Source: Agrococcus sp. Marseille-Q4369
GTDB lineage: Bacteria; Actinomycetota; Actinomycetes; Actinomycetales; Microbacteriaceae
Direction of reading: 5' to 3'
Assembly: GCF_018308945.1 (NCBI RefSeq)
Contig: NZ_CP070501.1
Location: forward strand, 1,054,001-1,118,000
Length of the DNA stretch: 64,000 bases
Shown here: piece after piece, positions 1 through 64,000 of the stretch
Numbering within the stretch: position 1 is the stretch's first letter
Layout: each line of letters opens with the position of its first letter
Notes under the pieces: generated by a model
The model's database searches: none
Told to the model about the DNA's origin: nothing
The model's input: the letters and a program-made list of their open reading frames with translations, nothing else
Made by a program: the position numbers and the translations under genes

Positions 1-754
1 GTCGCGGCTTCGCCCGCCGCGCCGTGTCGGGCCGCGGTTTCGGGCCGGTCAGTTGCTTGCCTGAAGCGGCCTCCTTCCGCTCCCGCTCCGCGACCCGCGA
101 CTCGTAGTCGCGCGCCTTCTCCCGCTCCAGCTCGTCCAGCGCGGCCCGAATCCGCTCGCGCCGGTCCCGGCCGCCGGACCATGCCGCGGGCAGCTCGTCG
201 CCGCGGCGATCGCCGAACAGGGCGTCCTCGGCCGCGTCGGTCTGCTCCGCCTCGTCGAGGATCTCGGCGGCGAGATCCTCGCGCGAGCGGTTCGCGAAGA
301 ACGACGCGTCCGCGGCGATCTTCGTCCCGTCGATCGCGATCATCCCCGCATCGACGATCCCCGCCTTCACGCAGAGCCCGAGCACCTGCCCGAACAGCGC
401 CGCGATCGCCTCCTGGTGCCGGGATCGGAACCGCGCCAGCGTCGCGTGATCCGGCGTCTGGTTCACCGCCAGCACGCGGTAGGCGACGTCCTCGACCAGC
501 TTCCGCTCGATGCGCCGAGAGGAGCGCTCGCCGGTGCAATAGGCGTAGAGCAACACGCCCAGCATCAGCGCCGGATCGTAGACCGCGCCGCCGCGACCAT
601 CGGCCGGGTACGACGCGTAGAACGCTGTGAGATCGAGCTCCGCGACCGTGTCCAGCACGAAGAACGCGAGGTGGTCTTCAGGGAGCCAATCCCGCACCGA
701 CGGCGGCATCAGGAACAGCTGATCGAGATCCCCAGAGCGCACGTTCACGGCCAT
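1..754 (-). CDS. IS1182-family transposase, C-terminus cut by window edge
   Basis: DDE transposase of an IS1182-like insertion sequence. The first 251 codons are present; the rest lies left of position 1. The N-terminus (MAVNVRSGDLDQLFLMPPSV) is the conserved N-terminal domain of these enzymes. Near residue 143 'AIDGTKIAADAS' carries the first catalytic Asp, followed by the usual Arg/Glu/Lys-rich helical stretch. The start is the ATG at 754-752. The inverted repeat of this end should lie a little above 754, but it cannot be confirmed without the other end. Codon use matches the chromosome, so nothing dates the insertion. Confidence 0.85.
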   Translation of the reverse strand, partial: MAVNVRSGDLDQLFLMPPSVRDWLPEDHLAFFVLDTVAELDLTAFYASYPADGRGGAVYDPALMLGVLLYAYCTGERSSRRIERKLVEDVAYRVLAVNQTPDHATLARFRSRHQEAIAALFGQVLGLCVKAGIVDAGMIAIDGTKIAADASFFANRSREDLAAEILDEAEQTDAAEDALFGDRRGDELPAAWSGGRDRRERIRAALDELEREKARDYESRVAERERKEAASGKQLTGPKPRPDTARRAKPR

Positions 755-1229
755 GACCCATTCTCCCGCGACCCCTCCGCAGACCCACGCAGGCACGCCA
801 TTCATGCGACAGCCTCTCGTCTGCAGCTACCACCACCACGAGATCCACGCCGGCCGACTGCGAGTCGAGCGAGCAGGACCGCGGCCCGGCCAATGGCGCA
901 TCGTGCCCGAGCTCCAGCCCGCCCGCACCCGCACCGCGGCCCTTTCGTTCGCCGGCCTCTCGTTCGCGGGCCTGCAGACACCGCCCGAGCAGCCGCGAAG
1001 CCTCGAAGCAGCCGCACCGGCACCGCTCGCGGTGAAGCTGCCCGAGCTCCCCGAGCCCGGCGGCGAGCCGGCGGTCGAGCCATCCGCCCGACCACCTCGG
1101 CGCCGTCGACGCCCGCCCATGCTGACCGAGCGCCGCCTCCGCGCGCTGCTCGAGCGGCACGGTCGTGCTCGGGAGCATCGAGCACGCGCCGACGTCTTGC
1201 CGAGACCGGGGCTCGTGCTCCGCCGCTGA
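753..1229 (+). CDS. Hypothetical Pro/Arg-rich protein
   Basis: Open frame of 158 codons whose start overlaps, on the opposite strand, the transposase start; a second ATG is at 804. From about codon 18 onward third positions are mostly G/C, as in real genes here, which argues for coding. The product is rich in Pro, Arg and Ala, with no signal peptide, membrane segment or motif I recognise. It fills the gap between the insertion sequence and the hydrolase end at 1238. It could also be a chance frame or a remnant interrupted by the insertion sequence. Confidence 0.3.
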   Translation: MTHSPATPPQTHAGTPFMRQPLVCSYHHHEIHAGRLRVERAGPRPGQWRIVPELQPARTRTAALSFAGLSFAGLQTPPEQPRSLEAAAPAPLAVKLPELPEPGGEPAVEPSARPPRRRRRPPMLTERRLRALLERHGRAREHRARADVLPRPGLVLRR

Positions 1230-1237
1230 GCAGCGGT

Positions 1238-2308
1238 TCAGCCGGCGGCGACGGTCCCGTCGTGCGCCTCGATGTGGCGCAGGAACGCCTCGCGGAACCG
1301 CTCCGGCTCCTCGATGTGGGGCGAGTGGCCCGCCGTCTCGAAGACGACCTCCTCGTACGAGCCGCCCGCCGCGGCGTACTCGTCGAGCACTCGCCGCGTC
1401 TGCGCGATCATCGGCTGGGGCGGCGCCGCCTCCTCGCCCGGCCAGCCAGGAACGACGCCGTGCTTGCCGAGCGTGTTGAAGTCGAAGAACGACTCGTCCG
1501 AGACGATCGGGTCGTGCGCGCCACGCACCCACAGGATCGCAGGCTTGCGCTCGATGCCCACGATGCCGCTGAGGTCGAGGTGCACCGCCGACATCGTGTT
1601 GAGGATGCCGCGCGTGCCGGGCGCGAAGCCCGGCCACGACTCCGACGCGACCCCGTCGCCCGGCTGGTTGTCGAGCCCCGTCTTCGTCGAGAGCATCGAC
1701 TCGACCCAGAGGTCCTCGTGCTCGTCGGCGAAGCCGGGCGCGACGTAGCTCGAGCGGAAGACGCTCCGCGGGCTCGTCGGCGCCTCGTCGGTTGCGTCGC
1801 CCGCCTCGAGCCTCGCGACGAAGTCGGGGTTCGCTCCCCCGCCGCCGGTGCCCGCCGCATCCGGCGTGCAGCGCGAGCCGTCGAGCCGCGTGCCGAAGCC
1901 GTGCGGCGGCACGGGCGCCATGAGCGTCACCGAGCGGATGAGGTCGGGCCGGTCGAGCATGAGCTGCATGACGACGCCGCCGCCCATCGACCAGCTGAGC
2001 AGGTGCGCATCGGCGATGCCGAGCGCATCCATGACCGACGCGACGTCGTCGGCGAAGTCGCGAAGGCCCCGCGTCGCATCGACCGGCAGCGTCTCGCTGT
2101 CGCCGTAGCCGCGCAGGTCGATCGCGATCGACGGCCGCGGCAGGGCGAGCATGAGCGGCTGGAAGAAGAGCGACGACGACACGTTGCCGTGGATGAGCAC
2201 GACGGGTCGCTCATCCTCGCGCCCCGCGACCTCGCGGCGGACCACGGATGCGGCGAGCCGCTCCGTGCGGACGCTCGACTGCTCGATCCCCGCGAGGATC
2301 GTCGTCAC
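1238..2308 (-). CDS. Alpha/beta-fold hydrolase
   Basis: Cytoplasmic serine hydrolase of the alpha/beta fold, 356 residues. Visible elements are the oxyanion-hole HGN near residue 40, the nucleophile elbow 'SWSMGG' with Ser107, and the catalytic His in 'TAGHSPHIE' near residue 328. The GTG start at 2308 overlaps the stop of the CoA-transferase B gene by 4 bases (GTGA), so the two are translationally coupled. It is the last gene of the leftward ketone-body operon. A role releasing hydroxyacids from esters or oligomers would fit, but the substrate cannot be read from sequence. Confidence 0.85.
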
Positions 2309-2934
2309 TCGAGGATCTCCGGCTCGGTCTTCGCGCGCACCTCCTCGATCGTCACGCCCGGCGCGAGCTCGACGAGCCGCAGCCCCTCGGGCGTCACGTC
2401 GAGCACCGCGAGGTCGGTGATGATGCGGTCGACGACGCCCTTGCCCGTGAGCGGCAGCGAGCACGCGTTCAGGATCTTCGCCGAGCCGTCCTTCGCCGTG
2501 TGCTCCATGAGCACGATGACCTTCGCGGCGCCGTGCACGAGGTCCATCGCGCCGCCGGGGCCCTTGACCATCTTGCCGGGGATCATCCAGTTGGCGATGT
2601 CGCCCGAGGCCGACACCTGCATCGCGCCGAGGATCGCGGCGTCGATCTTGCCGCCGCGGATCATCGCGAACGACGTCGCCGAGTCGAAGAACGACGTGCC
2701 CGGGAGCGTCGTCACGGTCTCCTTGCCGGCGTTGATGAGGTCGGGGTCGACCGCATCCTCGGTCGGGTAGGGCCCGACGCCCAGGATGCCGTTCTCGCTC
2801 TGCAGCACGACGGTCACGTCGTCGGGCACGTAGTTCGGCACGAGCGTCGGCAGCCCGATGCCGAGGTTGACGTACATGCCGTCCTCGAGCTCCTTCGCTG
2901 CGCGCGCGGCCATCTCGTTGCGGGTCAGTGCCAT
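2305..2934 (-). CDS. scoB: 3-oxoacid CoA-transferase subunit B
   Basis: Beta subunit of a family I CoA-transferase, most like succinyl-CoA:3-oxoacid transferase, which activates acetoacetate to acetoacetyl-CoA; 209 residues. The '[10 protein letters not shown]' motif holds the nucleophile Glu47 that forms the glutamyl-CoA intermediate. The ATG at 2934 is chosen because GAGAGGAG precedes it and the protein then starts like the family ([19 protein letters not shown]). It follows subunit A after 37 bases and overlaps the downstream hydrolase by 4. The symbol could also be pcaJ or atoA; the neighbouring hydroxybutyrate dehydrogenase favours ketone-body use. Confidence 0.9.
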
Positions 2935-2971
2935 GGCTGGTCTCCTCTCGCCCGTCTCAGTCTTCTCGCGG

Positions 2972-3742
2972 TCAGTCTTCTCGCACCGTGCGGCGCTCGA
3001 TGCGCTTCTCGATGTCGGTGCCGACCTCGATGATCCGGTGCACGAACACGCCCGGCAGGTGCACCGCATCCGGGTCGATCTCGCCCGGCTCGACGAGCTC
3101 CTCCACCTGCGCGATGCAGATGCGCCCCGCCATCGCCGCGGGCGGCGAGAACTGGCGGGCGGCCTTGTTGAAGACGAGGTTGCCGTGCCGGTCGCCGCGC
3201 AGCGCGTGCACGAGCGAGAAGTCGGTCGTGATGGCCTCCTCGAGCACGAACTCCCGCGGCTCGCCGTCGACGTCGAACGTCGCGGTGGGCTTGGGGGCGG
3301 ATGCCTTGGCGACCGTGCCGTCGGCGTTGTACAGCTGCGGGAGCCCGCCCTCCTGCACCTGCGTGCCGACGCCCGTGCGCGTGTAGAACGCGGCGATGCC
3401 GGAGCCGCCGGCGCGGAGCTTCTCGGCGAGCGTGCCTTGCGGCGTGAGCTCGAGCTCGAGCTCGCCCGTGAGGTAGCGGCGCTCGAACTCCTTGTTCTCG
3501 CCGACGTAGGACGAGGTCATCTTGTCGATCTGGCCGCCGCGCAGCAGCAGGCCGAGCCCCCAGTCGTCGACGCCGCAGTTGTTCGAGACCACCCCCAGGT
3601 GCTTGACGCCCCGCTCCTCGAGCGCGCGGATGAGCGCCATCGGGTTGCCGGAGAGGCCGAAGCCGCCGACCGCGAGGGTCGCTCCGTCCTGGATGTCGGC
3701 GACAGCCTCCGCCGCCGAGCCGTAGGTCTTGTCGATCGCCAT
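2972..3742 (-). CDS. scoA: 3-oxoacid CoA-transferase subunit A
   Basis: Alpha subunit of the same CoA-transferase, 256 residues. The N-terminal CoA-binding stretch 'GGFGLSGNP' (residues 26-34) and the length match the family. The ATG at 3742-3740 shares one base with the stop of the upstream hydrolase gene (TGATG), so translation is coupled. With subunit B and the SDR upstream it gives the route 3-hydroxybutyrate to acetoacetate to acetoacetyl-CoA; a thiolase is not in this window. The pcaI/pcaJ alternative (3-oxoadipate) cannot be excluded by sequence reading alone. Confidence 0.9.
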
Positions 3743-4686
3743 CAGCGTGCCCCTTCCGTGCGGGATCCCTGCCCCGCTGCCTGCAGGCGCGCGACGACGG
3801 CCGCGACCGCGTCGACGCCCGAGCCCATCAGGATCGTGTAGTGATTGGTGTCCTCGACGTCGTCGACCTCGAGTCCGGGCAGCCGCGACCGCCACGTCGC
3901 GAGCCACTCGTCATCGTAGAGGCCCGGCGATTCGTCGAACAGGCCGCGCGGGCTCCGCAGCAGCGCGATCGGCGCCTCGAGGGCCTCGAGGGCCTCGGTG
4001 TAGCCGCCGCGGCCGTCGAGCTCGACGAGGTTCGCGACGACCGCGTCGGGGTTCGCCGAGGGCCGCAGCGCGAAGCCCTCCGACTCCTCCCGCTCGTCGG
4101 GCACGAGGTCGTAGTCGACGTACTCCTCGATCGCCGGGCTCCAGTAGGGCCCGAAGGCCGGGTGCTGCCGCCAGAAGTCGCGGTAGGCGGCTGTGTCGGG
4201 GAACGTCATCCGCAGCCGCTCGATCGCCGGTCCGAGCACGTCCTCAGGGCTCAGGTCCGAGCCCTCGGGGGCTGGGCGCAGCGGCAGGCCGCCGTCGACG
4301 AGCACGAGCGACGCGACGAGCTCGGGATGGGCGCTCGCGAGCCGGGTCGCGACGTGGGCGCCCATCGAGTGGCCGACGATGATCGCTCGCGCGAAGCCTG
4401 CCGCGCGCATCGCCGCGGCGACGTCCTCGGCGTGCTGCACCATGCCGAACGGCGCGGGCAGCGCGCGCGAGCCGCCGCGGCCGCGCAGGTCGACGGCGAG
4501 CACGGGCGCGCCCAGGCGCTCGGCGAGCGGCGAGAACGAGCGGTGGTTGGCCGTGATCCCGTGGATGGCGACGACGGGCGTGCCCGGCGCATCCGCCCGC
4601 CACACGGTCGCGGCGAGCTCGCCGCCGTCGACGGCGACGCGCAGCGGCTGCTCCGCCGAGGCGGGTGCATCGGTCGCGGTCGTCAC
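3742..4686 (-). CDS. Alpha/beta-fold hydrolase
   Basis: A second alpha/beta hydrolase, 314 residues, not a close copy of the one at 1238. HG is at residues 42-43, the nucleophile is Ser107 in 'VGHSMGAH', and the likely catalytic His282 is in 'EDTNHYTIL'. The GTG start at 4686 overlaps the SDR stop by 4 bases. Its place between the dehydrogenase and the CoA-transferase suggests hydrolysis of a hydroxybutyrate ester or oligomer feeding the dehydrogenase; this is inferred from position only. Confidence 0.85.
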   Translation of the reverse strand: MTTATDAPASAEQPLRVAVDGGELAATVWRADAPGTPVVAIHGITANHRSFSPLAERLGAPVLAVDLRGRGGSRALPAPFGMVQHAEDVAAAMRAAGFARAIIVGHSMGAHVATRLASAHPELVASLVLVDGGLPLRPAPEGSDLSPEDVLGPAIERLRMTFPDTAAYRDFWRQHPAFGPYWSPAIEEYVDYDLVPDEREESEGFALRPSANPDAVVANLVELDGRGGYTEALEALEAPIALLRSPRGLFDESPGLYDDEWLATWRSRLPGLEVDDVEDTNHYTILMGSGVDAVAAVVARLQAAGQGSRTEGAR

Positions 4687-5429
4687 CGGGCGCTCCAGCC
4701 GCCATCCATGACGTACGAGGTGCCCGTGACCATGCCCGCGTGCGGGCCGGCGAGCCAGGTCGCGAGCGACGCGACCTCCTCGGGCTCGACGAGGCGCTTC
4801 ACGGCGGCCTCGGTGAGCATGACCTTCTCGAGCACGTCGGCCTCGGGGATGCCGTGCGTCTTCGCCTGGTCGGCGATCTGCGCCTCGACGAGCGCGGTGC
4901 GCACGTAGCCGGGGTTGATGCAGTTCGAGGTGACGCCGTGCGGGGCGCCCTCGAGCGCCGTGACCTTCGAGAGCCCCTCGAGCCCGTGCTTCGCGGCGAC
5001 GTAGGCCGACTTGAAGGCGGATGCGCGCAGGCCGTGCACGCTCGAGAGGTTGAGGATGCGGCCGAAGCCGCGCTCGTACATCCCCGGGAGCGCCGCGCGG
5101 ATGAGCAGGAACGGCGCCTCGAGCATGAGGGTGTGGATGCGCCGCCACATCTCGGGCTCGTAGCTCTCGATCGGGGCGACGCGCTGGATGCCCGCGTTGT
5201 TCACGAGGATGTCGGCCTCGAGCGAGAGCGACTCGAGCGAGGCGACGGCGAGGAGGTCGACCTCCCACGACTCGCCGCCGAGCTCGGTCGCGAGCGACTC
5301 GGCGGCGGCGGCGTCGCGGTCGGCGATCACCACGTGCGCGCCCTCCGCGGCGAACGAGCGGGCGATCGCGGCGCCGATGCCCGCGGCGCCGCCCGTGATG
5401 ACGGCCCTGCGGCCGGAGAGCGTGCTCAT
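4683..5429 (-). CDS. 3-hydroxybutyrate dehydrogenase-like SDR
   Basis: NAD(P)-dependent short-chain dehydrogenase, 248 residues. Cofactor motif 'TGGAAGIG' is at 12-19, 'NNAG' at 77-80, a catalytic Ser near 130 in 'NLSSVHG', and Tyr143/Lys147 in 'YVAAK'. The C-terminus 'MDGGWSAR' and the pairing with a CoA-transferase point to D-3-hydroxybutyrate dehydrogenase, oxidising 3-hydroxybutyrate to acetoacetate. The ATG at 5429 overlaps the TetR stop by 4 bases. The exact substrate is inferred. Confidence 0.85.
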   Translation of the reverse strand: MSTLSGRRAVITGGAAGIGAAIARSFAAEGAHVVIADRDAAAAESLATELGGESWEVDLLAVASLESLSLEADILVNNAGIQRVAPIESYEPEMWRRIHTLMLEAPFLLIRAALPGMYERGFGRILNLSSVHGLRASAFKSAYVAAKHGLEGLSKVTALEGAPHGVTSNCINPGYVRTALVEAQIADQAKTHGIPEADVLEKVMLTEAAVKRLVEPEEVASLATWLAGPHAGMVTGTSYVMDGGWSAR

Positions 5430-6091
5430 GAGTCCTCCTGGGTTGGAGCCGCGGTGGCGGCAGCGGTCAACTGCGACGGGGCGGTGCCGAGCGCGCGCTG
5501 CACGAACGCCACCATCTCGTCGAACACATCGTCGGGCACGGGTGTCGCGCCGGTGCCGTACGCGCCGTCGTCCCCCGTCGGCCACAGCACGTAGCGCATC
5601 CCGATCATCTCGCCGACGCCCATGAGCGCCCACGCGGCGACCTCGGGGTCGACGTCGCCGATCTCGCCGGCGGCGCGGGCGCGCTCGAGGCCCTCTCGGT
5701 AGCCCTCGACGATGCGCTCGTAGTGCGCGCGCATCGCGCCGGGCGAGACGAACTCGGCCTCGCGCACGACGCGGTAGAGCGCGGGGTGCTCGGCGGTGAA
5801 GGCGAAGAACTCGCGGAAGCCCTCGCGCTCGGCCTCGGCGCGGTTCGAGCCGCGCGCCGCGCCGTCGCTCATCGCCTTCCGCACGCGCCGGTTGAGGTCG
5901 TCGACGAGCTGCTCGAAGAGGTCGAGCTTCGACTCGAAGTAGAGGTAGAACGTGCCTTGCGCGACGCTCGCGCGCTCGGTGATGCGCGCGATCGAGGCGG
6001 CCTGGTAGCCCTGCTCGGCGAAGACGCCCTCGGCGGCCGCGAGCAGCTTCGCCTTCGTCTGCTCGCCGCGCTTCGTCCGCGGCTGGTTCAT
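5426..6091 (-). CDS. TetR/AcrR-family transcriptional regulator
   Basis: 221-residue repressor-type protein. The N-terminal helix-turn-helix (about residues 10-55) reads 'LLAAAEGVFAEQGYQAASIARITERA' in part, followed by 'GTFYLYFESK', the TetR signature. The C-terminal helical domain would bind the inducer, plausibly an acyl-CoA or hydroxyacid. It is cotranscribed with the genes it presumably controls, overlapping its neighbours by 4 bases on each side. Its operator is not visible in the window; the operon's original promoter may have been lost in the rearrangement seen just upstream. Confidence 0.9.
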   Translation of the reverse strand: MNQPRTKRGEQTKAKLLAAAEGVFAEQGYQAASIARITERASVAQGTFYLYFESKLDLFEQLVDDLNRRVRKAMSDGAARGSNRAEAEREGFREFFAFTAEHPALYRVVREAEFVSPGAMRAHYERIVEGYREGLERARAAGEIGDVDPEVAAWALMGVGEMIGMRYVLWPTGDDGAYGTGATPVPDDVFDEMVAFVQRALGTAPSQLTAAATAAPTQEDS

Positions 6092-7128
6092 GACACCGCT
6101 CCTTGCTGCTCGAGCGACGCGGCGAGCGCGCGGCGGAGCGGCTTGCCCGTGCTCGTGCGCGGGATGCCGTCGACGACCACGAAGCGCTTGGGGTGCTTGA
6201 AGTCGGCGATGCGGCCGTCGAGGTGCCCGCGCAGGTCCTCCTCGGTCGCCACCCCCTCGAGCACGAGCCACGCGACGACCTCCTCGCCCCAGCGCTCGCT
6301 CGGCACGCCCGCGACGGCCGCCTCGGCGACCGCGGGGTGCTCGAGCAGCGCGAGCTCGACCTCGATGGGCGCGATCGACTCGGCGCCCGAGCGCACGATG
6401 TCCTTCATCCGGTCGACGACGCGGATGCGGCCGGCCGCGTCGCGTTCGACGAGGTCGCCCGTGCGCAGCCACGACCCGCACCGCGCCTCGGCGGTCGCCT
6501 CGGGGTCGCGGAAGTAGCCCTGGAAGACGGCGGGCCCGCGCACGAGCAGCTCGCCGCGCCCCGGCGCCGACTGCACGCGGCCGTCGACGAGCAAGGCGAC
6601 GTCGACGTGCGGGTAGGGGCGGCCGGCGGTGCCGTCGTCGCCCTCGTCGCGCGCGAGCGAAACGTTCGGCGCCGCCTCGGTGAGCCCGTAGCCCTGCCGC
6701 ACGGGCACGCCGTGGCTGCGCAGCAGCTCGGTCGCGCGCGGGTCGAGCATGCCGCCGCCGACGATCGCGGCCTTGAGGCTCGAGAGGTCGCACGCGAGGA
6801 AGTCGGGGTGCTGGACGAGCGCGCGGTAGGTCGTCGGCACGCCCATGGTCGCGGTCACGCGGTGCCGCTCGTCGGCCTCGAGCACCTCGCCGGCGATCCC
6901 GAGCTCGCCCGCGGCGTCGACCCACACCCAGCGGAACGAGCCGCCGGTGCGCATGTCCATCTCGCACACGGGGAACACGGGGAACTCGGTCTCGGGGTCG
7001 GGGCCGAGCAGCCACGAGCGCACGATCTCGGGCTCGGTGTAGGCCCGCCAGACCTCGGCGGCCGGGGCGCGGAAGTCGCGCTCGTAGGCGATGGAGGTGT
7101 CGTCGGGCATGGTGAATCGGGTCTTCAT
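6088..7128 (-). pseudogene. Fusion of SRPBCC N-terminus to acyl-CoA synthetase C-terminus
   Basis: One open frame of 346 codons made of two unrelated halves. Residues 1 to about 90 are the start of an SRPBCC (AHSA1-like) protein (MKTRFTMPDD; 'FRAPAAEVWRAYTEPE'; 'MDMRTGGSFRWVW'). From about 94 on it is the C-terminal half of an AMP-forming acyl-CoA synthetase: 'GVPTTYRAL', 'GYGLTEAAP', 'GDLVERDAAGR', 'PRTSTGKPLRR'. The join is near 6846-6867. The synthetase lacks its ATP-binding P-loop (SSGTTGxPK-type) region and the SRPBCC part lacks its C-terminal half, so neither activity is expected. An AAGGAG ribosome site precedes the ATG, 2 bases after arsR. The likely cause is a large in-frame deletion; an assembly join is the alternative. 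Confidence 0.8.
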
Positions 7129-7130
7129 GG

Positions 7131-7487
7131 TCACTCCTTGTCGCTTCCCGACTGGAGGTGCGACTCGAGGCGGTCGCGTCGGGCATCGACCTGGACCTCG
7201 AACTGCGAGACGAAGACGGCAGCGCGGATGAGCGGCGCGAGCTCGATGATGCGGGGGATGCGCTGCGCGTCGCGCTCGGCTCGGACGAGGCCGGCCTCCT
7301 CGAGCACCTTGCAGTGCTTCGAGACGGCCGGCTGGCTGAGCCCGGCGAGCGCGGTGAGCTCGGTGACGGTCGCGGGCCCCGACCGCAGCCGCAGCAGGAT
7401 GCGGCGGCGAGTGCGGTCGGAGAGCGCTGCGAAGATGCGGTCGAGCTGCTCGTCGTCGAGCCGCTGCTCTCGCATTTCCATCACCAC
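7131..7487 (-). CDS. ArsR-family winged-helix repressor
   Basis: 118-residue helix-turn-helix protein of the ArsR type that usually sits before an SRPBCC gene: 'LDRIFAALSDRTRRRILLRL', then 'GLSQPAVSKHCKVLEEAGLV' as recognition helix and wing. No metal-binding Cys cluster is seen. ATG codons occur at 7487, 7481 and 7475; the first lies about 15 bases from the predicted transcript start. It probably represses its own promoter. After the rearrangement downstream, that promoter also reads into the TetR/SDR/CoA-transferase genes. Confidence 0.88.
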   Translation of the reverse strand: MVMEMREQRLDDEQLDRIFAALSDRTRRRILLRLRSGPATVTELTALAGLSQPAVSKHCKVLEEAGLVRAERDAQRIPRIIELAPLIRAAVFVSQFEVQVDARRDRLESHLQSGSDKE

Positions 7488-7508
7488 CCAGTTCTATAAC
7501 CACCTAGC

Positions 7509-7537
7509 AATGTACGACTGCGCGACCGACACGTCAA
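7509..7537 (-). promoter_or_regulatory. Sigma-70 type promoter for arsR and the downstream operon
   Basis: Reading leftward, TTGACG (7537-7532) and TACATT (7514-7509) are separated by exactly 17 bases, a good housekeeping promoter. The transcript would start near 7502, 15 bases before the first arsR ATG. It is the only obvious promoter for the eight tightly packed genes down to 1238. Confidence 0.6.
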
Positions 7538-7549
7538 GAGGCGGATGCG

Positions 7550-8710
7550 TCACTCGCTCGGCGTCGTCGCGGGGCGTTCGCGCTCCCCCGCGGCTCGCGT
7601 CGCCGCGGCGCCGACGAGCCGCTCGAGCGGTCCGCGACTGCGCGTCACCGCGAGGATCGCGCCGATCGCGATCGCGATGCCGAGCTGCGCCGCCCACGCG
7701 CCCCAGCCGAGCGAGAGCTCCGGCTCGGCGAGCGCGAGCGTCGAGAGCAGCACGACGTGCACGACGTAGATCGTGAGGGGCGCGGCGCCGGCGGCGCGGA
7801 GCGGCTCGAGCACGCGGAGCGCGGCAGCCGGGAGGGATGTCGCGAGCAGGCCGAGGAGCGCGATCGCGACGAGCCCGATGCCGACGGTGCGTGCCATGTC
7901 GGCGGGGGTGCCGGTGTGGGGCGCGGCGACGAGCTGCCAGGCGGGCTCGGCGCCTTGCGCGGCACCGTAGCCGTTCATGAGGATCGAGTCGCGCACCGCC
8001 GCGACCGGCAGCTCGAGCACCGTCTCGGCGACGAGCCGCAGGCCGAGCTCGCTCGCCGCGACGCCGGCCGCGATGAGCGCCGCGCCGATCGCACCGATCG
8101 CGGCGAGCGCCCGCCGCTCGCGGCCCCGCGCGCGGGCGGCGAGCAGCGCGCGGGCGAGGAGCATGCCGATCAGCAGGTACGCGAGCCAGGTCACGACCGG
8201 GTAGACGCCCGTGAGCACGACGTCGACCGCGGCGGCGAGCAACGCGTCGCCGGGCCCCTCGGGCTCGACGAGCTCAGCGGGCAGGCTCTCGCGGGCGATC
8301 GCCGCGAGCGAGCCGCCCGCCGCCCACAGCGCCGCCGCGAGCGCGGCGATCGCCCACGACGGCAGCGTCAGCAGCAGCCCGGCGAGCGCGATGGAGACGC
8401 CGAAGGGCACGAGCACGACGAAGACCGCGGTCGCGAGCGGCGCCACGAGGACGCCGAGCACGGCGACGACCGCGCCGCGCGCGAGCGTCGAGCGGATCGC
8501 GCCCCGCCGATCCCCCGCCGCGAGCCGCTGCCGCGCGGCGAGCACGACGCTCACACCGCCCAGCACGGCGAACAGCGTCGACGGCGGTCCGTCGACGAGT
8601 GCGACGACGCCCGGCGCCGGCTCTTCCCAGAGGACGGTGTGCGCCGCCATCATCCCCGCGACGGCCGCGAGCCGCGCGAGGTCGATGCCCACGAGTCGCG
8701 TGCCGGCCAC
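7550..8710 (-). CDS. Multi-pass membrane protein, DUF1624/DUF418-like acyltransferase family
   Basis: About 386 residues with roughly ten hydrophobic segments. The N-terminus 'RLVGIDLARLAAVAGMMAAH' and C-terminal 'PLTIYVVHVVLL' resemble the membrane proteins annotated as heparan-alpha-glucosaminide N-acetyltransferase-like or DUF418. Such proteins are thought to acylate cell-envelope or exported molecules, but the substrate is unknown. The start is uncertain: GTG at 8710 is used here, and an in-frame GTG at 8728 lies 8 bases after a TAGCTC box. The gene is upstream of arsR on the same strand but is separated from it by that gene's own promoter. Confidence 0.75.
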   Translation of the reverse strand: MAGTRLVGIDLARLAAVAGMMAAHTVLWEEPAPGVVALVDGPPSTLFAVLGGVSVVLAARQRLAAGDRRGAIRSTLARGAVVAVLGVLVAPLATAVFVVLVPFGVSIALAGLLLTLPSWAIAALAAALWAAGGSLAAIARESLPAELVEPEGPGDALLAAAVDVVLTGVYPVVTWLAYLLIGMLLARALLAARARGRERRALAAIGAIGAALIAAGVAASELGLRLVAETVLELPVAAVRDSILMNGYGAAQGAEPAWQLVAAPHTGTPADMARTVGIGLVAIALLGLLATSLPAAALRVLEPLRAAGAAPLTIYVVHVVLLSTLALAEPELSLGWGAWAAQLGIAIAIGAILAVTRSRGPLERLVGAAATRAAGERERPATTPSE

Positions 8711-8744
8711 GGCACCATCGTGCCGCACGCGCGGTGGAGCTAGG

Positions 8745-8770
8745 GGCGGAGACCCTTTCGGGTCTCCGCC
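8745..8770. terminator. Perfect 11-bp hairpin, terminator-like
   Basis: GGCGGAGACCC and its complement flank a TTTC loop. It lies between glpX (ending leftward at 8995) and the membrane protein gene starting at 8710. It has no T-run, as is common for actinobacterial terminators. Confidence 0.5.
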
Positions 8771-8849
8771 GCGACCCCAGCGCCGACGCCCGTCTCGGGC
8801 GTCGGACGGCGACTCACGCATTCGCGACTCAGGCTGCTCTCGTGCCACG

Positions 8850-8974
8850 ACCGGACCCGTTCGCGCGGACTCGACCCGCTCTCGGCGACCCGACCGCTTC
8901 CGGCAGCGAGTCGACCCGTTCTCGCCCACTCGACCCGCTGCAACGGCTCTACTCGGCGAGAAGCGGTCGAGTCG
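8850..8974. repeat. Degenerate GACCCG(C/T)T repeats in intergenic DNA
   Basis: Between 8711 and 8994 there is no convincing gene. Copies of (T/G)CGACCCG(C/T)T, some degenerate, recur at about 20-base spacing (near 8853, 8872, 8887, 8912 and 8930). An inverted near-copy (GAGAAGCGGTCGAGTC) is at 8959-8974. The function is unknown. Confidence 0.45.
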
Positions 8975-8994
8975 TCAGGCAGCGGCTCAGGCGA

Positions 8995-10014
8995 TCAGGC
9001 CTTCGACTCGAGCCACTTGTCGCTGCGGTGCTCGGCGATGACGCGGCGCGCGGTGCCGGTCTTCGAGCGCAGCACGAGCGACTCCGTGCGGATGAGCGGC
9101 CCCTTGCGGCGCACGCCGTCGAGCAGCTGCCCGTCGGTGACCCCCGTCGCGACGAAGTACGTGTTGTCGCTCGCGACGAGGTCGTTCAGCCCCAGCACGC
9201 GGTCGAGGTCGTGCCCCGCCGCGACGACCTTGCGGTGCTCCTCGTCGCTCTGCGGCGCGAGGCGGCCCTCCATGAAGCCGCCGAGCGCCTTGATCGCGCA
9301 CGCGGTGATGACGCCCTCGGGCGTGCCGCCCGCGCCGACGCACATGTCGATGCGGGTCTCCCAGCGCGCAGCGTTGATGCCGCCGGCGACGTCGCCGTCG
9401 CGCATGAGGCGCGTGCCGGCGCCCGCCGAGCGGATCTCGTCGATGAGCTGCGCGTGGCGCGGCCGGTCGAGGATCGCGACGACCATCTCGCCGACGTCCT
9501 TGCCCTTCGCGCGAGCGAGCTCGCGCAGGTTGTCGCCGATCGACTGCTCGAGCGAGATGACGCCGTGCGCCTCTGGACCGGCGACGAGCTTGTCCATGTA
9601 GAAGGCGTCGACCGGGTCGTACATCGTGCCGCGATCGGCGACCGCGATGACGCTCAGCGCGTTCTGGCGGCCGGCCGCGGTGAGCGACGTGCCGTCGATG
9701 GGGTCGACGGCGATGTCGCACGAGGGGCCGCGGCCGTTGCCGACGTGCTCGCCGTTGAAGAGCATCGGCGCCTCGTCCTTCTCCCCCTCGCCGATCACGA
9801 CGACGCCGTCGAACGCGACGGTCGCGAGGAACGTGCGCATCGCGTTGACCGCGGCACCGTCGGCGGCGTTCTTGTCGCCGCGCCCGATCCACGGCACCGC
9901 GCGGATCGCCGCCGCCTCGGTCGCCCGCACGAGCTCCATCGCGAGGTTGCGGTCGGGGTGCTCGAAGACCGGTGCCGTCATCGAATCGGAGCTGGTCGCC
10001 ACGGTGTCCTCCAT
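8995..10014 (-). CDS. glpX: Fructose-1,6-bisphosphatase class II
   Basis: Hydrolyses fructose-1,6-bisphosphate to fructose-6-phosphate, the gluconeogenic counterpart of phosphofructokinase; cytoplasmic, metal dependent. 339 residues, normal for GlpX. Metal/substrate motifs 'GEGEKDEAPM' (75-84) and 'DPIDGTSL' (104-111) are present. The usual second Thr of DPIDGTT is Ser here, a mild change. The start is the ATG at 10014; a TAGGCT -10 box at 10038-10033 would give a leader of roughly a dozen bases. In many Actinobacteria glpX sits near fumC, as here. Confidence 0.95.
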   Translation of the reverse strand: MEDTVATSSDSMTAPVFEHPDRNLAMELVRATEAAAIRAVPWIGRGDKNAADGAAVNAMRTFLATVAFDGVVVIGEGEKDEAPMLFNGEHVGNGRGPSCDIAVDPIDGTSLTAAGRQNALSVIAVADRGTMYDPVDAFYMDKLVAGPEAHGVISLEQSIGDNLRELARAKGKDVGEMVVAILDRPRHAQLIDEIRSAGAGTRLMRDGDVAGGINAARWETRIDMCVGAGGTPEGVITACAIKALGGFMEGRLAPQSDEEHRKVVAAGHDLDRVLGLNDLVASDNTYFVATGVTDGQLLDGVRRKGPLIRTESLVLRSKTGTARRVIAEHRSDKWLESKA

Positions 10015-10087
10015 CGGTTGGCCTTGCCCTTGAGCCTAGTGATGCGGATGCGTTGGCCCGGCCATGCGGGCGCGGCACGCCCGCGCG

Positions 10088-10693
10088 TCACGCGTCGGCA
10101 TCCTCGCTCAGCTCGGCGATCGTCGCGGCGAGCGCCCCGAGGATGACCGCCGACGAGGTGGCGCCGGGGTCGGGGTAGCCGATGTCGGGATTGGATGCGT
10201 CGAAGCGCGCCTCGAGCGCGGCCGTCTCGAGCGCGGCCTCCTCGGCGATGCCCGCCGCGCGCGCGGCCGCGACCGTGACCGTCTCGCCGCGCACGAGGTG
10301 GTCGCGTGCGTCGTCGAGGGCGGGCACGAGCGTGTCGACGACCGACTTGTCGCCGACGTTCGCGTCGGTCATGCCGTGGAGCGCCGCGAGCGCCGCGTCG
10401 ATCATCGCGACCGGCCCCTGCCGCTCGACGGAGGCTGCGGCGCCGAGCACGGTGCCCCACAGCGGGTTGGAGAAGCCCGCGCCGGCGCGCCACGCCTCGG
10501 CGGCGTCCGAGAGCGCTGCGCCCGCGGGAGCGCCCGCGGCCGCGTCGCGCGCGGCCGTCGCGCCCGAGAGCATGTGCTGGCCGTGGTTGCCGTCGCTCGC
10601 GACGGCGTCGAGCCCGTCGAGGTCGTCGCTCGCCTCCGCGAGCGCCGCGACGATGCGGTCGAGCGCCGCGCGGACGATGTCGTCGTGCTGCAT
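10088..10693 (-). CDS. DhaL-like dihydroxyacetone kinase ADP-binding domain, variant active site
   Basis: 201-residue protein with the all-helical DhaL fold: 'NPLWGTVLGAA', 'ALDDARDHL', 'YPDPGATSSAVILGAL'. In DhaL three Asp in an LDxxxGDGD motif hold Mg-nucleotide. Here the stretch reads 'LDAVASDGNHGQHM' (28-41): the first two Asp are kept, the third is Asn36 and the Gly before the second Asp is Ser. No DhaK or DhaM partner is nearby. It may bind nucleotide weakly or have a new role; the neighbours are gluconeogenesis/glycolysis genes. The ATG at 10693 is preceded by GAGGAGGGT. Confidence 0.75.
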   Translation of the reverse strand: MQHDDIVRAALDRIVAALAEASDDLDGLDAVASDGNHGQHMLSGATAARDAAAGAPAGAALSDAAEAWRAGAGFSNPLWGTVLGAAASVERQGPVAMIDAALAALHGMTDANVGDKSVVDTLVPALDDARDHLVRGETVTVAAARAAGIAEEAALETAALEARFDASNPDIGYPDPGATSSAVILGALAATIAELSEDADA

Positions 10694-10743
10694 GCTGACC
10701 CTCCTCGAGCCGCGGGGCTCGCCCCCGGCGGATGCCTGAAGCC

Positions 10744-10749
10744 TAGACT
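10744..10749 (+). promoter_or_regulatory. Putative -10 box for fba
   Basis: TAGACT, 62 bases before the fba start, in the 118-base gap between divergent dhaL-like and fba genes. No clear -35 box is seen. Confidence 0.35.
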
Positions 10750-10811
10750 GAGACCGATCCCGCGACGCCGCGCCTGGCGGCTCGCGCCACAGACGAGTCA
10801 GGAGCCGCACG

Positions 10812-11837
<1,026 letters not shown>

Positions 11838-11845
11838 GCAGACAC

Positions 11846-11879
11846 GACGATGGGCCCCGCCGCGGCGGGGCCCATCGTC
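11846..11879. terminator. Perfect 34-base palindrome after fba
   Basis: Two 17-base arms (GACGATGGGCCCCGCCG and complement) with no loop spacer, 8 bases after the fba stop and 15 bases before the convergent small gene ends. It probably terminates both directions. Confidence 0.8.
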
Positions 11880-11894
11880 ATGTCTCTGGAGAGC

Positions 11895-12074
11895 TCAGTG
11901 CTTCGTGCCGAACTGCAGCCGGTTGCGGAGCTGGATCTCGGCGTTGGCCTGCGCCGCGGGATCGCCGTCGTGGGCGCCCGGCAGCGCGTCGTCGCCGTAC
12001 GTCTGCACGCCCGAGCCGGTCAGGCCCTGCCAGAACCGCTTGAGCCGTGCCATGAAGCCCCGTCGCTCCGCCAT
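11895..12074 (-). CDS. Small basic hypothetical protein
   Basis: 59 residues (MAERRGFMARLKRFWQGLTG at the start), basic at the N-terminus, with no membrane segment. A second ATG in frame (MARLKRF) is possible. It starts 4 bases after the acidic protein gene ends, so the two form a unit. I do not recognise a family; both sit downstream of ispH on the same strand. Confidence 0.6.
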   Translation of the reverse strand: MAERRGFMARLKRFWQGLTGSGVQTYGDDALPGAHDGDPAAQANAEIQLRNRLQFGTKH

Positions 12075-12078
12075 GGTG

Positions 12079-12390
12079 CTACTCCCAATCGCCCGCATCG
12101 ATGATGCTGTCGGTGCCCTCGGGCATCGTCGTGTCGTCGACGCCGTTGTCGTCGGAGTCGACGCCGGCCTGCGTGCCGCCGTGCTCGTCGGGGATGTCGG
12201 CGGGGTCGTCGCCCTCCCACTCCTCGTCGCGCGACTCGGCGCCCTCGGGGGCGTCGTCGTCGCCGATCTCGTCGAGCTCGTCGGTGGCCAGCACGCGGTC
12301 GTCGTCCGCCGGGTCGCCCATCGACTCGTCGAAGTCCTCGCCCTCAGCCATCTGCTCGGCCCACTGGTCGTCCTGCTGCACGTCTGCCAT
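12079..12390 (-). CDS. Small acidic hypothetical protein
   Basis: 103 residues, very rich in Asp and Glu (for instance 'DELDEIGDDDAPEG'), probably disordered and resembling the DUF5709-like acidic proteins of Actinobacteria, though I cannot confirm the family. The ATG at 12390 is used. It lies 44 bases downstream of ispH and 4 bases before the small basic protein. The opposite charges of the two neighbours suggest they might bind each other; that is speculation. Confidence 0.65.
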   Translation of the reverse strand: MADVQQDDQWAEQMAEGEDFDESMGDPADDDRVLATDELDEIGDDDAPEGAESRDEEWEGDDPADIPDEHGGTQAGVDSDDNGVDDTTMPEGTDSIIDAGDWE

Positions 12391-12434
12391 GCGGCGAGCG
12401 TATCCATGCAGGCTGGATGACGCCAGGAAGTCGG

Positions 12435-13463
12435 TCAGCCCCGACGGCTCGGCCGCAGCTCCTTGGGCAGCGAGAAGATGAGGTCCTCCTCGGCGGTGCG
12501 CACCTCGGTGATGTCGCCGAAGCCGGCGTCCTCGAGTTCCATGAGCACCTCGCGCACGAGGCCCTCGGGCACGCTCGCACCGCTCGTGACGCCGATCGTG
12601 CGCACGCCCTCGAGCCACTCCTGCTGGATCTCGGTCGAGAAGTCGACGCGGTGCGCCGCCTTCGCGCCGTGCTCGAGCGCGACCTCGACGAGCCGCACCG
12701 AGTTGGAGGAGTTGGCGCTGCCGACGACGATCACGAGATCGGTCTCGGGCGCGATCTTCTTCACCGCGACCTGGCGGTTCTGCGTCGCGTAGCAGATGTC
12801 GTCGCTCGGCGGGTCCTGCAGGTTGGGGAAGCGCGCGCGCAGCCGCCGCACCGTCTCCATCGTCTCGTCGACCGAGAGCGTCGTCTGGCTGAGCCACACG
12901 AGCTTGTCGGGGTTCTGCACCTGCACGGTGTCGGCCTCGTCGGGGTTGTTGACGATCGTCACCCGATCGGGCGCGTGACCCGCGGTGCCCTCGACCTCCT
13001 CGTGGCCCTCGTGGCCGACGAGCAGGATCTCGAAGTCGTCGCGCGCGAAGCGCACGGCCTCGCGGTGCACCTTCGTCACGAGCGGGCACGTCGCGTCGAT
13101 CGCGGAGAGCCCGCGGTCCTCGGCGGCCTGCACGACGGCGGGGCTCACCCCGTGTGCGCTGAAGATGACGCGCGCGCCCTCGGGCACCGCATCCACCTCG
13201 TCGACGAAGATCGCGCCCTCCGCCTCGAGCGACGAGACGACGTGCTTGTTGTGCACGATCTCCTTGCGCACGTAGATGGGCTCGTCGTACTGCTCGAGCG
13301 CCTTCTCGACCGCGAGCACCGCACGGTCGACGCCGGCGCAGTAGCCGCGCGGCGTGGCGAGCAGGATGCGCTTGGGCGCGTCGGTCGGGACGGCCTGCAG
13401 GCGACCCCGACGGAGCACCGGACGCGGGGCGTCGAGGGGCACTCTGCCGTTCGTGATCGTCAC
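12435..13463 (-). CDS. ispH: 4-hydroxy-3-methylbut-2-enyl diphosphate reductase
   Basis: Last enzyme of the non-mevalonate isoprenoid pathway, giving IPP and DMAPP; an iron-sulfur enzyme in the cytoplasm. 342 residues, with the three cluster Cys in '[10 protein letters not shown]' (Cys42), 'DATCPLV' (Cys126) and '[10 protein letters not shown]' (Cys224). The start is the GTG at 13463, which is 6 bases past a TAGACT box, so the mRNA is probably leaderless. It is divergent from xseA, as in other Actinobacteria. Confidence 0.96.
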
Positions 13464-13469
13464 CGGGCC

Positions 13470-13479
13470 AGTCTACGAT
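13470..13479. promoter_or_regulatory. Overlapping divergent -10 boxes of ispH and xseA
   Basis: AGTCTACGAT reads TAGACT leftward (13475-13470), placing the start of ispH mRNA at its GTG. It reads TACGAT rightward (13474-13479), placing xseA mRNA near 13486. The two boxes share two base pairs. Confidence 0.5.
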
Positions 13480-13540
13480 GCCCACCTATGGGCTGCCCCG
13501 GCCCCCGGGCTCGACGTGGGGCGGCCGCGAGAGGAGCGCG

Positions 13541-14764
13541 ATGGCCGAGCGGATCACGGGCACGCCGGACGAGCCGTGGAGCGTCGACCGGCTCGGCGCG
13601 GAGCTGAAGTCGTACATCGGCCGGCTCGGCCACCTGTGGGTCGAGGGCGAGATCACGCAGTGGTCGGCCTCGCGCGGCAACGTCTTCGGCAAGCTCAAGG
13701 ACGTCTTGGGCGACTCGACCGTCGCGTTCAACGTCTGGAGCTCGACGCTCGCGCGCATCGAGGGCGACTTCGGCCAGGGCGACCGCGTCGTGCTGCTCGT
13801 CAAGCCCGACTACTGGCCGCGCGCCGGCACGCTCTCGATGATCACGCAGCAGATCCGCCACGTCGGGCTCGGCGACCTGCTCGCGCGGCTCGAGGCGCTG
13901 CGCCGCTCGCTCGCCGCCGAGGGGCTCTTCGACGCCTCGCGGAAGCGCCCGCTCCCGTTCCTGCCGGGGCGCATCGGCCTCATCACGGGCCGGGACTCCG
14001 ACGCCGAGAAGGACGTGCTGCGGAACGCCCAGCTGCGCTGGCCGGGTGTCGAGTTCCGCGTGGAGCACGCCGCGGTGCAGGGCGATGCGACGGTGCCGAC
14101 CGTGCTCGCGGCGCTCGAGCGGCTCGAGGCCGACCCCGAGGTCGACGTCATCATCATCGCCCGCGGCGGCGGCGACTTCCAGAACCTGCTCGGCTTCAGC
14201 GACGAGCGGCTCGTGCGCGCGGTCGCGGCGGCGACGACGCCGGTCGTCTCGGCGATCGGGCACGAGGCCGACCGGCCGCTGCTCGACGACGTGGCCGATC
14301 TGCGGGCCTCGACGCCGACGGATGCGGCGAAGCGGGTCGTGCCGGATGTCGCGGAGGAGCTCGCCCGCATCGCGCAGGCGCGGGCGCAGCTGCGGCAGCG
14401 CGTCACCCAGCACGTCGCTCGCGAGGCGGAGCGGCTCGAGGCCGTCCGCTCGCGCCCGGCGCTCGCGCGCCCCGAGTCGATCGTCGACGCGCGCGAGGAG
14501 GACCTCGCGCGGCTCACGGCGCGCTCGGATGAGCTCGCCGCGCGCCTCGTCGACGTCGCCCACCAGCGGCTCGACTACCTCAAGCAGACGCTCAGGGCGC
14601 TCAGCCCGCAGGCGACGCTCGATCGCGGCTACGCGGTCGTGCAGACGCGGGCGGGCTCGGTCGTCCGCGACGCGGCAGCGCTCGCGGCCGGCGACGGCCT
14701 GCTCGTGACGCTCGCGCGCGGCACCGTCGACGCCGAGGTGCTGGCCGCCCACGCCGAGGCGTAG
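13541..14764 (+). CDS. xseA: Exodeoxyribonuclease VII large subunit
   Basis: Catalytic subunit of exonuclease VII, degrading single-stranded DNA from both ends, in complex with XseB. 407 residues: N-terminal OB domain ('LWVEGEITQWSASRGNVFGKLKD'-like region), central nuclease with 'PGRIGLITGRDSDAEKDV' and 'IIARGGGDFQ', a long coiled-coil, and the closing 'LDRGYAVVQ' segment. The ATG at 13541 follows GAGAGGAG; an earlier in-frame ATG at 13478 lies inside the promoter. Its partner xseB is displaced 2.7 kb by two unrelated genes, and its 3' end begins a four-copy tandem repeat. Confidence 0.95.
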   Translation: MAERITGTPDEPWSVDRLGAELKSYIGRLGHLWVEGEITQWSASRGNVFGKLKDVLGDSTVAFNVWSSTLARIEGDFGQGDRVVLLVKPDYWPRAGTLSMITQQIRHVGLGDLLARLEALRRSLAAEGLFDASRKRPLPFLPGRIGLITGRDSDAEKDVLRNAQLRWPGVEFRVEHAAVQGDATVPTVLAALERLEADPEVDVIIIARGGGDFQNLLGFSDERLVRAVAAATTPVVSAIGHEADRPLLDDVADLRASTPTDAAKRVVPDVAEELARIAQARAQLRQRVTQHVAREAERLEAVRSRPALARPESIVDAREEDLARLTARSDELAARLVDVAHQRLDYLKQTLRALSPQATLDRGYAVVQTRAGSVVRDAAALAAGDGLLVTLARGTVDAEVLAAHAEA

Positions 14765-14860
14765 GCGGTGGTGCTGGCCGCCCACGCCGAGGCGTAGGCG
14801 GTGGTGCTGGCCGCCCACGCCGAGGCGTAGGCGGTGGTGCTGGCCGCCCACGCCGAGGCG
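14738..14860 (+). repeat. Four-copy 33-bp tandem repeat carrying the xseA stop
   Basis: Copies start at 14738, 14771, 14804 and 14837. Each begins GTGCTGGCCGCCCACGCC and codes VLAAHAEA then TAG; the last is shortened and ends in TGA. The first copy is the real C-terminus of XseA, and the other three repeat it after the stop, with no mismatch in the complete copies. Confidence 0.97.
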
Positions 14861-14875
14861 TGAGCGGCCGCCGCC

Positions 14876-16147
14876 TCACGCGAGGCGGTAGTGCCGTCGC
14901 ACGAAGTGCAGGCCGACGAGCGAGAGCACCGCGATCGCCATGTAGTAGATGCTCGGGGTGTTGAGGTTGCCGGTGACCTCGAGCAGCCAGGTGAGCACGA
15001 GCGGCGCGATGCCGCCGAGCACCGTGACGCCGACGTTGTAGGTGACCGAGAGGCCAGTGCCGCGCACCTCCGCGGGGAACATGTTCGAGAGCAGTCCCGG
15101 CAGCGGCGCGAAGTAGAACGTCATGATGATGCCGAGCAGGCCGATCGCGATCACGAGGCCGGCGACGCTCTGCAGGCCCACGATGATCTGAAAGATCGGC
15201 CACGCGAGCACGAGCGCCGCGATCGCCGCCCACGTCATGATGCGCGCCGGGCCGACCCGGTCGGCGAGCCGACCGACGTAGGGCGAGCCGAAGATCGTGA
15301 TCGTGCCCGCCACGACGCCGCCGAGGTAGGCGGCGGTCGGCGGGATGCCGAGGTTCGTGATCGCGAACGTCGGCATGTAGAGGATCATGTAGACCGAGAT
15401 GGTCGCGACGCCGATGACGGCCGAGCCGGCGAGCAGTCGGCCCCAGTGCTCGCGGAAGAGCGAGCCGAGCGGCGACTTGCGGCGCTCCCGAGCGCCGAGC
15501 TCGTCGGGCTCCGCGAGCCGGGCGCGGATGTAGAGGCCGACGGGACCGATGAGCAGGCCGACGAAGAACGGCACGCGCCAGCCCCAGTCGTTGAGCGCCT
15601 CCTCCGAGAGCCACGTGTTGAGCGCGAAGCCGAACGCCGAGGCGAGCAGCATCGACGCGCCCTGCGCCGCGATCTGCCACGAGGCGTAGAACATCTTCTT
15701 GTGCGGCGCCGTCTCGATGAGGAACGTCGTCGCGGTGCCGAACTCGCCGCCCGCCGAGAAGCCCTGGATGAGGCGCGAGAGCAGGATGATCACGCCGCCC
15801 CAGACGCCGACCATCGCGTAGGTCGGCGCGACGGCCATCAGCAGCGTGCCGACCATCATGAGCATGAGGGTGAGGGTCAGCGCGTTCTTGCGGCCCTTGC
15901 GGTCGGCGTAGCTGCCGAGGATCATGCCCCCGAGCGGGCGGATGAGATAGGTCGTCGCGAAGGTCGCGAACGTGTAGATGAGCCCGTACTCGCCGGCGTC
16001 GGGGAAGAAGTTGCGGGTGATGACGACCGCGAACGACGCGTAGACGATGATGTCGAACCACTCGAGGGCGGCGCCGATCGAGCTCGAGATCACGGCCTTC
16101 CGCGCGGCGGCGAGCCGCTCGGGAGTGGCCTGGACGGTGGCGGTCAT
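14876..16147 (-). CDS. MFS transporter, metabolite:H+ symporter type
   Basis: 423-residue inner-membrane carrier with about 12 helices, resembling the proline/betaine/shikimate (MHS) group: 'EWFDIIVYASFAVVI' in helix 1, 'RPLGGMILGSYADRKGRK' with the loop 2-3 signature, and 'LIQGFSAGGEFG'. It starts at ATG 16147, overlapping the peptidase stop by 4 bases. The coupled M20 hydrolase suggests uptake of an acylated amino acid. Both genes interrupt xseA-xseB. Confidence 0.88.
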   Translation of the reverse strand: MTATVQATPERLAAARKAVISSSIGAALEWFDIIVYASFAVVITRNFFPDAGEYGLIYTFATFATTYLIRPLGGMILGSYADRKGRKNALTLTLMLMMVGTLLMAVAPTYAMVGVWGGVIILLSRLIQGFSAGGEFGTATTFLIETAPHKKMFYASWQIAAQGASMLLASAFGFALNTWLSEEALNDWGWRVPFFVGLLIGPVGLYIRARLAEPDELGARERRKSPLGSLFREHWGRLLAGSAVIGVATISVYMILYMPTFAITNLGIPPTAAYLGGVVAGTITIFGSPYVGRLADRVGPARIMTWAAIAALVLAWPIFQIIVGLQSVAGLVIAIGLLGIIMTFYFAPLPGLLSNMFPAEVRGTGLSVTYNVGVTVLGGIAPLVLTWLLEVTGNLNTPSIYYMAIAVLSLVGLHFVRRHYRLA

Positions 16148-17301
16148 GCGGTCTCCTGCGTGCTGAGGTCGGCGATGAGCCGGTCGACGAACGCCTCGCA
16201 GCGCGCGATCTGCTCGAGCTCGATGAACTCGTCGGGCGCGTGCGCTTGGGCGATGTCGCCGGGGCCGCACACGACGGTGGGGATGCCGGCCCGGGCGAAG
16301 AGCCCGGCCTCGGTGCCGTACGTGACCTTGTCGTCGCTCGGCTCGGCGCCCCACGCGGCGGCGAGGGCGACGATGTCGGCGTCGGCGGGCGTGTCGACGC
16401 CGGGCGCGGCCGCGGTGGTCGTGAGCGTGACGCTCGCGCCCGGGTGCCGCTCGCGCATGCCCGCCTCGATGCGGCGGCACTCGGCGCGGAAGCGCTCGAC
16501 GAGCGCCTCGTGGTCGACGGTCGTGAGCGCGCGGAACTCGAAGTGCACGGTGCACTCGGCGGGGATCGTGTTGATGGCGATGCCGCCATCGATGCGGTTG
16601 ACGCTCACGGTCGTGAACGGCACGACGTAGCCCTCGTCGAAGGGCCCGTCGACGCGCAGCTCGTCGGCGACGCCCTGCACGAAGCGCACGAGCTCGGCCG
16701 CCGCGACGATCGCGTTCTCGCCCTGCGGCGTGAGCGACGAGTGCGCGGCGACGCCGCGCACATCGACGCGGAAGACGTTCATCGACTTGTGGCCGCGCAC
16801 GATGCGCATGCTCGTCGGCTCCCCCACGACGCAGCCGCGGGGCTCGATGCCCCGGCGCTCGATCTCGGCCACGAGGTCGATCGCGCCGACGCATCCGACC
16901 TCCTCGTCGTACGAGAGCGCGAGGTGGATGGGCTCGGCGAGCCGCGCGGTCGCCATCGCCGGCGCCTTCGCGAGCAGCACGCCGAGGAACGACTTCATGT
17001 CGGCGCTGCCGCGCGCGTAGAGCCGATCGCCCCGCACCTCGGGCTCGAACGGCGCGCTCGACCACGCCTGGCCGTCGACCGGCACGACGTCGGTGTGGCC
17101 CGAGAGCACGATGCCGCCGCGCACGGTGCCGTCGGCGGCGGGGATGGTCGCGAGCAGGTTGGCCTTCGCGCCGTCGGGGCTCGGCACGAGCGTCGACTCG
17201 ATGCCGAGCTCGCCGAGCCGCGCGGCGACGTGCTCGATGAGCGGCAGGTTGGAGTCGCGGCTCGTGGTGTCGAATCGGAGCAGTCGCAGGGTCTCGGCCA
17301 T
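16144..17301 (-). CDS. argE: Acetylornithine deacetylase / M20 peptidase
   Basis: Metal-dependent amide hydrolase, 385 residues, most like ArgE (N-acetylornithine to ornithine and acetate). Metal ligands are in 'LSGHTDVVPVD', 'RGSADMKSFLG' and 'SYDEEVGCVG', with the lid-domain 'TYGTEAGLFA' nearby. The N-terminal 'FDTTSRDSNLPLIEHVA' is typical of ArgE. The start is uncertain: ATG 17301 lacks a ribosome site, while GTG 17325 has AGGA 10 bases before it (393 residues). It lies outside any arg cluster and is coupled to a transporter, so a catabolic N-acyl-amino-acid role is as likely as biosynthesis. Confidence 0.8.
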   Translation of the reverse strand: MAETLRLLRFDTTSRDSNLPLIEHVAARLGELGIESTLVPSPDGAKANLLATIPAADGTVRGGIVLSGHTDVVPVDGQAWSSAPFEPEVRGDRLYARGSADMKSFLGVLLAKAPAMATARLAEPIHLALSYDEEVGCVGAIDLVAEIERRGIEPRGCVVGEPTSMRIVRGHKSMNVFRVDVRGVAAHSSLTPQGENAIVAAAELVRFVQGVADELRVDGPFDEGYVVPFTTVSVNRIDGGIAINTIPAECTVHFEFRALTTVDHEALVERFRAECRRIEAGMRERHPGASVTLTTTAAAPGVDTPADADIVALAAAWGAEPSDDKVTYGTEAGLFARAGIPTVVCGPGDIAQAHAPDEFIELEQIARCEAFVDRLIADLSTQETA

Positions 17302-17424
17302 GGTCGCGGCGGATGCGGAGGGCACGGTGAACACGTCCTGACGGTCGGCGGTGGGGATGGGTCGATCCTCGCAGGTGTCCCCCGATCGCGCCCGCATGGG
17401 CGCCCGCCGTGGGCGGCCCGGCGG

Positions 17425-17430
17425 TAGACT
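17425..17430 (+). promoter_or_regulatory. -10 box of leaderless xseB mRNA
   Basis: TAGACT followed by 6 bases and the GTG at 17437. Confidence 0.55.
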
Positions 17431-17436
17431 GGCGCG

Positions 17437-17679
17437 GTGACCACCCCCGCGAGCGACGCCGTCGCAGAGCTGACCTATGAGCAGGCCCGCGACGAGCTCG
17501 TGCGCGTCGTGCAGGCGCTCGAGTCGGGCGGGGCGTCGCTCGAGGAGTCGCTCGCGCTCTGGGAGCGCGGCAACGCGCTCGCCGACCGCTGCGAGCAGTG
17601 GCTGCAGGGGGCGAAGGCGCGGCTCGACGCCGCGCGCGCCGCAGGGTCGCCGGCCGCCGAGGGGGCCGCCGAGGCATGA
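17437..17679 (+). CDS. xseB: Exodeoxyribonuclease VII small subunit
   Basis: 80-residue helical partner of XseA that gives the nuclease its structure. '[19 protein letters not shown]' and '[21 protein letters not shown]'-type sequence is the whole family domain. The GTG start at 17437 has no ribosome site but sits at the predicted transcript start. It is separated from xseA by a leftward M20/MFS pair and now has its own promoter. It overlaps the DUF4245 gene by 4 bases. Confidence 0.92.
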
Positions 17680-18311
17680 GCCCGAAGCAGCCCAGGATCG
17701 TCGCGGAGCTCGGCCGCCCCGAGACGCCTGAGGAGACGGCCGCGCGCAAGGCGGCCGCGTCGAGGCGGCACCGCGAGAACCAGACCTTCTCGAACCTCCT
17801 CGTCGCGATCGCCGCGTGCCTCGGCGTCGTGCTCGTCATGGTGCTCGTCGTGCTGCGGCCATCGCCGCCGCCCCGCGAGCCCGTCGACGTCGCCGCCGCT
17901 GCCGCCTCGGCCGAGGCGAGCGTCGGTGCGACGCTCATCGCGCCGGTGCTGCCGGAGGGCTTCGACTCGAACGCGGCCGAGATCCGCGTCGGCGCCGACG
18001 GCGTCACGACCTGGTATGCCGGCTACGTGACGCCCGCCGAGCAGTTCGTCTCGTTCACGCAGGCGCTCGACGCCAATCCGACGTGGCTGCTCACCGCGAC
18101 CGACGGTGCCCCGCAGACGGGCGAGCGCACGGTCGGCGGGCTCACGTGGACCGAGCACGACCAGCGCGACGCCGACGACCCAGGGAACTTCGCGTTCGTG
18201 CTCACGACCGAGCACGACGCATCCACCGTCGTCATCGCCGGCACCGCCGCCGACGACGAGATCCAGGCGTTCGCCGAGGCTGTGAGCGCTTCGCTCACGG
18301 CCGGCGAGTGA
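17676..18311 (+). CDS. DUF4245 domain protein, single membrane anchor
   Basis: 211 residues: a cytoplasmic N-terminus, one hydrophobic helix (about 48-67, '[20 protein letters not shown]'), then an extracytoplasmic domain of the DUF4245 type ('GWxLTATD'-like '[14 protein letters not shown]'). The function is unknown. The family is conserved beside xseB, fumC and glpX in Actinobacteria, and here it lies between xseB and fumC. It starts with ATGA overlapping the xseB stop. Confidence 0.85.
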
Positions 18312-18360
18312 CGCGAGAACCGAGCCCGGCAGGGCGAACCCGAGTGAGAGGCACAGCGCA

Positions 18361-19764
18361 GTGAACGACGTCGAGTACCGGATCGAGCACGACACGATGG
18401 GCGAGGTGCGGGTGCCGAAGCACGCGCTCTACGCCGCGCAGACGCAGCGCGCGGTCGAGAACTTCCCCATCTCGGGCTCGGGGCTGGAGCCCGCCCAGAT
18501 CGTCGCGCTCGCGCGCATCAAGCGCGCCGCCGCGATCGCGAACCGCGACCTCGGGATCCTCGAGGCCTCGATCGCCGATGCGATCGTCGCGGCGGCCGAC
18601 GAGGTCATCGGCGGCGCGCACCACGACCAGTTCCCGGTCGACACCTACCAGACGGGCTCCGGCACCTCCTCCAACATGAACATGAACGAGGTGCTCGCGA
18701 ACCTCGCGTCGAAGCACCGCGGCGAGGGCGTGCACCCGAACGACCACGTCAACGCGTCGCAGTCGTCGAACGACGTCTTCCCGACCTCGGTGCACATCGC
18801 CGTCACCGGCGCGCTCGTCGAGCAGGCGATCCCCGCGCTCGAGCACCTCGCCGAGGCGCTCGAGGAGAAGGCTGCGCTGTGGGCCGACGCCGTCAAGCCC
18901 GGCCGCACGCACCTCATGGACGCGACGCCCGTCACGCTCGGCCAGGAGTTCGGCGGCTACGCCGCGCAGATCCGCTACGGCATCGAGCGCATCGAGGCGG
19001 CGCTCCCCCGCGTCGCCGAGGTGCCGCAGGGCGGCACGGCCGTCGGCACCGGCATCAACACGCCGCTCGGCTTCCCCGAGAAGGTCATCGCCGAGATCGC
19101 CGCCTCGAGCGGGCTGCCGATCACCGAGGCTCGCAACCACTTCGAGGCGCAGGCGAACCGCGACGGCCTCGTCGAGGCATCCGGCGCCCTCCGCACGATC
19201 GCGGTCTCGCTCACGAAGATCAACAACGACCTGCGATGGATGGGCTCGGGCCCCAACACGGGCCTCGGCGAGGTCGCGATCCCTGACCTGCAGCCGGGCT
19301 CGTCGATCATGCCGGGCAAGGTCAACCCCGTCGTGCCGGAGGCCGTGCTCATGGTCGCCTCGCGCGTCATCGGCAACGACGCGACGATCGCGTGGGCAGG
19401 CGCGTCGGGCTCGTTCGAGCTCAACGTGCAGATCCCGGTGATGGGCACGGCGCTGCTCGAGTCGATCCGGCTGCTCTCGAACGCCTCGCGCGTGCTCGCC
19501 GACAAGACGATCGCGGGCCTCGAGGCGAACCTCGAGCGCGCCGCCGCGCTCGCGGGCATGAGCCCGTCGATCGTCACGCCGCTCAACCGCCTCATCGGCT
19601 ACGAGGCCGCCGCGAAGATCGCGAAGCACTCGGTCAAGGAGGGCATCACGGTGCGCGAGGCGGTCATCGACCTCGGCTACGTCGAGCGCGGCGAGCTCAC
19701 CGAGGCCGACCTCGACAAGGCGCTCGACCTGCTCTCGATGACGCACCCGGGCGTCGCGAAGTAG
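18361..19764 (+). CDS. fumC: Fumarate hydratase class II
   Basis: Iron-independent fumarase of the citric acid cycle, converting fumarate to L-malate; a cytoplasmic tetramer. 467 residues. '[14 protein letters not shown]' and the loop '[11 protein letters not shown]' with the catalytic Ser are clear. The GTG start at 18361 follows GAGAGGCACAGCGCA. It is the last rightward gene of the xseB-DUF4245-fumC unit and is followed by a 19-bp inverted repeat. Confidence 0.96.
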
Positions 19765-19777
19765 CCCACCCGGTCAC

Positions 19778-19834
19778 CGAACTTCCCCGAACCGCGCGGT
19801 TCGAGCCTCGAGACCCGCGGTTCGGGGAAGTTCG
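19778..19834. terminator. 19-bp perfect inverted repeat between fumC and M20 gene
   Basis: Arms 19778-19796 and 19816-19834 (CGAACTTCCCCGAACCGCG and complement) with a 19-base spacer, between two convergent genes. It probably terminates both; there is no T-run. Confidence 0.7.
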
Positions 19835-19854
19835 CCGTTGCGGGGGCGGTGGGG

Positions 19855-21420
19855 CTACCAGCGGCGAGCGTCGCCCGCGCCGGCGTAGTCGGGCCAGGGC
19901 AGCTCGATCGGCGGCTCGAAGTCGGCGGGCAGGAGCGGCGGCATCGGTTCGGCCGCGACGCGCTCCTCGAACTCGGCCTTCGCCGCCGCGAGCAGCTCGG
20001 GTCGCGTCAGGAGGTCGAGGAAGGTGCCGGCGACCGTCTTGCCGGCGGTCACGATCGTCGGCGCGATCGTCGCGGGGATGCCGCCGAGCGCGTTCATGAC
20101 CCACGCGGGGTACGGGCCCGCGCCCTCGACGGGCTGCAGCGCGGGCCGGGAGACGTAGAAGCGCACGAGCGGCGCGTAGTGCGACATCTCGACGTAGTCG
20201 TCGCTCGTCCAGTTGCGCTGCCACGCCGGCATGTGCTCGCGGAGCAGCCGCTCCGCCTCCTGCGGCGCGATGAGCCGCTCGGTCTCGGCGAGGAACGGCC
20301 GCTCGCTCGGCTCGAGGCCGAGGCTCCGCTGGATCTCCTGCGCGACCTCGATCGCCTCGGCGCCGTAGCTCGGCGCGCCGACCTCCTCGAGGTTGGCGTA
20401 GAGCACCTCGGCCATCGCGTGGTTCGTGCGGCCCGGGCGGCTGCGCGCGACCCAGCGCTCCTCGACCTCGCAGTGGCCCATCATCGCCGCGGCCTGCGCG
20501 TTGCGGTCGAGCACGGCGAGGATGTGCTCCGCCATCTCGACGTCGGGCGTGCGCCACGAGAGCTGCAGGCGGGCGACGCGCTGCGGCAGGTTGTCGGCGG
20601 TCGCCTGGCCGTCCGTGAGGATCGCGTCGGAGAAGCTCCAGCCGCCCGTCGCGGGCAGCATCGAGTCGAGCATCGTGCGCGAGGCGGTGTACATCTGCAT
20701 GAGCGCGACGTTCGCGCCCGGCGCCCGCGCCGCGGAGTGCGAGGCGGGGATGGGCGAGTTCGGATCGGCGCTCGAGCGCTGCCACGACTCGGGGTGGTCG
20801 CACACGAAGGAGTAGACCTTCGAGTAGTACGCGCCGCACTGCGTGTCCCACCGCGCGGTGTTGCACAGCGGCAGCATGTAGAAGGGGTGGAACGAGACGA
20901 TGGCGTCGGCGTCGTCGTAGTAGCCGCGCAGGCCGTGCACGACCTTCGAGCCGTGCATCTTCTCGGCGGGCTCGCCCGTGTAGTGGAGCGTGCCGCCGAT
21001 GCCGTGCTGCTGCATCGCGTGCTTCGTCGCGAGCACGCCGGCGAGGGTCGAGATGCCGAGCGCCGAGTGCGGGTCGGTGTGGCCCGGCGCGAACCGCGAG
21101 AGGCCCTCGCGCGGCTCCTCGCTCGTCGAGGCCGCCTGGCTGTTGCCCGGCACGGCGTCGTACTCCGCGTAGGTGAGGAGCGTCGGGCCGTCGCCGTTCG
21201 ACCAGCGGGCGCTGAAGGCGGTCGGCATGCCGGCCGAGCCGTCCTCGACCTCGAAGCCCTCGGCCCGGAGCAGCTCGACGTACCAGCGCTGCGAGCGGTA
21301 CTCGCGCCACGCGGGCTCCGCGAGCTCCCAGATGCGGGTGTGCCACGCGGTGAGCTGCTCGAGGTGCTCGTCGATCCACGCCTGCGCGGTCGCCTTCGCC
21401 TCGGCGGTCAGCTGCGTCAT
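19855..21420 (-). CDS. M20 amidohydrolase, AbgB-like
   Basis: 521-residue zinc amidohydrolase resembling p-aminobenzoyl-glutamate hydrolase subunit B and related M20D enzymes: 'EYDAVPGNSQA', 'GHTDPHSALGIST' (metal region) and 'GEPAEKMHGSKVVHGL'. The long C-terminal part reads 'SDDYVEMSHYAPLVRFYV'. It is last in a four-gene operon; its ATG overlaps the ThDP enzyme stop by 4 bases. It probably cleaves an amide in the compound imported by the operon's MFS transporter. The substrate is unknown. Confidence 0.82.
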   Translation of the reverse strand: MTQLTAEAKATAQAWIDEHLEQLTAWHTRIWELAEPAWREYRSQRWYVELLRAEGFEVEDGSAGMPTAFSARWSNGDGPTLLTYAEYDAVPGNSQAASTSEEPREGLSRFAPGHTDPHSALGISTLAGVLATKHAMQQHGIGGTLHYTGEPAEKMHGSKVVHGLRGYYDDADAIVSFHPFYMLPLCNTARWDTQCGAYYSKVYSFVCDHPESWQRSSADPNSPIPASHSAARAPGANVALMQMYTASRTMLDSMLPATGGWSFSDAILTDGQATADNLPQRVARLQLSWRTPDVEMAEHILAVLDRNAQAAAMMGHCEVEERWVARSRPGRTNHAMAEVLYANLEEVGAPSYGAEAIEVAQEIQRSLGLEPSERPFLAETERLIAPQEAERLLREHMPAWQRNWTSDDYVEMSHYAPLVRFYVSRPALQPVEGAGPYPAWVMNALGGIPATIAPTIVTAGKTVAGTFLDLLTRPELLAAAKAEFEERVAAEPMPPLLPADFEPPIELPWPDYAGAGDARRW

Positions 21421-23042
21421 TCCGTCTCCCCTGCGATGTCGGCCGGACCGGCGTCGAACCCTGCCTGCTCGATGTGGATGAGCTGCAGCCCGCCCGCGGC
21501 GACGGCCGCGTCGACGGCCTCGCCGAGCCCCGCAGCGTCGGTGACCCGACGGCCCGTGCCGCCGAACGCATCCGCGAGCCTCGCCCAGTCGGGCTGCGCG
21601 AGGTCGACGCCGACGGGCGCGATGCCCGCGTCGAGCTCGTTCTGCTTGATCTCGGCGTAGCCGCCGTTGTCGACGACGATGACCGTGACGTCGAGCCGCT
21701 GCTCGACGATCGTCATGAGCTCCTGCACCGAGAACATGAGGGCACCGTCGCCGACGACCGCGAAGGTCGGCCGCTCGGGGCTCGCGACGCGGGCGCCGAG
21801 CGCGGCGGGGAGGCCGTAGCCGAGCGTCGCGTAGGTCGCCATGTAGAGCGCGGTGCCGGGCTCGCGCACGCGCAGCGCGTTGACGAGGCCCCAGTAGGCG
21901 ATCTGCGAGGAGTCGGTCGCGACGATCGCGTCGGCGGGGAGCGCCGCGGCGATCGCCTCGGCGATCGCGGCGTTCTCGGGCGAGAGCTCGGCCGACTCGG
22001 CGCGCACGCGCTCGAGCGTCGCCGCGACCTCCGCGGCCGCGTCGCGCGGCTCGCCCTCGCCGAGCTCGGCGACGAGGGCCGCGAGCACGGCGCGCGCGTC
22101 GCCGACGAGGCCGACCTCGGCCTCCTGGTTGCGCTGCAGCTGCGACTCGAGCACGTCGACGCGGATGACGCGCCCGCGCGCCTCGAGCCGGTCGACCCAC
22201 AGCTCGGCCTCGCCGAGCTTCGAGCCGACGACGAGCAGCACGTCGGCGTCGCGGGCCCGGTCGCGGGCCGCGGCGAGGCGGAGGTTCGCACCGAGCGAGA
22301 GCTCGTGGTGCTCGTCGAGCACACCCTTGCCGTTGAGCGTCGTCACGACGGGTGCGCCGAGCCGCTCGGCGAGGGTGCGCAGCTCGTCGCGCGCGCCGCG
22401 CGAGCCGCCGCCCGCGAGGATGACGGGATCGGCCGCGCCGCGCAGCAGCGCGGCGGCGGCCGCGACGAGGCCCGCGTCGACCGCGGGGAGGGGCGCGGGC
22501 TCGCGCGCCGCGAGGTCGCTCTCGGGCAGCCCGGCTTCCTCCGAGAGCAGGTCGAGCGGCAGCTCGAGGTAGACGGGCCGGGGCCGGCCGGTCGCGAAGC
22601 GCGCGAACGCGTCGTGCACCGCCTCGACGGCCTCGGCTGCCGACTGGGCGCGGCTGGCCCGCTCGACGATCGCGCTCGCAGCGCCGAGCTGGTCCTTCGT
22701 CTCGTGCAGCGTGCCCGCGTCGGCGAACTCGCGGCCGCGCTCGGGGCCGGGCGCGAGGAGGATCATCGGGCGCGACTCGGCGAACGCCGTGCCGGCGGCC
22801 GAGAGCGCGTTCAGCAGCCCCGGTCCGCTCGTCGTGATGACGACGCCGGGAAGCCCCGTGCGCTGCGACCAGCCGTCGGCCGCGTAGCCCGCGCCCTGCT
22901 CGTGCCTCGTCGTGACGGGGCGGATGCCGAGCTCGGCGAGCGGCCGGTAGAGCTCGAGGTTGTGCGTGCCGGGGATGCCGAAGACGGTGTCGACGCCGTA
23001 GGCGCGCAACGTCGCCATGACGGCGTGGCCGACCGTGCTCAC
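21417..23042 (-). CDS. Thiamine-diphosphate enzyme, acetolactate synthase-like
   Basis: 541 residues with the three domains of 2-oxoacid decarboxylases and acetolactate synthases. The catalytic Glu is in 'TTRHEQGAGYAADG' (N-terminal domain), and ThDP/Mg binding is in the C-terminal 'GDGALMFSVQELM' through 'VVDNGGY'. No ilvN-like regulatory subunit or ilvC follows, so a catabolic 2-oxoacid decarboxylase or lyase fits better than branched-chain synthesis. The GTG at 23042 overlaps the amidohydrolase stop by 4 bases. Confidence 0.8.
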   Translation of the reverse strand: MSTVGHAVMATLRAYGVDTVFGIPGTHNLELYRPLAELGIRPVTTRHEQGAGYAADGWSQRTGLPGVVITTSGPGLLNALSAAGTAFAESRPMILLAPGPERGREFADAGTLHETKDQLGAASAIVERASRAQSAAEAVEAVHDAFARFATGRPRPVYLELPLDLLSEEAGLPESDLAAREPAPLPAVDAGLVAAAAALLRGAADPVILAGGGSRGARDELRTLAERLGAPVVTTLNGKGVLDEHHELSLGANLRLAAARDRARDADVLLVVGSKLGEAELWVDRLEARGRVIRVDVLESQLQRNQEAEVGLVGDARAVLAALVAELGEGEPRDAAAEVAATLERVRAESAELSPENAAIAEAIAAALPADAIVATDSSQIAYWGLVNALRVREPGTALYMATYATLGYGLPAALGARVASPERPTFAVVGDGALMFSVQELMTIVEQRLDVTVIVVDNGGYAEIKQNELDAGIAPVGVDLAQPDWARLADAFGGTGRRVTDAAGLGEAVDAAVAAGGLQLIHIEQAGFDAGPADIAGETE

Positions 23043-24706
23043 GGCTGCTCCGTCGAGAACCGGACCGAGCCGTCGACCCACGTCTCGAGCACGCGGATCG
23101 CCGCGAGCTCCTCGCCCGGCACCGCGAGCGGGTCGGCGGAGAGCACCGCGAAGTCGGCGCGCTTGCCGGCCGCGAGCGAGCCGAGCTCGTGCTCGCGCCC
23201 GATCGAGACGGCGCCCTCGAGCGTGTGGGCGCGGAGCGCCGCCGCCGCGTCGATGCGCAGCGCGTCGGGACCGAGCTTCGTGCCGCGGCGCGTGACGCGC
23301 GTGACGGCCGCCTGCATCGCCTCGAGCGGCCGCGGCTCGGCGACGGGAGCGTCGGACGAGATCGTCACCGGCACCCCGGCGGCGACGAACTCGCCGAGCG
23401 GGTTGAAGCGCTCGCCGGGCGTGCCGATCGCCTGCTCGACGCCCTCGCCCCAGTTGTAGTGGTGCTGCGGCTGGTTGACGGGCCGGATGCCGAGCTCGGC
23501 CATGCGGGCGATGTCGCCCTCGGTGGGCAGGCCGCAGTGCTCGATGCGGTGGCGCGCGTCGGCGTCGGGCCGCTCGGCGAGCGCCGCCTCGAGCGCGTCG
23601 ACGACCATCGCGATCGCCGTCGGCGACTGCGCGTGCGTCGCGGTCTGCAGCCCCGCGGCGTGCGCGCGGCGCACGAGCCCCGCATACTCCTCCGGCTCGT
23701 GGTAGAGCTGCCCCGTGCGGCACGGGTCGCCCACGTAGCCCTCGGGGAAGTAGGCGGTCCAGCCGCCGAGCGTGCCGTCGGCGTAGAACTTGATGCCCGT
23801 CGCCGAGAGGAAGGCGTTGCCGAAGGGGCCGGTGATGCCGAGCTCGATCACCTGGTCGAGCAAGTGGGAGAGGAAGTACATCGAGACGCGCATCGAGAGC
23901 GCGCCGCGGTCGGCCATCTCGAGGTAGGCGGCGAGCTCGCGCTTCGACACCTGCGCGTCGCCGATCGCGGTCACGCCGCCGGCGAGGAACTCGCGCTGCA
24001 CGAGGTCGAGCTGCCGCTGGTGCTCGGCCGGCTCATCGGCGAGGTGGAAGTTCGGCCCGTGGTGGCCGATCTTCACGCCGGAGAGGCCCGTGAGCACGTT
24101 GCACGCCGCATCCGAGAGCTCCCCCGTGAGCTCGCCCGATGCATCCCGGAAGAACTCGCCGCCCTCGGGGTTCGGGGTCTCGCGCGTGACGCCGTAGCGC
24201 TCGAGCGTGAAGGAGTTCACGACGCCGCCGTGCCCGGAGGCGTTCATGACGTACACCTCGCGGTCGCGGGCGACCTCGTCGAGCTCGTGCCGCGTGGGGT
24301 GGCGGCGCTCGGCGAGGTTGCGCTGCTCGTAGCCGTAGCCGCGGATCGGCACGCCGGCCGGCAGCCGCCTCGCGCCCTCGCGCAGCAGCTCGACGATCTC
24401 GGGGATCGAGCCGGCCTTCGAGGGCGACACGTCGATCCAGGTGAGGAGCTGCCCGTACATGAGCGGATGCGCGTGGGCGTCGACGAAGCCCGGCACGATC
24501 GTGGTCCCCGGCCGGTCGATGCGCTCGGCGTCCATCCCGGCCGCGGCCGCCTCGACCTCGGAGAGCTCGCCGATCGCGAGGATCCGGCCGCCGGCCGTCA
24601 GCATCGCGCGCGCCTCGGGCTGCGCGTCGTCGACGGTCAGGATGCGGTCGGCGGTGATGATCGTCGGGCGCGAGTCCCGGTCGTCGAAGGTCGCGAGGCG
24701 GCGCAC
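23039..24706 (-). CDS. Amidohydrolase, YtcJ-like
   Basis: Metal-dependent hydrolase of the amidohydrolase superfamily, 555 residues. The N-terminal 'GFVDAHAHPLMYG' holds the first metal His pair; later 'TATHAQSPTAI', 'HRIEHCGLPT' and 'TISSDAPVAEPRPLEAM' are the family signature. YtcJ-type enzymes act on amides and cyclic amides; many are uncharacterised. The GTG start is 1 base after the transporter stop. It belongs to the operon 26057-19855. Confidence 0.85.
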   Translation of the reverse strand: MRRLATFDDRDSRPTIITADRILTVDDAQPEARAMLTAGGRILAIGELSEVEAAAAGMDAERIDRPGTTIVPGFVDAHAHPLMYGQLLTWIDVSPSKAGSIPEIVELLREGARRLPAGVPIRGYGYEQRNLAERRHPTRHELDEVARDREVYVMNASGHGGVVNSFTLERYGVTRETPNPEGGEFFRDASGELTGELSDAACNVLTGLSGVKIGHHGPNFHLADEPAEHQRQLDLVQREFLAGGVTAIGDAQVSKRELAAYLEMADRGALSMRVSMYFLSHLLDQVIELGITGPFGNAFLSATGIKFYADGTLGGWTAYFPEGYVGDPCRTGQLYHEPEEYAGLVRRAHAAGLQTATHAQSPTAIAMVVDALEAALAERPDADARHRIEHCGLPTEGDIARMAELGIRPVNQPQHHYNWGEGVEQAIGTPGERFNPLGEFVAAGVPVTISSDAPVAEPRPLEAMQAAVTRVTRRGTKLGPDALRIDAAAALRAHTLEGAVSIGREHELGSLAAGKRADFAVLSADPLAVPGEELAAIRVLETWVDGSVRFSTEQP

Positions 24707-24707
24707 G

Positions 24708-26057
24708 TCACTGCTCCCTGGGGTTGCGGATGGCGGTGGTGTCGAGGCGGGGCTCGAACGACTGCGTCACGGGTGCCTCGTCCGAGTGCTGCGGCGCGAG
24801 GTAGGTCGAGACCCACGCGACGAGCCCGAGGAAGGCGTAGAGGCCGATGACGGTCCAGATGTTGCCGGTCGCGGCGAAGAGCGCGGCGGCGACGACGGGC
24901 GACAGGCCGCCCCACACCGCGGCGCCGACGCCGTACGAGAGCGACATCGAGGTGTAGCGCGACTGCGGGCGGAACATCTGCGACATGAGGGCCGACAGCG
25001 GCGCCCACGTGCCGCTCATCGTCAGGCGGATGGCCGAGACGAGCACGTAGATGAGCGCGACCTCGTGCGCGCCGATCGCGAGGATGAGCGGCACGATGAG
25101 CAGCACCGACAGGCCGATGCCCAGGTACATGAGGCGCTTGCGGCCGAACTTGTCGCCGAGGTAGGCGAGCGGCAGCGTCACGAGCGCCTCGACGAACGAC
25201 GCGACCGTCATGGCGCCGAGGATGATCGCGGCCTCGAGGCCGACCTCGGGCGACGTCGCGTAGCTCTGCACGTAGGTCGTCGCGAGGTAGTAGCCGCCCG
25301 AGGCGATGCCGACCATGCCGAAGCCGAGCAGCATCGGGTACCAGTTGTTCTTGAGGGCGAAGACGAGCGGCGTCGACTGCTGGCGCTCCTGCACCTTCTC
25401 CTCGAACACCGGCGTCTCCTCGACGCGCCAGCGCACCCACAGGCCCACGCCGATGAGCACGATGCTCGCGAGGAACGGCACGCGCCAGCCCCACGTCAGG
25501 AGCACGTCGTCGCCCATCGCGGCGAGGATCCAGAAGGCGCCGGTCGCGAGCAGCGCGCCGAGCGGGTTGCCGATCTGCGTGAAGCCGCCGTAGAAGGTCT
25601 TCCACTTCGGCGGGGCGCTCTCGACAGCCATGAGGCTCGCGCCGCCCCACTCGCCGCCGACCGCGAGGCCCTGGCAGATGCGCAGCACGATGAGCAGGAT
25701 CGGCGCGGCGATGCCGATCGTGTTGTAGTCGGGCACGAGGCCGACGAGCACGGTCGCGACGCCCATGAGCATGAGCGTGATCGTGAGCGCGGGCTTGCGG
25801 CCGAGCCGGTCGCCGACGTGGCCGAAGATGATGCCGCCGAGCGGGCGGGCGAAGAACGCCACCGCGTAGGTCGCGAAGGATGCGAGCGTGCCCATCGCGG
25901 GATCGGCGTCGGGGAAGAAGACGGTCGGGAACACGATCGCCGCGGCGGTCGCGTAGACGTAGAAGTCGTACCACTCGATCGTGGTGCCGACCGCTGCAGC
26001 GGTGCCGGACTTCAGCGCGCGGCGGTGCGTGTTGGGGTGCGCGGCGGCGGTGGTCAT
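24708..26057 (-). CDS. MFS transporter, metabolite:H+ symporter type
   Basis: 449-residue carrier with about 12 helices: 'TIEWYDFYVYATAAAIVF' (helix 1), 'RPLGGIIFGHVGDRLGRK' and 'ICQGLAVGGEWGG'. These are the marks of the shikimate/proline/benzoate-type MHS group. It is the first gene of the catabolic operon, with GGGAG before ATG 26057. It is related to, but clearly different from, the transporter at 14876. It presumably imports the substrate of the downstream amidohydrolases. Confidence 0.88.
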   Translation of the reverse strand: MTTAAAHPNTHRRALKSGTAAAVGTTIEWYDFYVYATAAAIVFPTVFFPDADPAMGTLASFATYAVAFFARPLGGIIFGHVGDRLGRKPALTITLMLMGVATVLVGLVPDYNTIGIAAPILLIVLRICQGLAVGGEWGGASLMAVESAPPKWKTFYGGFTQIGNPLGALLATGAFWILAAMGDDVLLTWGWRVPFLASIVLIGVGLWVRWRVEETPVFEEKVQERQQSTPLVFALKNNWYPMLLGFGMVGIASGGYYLATTYVQSYATSPEVGLEAAIILGAMTVASFVEALVTLPLAYLGDKFGRKRLMYLGIGLSVLLIVPLILAIGAHEVALIYVLVSAIRLTMSGTWAPLSALMSQMFRPQSRYTSMSLSYGVGAAVWGGLSPVVAAALFAATGNIWTVIGLYAFLGLVAWVSTYLAPQHSDEAPVTQSFEPRLDTTAIRNPREQ

Positions 26058-26108
26058 GAGAGCTCCCTCGCTCAGTGATGCGCCAGCACTGCGTGCGGCG
26101 ATGCGATG

Positions 26109-26114
26109 ACGATA
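26109..26114 (-). promoter_or_regulatory. Putative -10 box of the catabolic operon
   Basis: TATCGT read leftward, 52 bases before the transporter ATG; no good -35 box is visible, which is consistent with a need for an activator. Confidence 0.35.
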
Positions 26115-26189
26115 GGCCAGGCCGCGGGATGCCGCGACCCCAGATCTGCGGCGGGAGCGCCCGCCGCACCGACGATGTGCGCGCGAGCA

Positions 26190-26213
26190 GACGCATCCGA
26201 CCGAGGATGCGTC
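26190..26213. promoter_or_regulatory. Palindromic operator candidate for the Lrp/AsnC protein
   Basis: GACGCATCC (26190-26198) and GGATGCGTC (26205-26213) are exact complements around 6 bases. The site ends 4 bases before TACGAT (26217-26222), the likely -10 box of the regulator gene, so it covers the -35 region. It also lies 75 bases upstream of the transporter promoter. Confidence 0.55.
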
Positions 26214-26293
26214 ACGTACGATGGCGAGCACCGGCGATCTGCGCCGCTCGCGCCGCAGAAGCGCGGACTTCGCCACACCGATGAGGAGCGAGC

Positions 26294-27214
26294 ATGGCAG
26301 CGGAGGGCGGCAGGGACGGCAGCCGGATCGACGCGGCGCTCACGCGCGCGCTCCAGGCCGACGGCCGCGCGAGCATCAGCGAGCTCGCCGCGACGGTCGG
26401 CGCGAGCCGCGACCTCGTCTCGCAGCGGCTGCAGCGGCTGCACCGCGACGGGCTGCGCGTCGTCGCGGCGCTCGACCCCGGCGTCGTCGGGCACCACGTG
26501 CTCGTGCACACGATGCTCGCGGTCGACGGCCCCGTGCGGCCGGTCGCGCAGCTCGTCGCCGAGCTGCCCGACGCCGTCTTCGTCTCGATGACGAGCGGCG
26601 CGCTCCCGCTCGTCGTCGAGTCGCGCCACGGGAGCGTGACCGAGCTGCACGAGGCGCTCGACGGCATGCGGGGGCTGCCGACCGTGCGGCGCGTGCGCGT
26701 GACGACGTACGCGGAGGTGCTCAAGGGCTTCTTCGTCTCGAAGCGCCGCGACGAGGTCGTGCTCGACGAGCTCGACCGGGCGCTCATCGCGCAGCTGCAG
26801 CAGGACGGCCGCGCGAGCTACCGCGCGCTCGCCGACGCGGTGCACCTGTCCCCCTCGTCGGCGAGGGCGCGCGTGCACCGGCTCATCGACGCCGGCGTGC
26901 TGCGCATCTCGGCGATCCAGGCGGGCGGACCCTCCCCGAACCGGCTCGCGATCGGCATCGGCATCACCGCGATCGGCGGCACCGCGCCCATCCGCGACTA
27001 CTTGCTCGGCTCGGCTGCGATCGACTTCGCGGCTCGCTCGCACGGCGTCTTCGACTTCATCGCGACCGTCTCGGGCCCCGCCTCCGCGCCGCTGCTCGAC
27101 GTCATCGAGGAGCTGCGCAGCATCGAGCAGGTGAGCGCGCTCGAGTCGTGGAGCCACTACGACGTCATCAAGGAGGACTACGCGCGCACCCTCGGCCGCA
27201 TCCTCGCGCGCTGA
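26294..27214 (+). CDS. Lrp/AsnC-type regulator with two DNA-binding domains
   Basis: 306 residues, twice the usual size. Two AsnC helix-turn-helix units occur at residues about 10-60 ('LQADGRASISELAATVGASR') and 160-210 ('LQQDGRASYRALADAVHLSP'), each followed by an effector-binding type domain. The ATG has GAGGAG 6 bases before it. It is divergent from the MFS/amidohydrolase/ThDP/M20 operon with 236 bases between them, so it almost certainly controls that operon and itself, sensing the substrate or an amino acid product. Confidence 0.88.
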   Translation: MAAEGGRDGSRIDAALTRALQADGRASISELAATVGASRDLVSQRLQRLHRDGLRVVAALDPGVVGHHVLVHTMLAVDGPVRPVAQLVAELPDAVFVSMTSGALPLVVESRHGSVTELHEALDGMRGLPTVRRVRVTTYAEVLKGFFVSKRRDEVVLDELDRALIAQLQQDGRASYRALADAVHLSPSSARARVHRLIDAGVLRISAIQAGGPSPNRLAIGIGITAIGGTAPIRDYLLGSAAIDFAARSHGVFDFIATVSGPASAPLLDVIEELRSIEQVSALESWSHYDVIKEDYARTLGRILAR

Positions 27215-27237
27215 CGCGACGCAGGCCGACACGGACG

Positions 27238-27243
27238 TAGGGT
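27238..27243 (+). promoter_or_regulatory. -10 box of leaderless prolyl oligopeptidase mRNA
   Basis: TAGGGT followed by 6 bases and ATG 27250. Confidence 0.5.
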
Positions 27244-27249
27244 GGCCGG

Positions 27250-29313
27250 ATGCGCTATCCCGAGGTGAGAAGAGACGGCACGGTCGAGACGATCCACGGG
27301 GAGGCGATCGCCGACCCGTACCGCTGGCTCGAGGACGGCGACTCCGCCGAGACTCACGCATTCATCGAGGCGCAGAACGCGTTCGCCGAGCCGATCCTCG
27401 CGGCGCTCCCCTCGCGCGACGCGTTCCGGGCGCGAGTCTCGGCGCTGCTCACGGCGCCGACCCGCGGCTGCCCGTGGGAGCGCGGCGGCCGCGTCTTCGC
27501 CTGGCACGGCGGCGAGCAGAACCAGCCGGTGCTCGTGGTCGCCGACTCGGTGGACGGGCTCGACGGCGCCGATGGCGAGGAGCCGAGGGTGCTGCTCGAC
27601 CCGAACGCGCTCTCGGCCGACGGCACGGTCGCCGTCAACGTCGCGAGCGTCTCGCCCGACGGCGCGCTGCTCGCCTACGGCATCTCCGACGGCGGCTCCG
27701 ACTGGCGCACGATCCGCGTGCGCGACGTCGCGACCGGTGAGGACCTCGCCGACGAGATCGCCTGGTCGAAGTGGAACCCGCCCGTGTGGCTGCCCGGCGG
27801 CCGCGCATTCAGCTACTGGGCCTACGACGCCCCGACGGGCGACGCGCTCACCGACGAGATGGGCGCGGGCCGGCTCATGCGGCACGAGATCGGCGCCGAC
27901 CCCGCCGACGACGCCGTGCTCTTCTCCCGCCCCGAGGAGCCGCGCCTGTTCGCGCGCCACTGGCCGCGCGACGACGAGTGGTTCGTGCTCTCGACCGACA
28001 CCGGCTCGTCGAGCGGGAACGACCTCGCGGTGCGCCGCCACGGCGAGGGCGCGCTCCGGCAGCTCGTCGAGGGCCACGACCACGAGTGGAGCGCGATCGG
28101 CATCCGCGGCGGCCGTCTCTTCGCCGTGACCGACGAGGGCGCGCCGCGCTACCGGCTCGCGGCCTTCGACCTCGCGACCGGCGAGAAGTCGACGATCGTG
28201 CCCGAGCACCCCGAGGACGTGCTGCTCGACGCGAGCCTCACCGAGCGCGGCCTCGTGCTCGAGTACTCGCACGACGCGAGCCACCGCATGCAGCTCGCGA
28301 GCCTCGACGGCGAGCTCGGGGACGCGGTGCCGCTCGGCGAGGGCGTCTCGATCACCGGCTCCGAGTCGTCGAGCGGCAGCGGCACCGTCTTCGCCTCCAC
28401 CTCGAGCTTCGTCGACCGCGGCACGCGCCACGTCATCCGCGTCGACGGCGCTCGCCTCGTCGAGCACCGCACGCTCGCGACGCCCGGGCCGGCCGCGCCG
28501 CGCGCGGTGACCCACCGCATCCGCACCGCCTCGAGCGACGGGCAGCAGGTGCCGGCGTTCCTCGTGCGTCCGGCCGGCGACGCGGGCGACGCGCCCCGCC
28601 CGACGCTCATCTGGGGCTACGGCGGCTTCAACATCCCGATGAACCCGGCCTTCCGCGCGGTGCTCGCGGCGTGGGTCGACGCGGGCGGCGTGCTCGTCGT
28701 GCCGAACCTGCGCGGCGGCGGCGAGTTCGGCTCGGAGTGGCACAAGGGCGGCACGAAGGAGCGCAAGCAGCAGGTCTTCGACGACCTCTTCGCGATCGCC
28801 GAGCACCTCATCGAGACCGGCGTGACGACGCGCGAGCAGCTCGCGCTGCACGGCCGCTCGAACGGCGGCCTGCTCGCGGGCGCGGCGCTCACGCAGCGGC
28901 CCGAGCTCTGGGCGGCGGTGCTCCCGGGCGTCGGCGTGCTCGACATGCTGCGCTACCACCGCTTCACGATCGGCTGGGCGTGGGCGAGCGACTACGGCGA
29001 CCCCGACGAGGCCGAGGCGCACGAGTACCTCCGCGCCTACTCGCCGCTCCACAACGTGCGCGCCGGTGTCGCCTACCCGCCGACGCTCATCACGACCGGC
29101 GACCACGACGACCGGGTCGTGCCCGCGCACTCGTTCAAGTTCGCCGCCGAGCTGCAGCGCGCCCAGGCGGCCTCGGCCTCGGACGCGCCCGTGCTCCTCT
29201 CGGTCGACACGCGCGCCGGGCACGGCATGGGCAAGCCGAAGGACGCGGCGGCGCTCGAGTTCGCCGACCAGCTCGCGTTCGCGGCGCACCACACGGGGCT
29301 CGAGCTCGCGTGA
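27250..29313 (+). CDS. Prolyl oligopeptidase family serine peptidase (S9A)
   Basis: 687 residues: an N-terminal segment and seven-bladed beta-propeller, then an alpha/beta hydrolase domain. The nucleophile is Ser537 in 'GRSNGGLLAG', the Asp is in 'GDHDDRVVPAHS' (about 620) and His658 is in 'RAGHGMGK'. It cleaves short peptides after proline. There is no signal peptide, so it is cytoplasmic. The start at 27250 fits the family N-terminus 'YPEVRRDGTVETIHG' and lies 6 bases after a TAGGGT box. It is coupled to the TPR gene by a 4-base overlap. Confidence 0.94.
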   Translation: MRYPEVRRDGTVETIHGEAIADPYRWLEDGDSAETHAFIEAQNAFAEPILAALPSRDAFRARVSALLTAPTRGCPWERGGRVFAWHGGEQNQPVLVVADSVDGLDGADGEEPRVLLDPNALSADGTVAVNVASVSPDGALLAYGISDGGSDWRTIRVRDVATGEDLADEIAWSKWNPPVWLPGGRAFSYWAYDAPTGDALTDEMGAGRLMRHEIGADPADDAVLFSRPEEPRLFARHWPRDDEWFVLSTDTGSSSGNDLAVRRHGEGALRQLVEGHDHEWSAIGIRGGRLFAVTDEGAPRYRLAAFDLATGEKSTIVPEHPEDVLLDASLTERGLVLEYSHDASHRMQLASLDGELGDAVPLGEGVSITGSESSSGSGTVFASTSSFVDRGTRHVIRVDGARLVEHRTLATPGPAAPRAVTHRIRTASSDGQQVPAFLVRPAGDAGDAPRPTLIWGYGGFNIPMNPAFRAVLAAWVDAGGVLVVPNLRGGGEFGSEWHKGGTKERKQQVFDDLFAIAEHLIETGVTTREQLALHGRSNGGLLAGAALTQRPELWAAVLPGVGVLDMLRYHRFTIGWAWASDYGDPDEAEAHEYLRAYSPLHNVRAGVAYPPTLITTGDHDDRVVPAHSFKFAAELQRAQAASASDAPVLLSVDTRAGHGMGKPKDAAALEFADQLAFAAHHTGLELA

Positions 29314-29798
29314 CGACCGAGTGGGATGCGCGCGTCGACGCGCTCTACGACGACGAGTCGATCGACGACGACACGCGCATCGAGCGGATCGAGGGGCTCG
29401 TCGCAGAGGCACCGCACGTCGCGGTCGGGCTCTTCGAGCTCGCCGGCGCGCACGACTCGGCGGGGCGCGAGGCGGAGGCCGATGTGCTCTACCGCGCCGC
29501 CGCCGACGCCGGGCTCGCTGAGGCCGACACCGCGCGCGCCGCGCAGCTCGTCATCCAGCACGCCTCGACGCTGCGGAACCTCGGTCACATCGACGAGGCG
29601 ATCGCGATGCTCGAGGCCGCGCCCGCGCATCCCTCGACGGGCGCGGCGCGCGACGCGTTCCTCGCGCTCGCGCTCCACGGCGCCGGCCGGCACGACGAGG
29701 CGCTCCGGGTCGCGCTCGAAGCGCTCGCGCCGACGCTGCCGATCTACCGCCGGTCGGTGCTCGCCTACGCAGCCGACCTCACGCATCCGCCCGTCTGA
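29310..29798 (+). CDS. Tetratricopeptide repeat protein
   Basis: 162 residues, helical, with TPR-like units ('VAVGLFELAGAHDSAGREAEA', 'AAQLVIQHASTLRNLGHIDEA' in part, and 'DAFLALALHGAGRHDEAL'). The N-terminus has an acidic stretch. The GTG start overlaps the peptidase stop by 4 bases, so the two are cotranslated. It probably acts as a protein-binding adaptor; the partner is unknown. Confidence 0.8.
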   Translation: MTTEWDARVDALYDDESIDDDTRIERIEGLVAEAPHVAVGLFELAGAHDSAGREAEADVLYRAAADAGLAEADTARAAQLVIQHASTLRNLGHIDEAIAMLEAAPAHPSTGAARDAFLALALHGAGRHDEALRVALEALAPTLPIYRRSVLAYAADLTHPPV

Positions 29799-29833
29799 CG
29801 CGCGCGCCGCCCGCTGCTGAGGCAGGGCTGCTC

Positions 29834-30493
29834 TCAGCGCCGCATGATGCGGCGCGCGAGCCAGTTGCCGAGCACCTGGATGAGCTGCACCACCACGACG
29901 ATCACGAGCAGCGCCGACCACGTCACGAGCGGGTCGAACTGGCGGTAGCCGTAGGTGATCGCGTAGTTGCCGAGCCCGTCGCCGCCGACGAGGCCCGCGA
30001 CCGCCGACATGTCGACGATCGCGATGACCGCGAAGGTGTAGCCGAGCACGAGCGGCCCGAGCGCCTCGGGGAGGATGACGGTGCGGATGATGCGCCAGGG
30101 GCTCGCGCCGGTCGAGCGCGCCGCCTCGATGACGCCCGTCGGGATCGACACGAGGTTCTGCTCGACGATGCGCGCGATGCCGAAGGTCGCGGCGAGCGCG
30201 ATCGCGAAGATCGCGTACTCGGTGCCGATGCCCTTGCCGACGACGAGGCGCCCGATCGGCTGCATCGCCGCGAGGAAGATGATGAAGGGGATGGGTCGGA
30301 ACGTGTTCACGAGCACGTTCAGCACCCACCAGACGACGGGCTGCTGCAGGATGCCGCCGCGCCGGGTGACGTAGAGGCCCGTGCCGATCACGAGCCCGCC
30401 GAGCCCGCCGAAGATGAGCGAGACCGCCACGATCCACAGCATGATCCCGGTCTGCTCGAGGAGCGTCGGGAGGATGCTCGCGAGCTCGTTCAT
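29834..30493 (-). CDS. metI: Methionine ABC transporter permease
   Basis: 219-residue inner-membrane permease with about five helices. The EAA loop 'EAARSTGASPWRIIRTVILPEAL' contacts the ATPase. The ATG overlaps the metN stop by 4 bases. With MetN and MetQ it imports methionine (D- and L-). Confidence 0.93.
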   Translation of the reverse strand: MNELASILPTLLEQTGIMLWIVAVSLIFGGLGGLVIGTGLYVTRRGGILQQPVVWWVLNVLVNTFRPIPFIIFLAAMQPIGRLVVGKGIGTEYAIFAIALAATFGIARIVEQNLVSIPTGVIEAARSTGASPWRIIRTVILPEALGPLVLGYTFAVIAIVDMSAVAGLVGGDGLGNYAITYGYRQFDPLVTWSALLVIVVVVQLIQVLGNWLARRIMRR

Positions 30494-31521
30494 CGCTGCT
30501 CCTCCACCCGCACGCCGCCGCCGACCTGCTGCAGCGCCCACGCGACGGCGTCCGCGTCGCCGCGCACCGCGATCGTCAGCAGCCCGTAGACGCGGCCCTG
30601 GATGTCGTCGACCCCGCCGTGCACGAGGTTGAAGTCGACGCCGGCCTTCGCGAGTGCCGAGAACACGCGCGCCTCGGAGGCGCCCTCGTCGGTGAAGGAG
30701 ATGGTGAAGAGGCGGCCCTCGTGCTTCGCGCGCAGCTGCTCGAGCTCGTCGCCGGCCGGCAGCGCGCGCACGACGGTCTGCACGAAGCGCTTCGCGACGC
30801 TCGTCGCGGGACGGGTGAAGACGTCGTAGGTCGCGCCCACCTCGACGACCCTGCCCTCCTCCATGACCGCGACCCGGTCGGCGATGCGCGTGATCACCTC
30901 CATCTCGTGCGTGATCACGACGATCGTCACGCCGAGCTCGCGGTTGACGCGCGCGAGCAGGTCGAGCACCTCGACGGTCGTCTCGGGGTCGAGCGCGCTC
31001 GTCGCCTCGTCGGCGAGCAGCACCTGCGGATTCGTCGCGAGGGCGCGCGCGATGCCGACGCGCTGCTGCTGCCCGCCCGAGAGCTGCTCGGGATAGGCGT
31101 CGGCGCGGCCGGCGAGCCCGACGAACTCGAGCAGCTCCGCGACCCGCCGCCGGCGCTCGGCGCGCGCGACGCCGATGACCTCGAGCGGGTAGCCGACGTT
31201 GCCGGCGACGGTGCGGGAGGTGAGCAGGTTGAAGCGCTGGAAGATCATGCCGATGCCGGTCTGCTGCTCGCGCAGCCGCCGGCCGCGCAGCTCGGTGATC
31301 GGCACGTCGCCGATCGTGATCCGGCCGCTCGAGACGGGCTCGAGCTGGTTGATGAGCCGCACGAGCGTCGACTTGCCGGCACCCGAGTAGCCGATGATCC
31401 CGAAGATCTCGCCCTGCTCGATGCGCAGCGAGACGTCATCGACCGCGACGATCTCGTCGCCGCCGCGCTTCGCGGACGGGAACCGCTTCGAGACCCGGTC
31501 GATCACGATGTGCTCGGCCAT
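30490..31521 (-). CDS. metN: Methionine ABC transporter ATP-binding protein
   Basis: 343 residues. Walker A is 'GYSGAGKST', the signature is 'LSGGQQQRVGIARAL', and Walker B/switch is 'LLADEATSALDPET'. The C-terminal NIL domain (about residues 265-343) binds methionine and inhibits transport when the cell pool is high. It is the middle gene of metQ-metN-metI. Confidence 0.95.
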   Translation of the reverse strand: MAEHIVIDRVSKRFPSAKRGGDEIVAVDDVSLRIEQGEIFGIIGYSGAGKSTLVRLINQLEPVSSGRITIGDVPITELRGRRLREQQTGIGMIFQRFNLLTSRTVAGNVGYPLEVIGVARAERRRRVAELLEFVGLAGRADAYPEQLSGGQQQRVGIARALATNPQVLLADEATSALDPETTVEVLDLLARVNRELGVTIVVITHEMEVITRIADRVAVMEEGRVVEVGATYDVFTRPATSVAKRFVQTVVRALPAGDELEQLRAKHEGRLFTISFTDEGASEARVFSALAKAGVDFNLVHGGVDDIQGRVYGLLTIAVRGDADAVAWALQQVGGGVRVEEQR

Positions 31522-31590
31522 GCCGCTTCCTCTCGCTCGTGGTGCAGGAGCGGGGCGGGAGCCCAGTCGACCCCCACCCCGCGCCGTCGA

Positions 31591-32499
31591 CTATCGCTGC
31601 TCGAGCTCCGCCTGCACGGCCTCGAGCGCGGCCTGCAGGTCGGCCTTCGGCGTGACGGTGAAGATGCCCGAGCCGCCCGAGGCCTCGAGCGCCCCCGCTT
31701 GCACGTCCTCGTTCGTCTGGTAGATCTCGACCAGGCGGTTCAGCACCTCGTCGTCGGCGTTCTCGGCCGTCGTGGCGAAGATGTTGATGTAGGGCGCGGC
31801 CGCGGGGTCGTTCGGGTCGTCCTGCGCGATCGCGTCCTCGGGCGCGAGACCCGCGTCGGTGATGAAGTCGTTGTTGATGATCGCCGCGGCGACGTCGGGC
31901 AGCGACGTCGCGGTGAGCGCCGCGTCGACGGCGCGCACGGTCACGCGCGACTCCTCCTGGATGACGTCGGCGACGGTCGAGTAGGGGCTCCCGCCGCCCT
32001 CGAGCGCGACGAGCCCGGCCGACTGCAGCACGAGCAGCCCGCGCGCCTGGTTCGTGTCGTCGTTCGGCACGATGACCTCGGCGCCGTCGGGGATCTCGTC
32101 GGGCGATGCGTACTTGTCGGAGTACAGCCCGATCGGGTAGATCGCGGTCGAGCCGATCGGCTGCAGGTCGTCGCCCGCCTGCACGTTGTAGTTCGCGAGG
32201 TAGATGATGTGCTGGAACTGGTTGATGTCGAGCTCGCCCTCGCTCACGGCGGGGTTCGGCTGGTTGTAGTCGGTGAAGTCGACGATGTCGAGCTCGATGC
32301 CCTCGGCCTCGACGGCCTCCTCGTAGGTGGCCCAGTAGGGCTCGGAAGCGCCGACGACGCCGAGCTGCACGGGGTTGTCGGCCGAGCCGAGGGCCGCGGC
32401 GGCGTCGCCGGCACCGGCGCTCGCGCTGCAGCCGACGAGGGCGGCGGCGAGGCCGAGCGAGCCGGCGATGGCGAACGGGCGGATGCGTCGGGTGGACAT
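31591..32499 (-). CDS. metQ: Methionine-binding lipoprotein
   Basis: 302 residues with signal peptide and lipobox 'LVGC' (Cys24 lipidated), anchored outside the membrane. The NlpA/MetQ fold shows as 'VQLGVVGASEPYWATYEEA', 'FTDYNQPNPAVSEGELDINQ' and a C-terminal tail. It is the first gene of the operon, 69 bases before metN, with a TAGCGT box at 32538-32533 and AAGGAG before the ATG. No SAM-riboswitch-like fold could be recognised in the short leader. Confidence 0.93.
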   Translation of the reverse strand: MSTRRIRPFAIAGSLGLAAALVGCSASAGAGDAAAALGSADNPVQLGVVGASEPYWATYEEAVEAEGIELDIVDFTDYNQPNPAVSEGELDINQFQHIIYLANYNVQAGDDLQPIGSTAIYPIGLYSDKYASPDEIPDGAEVIVPNDDTNQARGLLVLQSAGLVALEGGGSPYSTVADVIQEESRVTVRAVDAALTATSLPDVAAAIINNDFITDAGLAPEDAIAQDDPNDPAAAPYINIFATTAENADDEVLNRLVEIYQTNEDVQAGALEASGGSGIFTVTPKADLQAALEAVQAELEQR

Positions 32500-32581
32500 G
32501 GGCGGACTCCTTCGTGGGATGGGACTCCCCCAACGCTAGGAATCAGACAGCACCGACCGCGAGCCGGGGCGTCACGGATCG

Positions 32582-33127
32582 TCACACTGCGCCGGGCGCC
32601 CCGAGGAGCACGGCCGCGAGCGCGTGGCCGGCGAGGAGCGACGGCCCGAATGCGAGCGACCGACGACCGGCGGCGAGCGCGACGACGCCGGCGAGGCCGC
32701 CCACGGCGACGGATGCGGCGAGGGCGGCGAGCGGGACGGTCCACCCGAGCGTCGAGGCCGCGAGCGCGAGCGCCGCGCCGAGCTTCACGTCGCCCATCCC
32801 CATACCGCCCGCGAGCGCCATCGCGAGCAGCACGCCCGCGCTCGCGAGCGCCGCGAGCGGAGCGAGATCGCCCGCGGCGAGCCGGGCGGCCGCCGCGGTC
32901 GCCGCGACGAGCAGGAGCGGGAGCGTCACGGCGTTCGGCAGCCGGTGCTCGGCGACATCGACGCGCCACAGCAGCGGCGCGGCGAGCGCGGCAGCGGCGA
33001 GCGCCACGGCCGCGACCGCGTCGAGCCCGGCGGCGACCGCCGCCCACGCGGCCACGAGCGCGAGCGGCACGCCGAGCGCGTCGACCCTCCTGAGGCGTAC
33101 GGGCGGTGCGGTGGTGGTGCTCGGCAC
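32582..33127 (-). CDS. A24 family prepilin peptidase-like protein
   Basis: 181 residues with about six hydrophobic segments. The two catalytic Asp of type IV prepilin peptidases are present: one in 'RVDVAEHRLPN', the other in 'GMGMGDVKLG'. The N-terminal methylase domain of PilD-type enzymes is absent, as in the short CpaA/archaeal form. It would cut prepilin leader peptides, but no pilin or tad genes are in the window. The GTG at 33127 is the likely start. Confidence 0.8.
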   Translation of the reverse strand: MPSTTTAPPVRLRRVDALGVPLALVAAWAAVAAGLDAVAAVALAAAALAAPLLWRVDVAEHRLPNAVTLPLLLVAATAAAARLAAGDLAPLAALASAGVLLAMALAGGMGMGDVKLGAALALAASTLGWTVPLAALAASVAVGGLAGVVALAAGRRSLAFGPSLLAGHALAAVLLGAPGAV

Positions 33128-33303
33128 GGGGTCACGGTAACCGCGACCGAGCGGGGCGCGCGGGCGCTCTCCACAGCGCCGAGGCGGCGCGACACGCCCG
33201 GGATGTTCGATTTCGAAGTACCTGCAACCGATGGCGGGGTCCGCGCCGATATGGGGGCAGAGAGGGCGCACCGAGTGCCCGAACCGAGATCAAGGAGAAC
33301 ACC

Positions 33304-34113
33304 ATGAAGCGCAAGCTCGCGATCGGCGCCGGCGCCGCTCTCGCTCTCGCCACGCTCGGCGGCGCCCCCGCGTTCGCCGCGGAGGGCGACTCGACCGTGT
33401 CCGTCCTGCACGGCGTGCCCGGCCTCACGGTCGACGTCTTCATCGATGGCGACGAGGCCATCAGCGACTTCGCCCCCGGCACGCTCACCGACCCGATGAT
33501 GCTTCCCGCCGGCAGCTACGACATCCAGGTCTTCGCCGACGGCGGCACCCCCGACACCGCGGAGCCCGCGATCGAGGCGATGGGCGTCGAGGTGCCGGCG
33601 AACGCCAACCTCACCCTCTACGCGCACCTCACCGAGGCCGGCGAGCCCGCGCTCGCCGCCTTCGCGAACAGCACCGAGCCCGTCGCGGCCGGCGAGGCCC
33701 GCTTGACCGTCCGCCACCTCGCCGCGGCCCCCTCCGTCGACATCCGCGCGAACGAGACGGTCGTCGCCCCCGGCCTCACGAACCCGAACGAGGCCTCGCT
33801 CGTCACGACGGCCGGCACGGTGTCGGCGGATGTCGTGCTCGCGGGCACGACGGACGTCGCGATCGGCCCGGCCGAGCTCGAGCTCGCCGAGGGCGTCCAC
33901 ACGATCGTGACCGCGTGGGGCTCGGCCGCTGACGGCGACCTCGCGCTCGCGGTGCAGACGGTCGAGGCGCACAGCGCCCCGAGCGGCGTCCCCTCGGGCA
34001 ACGGCGGCGCGGCGTCGCCGTCGGCCATCGCGCTCCTGCTCGCCCTCGCGGGTGCGCTCGGCCTCACCACCATCGCGGTGCGGCAGCAGCAGCTCGCGAA
34101 GCAGCGCGGCTGA
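33304..34113 (+). CDS. Secreted DUF4397 protein with C-terminal membrane anchor
   Basis: 269 residues. It has a signal peptide (cleavage near 'AFA-AEGD', residue 25), then a beta-rich DUF4397 domain ('VSVLHGVPGLTVDVFIDG' and 'TVRHLAAAPSVDIRAN'). At the C-terminus a hydrophobic helix is followed by a basic tail (QQQLAKQRG). No LPxTG is present; 'GVPSGNGG' stands before the helix. AAGGAG precedes the ATG. It is followed after 1 base by a class F sortase, then an ECF sigma/anti-sigma pair, which suggests an envelope-stress surface protein. Confidence 0.85.
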   Translation: MKRKLAIGAGAALALATLGGAPAFAAEGDSTVSVLHGVPGLTVDVFIDGDEAISDFAPGTLTDPMMLPAGSYDIQVFADGGTPDTAEPAIEAMGVEVPANANLTLYAHLTEAGEPALAAFANSTEPVAAGEARLTVRHLAAAPSVDIRANETVVAPGLTNPNEASLVTTAGTVSADVVLAGTTDVAIGPAELELAEGVHTIVTAWGSAADGDLALAVQTVEAHSAPSGVPSGNGGAASPSAIALLLALAGALGLTTIAVRQQQLAKQRG

Positions 34114-34114
34114 C

Positions 34115-34867
34115 ATGAGCACCACCGACGGGCTCCCTCCGCGCACCCCGCGGCGGGAGCCCGCTCGGCGCGCGTGGCGGCCGGCGGCCGTGCTCGCCGC
34201 GATCGTGGCGGCCGCGGCCACCGCGATCGGCGTGTGGCTCCTGCTGCCCGACTCGCTCGAGCCCGCCTCGCCGACGACGTCGATGACGCCGATGGCCGAG
34301 CCGACCCGCACGAGCGCGCCGAGCGCATCCGCCCCTCCCGATGCAGCCTCGACCGCCGCTCCCGTGCCGACCGCGGTCGGCGCTCGCGACGCGTCGATCG
34401 GCGCCGCCCAGGCCACGGTCGACGCCCCCACGCGCGTGCAGGTGCCGTCGGTCGGCATCGACCTCGAGGTCATCCCGGTCGGGGTGCGCGAGGACGGCCA
34501 GATGGATGTGCCCGAGCTCGTGCGCGAGGTCGGCTGGTACCGCTTCGGTCCCGCGCCGGGCGCCGATCGCGGCTCGGCCGTGCTCTCGGCCCACGTCGAC
34601 AGCGACCGGGGCCGCGCCCCGATGGCCGAGCTGCTGGGTGCCCGCGCCGGCGAGCGCGTCGAGGTCGCGACCGCCTCGGGCGCCGACTTGCGGTTCCGCA
34701 TCGTCGCCGTCGAGCGGTTCTCGAAGGACGAGCTGCCGCTCGAGCAGCTCTTCGCGCGCGACGGCGACCCGCTCGTGCGGCTCATCACGTGCGGCGGCGA
34801 GTGGGATGCCGCGGCCGGCGCCTACGAGGACAACATCGTCGTCACGGCAGTGCCCGATGCGCCGTGA
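34115..34867 (+). CDS. Class F sortase
   Basis: 250 residues: a cytoplasmic N-terminus, one membrane helix (about 27-47), a Pro/Thr/Ser/Ala-rich linker, then the sortase barrel. The catalytic His160 is in 'LSAHVDS' and Cys226 in 'LITCGGEWD'. The position where I expect the Arg of the triad (before 'DN' in 'AYEDNIVV') is Glu, which may reduce or shift activity. It probably links the upstream DUF4397 protein to the wall or processes it. It starts 1 base after that gene ends. Confidence 0.85.
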   Translation: MSTTDGLPPRTPRREPARRAWRPAAVLAAIVAAAATAIGVWLLLPDSLEPASPTTSMTPMAEPTRTSAPSASAPPDAASTAAPVPTAVGARDASIGAAQATVDAPTRVQVPSVGIDLEVIPVGVREDGQMDVPELVREVGWYRFGPAPGADRGSAVLSAHVDSDRGRAPMAELLGARAGERVEVATASGADLRFRIVAVERFSKDELPLEQLFARDGDPLVRLITCGGEWDAAAGAYEDNIVVTAVPDAP

Positions 34868-34884
34868 CCCAGCCCGAGGAGTGA

Positions 34885-34890
34885 TACGTT
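34885..34890 (+). promoter_or_regulatory. -10 box of leaderless ECF sigma mRNA
   Basis: TACGTT, then 6 bases, then the GTG at 34897. Confidence 0.5.
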
Positions 34891-34896
34891 CTGGCC

Positions 34897-35466
34897 GTGT
34901 CGAGCGAGGAGGCTGCGGAGGCCGAGCGCCTCTCGAGAGCCTTCGCCCACGATCCATCTCCCGAGGCGCTGCGGCAGGCGTACGAGCGCTGGGGCGGGAT
35001 GGTCTACGCGATCGCCTGCCGCGCGATGGCGCCGCACGACGCCGAGGACGTCGTGCAGCAGACCTTCGTCTCGGTCTGGCGATCGCGCGAGTCGTACGAC
35101 CCGGATGCGGGACCCCTGGGAGCGTGGATCGTCGCGATCGCGCGCCGCAGGATCGCCGACCACTGGCGCTCCCGCTCGGCGAGCGAGCTCGCCGTCGACC
35201 CGGAGACCCTGCACGGGGCGCTCGAGGTCGGTGAGGGGGATCCGGTGTCGGACGCGGTCGAGGATGCGCTCACGGTGCAGGAGGAGCTCGAGCGGCTCGG
35301 GGAGCCGGCCCGCACGATCGTGCGGCTCGCCGTGATCGACGACCGCTCGACCGCCTGGATCGCCGAGCGCCTGTCGATGCCGGCCGGCACCGTGAAGAGC
35401 CACTTGTCGCGAGGACTGCGACGGCTGCGAGACCGATGGGAGGAGTCGCATGCAGCATCTGCCTGA
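34897..35466 (+). CDS. ECF RNA polymerase sigma factor (SigK-like)
   Basis: 189 residues. Region 2 (about 20-90) has 'HDAEDVVQQTFVSVWRS', and region 4 (about 130-185) has 'AERLSMPAGTVKSHLSRGLRRL'. The region 4 and partner types resemble the SigK/RskA group. The GTG start lies at the predicted transcript start. It overlaps the anti-sigma gene by 17 bases. It probably drives the DUF4397/sortase module or other surface genes. Confidence 0.92.
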   Translation: MSSEEAAEAERLSRAFAHDPSPEALRQAYERWGGMVYAIACRAMAPHDAEDVVQQTFVSVWRSRESYDPDAGPLGAWIVAIARRRIADHWRSRSASELAVDPETLHGALEVGEGDPVSDAVEDALTVQEELERLGEPARTIVRLAVIDDRSTAWIAERLSMPAGTVKSHLSRGLRRLRDRWEESHAASA

Positions 35467-36208
35467 GGAGTCGCTCGTCGCGCTCGCCCTCGGCGAGGCC
35501 GTCGAGGGCGGCGAGCACGCCGCCGAGTGCGCGACCTGCAGCGCCGAGATCGCTGCGTTCCGCGCCGCCGCGCAGCGCGTCCGCGCCGCCGAGGTCGTGC
35601 CGGTCGCGCCGCCCGCCGGCGTGTGGGACCGCATCGCGGCGGAGCTCGACGAGCCGAGCGCGACGCTCGCCGCGCCGATCGGCGCGAGCGACGCATCCGC
35701 CGGCTCCCCCGACGCGTCCGAGTCGGCCGGCGCTCCCGTGACGTCGATCGACGTCGCCCGCAGGCGTCGGCGCCGGTTCGGCCTCGGCGCGCTCGTCGGG
35801 GCCTCGCTCGCCTCGGCAGCGGCCGCCGCGAGCATCGCCGTGCTCGTCGTCACGCAGCTCGGCAGCGACCCCCGTTCGACGAACGTCGCCCAGGCGACGC
35901 TCGACCCGCTCCAGTCGACCGTCGCGGCGGCGCGCGCCGAGGTCGTCGAGCGCGACGGCCAGCGGCTGCTCGTCGTCGACGTCGACGAGCTGCCCGAGGT
36001 CGACGGCTACCTCGACGTGTGGCTGCTCGACCCCGACGCGCAGCAGATGGTGAGCCTCGGCGTCATGGACGCCTCGACGACGCAGCTCGCGCTGCCGGGC
36101 GGCCTCGACCTCGATGCCTTCCCCATCGTCGACGTGTCGGTCGAGCCGTTCGACGGCGATCCGACGCACTCGGGCGACAGCCTGTGGCGGGGAGCGCTCG
36201 AGAGCTGA
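35450..36208 (+). CDS. Anti-sigma factor, RskA-like
   Basis: 252 residues. The cytoplasmic N-terminal zinc anti-sigma motif is 'HAAECATC' (His-x3-Cys-x2-Cys, about 23-30). One membrane helix (about 120-142) is followed by an extracytoplasmic RskA domain with 'VDGYLDVWLLDPDAQQMVSLG'. It holds the ECF factor inactive until proteolysis releases it. Translation is coupled to the sigma gene by a 17-base overlap. Confidence 0.92.
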   Translation: MQHLPEESLVALALGEAVEGGEHAAECATCSAEIAAFRAAAQRVRAAEVVPVAPPAGVWDRIAAELDEPSATLAAPIGASDASAGSPDASESAGAPVTSIDVARRRRRRFGLGALVGASLASAAAAASIAVLVVTQLGSDPRSTNVAQATLDPLQSTVAAARAEVVERDGQRLLVVDVDELPEVDGYLDVWLLDPDAQQMVSLGVMDASTTQLALPGGLDLDAFPIVDVSVEPFDGDPTHSGDSLWRGALES

Positions 36209-36214
36209 GCGGCG

Positions 36215-37264
36215 TCAGCGGTGCGGCCAGCGCCGCAGCGCCCGATCGATCGCCGCGCGCGTGCGGTCGCCGACCGGCTCGACGAGCTCGAGCAGCGGCT
36301 CGACCGGTCGGCCGCGCGACACCGGCAGCCGCCAGGTGCCGACCGCGACGCCGTCGACGAGCACGAGCGGGCGGAAGACGCCGTTGCCGCCCGGCACCGC
36401 GGCGCGCAGCACCGCTTCGCTCACGCCGCGCGAGGGGCCCTCGTAGCCGAGCAGCCACTCGTCGAACGCGGGCACGAGCGTGACGCCGGCGCGACCGCCC
36501 GGCTCGGCGCCCGCCTCGACGAGCAGCTCCTCCTGCCCGAGCCGCACGCGCTCGAGTCGGCTCGCGCGCTCGAGCGCGGCGCGCACGGGGCGCTTCGCGG
36601 CGCCGAGCCACCAGGCCGCGTCGTCGGCGCGCACGGGACCGCGGGCGATCGCGAAGCGCTCGAGCGCGGCATCGAGCGACGCCTCGGGGTCGGCGACGGC
36701 CGGCGGCGCCCCGCCGACGAGCAGCTGCTCGTCGCCCGCGAAGGGGCCGAAGCGCACGAGCCCGTCGTAGGCGCAGAGCGCGAGCAGGTGGTAGCCGTTG
36801 CCGCCGGCCGTGCCGATGCCGGCGGCCGCCCACGCCTCGAGCATCGCGCCGCGGCGCACCGGGCCGGCTTCGAGCGCGGCGACGAGCACCGCGGCGGCGT
36901 GCTCGGCGGTCGCCTCGTCGATGCCGCGCTGGGTGCACATCCGCCACTCCCGCCGCCGCATGCGCTCCGCCGTCGCGGCATGCAGGACGGCGAGGTCGTC
37001 GGGCGCCGCGACGAAGAGCGTGCCGCGCATCGCCCAGGACCGCACGAGCAGCCCCGCGTCGAACGCCGCGCGCACGTCGGCGAGCGTCGTGCCCGGCGCG
37101 GAGCGGATCGCGATCGCGCGCAGCACTCCCGGCAGGTCCTGCCCCTGCATCGCGACGAAGCGGCGCACGACCTCCACCGGCGAGAGCGTCGAGCCGAGCA
37201 GCCGCTGCGAGGCCAGCCGCGAGCGCCGCGCCTGCACCGGCGTCAGCGAGCGGGGCTCGGCCAT
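36215..37264 (-). CDS. Winged-helix DNA-binding domain protein (AlkX/YcaQ-like)
   Basis: 349 residues of the HTH_42 family: N-terminal 'QARRSRLASQRLLG', 'VVRRFVAMQGQDLPGVLRAI', 'RSWAMRGTLFVAAPDDL' and C-terminal 'DGVAVGTWRL'. Relatives include a DNA glycosylase acting on crosslinks (YcaQ); others are uncharacterised. The ATG at 37264 lies 6 bases after TACCGT. It is convergent with the anti-sigma gene at 6 bases. Confidence 0.8.
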   Translation of the reverse strand: MAEPRSLTPVQARRSRLASQRLLGSTLSPVEVVRRFVAMQGQDLPGVLRAIAIRSAPGTTLADVRAAFDAGLLVRSWAMRGTLFVAAPDDLAVLHAATAERMRRREWRMCTQRGIDEATAEHAAAVLVAALEAGPVRRGAMLEAWAAAGIGTAGGNGYHLLALCAYDGLVRFGPFAGDEQLLVGGAPPAVADPEASLDAALERFAIARGPVRADDAAWWLGAAKRPVRAALERASRLERVRLGQEELLVEAGAEPGGRAGVTLVPAFDEWLLGYEGPSRGVSEAVLRAAVPGGNGVFRPLVLVDGVAVGTWRLPVSRGRPVEPLLELVEPVGDRTRAAIDRALRRWPHR

Positions 37265-37270
37265 GCTCCC

Positions 37271-37276
37271 ACGGTA
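37271..37276 (-). promoter_or_regulatory. -10 box of leaderless mRNA for the winged-helix gene
   Basis: TACCGT read leftward, then 6 bases, then ATG 37264. Confidence 0.45.
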
Positions 37277-37331
37277 GCCCCGCCCGCCCACGCGCACCGA
37301 CGCATCCGCCGCGTGCGCACGCCCGCGCGCC

Positions 37332-38666
37332 TCAGTCCTCGAGCAGGCTCGTCACGAGCGCGGCGATGCGGGAGCGCTCGGAGCGCTGCAGCGTGATGTG
37401 GCCGAAGAGGTCCTGGCCCTTGAGCGTCTCGATGACGCTCGCGATGCCGTCGTGCCGCCCGACGCGCAGGTTGTCGCGCTGCGCGACGTCGTGGGTGAGC
37501 ACGACGCGCGAGTTCTGCCCGATGCGGCTCAGCACCGTGAGCAGCACGTTGCGCTCGAGCGACTGCGCCTCGTCGACGATCACGAACGCGTCGTGCAGCG
37601 AGCGGCCGCGGATGTGCGTGAGCGGCAGCACCTCGAGCATGCCCCGGTCGGCGACCTCGTCGAGCACGTTGTCGCTCACGAGCGCGCCGAGCGTGTCGTA
37701 GATCGCCTGGCCCCAGGGGTTCATCTTCTCGTCCTTGTCGCCCGGCAGGTAGCCGAGCTCCTGGCCGCCGACCGCGTAGAGCGGGCGGAAGACGATGACC
37801 TTCTTGTGCAGCCGCCGCTCGAGCACCGCCTCGAGGCCCGCGGCGAGCGCGAGCGCCGACTTGCCGGTGCCGGCCGAGCCGCCGAGCGAGACGATGCCGA
37901 CCTCCTCGTCGAGCAGCAGGTCGATCGCGAGCCGCTGCTCGGCCGAGCGGCCGTGCACGCCGAACACGTCGCGGTCGCCGCGCACGAGCGAGACGACGCC
38001 GGGGCGGGTGACGCGGCCGAGCGCCGAGCCGCGCTCGGAGGAGATGACGAGGCACGTGTTGCTCGGCATGTCGGCGACGAGCGGCGTCTCGAGCCGCTCG
38101 TGCTCGTAGAGCCGGTTGATCTCGTCGCCCGAGAGGGCGAGCTGCTCGGTGCCGGTCCAGCCCGAGTCGACCGCTTGCTCGGCGAGGTACTCCTCCGCCG
38201 ACAGGCCGATCGACGCGGCCTTCACGCGCATCGGCAGGTCCTTCGAGACGACGCACACGTCGAGCCCGTCGGCCGCGAGGTTCGAGGCGACCGCGAGGAT
38301 GCGCGAGTCGTTGTCGCCGAGCTGCAGCCCGCTCGGCAGGATCTGCTGGTTGGAGTGGTTGAGCTCGACCCGCAGGCTCCCGCCTCCCTCGGTCGGCACC
38401 GGGAAGTCCAGCCGCTGGTGCTCGATGCGCAGGTCGTCGAGGTTGCGGAGCGCCTTGCGGGCGAAGTACCCGATCTCGGGATCGTGCCGCTTCTTCTCGA
38501 GCTCCGCGATGACGACCACCGGGATCACGACCGAGTGCTCGGCGAAGCGGTGGATGGCCCCCGGGTCTGACAGCAGCACGCTCGTGTCGAGCACGTAGGT
38601 GCGCTGGCGCGACTCGGTCTCGCTGACCTCGACCGCGCTTCCGGAGGTGGTGGTGCGTGCAGGCAC
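37332..38666 (-). CDS. PhoH2-type protein: PIN ribonuclease fused to PhoH ATPase
   Basis: 444 residues. The N-terminal PIN domain has acidic sites in '[12 protein letters not shown]' and '[10 protein letters not shown]'. The C-terminal PhoH ATPase has Walker A '[13 protein letters not shown]' and Walker B 'FVIVDEAQ'. Related proteins unwind and cut RNA. The GTG at 38666 follows AAGGGAG. No antitoxin-like small gene is seen upstream in the 190-base gap to uppS, where only a possible TACATT box (38779-38774) stands out. Confidence 0.9.
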
Positions 38667-38856
38667 GTTGCGCTCCCTTCCGACCGGGGTCGGATCTCAC
38701 GCGGCGCTCGCTCCGAGGTGCTCGCTGGCGCGAAGGCCGCTCGCTCGCCGGGCGAAGCTGCCCGACACGGCTGAATGTACGCGCGCTCCCGATGCGCCGC
38801 GTCGGAAGACACACCGCCGTCGCCCAGAGTTCACCTCGATGGGAGGTTGAGGGTTC

Positions 38857-39633
38857 TCAGCGCCCGTAGCGCCGCTCCCGCAGCCCGTAGGAGCGGATCG
38901 CGCGCAGGAAGTCGACCTCGCGGAGGTCGGGCCCGAGCGCCTCGACGAAGTAGAACTCGCTGTGCGCGCTCTGCCACAGCATGAAGTCGCTCAGCCGCTG
39001 CTCGCCCGAGGTGCGGATGACGAGGTCGAGATCGGGCTGGCCGGCGGTCGAGAGGTGCTCGCCGATGAGCTCGGGGCTCAGCCGCTCGGCGATCTCGGCG
39101 GGGCTCGCGCCGTCGGCGGACTCGAGGATGCGCTTGACCGCCTCCACGAGCTCGTGCCGGCCGCCGTAGCCGACCGCGAGGTTCACGACGATGCCCGGCT
39201 CCCCCTCGGTGCGCTGCACCGCCGCGGTGAGCGCGGCGCACAGCGGCTCGGGCAGGCCGCGCGGGTCGCCCACGTGACGGATGCGTCGGCCCGGCGTGTG
39301 CGAGAGTCCGTCGGCGAGCTCGGCGATGATCTCGCACAGCTCACCGAGCTCCTCGCTCGCGCGGCCCGTGAGGTTGTCGCGCGAGAGCAGGTAGAGCGTC
39401 ACGACCTCGACGCCGACCTGGGCGCACCACTCGACGAACTCGTGCAGCTTCGCGGCGCCCGCGCGATGACCGTGCCCGACGCTCTCGAGCTTCTGCTCGC
39501 GCGCCCAGCGCCGGTTGCCGTCGATGATCATCGCGAGGTGGCGCGGCACGGGGCTGCCCTGGAGGTCGCGCCGGAGCCGCCGCTCGTAGTAGCGGTACAC
39601 GAGTCGTGACCCGGGGGCGCTGCGCAGTCGCAC
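38857..39633 (-). CDS. uppS: Isoprenyl diphosphate synthase (cis-prenyltransferase)
   Basis: Extends farnesyl or geranyl diphosphate with IPP in cis to give the polyprenyl carrier for cell-wall synthesis; membrane associated. 258 residues with catalytic Asp in 'AMIIDGNRRWA', and 'VVNLAVGYGGRHELVEAV' and 'LVIRTSGEQRLSDFMLWQ'. The GTG at 39633 is 6 bases after TAGATT, so the mRNA is leaderless. It is divergent from the TrhA gene. Confidence 0.95.
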   Translation of the reverse strand: MRLRSAPGSRLVYRYYERRLRRDLQGSPVPRHLAMIIDGNRRWAREQKLESVGHGHRAGAAKLHEFVEWCAQVGVEVVTLYLLSRDNLTGRASEELGELCEIIAELADGLSHTPGRRIRHVGDPRGLPEPLCAALTAAVQRTEGEPGIVVNLAVGYGGRHELVEAVKRILESADGASPAEIAERLSPELIGEHLSTAGQPDLDLVIRTSGEQRLSDFMLWQSAHSEFYFVEALGPDLREVDFLRAIRSYGLRERRYGR

Positions 39634-39639
39634 GCGTCG

Positions 39640-39645
39640 AATCTA
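39640..39645 (-). promoter_or_regulatory. -10 box of leaderless uppS mRNA
   Basis: TAGATT read leftward, then 6 bases, then the GTG at 39633. Confidence 0.5.
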
Positions 39646-39678
39646 CCCGGGGCGCCGCCGGATGCCCGCACCGGCACT

Positions 39679-39694
39679 GCGTACGCCGTACGCT
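39679..39694 (+). promoter_or_regulatory. Palindrome containing the -10 box of the trhA mRNA
   Basis: GCGTACG-C-CGTACGC (39679-39693) has exact 7-base arms. TACGCT (39689-39694) within it lies 6 bases before ATG 39701, so the transcript would be leaderless and the palindrome could be an operator. Confidence 0.4.
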
Positions 39695-39700
39695 GTAGCC

Positions 39701-40462
39701 ATGCCCATGACCTCCGATCCCGAAGCCGACGGCCTGCGGCGCGAGCCCGATCCCGCCGCGGCCGACGACGTGCCGCACCTGCCGCTCATCGAGGCGGCGG
39801 GCGACGCGATCGCCGAGGCCGAAGCCGAGGCGAAGCCCTCGTGGCGCGGCTGGATCCACGCCGCGACCGCCCCGCTCGCGCTCGTCGCGGGCATCGTGCT
39901 CGTGCTCGTCGCCGACGGCGCGAGCGCGCGGCTCTCGACCGCCGTCTACGCGCTCTCGAGCGTGCTGATGTTCGGCGTCTCGGCGGTCTACCACCGCTTC
40001 ACGTGGCAGGAGCGCACGCGCGTGCTGCTCAAGCGCTTCGACCACGCCAACATCTTCCTGCTCATCGCGGGGAGCTACACGCCCATCTCGCTGCTGACGC
40101 TCCCCTCGCCGACCGACTGGATCCTGCTCACCGTCATCTGGGGCGGCGCACTGCTCGGCATCGCCTTCCGCGTCTTCTGGATCGGGGCGCCGCGGTGGCT
40201 CTACGTGCCGATCTACCTCGCGCTCGGCTGGGCGGCCGTCGCGTTCCTGCCGCAGATCTGGGCGGCGAACGCGCTCACCGCGATGCTCGTGATCGCCGGC
40301 GGCCTCGCCTACACGGTCGGCGCGATCATCTACGGGATGAAGCGGCCGAATCCCGTGCCGGGGCACTTCGGCTTCCACGAGATCTTCCACGCGTGCACGT
40401 TCATCGCGTTCGTGTGCCACTTCACGGCGATCCTCATCGTCGCCGTCGCGCCGCCCGCCTGA
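39701..40462 (+). CDS. trhA: Hemolysin III family membrane protein (TrhA)
   Basis: 253 residues with seven membrane helices (PAQR-like fold). Conserved 'AVYHRFTWQ', 'FDHANIFLLIAGSYTP', and the His pair near the end ('FGFHEIFHACTFIAF') likely bind metal. Family members are linked to membrane-lipid homeostasis rather than true hemolysis. ATG 39701 is used; ATG 39707 is also possible. An acidic 50-residue cytoplasmic N-terminus precedes the first helix. Confidence 0.88.
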   Translation: MPMTSDPEADGLRREPDPAAADDVPHLPLIEAAGDAIAEAEAEAKPSWRGWIHAATAPLALVAGIVLVLVADGASARLSTAVYALSSVLMFGVSAVYHRFTWQERTRVLLKRFDHANIFLLIAGSYTPISLLTLPSPTDWILLTVIWGGALLGIAFRVFWIGAPRWLYVPIYLALGWAAVAFLPQIWAANALTAMLVIAGGLAYTVGAIIYGMKRPNPVPGHFGFHEIFHACTFIAFVCHFTAILIVAVAPPA

Positions 40463-40470
40463 CGCGCCGC

Positions 40471-40476
40471 TAGCGT
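40471..40476 (+). promoter_or_regulatory. -10 box deciding the start of the trypsin-like gene
   Basis: TAGCGT lies 7 bases before the GTG at 40484, favouring that start over the GTG at 40475. Confidence 0.4.
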
Positions 40477-40483
40477 GGTGCGG

Positions 40484-41545
40484 GTGCGCCTCCCCCGACT
40501 CGCGACCGCCGCCCTCGTGGCAGCGGCCGCGCTCACCGTGGGCGGCTGCGTGCTCCCCGCCCCGCCCGAGCGCCCCGTCGATCGCGCGGACCCCCGGGCG
40601 CCGACGACGCCGAGCGGCGCCGCAGCGCCCGAGGTCGTCCCCGTCGAGCCCGACGCGCCCATCACGACCGCCGACGAGACCGCGAGCGACACGGGCGAGC
40701 TCTACGCTGGCTTCCCGGGCGAGACCTCCGACGGGTTCCTCCCCGACGCGGCGGTCGACGTCGTGCTGCCGCCGACGACCGGCACGCCCGTCGTGCGAGC
40801 CGGCATCGCCCTGCCCGTGCACGAGGAGGGCGACGAGCTGCTGCCCGGCACGCAGCACGAGGGCAGCCGCAACCTGCTGCTCACGACGAGCGGCCGGCTC
40901 GAGCTCGCGGCGGGCGGCGCGGAGTACACGTGCAGCGGCACCGTCATCAACAGCGCCTCGGGACTCGTCGTGCTCACCGCCGCGCACTGCATCTTCGACG
41001 ACGACACCCGCGACTGGTACGACCGCATCTCGTTCGCGCCCGCCTACGAGCGCGGCGACGCGCCCTTCGGCACCTGGGTCGCAGAGGACTGGTGGGTGCC
41101 GGAGCAGTACCTCGAGGCGAACGACCGCTGGCTGGACGGCGCCGACGACGACGGCTGGATGGGCTTCGACTTCGGCTTCATCCGCTTCGCTCCGCAGGCA
41201 TCCATGACGCTCGAGGATGCGGTGGGCGGCCAGGGCGTGAGCTTCACGGCCGAGTCGAACGGCGTCGTGATCGCCGGCTACCCCGGCAACGACCCGTTCG
41301 ACAGCGAGGTGCTGCGGCACTGCGCGGAGGACCGGCTCGACTACGGCGCGGGCGGCGACGCGAACTACGGCGCGGATTGCGCCATGGGGGACGGGGCCTC
41401 GGGCTCGGCGTTCGTCTCGAACCTCGACCCGAAGACCGGCGCCGGCCACATCACCGCGGTCTTCTCCAACGGCGGCGCGACCGGCGCCTACGGCCCGCCG
41501 CTCGGCGTCACCGCGTGGAACGGGCTGCAGTCGATCGACGACTGA
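40484..41545 (+). CDS. Trypsin-like serine protease lipoprotein
   Basis: 353 residues, exported. The signal peptide ends in lipobox 'TVGGC', so it is probably a lipoprotein, followed by a Pro/Ala-rich linker. The S1-type triad is His in 'VLTAAHC', Asp in 'DFGFIRF' and Ser in 'GDGASGSAF'. The Cys of TAAHC and other Cys could form disulfides outside the cell. The GTG at 40484 fits a leaderless mRNA; 40475 would add 3 residues. It is convergent with secA. Substrates are unknown. Confidence 0.85.
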   Translation: MRLPRLATAALVAAAALTVGGCVLPAPPERPVDRADPRAPTTPSGAAAPEVVPVEPDAPITTADETASDTGELYAGFPGETSDGFLPDAAVDVVLPPTTGTPVVRAGIALPVHEEGDELLPGTQHEGSRNLLLTTSGRLELAAGGAEYTCSGTVINSASGLVVLTAAHCIFDDDTRDWYDRISFAPAYERGDAPFGTWVAEDWWVPEQYLEANDRWLDGADDDGWMGFDFGFIRFAPQASMTLEDAVGGQGVSFTAESNGVVIAGYPGNDPFDSEVLRHCAEDRLDYGAGGDANYGADCAMGDGASGSAFVSNLDPKTGAGHITAVFSNGGATGAYGPPLGVTAWNGLQSIDD

Positions 41546-41551
41546 CGCGCG

Positions 41552-44353
<2,802 letters not shown>

Positions 44354-44426
44354 GAGGGATGCCTCCCGTGCGTTGGGGGAAAGGGACGGTCCTTGACCGA
44401 CTGCCCATCGTAGCAACCGGCGCCCG

Positions 44427-44457
44427 GCGGCGCCCCTGCGATGCTCAGGGGCGCCGC
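44427..44457 (-). terminator. 12-bp hairpin after hpf
   Basis: Arms GCGGCGCCCCTG and complement around a 7-base loop, 9 bases after the hpf stop, within the 113-base gap before secA. Confidence 0.7.
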
Positions 44458-44466
44458 GGGGTCGCG

Positions 44467-45150
44467 TCAGGAAGCGGCCGCGGGCGCGCTCTCCTCGGTG
44501 GTCTCGGGCTCGGCGATCGAGTCGTCGAGCGAGATGACGCCGTAGGACCAGCCCTTGCGGCGGTAGACGACGGCGCACTCGTCGGTGGCCTCGTCGACGA
44601 AGAGGTAGAAGGGGTGCCCGACGAGCTCCATCTGGTCGACGGCGTCGCTCACGCTCATCTTCCTGGCCGGGAAGCGCTTCTTGCGGATGACGACCGGCGA
44701 CCACTCCTGGTCCTGCTCGGGCTGCTGCTCGACGACGGGGTTGGAGCCGGTCGCGACCGCCTCGACGATCTCCGGGTCGGCGGGGGTGATCGCGACCTGC
44801 TCGAACCCGGTCACGACGGCCTCGCGCAGCGGGGTGCGGCGGCGGGCGCTGTGGTCGTGCCGCTTGTCGTGCACGCGGCGGGCGCGCTCCATGATGCGGT
44901 GGAACGCGGCGTCGAAGGCGATGTACTTGTCGGGCCCGTCGGACTCGGCGCGGATGATCGAGCCCGGCCCGTGCACGGTGATCTCGACGCGGCCGCCGGC
45001 GGTCGCATGCGGGTCGGCGTGGCGCGAGAGCCTGACGTCGAGGGCGGTGGCGCGCGGCAGGAGCTGCGTGACCTTGGCGAGCTTCTCCTCCGCGTAGGCC
45101 CGGAACCTGTCCGTGATGTTCGCGCCCCTCGCGCCGAATGTGATCTCCAT
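44467..45150 (-). CDS. hpf: Ribosome hibernation promoting factor, long form
   Basis: 227 residues. The N-terminal S30AE domain (about 1-100: [20 protein letters not shown], '[10 protein letters not shown]') binds the decoding region. The C-terminal domain (about 155-215: '[25 protein letters not shown]' in part) joins two 30S subunits into 100S dimers. It silences ribosomes in stationary phase. It lies between comF and secA, as usual in Actinobacteria. Confidence 0.95.
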
Positions 45151-45210
45151 CGTTGCCTCCCATCAGGTACGGCGTCGGCGCCAGCGGCTGCGGGCCGACT
45201 TGCGTGGCGA

Positions 45211-45909
45211 TCACCATACCCCGCCCGTCCGGGCGTCGGCCGGGCGCGCCGAGAGGCGTCGCTCGGTGCGCGCGACGGCGACGATCGCGACCGGTCGGCA
45301 GCCCGCGGCGCGCAGCGCTCGCACGCCCTCGCGGGCCGTCGCGCCGCTCGTGACGACGTCGTCGACGAGCACCGCGGCGGCTCCGGCCAGCCGGGCGCGA
45401 TCCCGCCGGCCGAGCTCGAGCGAGCCGCGAGCCGCGAGCGCCCGCTCCTCGGCCGATCGCTCCTTCTGCGCGCCGGGAGGGGCGCGCCCGGCGACGCGCC
45501 GGAGCGGCACCGCCGTGAGGCCCGCGCCGCGCAGGACGAGCTCGACGGGGTCGAAGCCGCGCTGTCGAAGCCCGGCCCGGCTCGAGGGCACGCGCACGAG
45601 CTCCCCCGCCGGCGCGGACGCGATCGCGAGCGCGAGGCCCGCGCCGAGCGCTCGCGCCGTCGCCCGGTCGCCGCGCTCCTTGCACGCACCGACGAGCGCT
45701 CGCACCGCTCCCTCGTAGCGCGCGGCGGCGACGAGCGGCACGCCGTCGAGCAGCTCGTGCTCGGGGCCGGCGAGCAGCAGTCCCGCGCATGCCCGGCAGA
45801 CGGGGGTGTCGAGCGCACCGCAGCCGGCGCACTCGACCGGCCAGAGCACGCTCGCGGCCTCGCGCAGCGCCGGGACCAGCGCCGACAGCCGCACCGAGCC
45901 CATCCGCAT
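45211..45909 (-). CDS. ComF family phosphoribosyltransferase-like protein
   Basis: 232 residues. The N-terminal zinc knuckle is '[15 protein letters not shown]', and the PRPP-binding loop is '[12 protein letters not shown]'. It is related to competence protein ComF, which helps in DNA uptake; in non-competent bacteria the role is unclear. ATG 45909 is used, with an alternative ATG at 45903. The gene is not coupled to its neighbours. Confidence 0.88.
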
Positions 45910-45972
45910 GCCCGCACGGTCGCATCCCGGCGCGCGGGCGCGCTCAGGCGATCGGCGCGGCTGTGGAGAGGA

Positions 45973-47619
45973 TCACTGCTGCGTCGCGACGAGACCGATG
46001 GCTCCGAGGCCCGGCACGGGGCTCCACACGCTGCCGCGGAGCGCGAGCAGCGAGCCGTCCACGCCGAGCGCGCGGAGCGTCGCCGCGCCCTCGCTCCCGC
46101 CGACGACCGCGCGCACGGGCTCCCCCGGTGCGGGCAGCTGCTCGGAGGCGCCGCCGACCTCGAGCAGCACGACCTGCGACTGGTCGCCGGCCGCGGCGAG
46201 CACCGCGAGCTGCGTCGGGCTCGTCCACGTCACGTCGCTCGCGGCGCCGTCGATGCGCGGGAGCGCATACGGCTCGCCGAGCGAGACGGGGCGGCCCGCG
46301 ACATCGCGGATCACGGCCGCGACCCACACCTGGCTCACGCTCCCGTCGACGGTCGTGATCGCGAGCCGCGCGCCATCCCGCGAGAGCTCGATCGCCGCGA
46401 TGCGATCGGCCCCGGGCGGCAGCTGCAGCTCGGCGCGCTCCCCCGCGCGCCACGCGAGCAGCCGCTGCGGCGCCGCGGCCTCCTGCAGGATCACCCAGCC
46501 GCTGTCGTCGGTCGTCGCGGGCAGCGCGGCATCGGCCGAGATCGCGACCGGGCCGGCGCCGGGCTCGAGCCACAGCGCGATCGTGCCGGTGGTCGCGACC
46601 CCGCCGGCGGCACCGACAGTGTAGTCGCTCGCGCCGATCGACGCGAGCGTCGGCCCGACGTCGTCGATGGCCGAGGAGCCGCCGCCGATCGGCCGCAGCG
46701 TCGAGCCGTCGAGCACGAGCGGCCGCTGGTCGACGTCGCCGTCGTCGAGCGGAGCGGCGTCGGCGCTCGACGCGGTGAGCCCGGCGAGTCCGTCGACCTC
46801 GACGCGCACCTCGCGCACGCCGAGCGAGCGCAGCGAGAGCGCGAGCTGCGCCGCGAGCTGCTGCAGGCTCCCGCTGCCGCGCTGCTCCACCTGGGCGAAG
46901 TCGAGCGTCACGGTCGCGACGGTGCCCTCGACCACCGGCTCGCCGACCCGCTGCGCCTCCGGGGCGCCGGCCGTCGTGACGGCGGGCGAGAGCCAGGTCG
47001 AGGGGCCGTCGAGCAGCGCGTCGACCATGCGGCCCGCGAGCGTCGAGGCGGTGCGCTCGAACCAGCGCACCTCCGGCACCGCGCGCGTGCCGTCGGGCGT
47101 GAGCCACGCGAGCGCGTGCGAGCGGAAGAGCTGGGCGAAGTGGAAGGCGGAGAGCACGATGCCGTCCGGCGCCTGCGCGATCCTCCACTCCCCCGCGACC
47201 CGCAGCATCCGGAACTCGAGCATCCGCTCGCTGCCGACGAGCTCGAGCGCGCCGCCCGCGTCAAGCTCGGAGACCGCCGTGACGACCGCCGTCGCGGCCG
47301 TCTCGCCGCCGAGCGAGACCTCGGGCTGGCCCGAGCGCACGATGACGCCCGCCTGGGGGCGCCAGCGCTCGGCCTCGCCCGAGACGAGGTACTCGCGCGC
47401 GATGGCGAAGTCGTCGTCGGGGGTGATCGCGGCGGCGAGGAAGCCGCGCACGATCTCCTCCTGCGTCGCCCCGACGCGCGGCGACTCGGCGATGAAGACG
47501 AGGTCGCTCGACCGCTCGGCATCGTCGACGCGGCCAGCCGTCACGGGCCCCGAATCGGGGATCGCGACGCAGCCGGTGAGCACGAGCAGCGCGGCGAGCG
47601 CTGCGATGGCGCGCTTCAT
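45973..47619 (-). CDS. lpqB: LpqB family lipoprotein
   Basis: 548 residues, exported lipoprotein (lipobox 'LVLTGC', Cys17). The N-terminal domain ('VGATQEEIVRGFLAAA', then a GerMN-like region 'VDALLDGPSTWLSPAV') is followed by a beta-propeller. LpqB interacts with and tunes the MtrB kinase. The ATG overlaps the mtrB stop by 4 bases, completing the mtrA-mtrB-lpqB unit. Confidence 0.94.
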   Translation of the reverse strand: MKRAIAALAALLVLTGCVAIPDSGPVTAGRVDDAERSSDLVFIAESPRVGATQEEIVRGFLAAAITPDDDFAIAREYLVSGEAERWRPQAGVIVRSGQPEVSLGGETAATAVVTAVSELDAGGALELVGSERMLEFRMLRVAGEWRIAQAPDGIVLSAFHFAQLFRSHALAWLTPDGTRAVPEVRWFERTASTLAGRMVDALLDGPSTWLSPAVTTAGAPEAQRVGEPVVEGTVATVTLDFAQVEQRGSGSLQQLAAQLALSLRSLGVREVRVEVDGLAGLTASSADAAPLDDGDVDQRPLVLDGSTLRPIGGGSSAIDDVGPTLASIGASDYTVGAAGGVATTGTIALWLEPGAGPVAISADAALPATTDDSGWVILQEAAAPQRLLAWRAGERAELQLPPGADRIAAIELSRDGARLAITTVDGSVSQVWVAAVIRDVAGRPVSLGEPYALPRIDGAASDVTWTSPTQLAVLAAAGDQSQVVLLEVGGASEQLPAPGEPVRAVVGGSEGAATLRALGVDGSLLALRGSVWSPVPGLGAIGLVATQQ

Positions 47620-49301
47620 CGCTCCACCTCCTCGGTCGTCGTGCGGGTCGCGGGGTCGACGAGCGCGATCGGCGCGCTCGCCATGTCCTCGTCCGCCGCT
47701 CTCGCGGGCTCCGCAGGCGGCGGCGCCTCGGCGGGCGGCAGGTCGATCGGCGAGACGACCGTGCGAGCGCCGGCGCGCGGGAGGGTGAGCCGGAACGCGG
47801 TGCCCTCGCCGGGCCTCGACCACACGTCGATCCAGCCGCCGTGCAGCGCCGCGTCGTCGCGGCTGATCGAGAGCCCGAGGCCCGTGCCGCCCGTGCGGCG
47901 CTGCCGCGACGGGTCGGCGCGCCAGAAGCGGTCGAAGACGCGCGACGCCTCCTCCTCGGTCATGCCGACGCCGTGGTCGCGCACGGCGATCGCGGCCGCG
48001 TCGCTCGACGAGTCGACCGTCACGACGATCGGGTGGCCCTCGCCGTGATCGATCGCGTTGCCGAGCAGGTTCTGCAGGATCCGGCGGATGCGGCGCGGGT
48101 CGACCTCTGCCTCGAAGTGCCCTCCGGGCGCGACGAGCCGCAGCTCGCTGCCGCGCTCGGCGGCGAGCGGCTCGAGCGCCGAGATCTCGCCTTGCGCGAG
48201 CCGCACGAGGTTGGTCGGCTCGATCTCGAGCTGCGCCGCGCGGGCGTCGAAGCGGCTGAGCTCGAGCAGGTCGGCGAGCAGCCGCTCGAAGCGCTCGATC
48301 TGCGTGTGCAGCAGCTCGACCGTGCGCCCGGCGACGGGGTCGAACGCCTCCCGCCGGTCGTGCAGCACGTCGCCCGCGAGCTTGATGGTCGTGAGCGGCG
48401 TGCGCAGCTCGTGCGAGACGTCGCTCACGAAGCGCTGCTGCACGGTCGAGAGCGTCGCGAGCTCGTTGATCTGCACCTCGATCGAGTCGGCCATGTCGTT
48501 GAACGAGCGCCCGAGCGTCGCGACCTCGTCGTCGCCGCGCACGGGGATGCGCACGTCGAGCTCGCCCGCGGCGATGCGCGCGGCCGAGTCGGCCGCCTGC
48601 TGCACGGGCCCGACGACCATGCGCGCGACGAACCACGTGATGAGGCCGATGAGCGCGATGAGCGCGAGCCCCCCGAGCACCATCGTGAGCTGCATGAAGC
48701 CGAGCGTCGCCTGCGTCGACTGCAGGCTTGTCTGCAGGTAGAGCTCGTAGCGGCCCGCGAGCGGCACGTCGACGGTCGTGCCGACGACGATCGCGGGCTC
48801 GGAGCTGCCGCCCTGCTCGAGCCGCACCGATTGGTAGTAGGGCGTGGTGTCGGATGCGGAGGCGACGGATGCGCGGAGCTCGCTCGAGAGCAGGTCGGTG
48901 TCGAAGGCCTGCGACTGCACGTCGTTCATCTGCAGGAGGGTCTCGCCCTGCCGGTCGCTGCGGAGCATCGCGTACTCCGTCGACGTGCGGCTCGCGATGA
49001 GGCCGGTGACGGCGTCGAGCGCGCGGTCTTGCAGCGCATCCACCTCTCCGCTCGTGAGCGTCGCGGTGACGGCCTCGTCGAAGATCTGCTGCATCTCGCC
49101 CGAGGCGCGCACCGCCTCGACGAGCGCCTCGTCGCGGCGCGTCTCGAAGAGGTTCTGCCCGACCGAGAGCGACATGTAGCCGAAGACGCCGACGAGCGCG
49201 AGCGTCGAGAGCGCCATGCTCGCCGCGACGACGCGCCACTGCAGCGAGCGCCGCAGCACGCGGGTCGCCGTCTCCCAGATCGGGCGGCGTCGCGCGGCCA
49301 T
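47616..49301 (-). CDS. mtrB: Sensor histidine kinase MtrB
   Basis: 561 residues. Membrane helices at about 21-47 and 203-228 flank an external sensor domain, followed by HAMP (about 230-280) and the His kinase, with phospho-acceptor His297 in 'FVSDVSHELRTPL'. The ATPase has 'NLLGNAIDHG' and 'GTGLGLSIS'. Senses osmotic/cell-wall state and phosphorylates MtrA. It lies 3 bases after mtrA. Confidence 0.96.
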   Translation of the reverse strand: MAARRRPIWETATRVLRRSLQWRVVAASMALSTLALVGVFGYMSLSVGQNLFETRRDEALVEAVRASGEMQQIFDEAVTATLTSGEVDALQDRALDAVTGLIASRTSTEYAMLRSDRQGETLLQMNDVQSQAFDTDLLSSELRASVASASDTTPYYQSVRLEQGGSSEPAIVVGTTVDVPLAGRYELYLQTSLQSTQATLGFMQLTMVLGGLALIALIGLITWFVARMVVGPVQQAADSAARIAAGELDVRIPVRGDDEVATLGRSFNDMADSIEVQINELATLSTVQQRFVSDVSHELRTPLTTIKLAGDVLHDRREAFDPVAGRTVELLHTQIERFERLLADLLELSRFDARAAQLEIEPTNLVRLAQGEISALEPLAAERGSELRLVAPGGHFEAEVDPRRIRRILQNLLGNAIDHGEGHPIVVTVDSSSDAAAIAVRDHGVGMTEEEASRVFDRFWRADPSRQRRTGGTGLGLSISRDDAALHGGWIDVWSRPGEGTAFRLTLPRAGARTVVSPIDLPPAEAPPPAEPARAADEDMASAPIALVDPATRTTTEEVER

Positions 49302-49304
49302 GGC

Positions 49305-49991
49305 CTAGCCGGTGGGGGCGCCGGCGCGGTAGCCGACCCCGCGGACGGTCGTGACGACCACCGGGTTGTCGACGTCACGCTCGACCTTGGAGCGCAGCCG
49401 CTGCACGTGCACGTTCACGAGGCGCGTGTCGGCCTTGTAGTGGTAGCCCCACACCTGCTCGAGCAGCATCTCGCGCGAGAACACCTGGTTGGGCTTCTGC
49501 GCGAGCGTGACGAGCAGCTCGAACTCGAGCGGCGTGAGCGCGATCGCCTCGCCGCCGCGCGTGACGCGGTGGCCCTCGACGTCGATCTCGAGGTCGGCGA
49601 CGCGGAGGACGCCGCCGTCCTCCTGCCGCGGCGCCCGCAGTCGCGTGCGCACGCGCGCGACGAGCTCCTTCGGGTTGAACGGCTTCACGACGTAGTCGTC
49701 GGCGCCCGACTCGAGCCCGAGCACGACGTCGGTCGGGTCGCCCTTCGCGGTGAGCATGATGATCGGCACGCCCGACTCCTCGCGGATCTCGGTGCAGATC
49801 TGGATGCCGTCCTTGCCCGGGAGCATGAGGTCGAGGAGCACGAGGTCGGGACGGACGTCGCGGAACCGGTCGAGCGCATCCGACCCGTCGGCGCAGTGCT
49901 CGAGGCGGTAGCCCTCGGCCTCGAGCACGATGCCGATCATCTCGGCGAGCGCGAGATCGTCGTCGACGACGAGGATCGTCTGCTCAGCCAT
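49305..49991 (-). CDS. mtrA: Response regulator MtrA
   Basis: 228 residues, OmpR/PhoB type. The receiver has Asp54 in 'LVLLDLMLPGKDG', with the acidic pocket 'VVDDD' at 8-12. The winged helix at the end carries 'RLVNVHVQRLRSKVE'. It controls cell division and wall genes in Actinobacteria. GGAGGGG precedes the ATG, and TACCCT (50040-50035) is the likely -10 box, with a 37-base leader. Confidence 0.97.
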   Translation of the reverse strand: MAEQTILVVDDDLALAEMIGIVLEAEGYRLEHCADGSDALDRFRDVRPDLVLLDLMLPGKDGIQICTEIREESGVPIIMLTAKGDPTDVVLGLESGADDYVVKPFNPKELVARVRTRLRAPRQEDGGVLRVADLEIDVEGHRVTRGGEAIALTPLEFELLVTLAQKPNQVFSREMLLEQVWGYHYKADTRLVNVHVQRLRSKVERDVDNPVVVTTVRGVGYRAGAPTG

Positions 49992-50220
49992 CGAGCGCTC
50001 CCCTCCAGGGCCGCGGGACGGCGCGGCTCCCGTCAGGGTAGCCGAGTCCGCCTCGAGGATGCCTCCCGCGTCCGGCTCGTCGAGCAGCCCGGGCGACGGC
50101 AGCGCGCAGGGCCGGCCCTGAGGCGCGTCCTCCTAGGCCGCTCAGAGGTGCCGCTAGGGTCGTTGACAGCGGGCGTCCCCCGCTTCCAGTGCAACGGCGC
50201 ATGCAAAGAGAGGGAAGCCC

Positions 50221-51948
50221 ATGGGTTCTCTGGTCCTGATGCTGATCGGTCTGGCGATGTTCGCGGTCGGCTACTTCGTCTACTCCAAGTACCTCGCGCG
50301 CCGGGTCTTCCGGCTCGACGCCGCGTTCAAGACCCCCGCGCACGAGCTGCGCGACGGCGTCGACTACGTGCCGACGAACAAGTTCATCCTCTGGGGCCAC
50401 CACTTCACGTCGGTCGCCGGCGCAGCCCCGATCGTCGGACCCGCCATCGCGGTCATCTGGGGCTGGCTGCCCGCGTTCCTGTGGGTCACGATCGGCACGG
50501 TGTTCTTCGCCGGCATGCACGACCTCGGCACGCTCTGGGCGTCGCTGCGCAACAAGGGCAAGTCGATCGGCGCGCTCTCGGGCCGCTACATCGGCAAGCG
50601 CGGCGCGAACCTCTTCCTCGTCGTCATCTTCCTGCTGCTGCTCATGGTGATCGCGGCGTTCGCGGTCGTCATCAAGAACCTGCTCATCAGCACGCCGACC
50701 GCCGTCATCCCCACGTGGGGCGCCATCATCGTCGCCCTCCTCGTCGGTGTCGCGGTCTACCGGATGCGGTGGCCGCTCATCCCCGTCACGATCGTCGGCG
50801 TCGTGGCGCTCTACGCGCTCATCGGGCTCGGCGACAGCATGCCGGTCGTGCTTCCCGAGAGCTTCCTCGGCATGTCGCCCGCGACGTTCTGGATCCTCGC
50901 CCTGTTCGTCTACGGCGCGATCGCGTCGCTGCTGCCCGTGTGGGTGCTGCTGCAGCCGCGCGACTACATCAACGGCGTGCAGCTCTTCGTCGGGCTCATC
51001 CTGCTGTTCGGCTCGGTGCTCGTCGCGACCCTCTTCGGCGCCGTGAAGCCCGAGATCGTCGCGCCGATGTTCAACACCGACCTGCCAGCGGGCACACCGA
51101 GCCTCGTGCCGCTGCTGTTCGTCACCATCGCGTGCGGCGCGATCTCCGGCTTCCACGGCATGGTGTCCTCGGGCACGAGCTCGAAGCAGATCGACAAGGA
51201 GACCGACGCGCGGTTCGTCGGCTACTTCGGCGCGGTCGGTGAGGGCCTGCTCTCGCTCGGCACGATCCTCGCGGTCATCGGCGGCATCCAGTCGGCCGGC
51301 GAGTGGCGCGAGATCTACAGCGAGTTCGGCGCCGGCGGCGTGAACGCGTTCGTGCAGGGCGGCGGCGCGCTCATGCAGAACGGCCTCGGCCTGCCCGCGT
51401 CGCTGAGCGCTACGGTGCTCGCCACCATGGCGGTGCTGTTCGCGGCCACGACCATGGACACCGGCATGCGACTGCTGCGCTTCATCGTGCAGGAGATCGG
51501 CCAGACGCTGAAGGTGCGCATCACCAAGATCCCCGCAACGGTCGTGGTCGTGGTCGTGGGCCTCGGCCTGACGTTCTCCCAGGGGCTCGGCGGCGAGGGC
51601 GGACTGCGCATCTGGCCGCTGTTCGGCACGACGAACCAGCTGCTCGCGTCCCTCTCGCTCTCGATCATCGCGGTCATGCTCATCCGCAAGCGACGCAACC
51701 CCCTGCCCGCGATCATCCCGCTCGTGCTCGTGTTCGTGCTGTCGTTCTGGGCGGCGCTCGAGCAGCTCGTCGGCTTCACGGCCCCCGACAACCCCGATTG
51801 GCTGCTGTTCGCGATCGATGTCGTCATCATCATCGCGAGCGTCTGGGTCGCGGTCGAGGCGGTGCTCGCGATGCGCCGCGCCTTCAAGGCGGAGCCGGAG
51901 CCCGAGGACGAGGACGCCCAGCTCGCGGCCGAGCGCGAGACCGTCTGA
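50221..51948 (+). CDS. cstA: Carbon starvation protein CstA (pyruvate/peptide transporter family)
   Basis: 575 residues with about 15 helices; conserved 'NKFILWGHHFTSVAGAAPIVGPAIAV' region in part, 'HDLGTLWASLR', 'SGTSSKQID' and 'ATTMDTGMRLLRF'. CstA proteins import pyruvate or peptides on carbon limitation. It is the shorter actinobacterial type. AGAGAGGGAAG precedes the ATG. A TTGACA at 50163-50168 may be a -35 box, without a convincing -10 partner. It leads a three-gene unit with a CC-ending small protein and an ArsA-type ATPase. Confidence 0.92.
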   Translation: MGSLVLMLIGLAMFAVGYFVYSKYLARRVFRLDAAFKTPAHELRDGVDYVPTNKFILWGHHFTSVAGAAPIVGPAIAVIWGWLPAFLWVTIGTVFFAGMHDLGTLWASLRNKGKSIGALSGRYIGKRGANLFLVVIFLLLLMVIAAFAVVIKNLLISTPTAVIPTWGAIIVALLVGVAVYRMRWPLIPVTIVGVVALYALIGLGDSMPVVLPESFLGMSPATFWILALFVYGAIASLLPVWVLLQPRDYINGVQLFVGLILLFGSVLVATLFGAVKPEIVAPMFNTDLPAGTPSLVPLLFVTIACGAISGFHGMVSSGTSSKQIDKETDARFVGYFGAVGEGLLSLGTILAVIGGIQSAGEWREIYSEFGAGGVNAFVQGGGALMQNGLGLPASLSATVLATMAVLFAATTMDTGMRLLRFIVQEIGQTLKVRITKIPATVVVVVVGLGLTFSQGLGGEGGLRIWPLFGTTNQLLASLSLSIIAVMLIRKRRNPLPAIIPLVLVFVLSFWAALEQLVGFTAPDNPDWLLFAIDVVIIIASVWVAVEAVLAMRRAFKAEPEPEDEDAQLAAERETV

Positions 51949-51951
51949 CGC

Positions 51952-52245
51952 GTGCCGTCGCACGCGCGGGCCCAGCGCCGGGAGCAGGCCTCCCGGCGCT
52001 GGGCCGCGCTGCGATCGGGTCTGCACGAGTTCTACGTCGGCCCCTACCGGCAGACGCTCCTGCGGGAGCAGCGCGACGAGGACGACCTGTTCATGATCGT
52101 CGTGCTCGGCGAGGCGCTCGGCGTGCCCGATCCCGCGGCCTACTACTCGGCTGAGCTGCTGCCGGCGGTGTGGCAGGACTTCCACGCCTGGCACCGCCGC
52201 ATCGGCATCCCCGACTCGCCGCTCGACCACATCGCATGCTGCTGA
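51952..52245 (+). CDS. Cory-CC-star protein (small, ends in Cys-Cys)
   Basis: 97 residues ending 'DHIACC' then stop. The conserved core is 'DEDDLFMIVVLGEALGVPDP' followed by 'YYSAELLPAVWQDFHAWHRR'. The C-terminal Cys pair gives the family its name as I recall it (cory-CC-star). The GTG is 3 bases after cstA, and its end overlaps the ATPase start by 10 bases, so all three are made together. A metal or redox role for the Cys pair is possible; the function is unknown. Confidence 0.8.
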   Translation: MPSHARAQRREQASRRWAALRSGLHEFYVGPYRQTLLREQRDEDDLFMIVVLGEALGVPDPAAYYSAELLPAVWQDFHAWHRRIGIPDSPLDHIACC

Positions 52246-53207
52246 CGGTCGCGCGCTCGCGCCGCATCCTGTTCGTCGGCGGCAAGGGCGGAGTCGGGAA
52301 GACCTCGGTCGCCGCCGCGCTCGCGCTCGCTCGCGCGCGCGAGGGCGCTCGCGTGCTGCTCGTCTCGACCGATCCCGCCCACAACCTCGGCCACGTGTGG
52401 GGCGAGGCGGTGGCGGATGCGCCGACCCGGGTGCTCACGCTCGGCGGCGGCGTCGTCGACGCGGTCGAGATCGACCCGCTCGAGACGATCGAGCGGCACT
52501 TCGCCTCCGTCGCCGACACGATGCGGCACCTGCTGCCCGAGCGCCTGCACGCCTCGGCGAGCGCGCACCTCGAGCGGGCGCGGACTGCTCCGGGCAGCCA
52601 CGAGTCCGCGGTGCTCGAGCGCATCGCCGAGCTCGTCGCGGGGGGCCTCGAGACGCACGACCTCATCGTCTTCGACACCGCGCCCTCGGGGCACACGCTG
52701 CGGCTCCTCGCCCTGCCCGAGCAGCTGACGGGCTGGACCGAGACGCTGCTGGCCAACCGCGACCGCTCCGACCGCTTCGCCGCCGCTGCGCGCAGCGTCG
52801 TCGGCACGCGCGACGAGCGGCCCTCCGCCGATGCGCAGCTCCGCCGCACGCTCATCGCGCGCCGCGACCGCTTCGCCCTGCTGCGCACGACCATCACCGA
52901 CGCGGCGCAGACCTCGTTCGTCGTCGTCGCCATCGCCGAGCGGCTGCCGGTCGCCGAGTCGATCGACGTCGTGCGCCAGCTGCGGCAGCTCGGCGTCGAC
53001 CCGGCCGCGATCGTCGTGAACCGCCGCTCCCCTGCCGATGCGGGCCCGCTGCTGGCCGAGCGGCGCGCTCAGGAGGAGCAGCACCTCGCCGCCCTGCGCG
53101 ACGGGGCGGCCGGCATCCCGATCGCACAGGTGCCGCTGCTGCCGGGCGACCTCGCGGGCGCCGAAGCGCTCGGAGCGCTCGCGGACCGCCTAACCGCCGC
53201 GACCTGA
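52236..53207 (+). CDS. ArsA-family ATPase
   Basis: 323 residues. The deviant Walker A is 'GGKGGVGKTSVAA' (15-27), the nucleotide sensor 'STDPAHNLGHVWGEA', and 'DTAPSGHTLRLL' is the ArsA signature. It is a single ATPase unit, unlike the double unit of plasmid ArsA, and there is no ars gene nearby. Members of this family also serve in membrane-protein targeting (Get3-like). Coupling to cstA and the Cys-Cys protein points to a role in assembling or regulating CstA. Confidence 0.88.
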   Translation: MLLTVARSRRILFVGGKGGVGKTSVAAALALARAREGARVLLVSTDPAHNLGHVWGEAVADAPTRVLTLGGGVVDAVEIDPLETIERHFASVADTMRHLLPERLHASASAHLERARTAPGSHESAVLERIAELVAGGLETHDLIVFDTAPSGHTLRLLALPEQLTGWTETLLANRDRSDRFAAAARSVVGTRDERPSADAQLRRTLIARRDRFALLRTTITDAAQTSFVVVAIAERLPVAESIDVVRQLRQLGVDPAAIVVNRRSPADAGPLLAERRAQEEQHLAALRDGAAGIPIAQVPLLPGDLAGAEALGALADRLTAAT

Positions 53208-53227
53208 CCCGCGCTCCCGCCCGCCGG

Positions 53228-53332
53228 GCGCAGAGTCCCGACACTCTGCGCTGCGCGCGCCTCCCGACCGCAGAGTCCCGGCACTCTGCGCCAGAGCGCG
53301 CACCTCGAGCGCAGAGTCCCGGCACTCTGCGC
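53228..53332. repeat. Three tandem palindromic units between convergent genes
   Basis: Units at 53228-53251, 53269-53291 and 53310-53332 read CGCAGAGTCCC(G/A)(G/A)CACTCTGCG-like: arms GCAGAGT/ACTCTGC, spacing about 41 bases. Each folds into a hairpin. They lie between the ends of the ArsA-type and ABC-F genes and probably end both transcripts. Confidence 0.85.
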
Positions 53333-53340
53333 GCAGCTCG

Positions 53341-55149
<1,809 letters not shown>

Positions 55150-55335
55150 ATCCCCTCCATCATCCCGCACGCCGCGCATCGGCGCCCGCCGACCGCATCC
55201 CGCCGCCCGGTCTGCCGCCGCATCCGCCGACCGGGGCGCTCGCGCCCGAGCGGGGCCGGCGCGCCGTGCCCGGTCGGGCGCAGGCGCCCCGGTCGACGGG
55301 GAGCGCGCGGGAGGGCGCGGGCGGATGCGTGGACG

Positions 55336-56259
55336 TCAGTCGATGAGGCGGGCGCCCGGCACGGGGCCGGTCACCTTGAGCGCGAGCACTTGCGACGCCG
55401 AGAGCGTCACCTGCAGCTCGATCGCCGACTCGAGGCTGTCGCACAGGAACGCGACCGTCGGCCCGGAGCCCGAGACGATGCCGGCGAGCGCGCCGGAGCG
55501 CTCGCCGAGCTCGAGCGTGCCGGCGAGCCGCGGCATGAGCCGCAGCGCCGGCGCCTGGAGGTCGTTCTGCAGCACCTCGGCGAGCATCGACGCGTCGCCG
55601 GCGCGCAGGGCTTGCAGCACCCGCGCATCCACCGTCGGCACGTCGTGCGCCGGCGCGATGTCGGCCGCGTGCAGCGCCCGGTGCTCGTCGAGCGCCCGGT
55701 AGACGTCGGGCGTCGAGAGCCCCGCGTCGGCGAGCGCGAGCACCCAGTGGAACTGGCCGCGCGCGAGCGCGGGCGTGAGCTGGTCGCCGCGCCCGGTGCC
55801 GACCGCGGTGCCGCCCGCGAGCGCGAACGGCACGTCGGCGCCGAGCTCTCGGGCGATCTCGATGAGCGCGTCGCGGCCGAGGTGCAGCCCCCACAGCTCG
55901 TCGCACGCGACGAGCGTCGCGGCCGCGTCGGCGCTGCCGCCGCCCATGCCGCCCGCGATGGGCACGTGCTTCTCGATCGAGAGCGCGACGCCGCTCGAGA
56001 CGCGGCCGCGGCGCGCGAGCGCCATCGCGGCGCGGATCGCGAGGTTGTCGGCGCCCGTCGAGAGCTGCGCGTGCGGGATGGGGCCCGAGAAGCGCACCGA
56101 GAAGTCGCTCGCCTCGCTCGCCTCGACGATCTCGTAGAGGCTCACCGCCTGGTAGGCGGTCGCGACGTCGTGGTAGCCGTCGTCCTGGATCGCGCCGACG
56201 CCCAAGTGCACGTTGATCTTGCCGGGCGCCTTGGCCCGCACCGTGCTCCTGCCCATCAC
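55336..56259 (-). CDS. ispE: 4-diphosphocytidyl-2-C-methyl-D-erythritol kinase
   Basis: GHMP kinase of the non-mevalonate isoprenoid pathway, using ATP to phosphorylate CDP-ME. 307 residues: N-terminal '[13 protein letters not shown]', ATP loop '[17 protein letters not shown]' and C-terminal '[13 protein letters not shown]'. The GTG at 56259 lies 7 bases after TAGGTT, suggesting a leaderless start one codon before the ATG at 56256. With ispH at 12.4 kb the window holds two steps of the pathway. Confidence 0.93.
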
Positions 56260-56266
56260 GCGTTCC

Positions 56267-56272
56267 AACCTA
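56267..56272 (-). promoter_or_regulatory. -10 box of leaderless ispE mRNA
   Basis: TAGGTT read leftward, 7 bases before the GTG at 56259; it decides between GTG and ATG starts. Confidence 0.45.
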
Positions 56273-56334
56273 GTGCGACCGCGGGGTCGCTTCCTGCGCG
56301 CCCGCGGCAGCCGCGGCGGCGCTGCGCTCGCGGC

Positions 56335-56547
56335 ATGGCGCACGCGCGCTCGTTCGACGACGACGACCCGCTCCTCGCGCGGCTGCGGGCGATCGCGCTC
56401 GCGCTGCCGGGCGCGCTCGGTCCCTACGGATGGGTCGCGGTCGACCGCCGCGGCGCCGACTGGGGGCGCGTGGCCGAGCTCGTCGACGCATCGTTCCGCG
56501 TCACGGCGCCGAAGCGCCTCGTGGCGGAGCTCGACGCCCGCGCCTGA
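56335..56547 (+). pseudogene. MmcQ/YjbR-type protein with internal deletion
   Basis: 70 codons that hold only the two ends of a DUF protein of about 120 residues (MmcQ/YjbR family, DNA-binding-like fold). Residues 1-26 ([10 protein letters not shown], 'LALPGA') match the family N-terminus. From 28 on '[10 protein letters not shown]', '[14 protein letters not shown]' and '[13 protein letters not shown]' match its C-terminus. The central 50-60 residues are missing, joined in frame near 56413. It is probably non-functional. It is divergent from ispE and convergent with rsmA. Confidence 0.7.
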
Positions 56548-56581
56548 CGCGCGCGCCCGCTGCCCGCTGCCCGACCACCGC

Positions 56582-56642
56582 GCAGGTATAGGGCGCGCCG
56601 CTGGAACGGACCGCGCTTTCGAGCGGCTCGCCCTATACCTGC
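56582..56642. terminator. 14-bp inverted repeat between the MmcQ remnant and rsmA
   Basis: Arms 56582-56595 and 56629-56642 (GCAGGTATAGGGCG and complement), with a shorter inner stem CCGCT/AGCGG. It sits between two converging genes. Confidence 0.65.
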
Positions 56643-56666
56643 CGGCCGCGCGGCCGCGCGCCGGAC

Positions 56667-57563
56667 TCAGCGCGCGGGCGCGGCCTCGGCGATGCGGATG
56701 AAGTCGGCGAGCTCAAGCGCCTCACCGCGCAGGGTCGGCTCCACCCCGGCGCGCTCGAGCACCTCGGTCGCGGCGGCCGCCGAGCCGTACACGCCCGAGA
56801 GCGCTTGCCGCAGCATCTTCCGCCGCTGCCCGAACGCCCCGTCGATCACGGCGAACGTCGCACGGCGAAGCTCCTCCGAGCCGCGCGAAGGCCCGCGCCG
56901 GAAGCCGACGAGCACGCTGTCGACGTTCGGCACCGGCCAGAAGATCTGCCGCGACACGTCGCCCTCGAGCGCCCACTGCCCCCACCACGCGACCTTCGCC
57001 GACGGCGACCCGTAGGTCTTCGAGCCGGGCCTCGCCGCGAGCCGGTGCCCGACCTCGGCCTGCACCATCACGAGCGCGCGATCGATCGTCGGGAACCGCT
57101 CGAGCAGGTGGATGAGCACCGGCACCGAGACGTTGTAGGGCAGGTTCGCGACGATCGCCTGGGGCGGGAACGGCAGCGACTCGAGCGTGAGCGCGTCGTG
57201 GTGCACGACCTCGAGCCGCGCATCCGGCTGCTTGCGCCCCACGGTCTCGGGCAGCAGCTCCGCGAGCCGCGGATCGATCTCGACCGCCGCGACCCGAGCG
57301 CCGGCCTCGGTGAGGCCGAGCGTGAGCGAGCCGAGCCCCGGCCCGACCTCCACGACATCGCGACCGGCGACATCCGCCGTCCGCACGATGCGGCGCACGG
57401 TGTTCGCGTCGACGACGAAGTTCTGCCCCCACCGCTTCGTCGGCGTCAGGTCGAGCCGCGCCGCGAGCGAGCGGATCTCGGCGGCCCCGAGCAGCGTCTC
57501 CGCGCTCCCGCGGCCCTGCGCCGCCGCGTCGCTCGACTGCCCAGGCGTCTCCTCCGTGCTCAC
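56667..57563 (-). CDS. rsmA: 16S rRNA dimethyladenosine transferase
   Basis: Dimethylates two adenines in the 3' hairpin of 16S rRNA (KsgA); cytoplasmic. 298 residues: '[10 protein letters not shown]', SAM motif I '[14 protein letters not shown]' and motif IV '[10 protein letters not shown]'. The N-terminal 35 residues are an added Ser/Gly/Ala-rich tail. The GTG at 57563 is 6 bases after TAGGCT (57575-57570), so the mRNA is leaderless. Confidence 0.95.
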
Positions 57564-57569
57564 GCGTCG

Positions 57570-57575
57570 AGCCTA
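57570..57575 (-). promoter_or_regulatory. -10 box of leaderless rsmA mRNA
   Basis: TAGGCT read leftward, then CGACGC, then the GTG at 57563; the same 6-base spacer is found at uppS. Confidence 0.5.
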
Positions 57576-57671
57576 TGCCGAGCGAGGTGCGTGGCCGTCC
57601 GCAGCCGCATGCGGCAGGATGCGACGAAGGGACGCGCGACACGACGCGCGTCGCGGCCGAGGGAGACCGCC

Positions 57672-58628
57672 ATGGCGAGCACCACGAAGTTCCGGATGCG
57701 TCGGGGCGCGCGAGCGCGCGCGCTCGCCGCCGTCGCGCTCACGGGGGCCGCGGCGCTGCTCGCCGCGTGCAGCAGCACGACGCCCGGGCAATCGGAGGCA
57801 CCGAGCGCGCCCGGCGCCAGCAGCGGCGACGCCCCGGTCGCGATCGAGCCGGAGATGCTCGCGAGCGACGGCCTGTTCGAGCGCGTCTCCGCCGACGGCG
57901 TCGCGGTGCTGTGGTCGGAGCCCGGCGAGTCGCTCGCGGTCGTCATCGGCGGGTCGGGCGGCGGGGGCGGCTGCATCCCGCAGCCCAACGCCGCCGAGCT
58001 CGTCGACGAGGTCGTCACCGTCGCGTTCGACCCGCCCGACCCCGCGATGATGTGCACCGCCGACTTCACGCTCCACGGCTGGACGCTCGGCCTGCCGGAG
58101 CCCGTCGACGCCGAGGCGCCGCTCGACGTGCAGCTCACCGACCTGCAGGAGCAGCCGCTCGACGTGCAGGTGGGCCCCGACGACGTGCTCACGGAGCCCG
58201 CCGACCCCCAGCCCTCGCTCATCGACGACCCGCCTGGCGCGACCGCGCCGACGCCCATCCCCGAGGAGCAGCTGCCGGCGATGGACACGGTCATCCCGCC
58301 GGGCACGCTGCCGCAGGTCGCGGTCAAGTGGCTCGAGCCGGGCGCCTCGCTCGCCGTCATGACGATCGGCTCCGTCGTCGCCCCGGCCTGCAACGCGACG
58401 CCGGTCGGCGCGACGGTCACGGGCCCCGGCTCGATCGAGGTCGCGTTCGAGCTGCCGGACGGCGACATGGACTGCCCCGCCGACGGCGGGCTCTACGGCT
58501 GGGAGTTCCCGCTGCCGGAGCGGGTGCCCGCCGCGCTCGGCGTCGAGGTGACGGTCACCGGCACGATGCACGACGGCCGCGAGGCCGTCATCGCCCTCGC
58601 CCCGGAGGACGTGCTCGAGCAGCCGTGA
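57672..58628 (+). CDS. Lipoprotein with two copies of an unknown Cys-pair domain
   Basis: 318 residues. Signal peptide with lipobox 'LLAAC', then a Ser/Pro-rich linker. Two related domains follow: one from 'VAVLWSEPGESLAVV' to 'QVGPDDVL', the other from 'VAVKWLEPGASLAVM' to 'ALAPEDVL'. Each has a Cys pair (in 'GGCIPQP'/'MMCTAD' and 'PACNAT'/'MDCPAD'), probably one disulfide each. The same domain occurs once in the lipoprotein at 59693. I do not recognise the family. It is convergent with tatD at 10 bases. Confidence 0.78.
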   Translation: MASTTKFRMRRGARARALAAVALTGAAALLAACSSTTPGQSEAPSAPGASSGDAPVAIEPEMLASDGLFERVSADGVAVLWSEPGESLAVVIGGSGGGGGCIPQPNAAELVDEVVTVAFDPPDPAMMCTADFTLHGWTLGLPEPVDAEAPLDVQLTDLQEQPLDVQVGPDDVLTEPADPQPSLIDDPPGATAPTPIPEEQLPAMDTVIPPGTLPQVAVKWLEPGASLAVMTIGSVVAPACNATPVGATVTGPGSIEVAFELPDGDMDCPADGGLYGWEFPLPERVPAALGVEVTVTGTMHDGREAVIALAPEDVLEQP

Positions 58629-58638
58629 CCGGCGTGGC

Positions 58639-59577
58639 TCAGTCCCAGCTGCCGTAGGCGCGCAGCGTGTTCTCGGCCGTCTCGGCCGCGAGCTCGTCGA
58701 CGTCGACGCCGAGCCGCTCGGCCATGGACCGCACGGTGAGCGGGGTCAGGTACGGGCTGTTCGGGCGCCCGCGGAAGGGCGCGGGCGTCAGGAACGGCGC
58801 ATCCGTCTCGACGAGGATGCGGCTGCGGTCGGCCACCTCGAGCGCACCGTGCAGGTTCTTCGCGTTCGAGAACGTCACGGTGCCCGCGAACGAGAGGTAC
58901 CAGCCGTGCTCGGCGGCGGTGCGCGCGAGCGCCGCATCGCCCGAGAAGCAGTGGAAGACGGTCGTCTCGGGCGCACCGACCCGGAGCAGCGTCTCGACGA
59001 CCGCGTCGTGCGCGTCGCGGTCGTGGATCTGCAGCGCGATCCCGTGCCGCTTCGCGATCTCGATGTGCGCCTCGAACGACTCGTGCTGCGCGCGCCGGCC
59101 GTCCTCGCCCGTGCGGAAGAAGTCGAGCCCCGTCTCGCCGACCGCGCGCACGCGCGGCTCGGCCGCGAGCCGGTCGATCACCGCGAGCGCCTCGTCGAGC
59201 GTGCCGGCCTCGGCGTAGCCGGGCGCCTCGTTCGGGTGGAGGGCGACGGCCGCGAGCACGCGCCGATCCTGCGTCGCGAGCGCGGCCGACCACTCCGACG
59301 ACTCGACGTCACCGCCCACCTGGATGACGCCAGCGACTCCGGCCCGGCCCGCCGCATCCAGCGCCTTCCAGTACGGGAAGTCGTCGCCGTCCTTGATCTC
59401 GAGGTGCGTGTGGTTGTCGTAGATCGGCACGCCGAGCGGCTCGGGCACGTCGGGCCGCGTCATGTCGCGCTTGCCGTCGTCGAAGCGCTCGCGGATGTAC
59501 TCGCCGCCCGGCAGCACCGTCTCGCCGGGCGTCTCGGGCACGTCGAGGGGCGCGGTTCCGTCGTGGTCGGCAGGCAT
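58639..59577 (-). CDS. tatD: TatD family metal-dependent DNase
   Basis: 312 residues. Metal ligands are in 'YDNHTHLEI' (HxH), 'AVGETGLDF' (Glu), 'LQIHDRDAHD' and 'VFHCFSG', with Asp in 'LVETDAPFLTPAPFRGRPN'. TatD proteins are 3'-5' exonucleases or deoxyribonucleases in DNA turnover. An N-terminal extension of about 50 residues precedes the fold. The ATG at 59577 lies 7 bases after TAGGCT (59590-59585). In many Actinobacteria it stands between metG and rsmA, as here. Confidence 0.93.
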   Translation of the reverse strand: MPADHDGTAPLDVPETPGETVLPGGEYIRERFDDGKRDMTRPDVPEPLGVPIYDNHTHLEIKDGDDFPYWKALDAAGRAGVAGVIQVGGDVESSEWSAALATQDRRVLAAVALHPNEAPGYAEAGTLDEALAVIDRLAAEPRVRAVGETGLDFFRTGEDGRRAQHESFEAHIEIAKRHGIALQIHDRDAHDAVVETLLRVGAPETTVFHCFSGDAALARTAAEHGWYLSFAGTVTFSNAKNLHGALEVADRSRILVETDAPFLTPAPFRGRPNSPYLTPLTVRSMAERLGVDVDELAAETAENTLRAYGSWD

Positions 59578-59584
59578 GCTCCCA

Positions 59585-59590
59585 AGCCTA
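59585..59590 (-). promoter_or_regulatory. -10 box of near-leaderless tatD mRNA
   Basis: TAGGCT read leftward, 7 bases before ATG 59577. Confidence 0.4.
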
Positions 59591-59650
59591 CGAGGGCTCG
59601 AGCAGAGCGAATGCTTGGTTCGCGTCCAGGCCGCGCGAGGGCTCGCTTGC

Positions 59651-59677
59651 GAACGTGGAGCACGACCGACCACGTTC
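59651..59677. promoter_or_regulatory. Inverted repeat upstream of the single-domain lipoprotein
   Basis: GAACGTGG (59651-59658) and CCACGTTC (59670-59677) flank 11 bases and end just before the AGGAGG ribosome site. It could be an operator or a leader hairpin affecting translation. Confidence 0.4.
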
Positions 59678-59692
59678 AGGAGGACCCACCGG

Positions 59693-60232
59693 ATGCGCTT
59701 CCGCCTCGCACTGCCCGTCATGATCGCAGCGAGCCTTGCCACTGCGGGGTGCACCATGAGCGGCCAGGGGGCCGCGAGCGAGAGCCCGGTCGGCTTCTCC
59801 GAGGCGTCGGATGCGTCGTCCTCGTCGAGCGCGCAGGACGCGTCCACGATCGCCGCCGAGGCGCTCGAAGCGGTCCGTGGCGCGGCGCCCGAGGAGCTCA
59901 ACCCGGGCGAGCCCGGCGTGCCGCTCGAGAGCGGCGCGTCGGTCGACGACGTGCTGCGGCTCGGCGCGGTCGTCGTCTGGATCGAGGAGCCGAGCCTGTT
60001 CGCGGTGTCGCTGCCCGTCGCGGAGGACTGCTGGCCGGCCGCCGGCGACCCGGTGCCGAGCAGCGAGCGCTCCATCGTCGTCGCGTTCCTGCAGGACGAT
60101 GCGTGCGCGATGCCGACCACGGCGCGCACCTACCGGCTCGAGGTGCCGACCGAGGTGGAGGCCGACGCCGGCCTCGACCTCTCGGTCGTCGGGTTCGAGG
60201 AGGAGTACGCGCTGCGCCTGCCCGCCTCGTAG
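59693..60232 (+). CDS. Lipoprotein with one copy of the unknown Cys-pair domain
   Basis: 179 residues. Signal peptide and lipobox 'LATAGC' (Cys20), a Ser-rich linker, then one domain: 'AVVVWIEEPSLFAVSLP', Cys in 'AEDCWPAAG', 'IVVAFLQDDACAMP', ending 'YALRLPAS'. Order and Cys spacing match the domain repeated twice in the lipoprotein at 57672. ATG 59693 has AGGAGG 10 bases upstream. It is separated from its relative by tatD. Confidence 0.75.
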   Translation: MRFRLALPVMIAASLATAGCTMSGQGAASESPVGFSEASDASSSSSAQDASTIAAEALEAVRGAAPEELNPGEPGVPLESGASVDDVLRLGAVVVWIEEPSLFAVSLPVAEDCWPAAGDPVPSSERSIVVAFLQDDACAMPTTARTYRLEVPTEVEADAGLDLSVVGFEEEYALRLPAS

Positions 60233-60236
60233 CGCG

Positions 60237-60719
60237 TCAGCGGGCGAGCAGCGCGAGCGCCTCGTCGAGGCGCTCGAAGTCCTCGTCCATCCCGCCGTCG
60301 ATGCCCGAGGCGACCATCGCGTCGCACGCCGCCTTCGACGCGTAGGTCGAGGTGATCTCGAGCGCGCTGCGGCCGCCCGGCAGCTCGCGGAACTCGAGCA
60401 CCTCGAGCGTCGGCCTGCCCGGCTCCTGCTGGAACTCCCACGTGTGCACGATCCTGCCCGCGACGACCTCGTGGTAGGAGCCCCAGAAGCGCCACTCGCC
60501 GCCTGCCTCGCCCTCCCCCGTCTCCACCGTGTAGTCGAAGCGGCCGCCCGTGTGCGGCTCGAAGCGGTCGATGCGCAGCCGAGAGCCGCGCGGGCCCATC
60601 CACTGCGCGAAGAGCTCAGCCGTCGTGTGCGCGCGCTGCACCTGCTCGGGACTCGCATCGAACTCGCGCCGGTGCACCACCGACTGCTCGCCGACGCGCT
60701 CGTGGGTCGTCTCCGCCAT
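60237..60719 (-). CDS. SRPBCC (AHSA1-like) domain protein
   Basis: 160 residues forming one helix-grip domain: 'HRREFDASPEQVQRAHTT', 'GPRGSRLRIDRFEPHTGGRF', 'WGSYHEVVAGRIVHTWEF' and the C-terminal helix 'ACDAMVASGIDGGMDEDF'. These proteins bind small hydrophobic ligands. Intact here, it shows what the fusion gene at 6088-7128 has lost. ATG 60719 lies 7 bases after TAGGGT. No ArsR neighbour is present. Confidence 0.88.
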   Translation of the reverse strand: MAETTHERVGEQSVVHRREFDASPEQVQRAHTTAELFAQWMGPRGSRLRIDRFEPHTGGRFDYTVETGEGEAGGEWRFWGSYHEVVAGRIVHTWEFQQEPGRPTLEVLEFRELPGGRSALEITSTYASKAACDAMVASGIDGGMDEDFERLDEALALLAR

Positions 60720-60726
60720 GGCCGAG

Positions 60727-60732
60727 ACCCTA
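60727..60732 (-). promoter_or_regulatory. -10 box of the SRPBCC gene
   Basis: TAGGGT read leftward, 7 bases before ATG 60719. Confidence 0.4.
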
Positions 60733-60776
60733 CGCCCCTCCCGCTCGCGGTGCCCTACTCGACGAGCGGGGGCGGG

Positions 60777-62327
60777 CTACGCCGCGGGCGCCGCCTGCTC
60801 GATGCGCGGGAAGAGCGGCGGCACCGTCGTCACGCGGCCCGTGCCCCGCCACTCGTGCGCCTGCCGGATCGGCTGCTCGAGCACGTCGCCCTCGCCGCCG
60901 ACCGCCGCCCACAGCGCTTGCGCGCTCGCGGGCATGATCGGCGCGAGCAGGATCGCGGCGGCGCCGATGCCGTGCACGTTCGAGGCGAGCACCTCGGCGA
61001 GCCGGTCGCGCTGCGCCTCGTCCTTCGCGAGCACCCACGGCGCCTGCTCGGTGATGTAGCCGTTCAGCCGCTCGACGATCGCCATCGCCGCGTCGACCGC
61101 CTGGTCGATCGCGAAGCGGTCGATCGCGCTGTCGGCGCGACCCACCGCATCCGTCACGAGATCCCGGATGGCGTCATCCGGCGCGACGTCGGGCACGACG
61201 CCGTCGCAGTACTTGTGCACCATCGCGATGACGCGCGAGGCGAGGTTGCCGAGGCCGTTCGCGAGCTCGGAGTGGTAGCGGGCGTCGAGGTCCTCCCACG
61301 AGAAGGAGCCGTCGGAGCCGAACGCGATCGCCGACGAGAAGTAGTAGCGGAAGGCGTCGACGCCGAAGACGTCGGTGATCTGCCGCGGCTCGATGCCGGT
61401 CGCCTTCGACTTCGACATCTTCTCGCCGCCGACGAGCAGCCAGCCGTGGCCGAAGACGTGCTCCGAGATCGGCAGGCCCGCGGCCATCTGCATCGCGGGC
61501 CAGATGACGGCGTGGAAGCGCGCGATGTCCTTGCCGACGATGTGCACGGCGGGCCAGCGGCGCGCGAACTGCTCGTCGTCGACGCCGTAGCCGTTCGCGG
61601 TGATGTAGTTGAGGAGCGCCTCGAACCAGACGTAGACGACGTGGCTCTCGTCCCACGGCACCTTGATGCCCCAGTCGAAGGTGTTGCGGCTGATCGAGAG
61701 GTCGGTGAGGCCCTGCTTGACGAACTGCCGCACCTCGTTGCGCACGTGCTCGGGCTGCACGTAGTCGGGGCGCTCGTCGTAGAGCGCGAGCAGCCGGTCG
61801 CCGAACTCGCTGAGCTTGAAGAAGTAGTTCGCCTCGCGCACGACCTCGATCGGGCGGGAGTGGATGGCGCACACGAGCTGGCCCTCGAACTCGCCCGTGC
61901 CCGGCACGAGGTCGTTCGCGGTCTTGTACTCCTCGCAGCCGACGCAGTACTGCCCCTCGAACTCGCCGTGGTAGATGTACCCGGCGTCCTTGAGCCGCTC
62001 GAGGAAGATGCGCACGCCGGCCTTGTGGCGCTCCTCGGTCGTGCGGATGAAGTCGTCGTTCGCGATGTTGAGCAGCTCGAGCTGCGGCTTCCACGCGGTC
62101 TCGACGAGCCGGTCGGTCCACTCCTGCGGGCTCACGCCGTTCGCGGCCGCGGTGCGCATGATCTTCTGCCCGTGCTCGTCGGTGCCCGTGAGCATCCACG
62201 TGTCGTCGCCGCGCATGCGGTGCCAGCGGGCGAGGACGTCGGTGGCGACCTCGTTGTAGGCATGGCCGATGTGGGGTACGTCGTTGACGTAGTAGATCGG
62301 CGTCGTCACCGTGAAGCGCTCAGACAT
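60777..62327 (-). CDS. metG: Methionyl-tRNA synthetase
   Basis: Charges tRNA-Met, class I; cytoplasmic. 516 residues: 'HIGHAYNEV' (HIGH), 'KMSKSKATGIE' (KMSKS), one zinc-knuckle half 'CVGCEEYK' in the connective peptide, and an anticodon-binding helical domain to the end. The C-terminal dimerisation domain of longer forms is absent. ATG 62327 is 6 bases after TAGACT, a leaderless start. Confidence 0.97.
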   Translation of the reverse strand: MSERFTVTTPIYYVNDVPHIGHAYNEVATDVLARWHRMRGDDTWMLTGTDEHGQKIMRTAAANGVSPQEWTDRLVETAWKPQLELLNIANDDFIRTTEERHKAGVRIFLERLKDAGYIYHGEFEGQYCVGCEEYKTANDLVPGTGEFEGQLVCAIHSRPIEVVREANYFFKLSEFGDRLLALYDERPDYVQPEHVRNEVRQFVKQGLTDLSISRNTFDWGIKVPWDESHVVYVWFEALLNYITANGYGVDDEQFARRWPAVHIVGKDIARFHAVIWPAMQMAAGLPISEHVFGHGWLLVGGEKMSKSKATGIEPRQITDVFGVDAFRYYFSSAIAFGSDGSFSWEDLDARYHSELANGLGNLASRVIAMVHKYCDGVVPDVAPDDAIRDLVTDAVGRADSAIDRFAIDQAVDAAMAIVERLNGYITEQAPWVLAKDEAQRDRLAEVLASNVHGIGAAAILLAPIMPASAQALWAAVGGEGDVLEQPIRQAHEWRGTGRVTTVPPLFPRIEQAAPAA

Positions 62328-62333
62328 GGGGTC

Positions 62334-62339
62334 AAGTCT
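62334..62339 (-). promoter_or_regulatory. -10 box of leaderless metG mRNA
   Basis: TAGACT read leftward, then TGACCC, then ATG 62327. Confidence 0.5.
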
Positions 62340-62377
62340 AGGAGCCGCCGGCTCCTCCGACCGCCGGTCGCGGGCGC

Positions 62378-63196
62378 TCAGGCGGGTGGATGCGCCAGGG
62401 CGGCCTGATACAGCGCGTTCCGCGGGTGCCCGGTCGCCTCCGCGACCTCCGCCGCGGCGTCCTTCAGCCGCATCCCGCTCTCCTTGAGGCGCAGCACCTG
62501 TGCGACGGCGGCGTCGAGGTCGGCGAGCACCGGCGCCGCGCCCTCGACGACGATCACGATCTCGCCCTTCACGCCCGCGCGGGCCCAGTCGAGCAGCTCG
62601 GCGGCCGTGCCGCGCCGCACCTCCTCGAAGCGCTTCGTGAGCTCGCGCGCGACGGCGATGCGCCGGCCGGGCATGGCGCGGTCGATCGCCTCGACCGACT
62701 CGGCGAGCCGGTGGGGCGCTTCGAAGAGCACGACGGTGCGCTCCTCGCGAGCGATGGAGGCGAGCATGCGGTCGCGCTCCCCCGCCTTCCGCGGCAGGAA
62801 GCCGTCGAACGCGAAGCGGTCGGTGGGCAGGCCCGAGAGCGCGAGTGCCGTGAGCACCGCGGAGGGCCCGGGCAGGCACGACACCTCGACGCCCGCGGCG
62901 ACGGCGGCCTGCACGAGCCGGAAGCCGGGGTCGCTCACGGTCGGCATGCCGGCGTCGGTGAGCACGAGCACGTCGCCCTCGCGAGCGCGCTCGACGAGCG
63001 CGGGCGAAGCGGCCTCCTCGTTGTGCTCGTGGAGCGCGACGAGCTGCGGCTGCGCGTCGATGCCGAGGGCGCGGAGGAGCTGGCGGGCCGTGCGGGTGTC
63101 CTCGGCGGCGATGACCGGCACCGTGGCGAGCGCTTCGCGCAGCCGCCCGCTCGCATCGCCGAGGTTGCCGATGGGCGTCGCCCCGAGGATGATCAC
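62378..63196 (-). CDS. rsmI: 16S rRNA cytidine-2'-O-methyltransferase
   Basis: Methylates the ribose of C1402 in 16S rRNA. 272 residues, tetrapyrrole-methylase fold: 'LGATPIGNLGDAS', 'AAEDTRTARQLLRALGI', 'LTDAGMPTVSDPG' and 'LPGPSAVLTAL'. The GTG at 63196 lies 6 bases after TAGCCT. It is divergent from the mannosyltransferase gene, the usual actinobacterial arrangement. Confidence 0.95.
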   Translation of the reverse strand: MIILGATPIGNLGDASGRLREALATVPVIAAEDTRTARQLLRALGIDAQPQLVALHEHNEEAASPALVERAREGDVLVLTDAGMPTVSDPGFRLVQAAVAAGVEVSCLPGPSAVLTALALSGLPTDRFAFDGFLPRKAGERDRMLASIAREERTVVLFEAPHRLAESVEAIDRAMPGRRIAVARELTKRFEEVRRGTAAELLDWARAGVKGEIVIVVEGAAPVLADLDAAVAQVLRLKESGMRLKDAAAEVAEATGHPRNALYQAALAHPPA

Positions 63197-63202
63197 CCGG
63201 CC

Positions 63203-63208
63203 AGGCTA
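63203..63208 (-). promoter_or_regulatory. -10 box of leaderless rsmI mRNA
   Basis: TAGCCT read leftward, then 6 bases, then the GTG at 63196. Confidence 0.5.
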
Positions 63209-63272
63209 GCCCGCGGCGACCGCCAGGCTTCGACACGCTCAGCCACCGAGGAGCGATGCGACAATCGGGCGT

Positions 63273-64000
63273 GTGACCCTGCCCCGCACCGCCGACGACG
63301 CCGACGGCGTCGACGACCGCGACGACGTCGAGGCGGCGGCCGAGCCCGCGCCCTCGCGCCGATCCGGCCGGGCCGGCGGGCGGCTCACCGCCGCGTACGC
63401 CTCCGTCGAGCGGCGCTTGCTCGAGCCGGGCATCCGTCGCCGCGTCGAGATCGGCGCGCCAGTCGCCATCCTCGCGCTCGCCGCGCTCGTGCGGCTCACG
63501 AACCTCGGCCACCCGGGTGTGCTCGTCTTCGACGAGACGTACTACGTCAAGGAGGGCTGGTCGACCTGGCAGCTCGGCTACGAGGGCGAGTGGGTCGAGG
63601 GCAGCGACGAGCGCTTCGAGGCGGGCGACCCCGGCGGCCTCACCGACGAGCCGGACTACGTCGTGCACCCGCCGCTCGGCAAGTGGATCATCGGCATGGC
63701 GATGGCCGTGTTCGGCATGGCCGACCCGTTCTGGTGGCGGCTGCCGAGCGCCCTCGCCGGCATCGCCGTCGTCGGCCTGACCTACGCGGTCGCGCGCGGG
63801 CTGCTGCGCTCGGTCGCGTTCGCGAGCCTCGCGGGCTTCCTCGTGGCGATCGACGGGCTCGCGATCGTCATGAGCCGCACGGCGCTGCTCGACGGGGTGC
63901 TCGCGATGTTCGTGCTCGCGGGCGCTGGCGCGCTGCTCATCGACCGGCGCGGCTCCCCCGCGCGCACCGTGCGCGCCCTCGCCGACCGGCCGCAGCGCAT
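63273..64000 (+). CDS. pmt: Protein O-mannosyltransferase, C-terminus cut by window edge
   Basis: First 242 codons of a dolichyl-phosphate-mannose--protein mannosyltransferase. An acidic cytoplasmic N-terminus is followed by membrane helices. The first external loop carries the catalytic Asp-Glu in 'VFDETYYVKEGW', and 'DYVVHPPLGKWIIG' is also conserved. It adds mannose from polyprenyl-phosphate-mannose to exported proteins. The GTG at 63273 is used; GACAAT (63260-63265) is 7 bases upstream and may be its -10 box. UppS, in the same window, makes the lipid carrier. Confidence 0.92.
   Translation, partial: MTLPRTADDADGVDDRDDVEAAAEPAPSRRSGRAGGRLTAAYASVERRLLEPGIRRRVEIGAPVAILALAALVRLTNLGHPGVLVFDETYYVKEGWSTWQLGYEGEWVEGSDERFEAGDPGGLTDEPDYVVHPPLGKWIIGMAMAVFGMADPFWWRLPSALAGIAVVGLTYAVARGLLRSVAFASLAGFLVAIDGLAIVMSRTALLDGVLAMFVLAGAGALLIDRRGSPARTVRALADRPQR

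Follow-up and report, generated by a model that had tools for sequence, protein, structure and literature searches.

The locus analyzed here lies within a stretch of 64,000 nucleotides (the window; G000:C1:1054001-1118000) of the genome of Agrococcus sp. Marseille-Q4369, which is assembled as a single contig of 2,737,735 bases (2.74 Mb), with an estimated completeness of 100% and a contamination of 0.04%. All the genes considered are on the minus strand. The arsR gene (7131-7487, start codon uncertain; Pfam HTH_5, 6.7e-14) is followed, two bases past its stop codon, by the start of a single open frame of 346 codons (7128-6088), with zero stops or frameshifts, the stop codon of which overlaps the start codon of the next gene in an ATGA (6088-6091). 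The next gene is an uninterrupted tetR (5426-6091; Pfam TetR_N, 3.8e-15), and behind it stand genes for 3-hydroxybutyrate dehydrogenase (bdhA, 4683-5429; NCBIfam TIGR01963, 310.9 bits, cut-off 307.05), an alpha/beta hydrolase (3742-4686, with the GTG at 4686 taken as the start; Pfam Abhydrolase_1, 9.5e-23), both subunits of 3-oxoacid CoA-transferase (subunit A, 2972-3742, TIGR02429, 231.5 bits, cut-off 128.5; subunit B, 2305-2934, TIGR02428, 331.8 bits, cut-off 243.55), and a second alpha/beta hydrolase (1238-2308, with the GTG at 2308 taken as the start; Abhydrolase_1, 1.9e-20). The gene contexts given in a preliminary description of the locus, namely, ArsR before the SRPBCC part and TetR, SDR and CoA-transferase after the synthetase part, are confirmed, with a hydrolase gene between those for SDR and CoA-transferase. 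For comparison, we used 60 relatives, 23 of which belong to the same genus (24 genus genomes counting the source) and include named Agrococcus; the closest two among the compared genomes, hereafter the sisters, are those of A. pavilionensis RW1 (genome G022, locus L079) and A. lahaulensis DSM 17612 (genome G015, locus L080). The tetR product is 97% identical to its counterparts in the sisters, and the overlap between the synthetase gene and tetR is identical in both.

The ORF between arsR and tetR is the unusual element of this array. Pfam profiles place AHSA1 at residues 20-96, AMP-binding at 81-206 and AMP-binding_C at 256-329, which bears out the earlier claim of an in-frame fusion between an SRPBCC protein and an acyl-CoA synthetase at 6088-7128, each half lacking what its family needs. 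The N-terminal 86 codons (6871-7128) are a remnant of an SRPBCC/AHSA1 gene (7.5e-12) that reaches only from position 1 to 67 of the 125-position profile, whereas the C-terminal 259 codons (6091-6867) derive from a synthetase that has lost most of its N-terminal adenylation domain, including the P-loop part (AMP-binding positions 247-384 of 384 only). The C-terminal domain of the synthetase is complete (AMP-binding_C, 1-76 of 76) and contains GKPLRR, presumably its lysine motif. The SGTTSAPK of the relatives' synthetase, which we take to be the P-loop, falls within the segment that is missing here. Given that each half aligns with a separate intact gene in both sisters, at 86-88% protein identity for the SRPBCC part and 91-92% for the synthetase part, the fusion is not a product of chance.

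The window aligns with both sister loci up to ~6867-6872 and the alignment resumes at about the same point, the sisters carrying 5.9 kb more in between. In both of them, the arsR-side SRPBCC gene and the synthetase gene are separate and intact, lying on the same strand 5.9 kb apart. This is the comparison with the closest genomes that the preliminary description had recommended, and it supports the simplest reading offered there, one large deletion that kept the frame. From the alignment coordinates, the deleted length relative to L079 is 5,892 bp (about 5.89 kb), and the join connects codon ~86 of the SRPBCC gene with codon ~245 of the synthetase gene. Of the join originally placed near 6846-6867, the upper end fits; ungapped comparison of both edges with L079 and L080 puts the exact join at 6867-6871, within codons 86-88 of the fused ORF, where the window reads GAC GAG CGG. 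In L079, CGAGC is present at both deletion edges, amounting to up to 5 bp of microhomology, and microhomology of at least 5 bp occurs at 1.6% of random breakpoint pairs in this locus. L080 lacks CGAGC on the SRPBCC side, so that the ancestral state of the microhomology is uncertain.

In L079, the missing segment comprises the C-terminal half of the SRPBCC gene, the livK-G-F-H-M genes for an ABC importer (a branched-chain-type substrate-binding protein, two ATPases and two permeases), and the N-terminal half of the 503-codon synthetase, including the P-loop. By sequence, the solved structures closest to the intact L079 synthetase are 8weu/8wev (fatty-acyl-CoA synthase and feruloyl-CoA synthetase, from Amycolatopsis). 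No transposase or integrase family was reported for the proteins scanned in the missing segment, which holds the five ABC-importer genes instead. An IS-mediated deletion is not needed, nothing IS-like having been seen among the genes adjoining the join; a transposase-like ORF is ~6 kb away. This ORF (2-805, minus strand; Pfam DUF772, 1.7e-15) lies downstream of the operon and runs past the start of the window, and the alignment between the window and L079 ends near it, at 1259. The comparisons with the two sisters support a single frame-keeping deletion of 5.9 kb, which accounts for the locus, the split state being considered ancestral by simple parsimony. Because random deletions keep the frame in one of three cases, the open frame alone proves no selection.

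A replacement copy of the lost segment elsewhere in the source genome was sought by DNA, livK and livM searches, and was not found. The DNA search with the deleted L079 segment gave a best match of 138 bp at 77% among the 40 of 967 first-look candidates that were scored. For livK, nothing matched at E<=1e-10, and the sole livM-like match was a 32% paralogue that is present in the sisters too. Orthologues of livK and livM (at least 76% identity) are encoded in 18 of the 24 genus genomes, equivalent to 18 of the 23 others, as the source genome is outside the 18. The restriction of the fusion to one genome might suggest an assembly error that dropped 5.9 kb, the alternative named in the preliminary description, but the edges have at most 5 bp in common, and the missing sequence is not found in a one-contig genome of 100% estimated completeness. 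Furthermore, the ORF bears marks that a recent artefact would not yield, namely, an in-frame 9-bp tandem duplication in the SRPBCC half (6967-6984; FPV FPV), which is missing from 11 other aligned SRPBCC sequences, and the relaxed selection described below, in which it is unlike its pooled neighbors. An error of this kind is, in our estimate, very improbable.

Among the matches listed for the 60 relatives, none joins both halves, and only the source genome is matched over residues 1-346. Each listed match spans either roughly the N-terminal 95 residues or some portion beginning no earlier than residue ~75, except for a distant match in G052 (residues 41-333, 33% identity), which lies inside a 607-codon frame. 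A conserved two-domain protein, intact across many species, which the preliminary description had named as the finding that would speak against a deletion, is rejected on these grounds. The importer-synthetase cassette is also absent from the same locus elsewhere, without a fusion: Marseille-P2731 (G007) has kept arsR, a full-length SRPBCC gene and tetR-bdhA-scoAB, and lacks both the importer and the synthetase. Three further genomes (G009, G021 and G023) carry tetR-bdhA-scoAB without importer or synthetase. In the Marseille-P2731 locus (L093), the position of the importer-synthetase cassette is occupied by two genes (5868-8927), one for an ABC exporter and the other, on the opposite strand, for an unassigned protein.

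What, then, is the fused protein? Because the P-loop (ATP-binding) half of the synthetase and the second half of the SRPBCC fold have been lost, the protein should be devoid of enzyme activity, and we caution against annotating it as a working synthetase. To follow its evolution, codons were assigned to the source branch when the source differs and the sisters agree, and to the sisters when one sister alone differs; gapped codons and those different in all three were excluded. The ratio of nonsynonymous to synonymous codons in the fused ORF is 13:12 on the source branch versus 9:39 on the sisters (Fisher p=0.006). For the synthetase part alone, the ratios are 11:11 and 6:28 (p=0.017), and for the SRPBCC part alone 2:1 and 3:11 (p=0.19), respectively, whereas six flanking genes pooled yield 22:49 versus 30:83 (p=0.61). 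Directly compared with these flanks, the fusion gives p=0.09 within the source branch and p=0.32 on the sisters. The Nei-Gojobori omega of the fused ORF is 0.365 (bootstrap 0.166-0.897) on the source branch versus 0.101 (0.039-0.186) on the sisters, the two ranges having a slight overlap, and that of the flanks is 0.169 and 0.145, respectively. Given the amino-acid changes that the fused ORF has gathered on the source lineage, it is better read as a remnant in decay than as a new enzyme, and a coding sequence that slowly decays under relaxed selection is part of the overall explanation that, as a whole, we consider quite probable.

Alternatively, the ORF could encode a new functional chimeric protein that is kept for its own activity. 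The 346-codon frame has remained open, with no stop, after some divergence, and the C-terminal domain of the synthetase is complete, both of which speak for such a protein. However, the P-loop half is gone and nonsynonymous changes are relatively numerous on the source branch, although rapid adaptive change would look alike. The AlphaFold model of the fused protein is poor (mean pLDDT 50.7, with residues 1-105 below 50), which is weak evidence against a functional chimera, given that the underlying alignment (A2) consisted of 15 synthetase parts and one stray 20-residue L026 fragment, with 0 SRPBCC relatives; another alignment (A1) was set aside because, judged from its summary, SRPBCC fragments seemed to be aligned to the synthetase half. 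Among the 50 Foldseek matches listed for this low-pLDDT model, there are adenylate-forming enzymes only, at TM scores of 0.29-0.36 to the query, and they are given no weight here. On balance, we regard a functional chimera as very unlikely and the decaying remnant as the better reading.

The deletion removed more than coding sequence: it took the conserved promoter-like site of the operon and a palindrome. In an alignment of 14 relatives, the region preceding livK contains, in most of them, a promoter-like TTGACA-N17-CATGCT and, after it, the palindrome AACCTGA-N8-TCAGGTT; L097 deviates both in the promoter part and in one palindrome arm. The strict palindrome core, ACCTGA-N8-TCAGGT, is found in 19 of the 24 genus genomes. 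When the pattern is widened to ACMTGA-N8-TCAKGT, as was done after variants in L097 and L093 appeared, this number rises to 22 of 24, the exceptions being the source genome, with 0 exact copies, and G013, which alone among the 24 has no bdhA match at E<=1e-60. The palindrome stands before the operon in 22/22 other genomes that have bdhA. In 18 loci it precedes livK or, in those that lack livK, tetR, and in G003, G010, G019 and G020 it adjoins livK, as placed by coordinates. We infer that the palindrome is probably the operator of the operon's TetR. L093 retains a variant form of it, ACATGA-N8-TCATGT, ahead of tetR. A further conserved block, TCACGATCCGGTCACG in L079 (6280-6460 and counterparts), directly precedes the livK promoter-like site in the majority of the 14 relatives aligned, and may be the site of another regulator.

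When up to 2 mismatches from the strict core are allowed, the source genome yields 12 sites, each of them with 2, whereas the reversed control yields 4. One of these 12 sites (C1:352323-352342) corresponds to a second palindrome, which precedes the same symporter gene in the six relatives examined (L098-L103); the two positions changed in the source genome are identical across all six, and the sequence preceding the palindrome is shorter in the source. The gene behind it probably encodes a metabolite/H+ symporter (TIGR00883, with a score of 384.5 bits that falls short of the 443.45 cut-off). The changed second palindrome and the relaxed selection in the fused ORF, although both amount to few changes, suggest that the deletion is not of very recent date. 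This weighs against the possibility that it arose while the sequenced strain was being cultured in the laboratory and is absent from the wild species, an idea that draws on the representation of the species by one genome and on reports of large deletions in culture of E. coli (PMC12803068), and that we consider rather improbable. An older deletion in the lineage is the preferred reading. A point against the regulatory reading is that the tetR gene itself is not visibly relaxed on the source branch (2N:9S), although the presumed TetR sites are gone or changed.

Which promoter, then, would drive the shortened operon? Consensus reading over 11 arsR upstream regions identifies the arsR site, TTGACG-N17-TACATT in the window (7509-7537), as the nearest promoter-like site recognized for the operon. 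TTGAC and TA[CG]ATT are present in all 11 regions, including that of the window, with a spacing, counted from the sixth base, of 17 bases in 10 of the 11 and of 18 bases in one. Between this site and the arsR start (7491-7501 in the window), GTTATA is common to 11/11 upstream regions and GTTATAGAAC to 10/11, and this region is perhaps part of an ArsR operator. Transcription of the remaining operon probably begins at the arsR promoter and runs on across the fused ORF. The spacing between arsR and the fusion, the kept arsR promoter-like site and the ATGA overlap with tetR together lead us to propose that the fused ORF serves as a translated bridge.

Thus, the scenario that we favor, with good though not full confidence, runs as follows. 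A deletion of ~5.89 kb in the source Agrococcus lineage linked SRPBCC codon ~86 in frame to synthetase codon ~245, so that the stumps of the two genes became one ORF, and removed, in the same event, livK-G-F-H-M, the promoter-like site of the operon and the palindrome, its putative TetR operator. The tetR-bdhA-hydrolase-scoAB-hydrolase operon would have been switched from its own promoter to that of arsR. The fused ORF would then be, most likely, a decaying bridge that is still translated, ribosomes starting at the old SRPBCC start and ending in the ATGA that starts tetR. One could go further and view the fusion as kept as a regulatory device, such that the 3-hydroxybutyrate/ketone-body operon gave up a TetR-controlled promoter and came under one controlled by ArsR. 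The ORF would be retained since its in-frame translation sustains that of tetR and of the downstream genes, and the TetR regulon would be dissolving as a consequence, as the two changed positions in the palindrome before the symporter gene would indicate. We regard this extension as doubtful.

The proposed promoter switch recalls the classical lac-pur and lac-trp fusions of E. coli, in which deletions put an operon under another promoter. Those fusions were selected in the laboratory, whereas the present case comes from a genome sequence, and expression from the arsR promoter is a prediction.

The fused ORF itself is of a kind already described. In a 2026 bioRxiv preprint, Kaul, Rossine, Brinda and Baym named "deletion-born fusions", reporting 44 candidates across five type strains, which mostly showed signatures of positive selection and lacked a clear new function (PMC12803068). 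The case at hand belongs to this kind: pieces of two genes that lay far apart have been brought into one frame by a deletion, with loss of the catalytic parts and a rise in nonsynonymous change, and both parts of the ORF exceed the 80% identity check (gap-excluded identity) applied there against the split genes (PMC12803068). Parallel deletion without fusion is described there too, similar to the absence of the cassette without fusion at the present locus in other genomes, and local promoter capture is mentioned (PMC12803068). Unlike those fusions, however, the present one involved the loss of a conserved promoter-like site and a probable operator of the shortened operon, and the fused ORF still overlaps the gene for the operon's regulator, a combination that we did not see in the parts of the preprint consulted (PMC12803068). 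The comparison here is between species, with one genome each. What appears to be new relative to the described kind is that palindrome and promoter were lost in the same event, with the regulator-gene overlap kept.

The Agrococcus locus thus offers a clean case, with intact sister genomes, of a deletion that made a chimeric ORF and probably rewired an operon in one step. It opens the questions of whether ORFs of this sort merely ride along or are retained because they carry reading on into the following gene, and how fast the other sites of a repressor decay after its main operator is lost.
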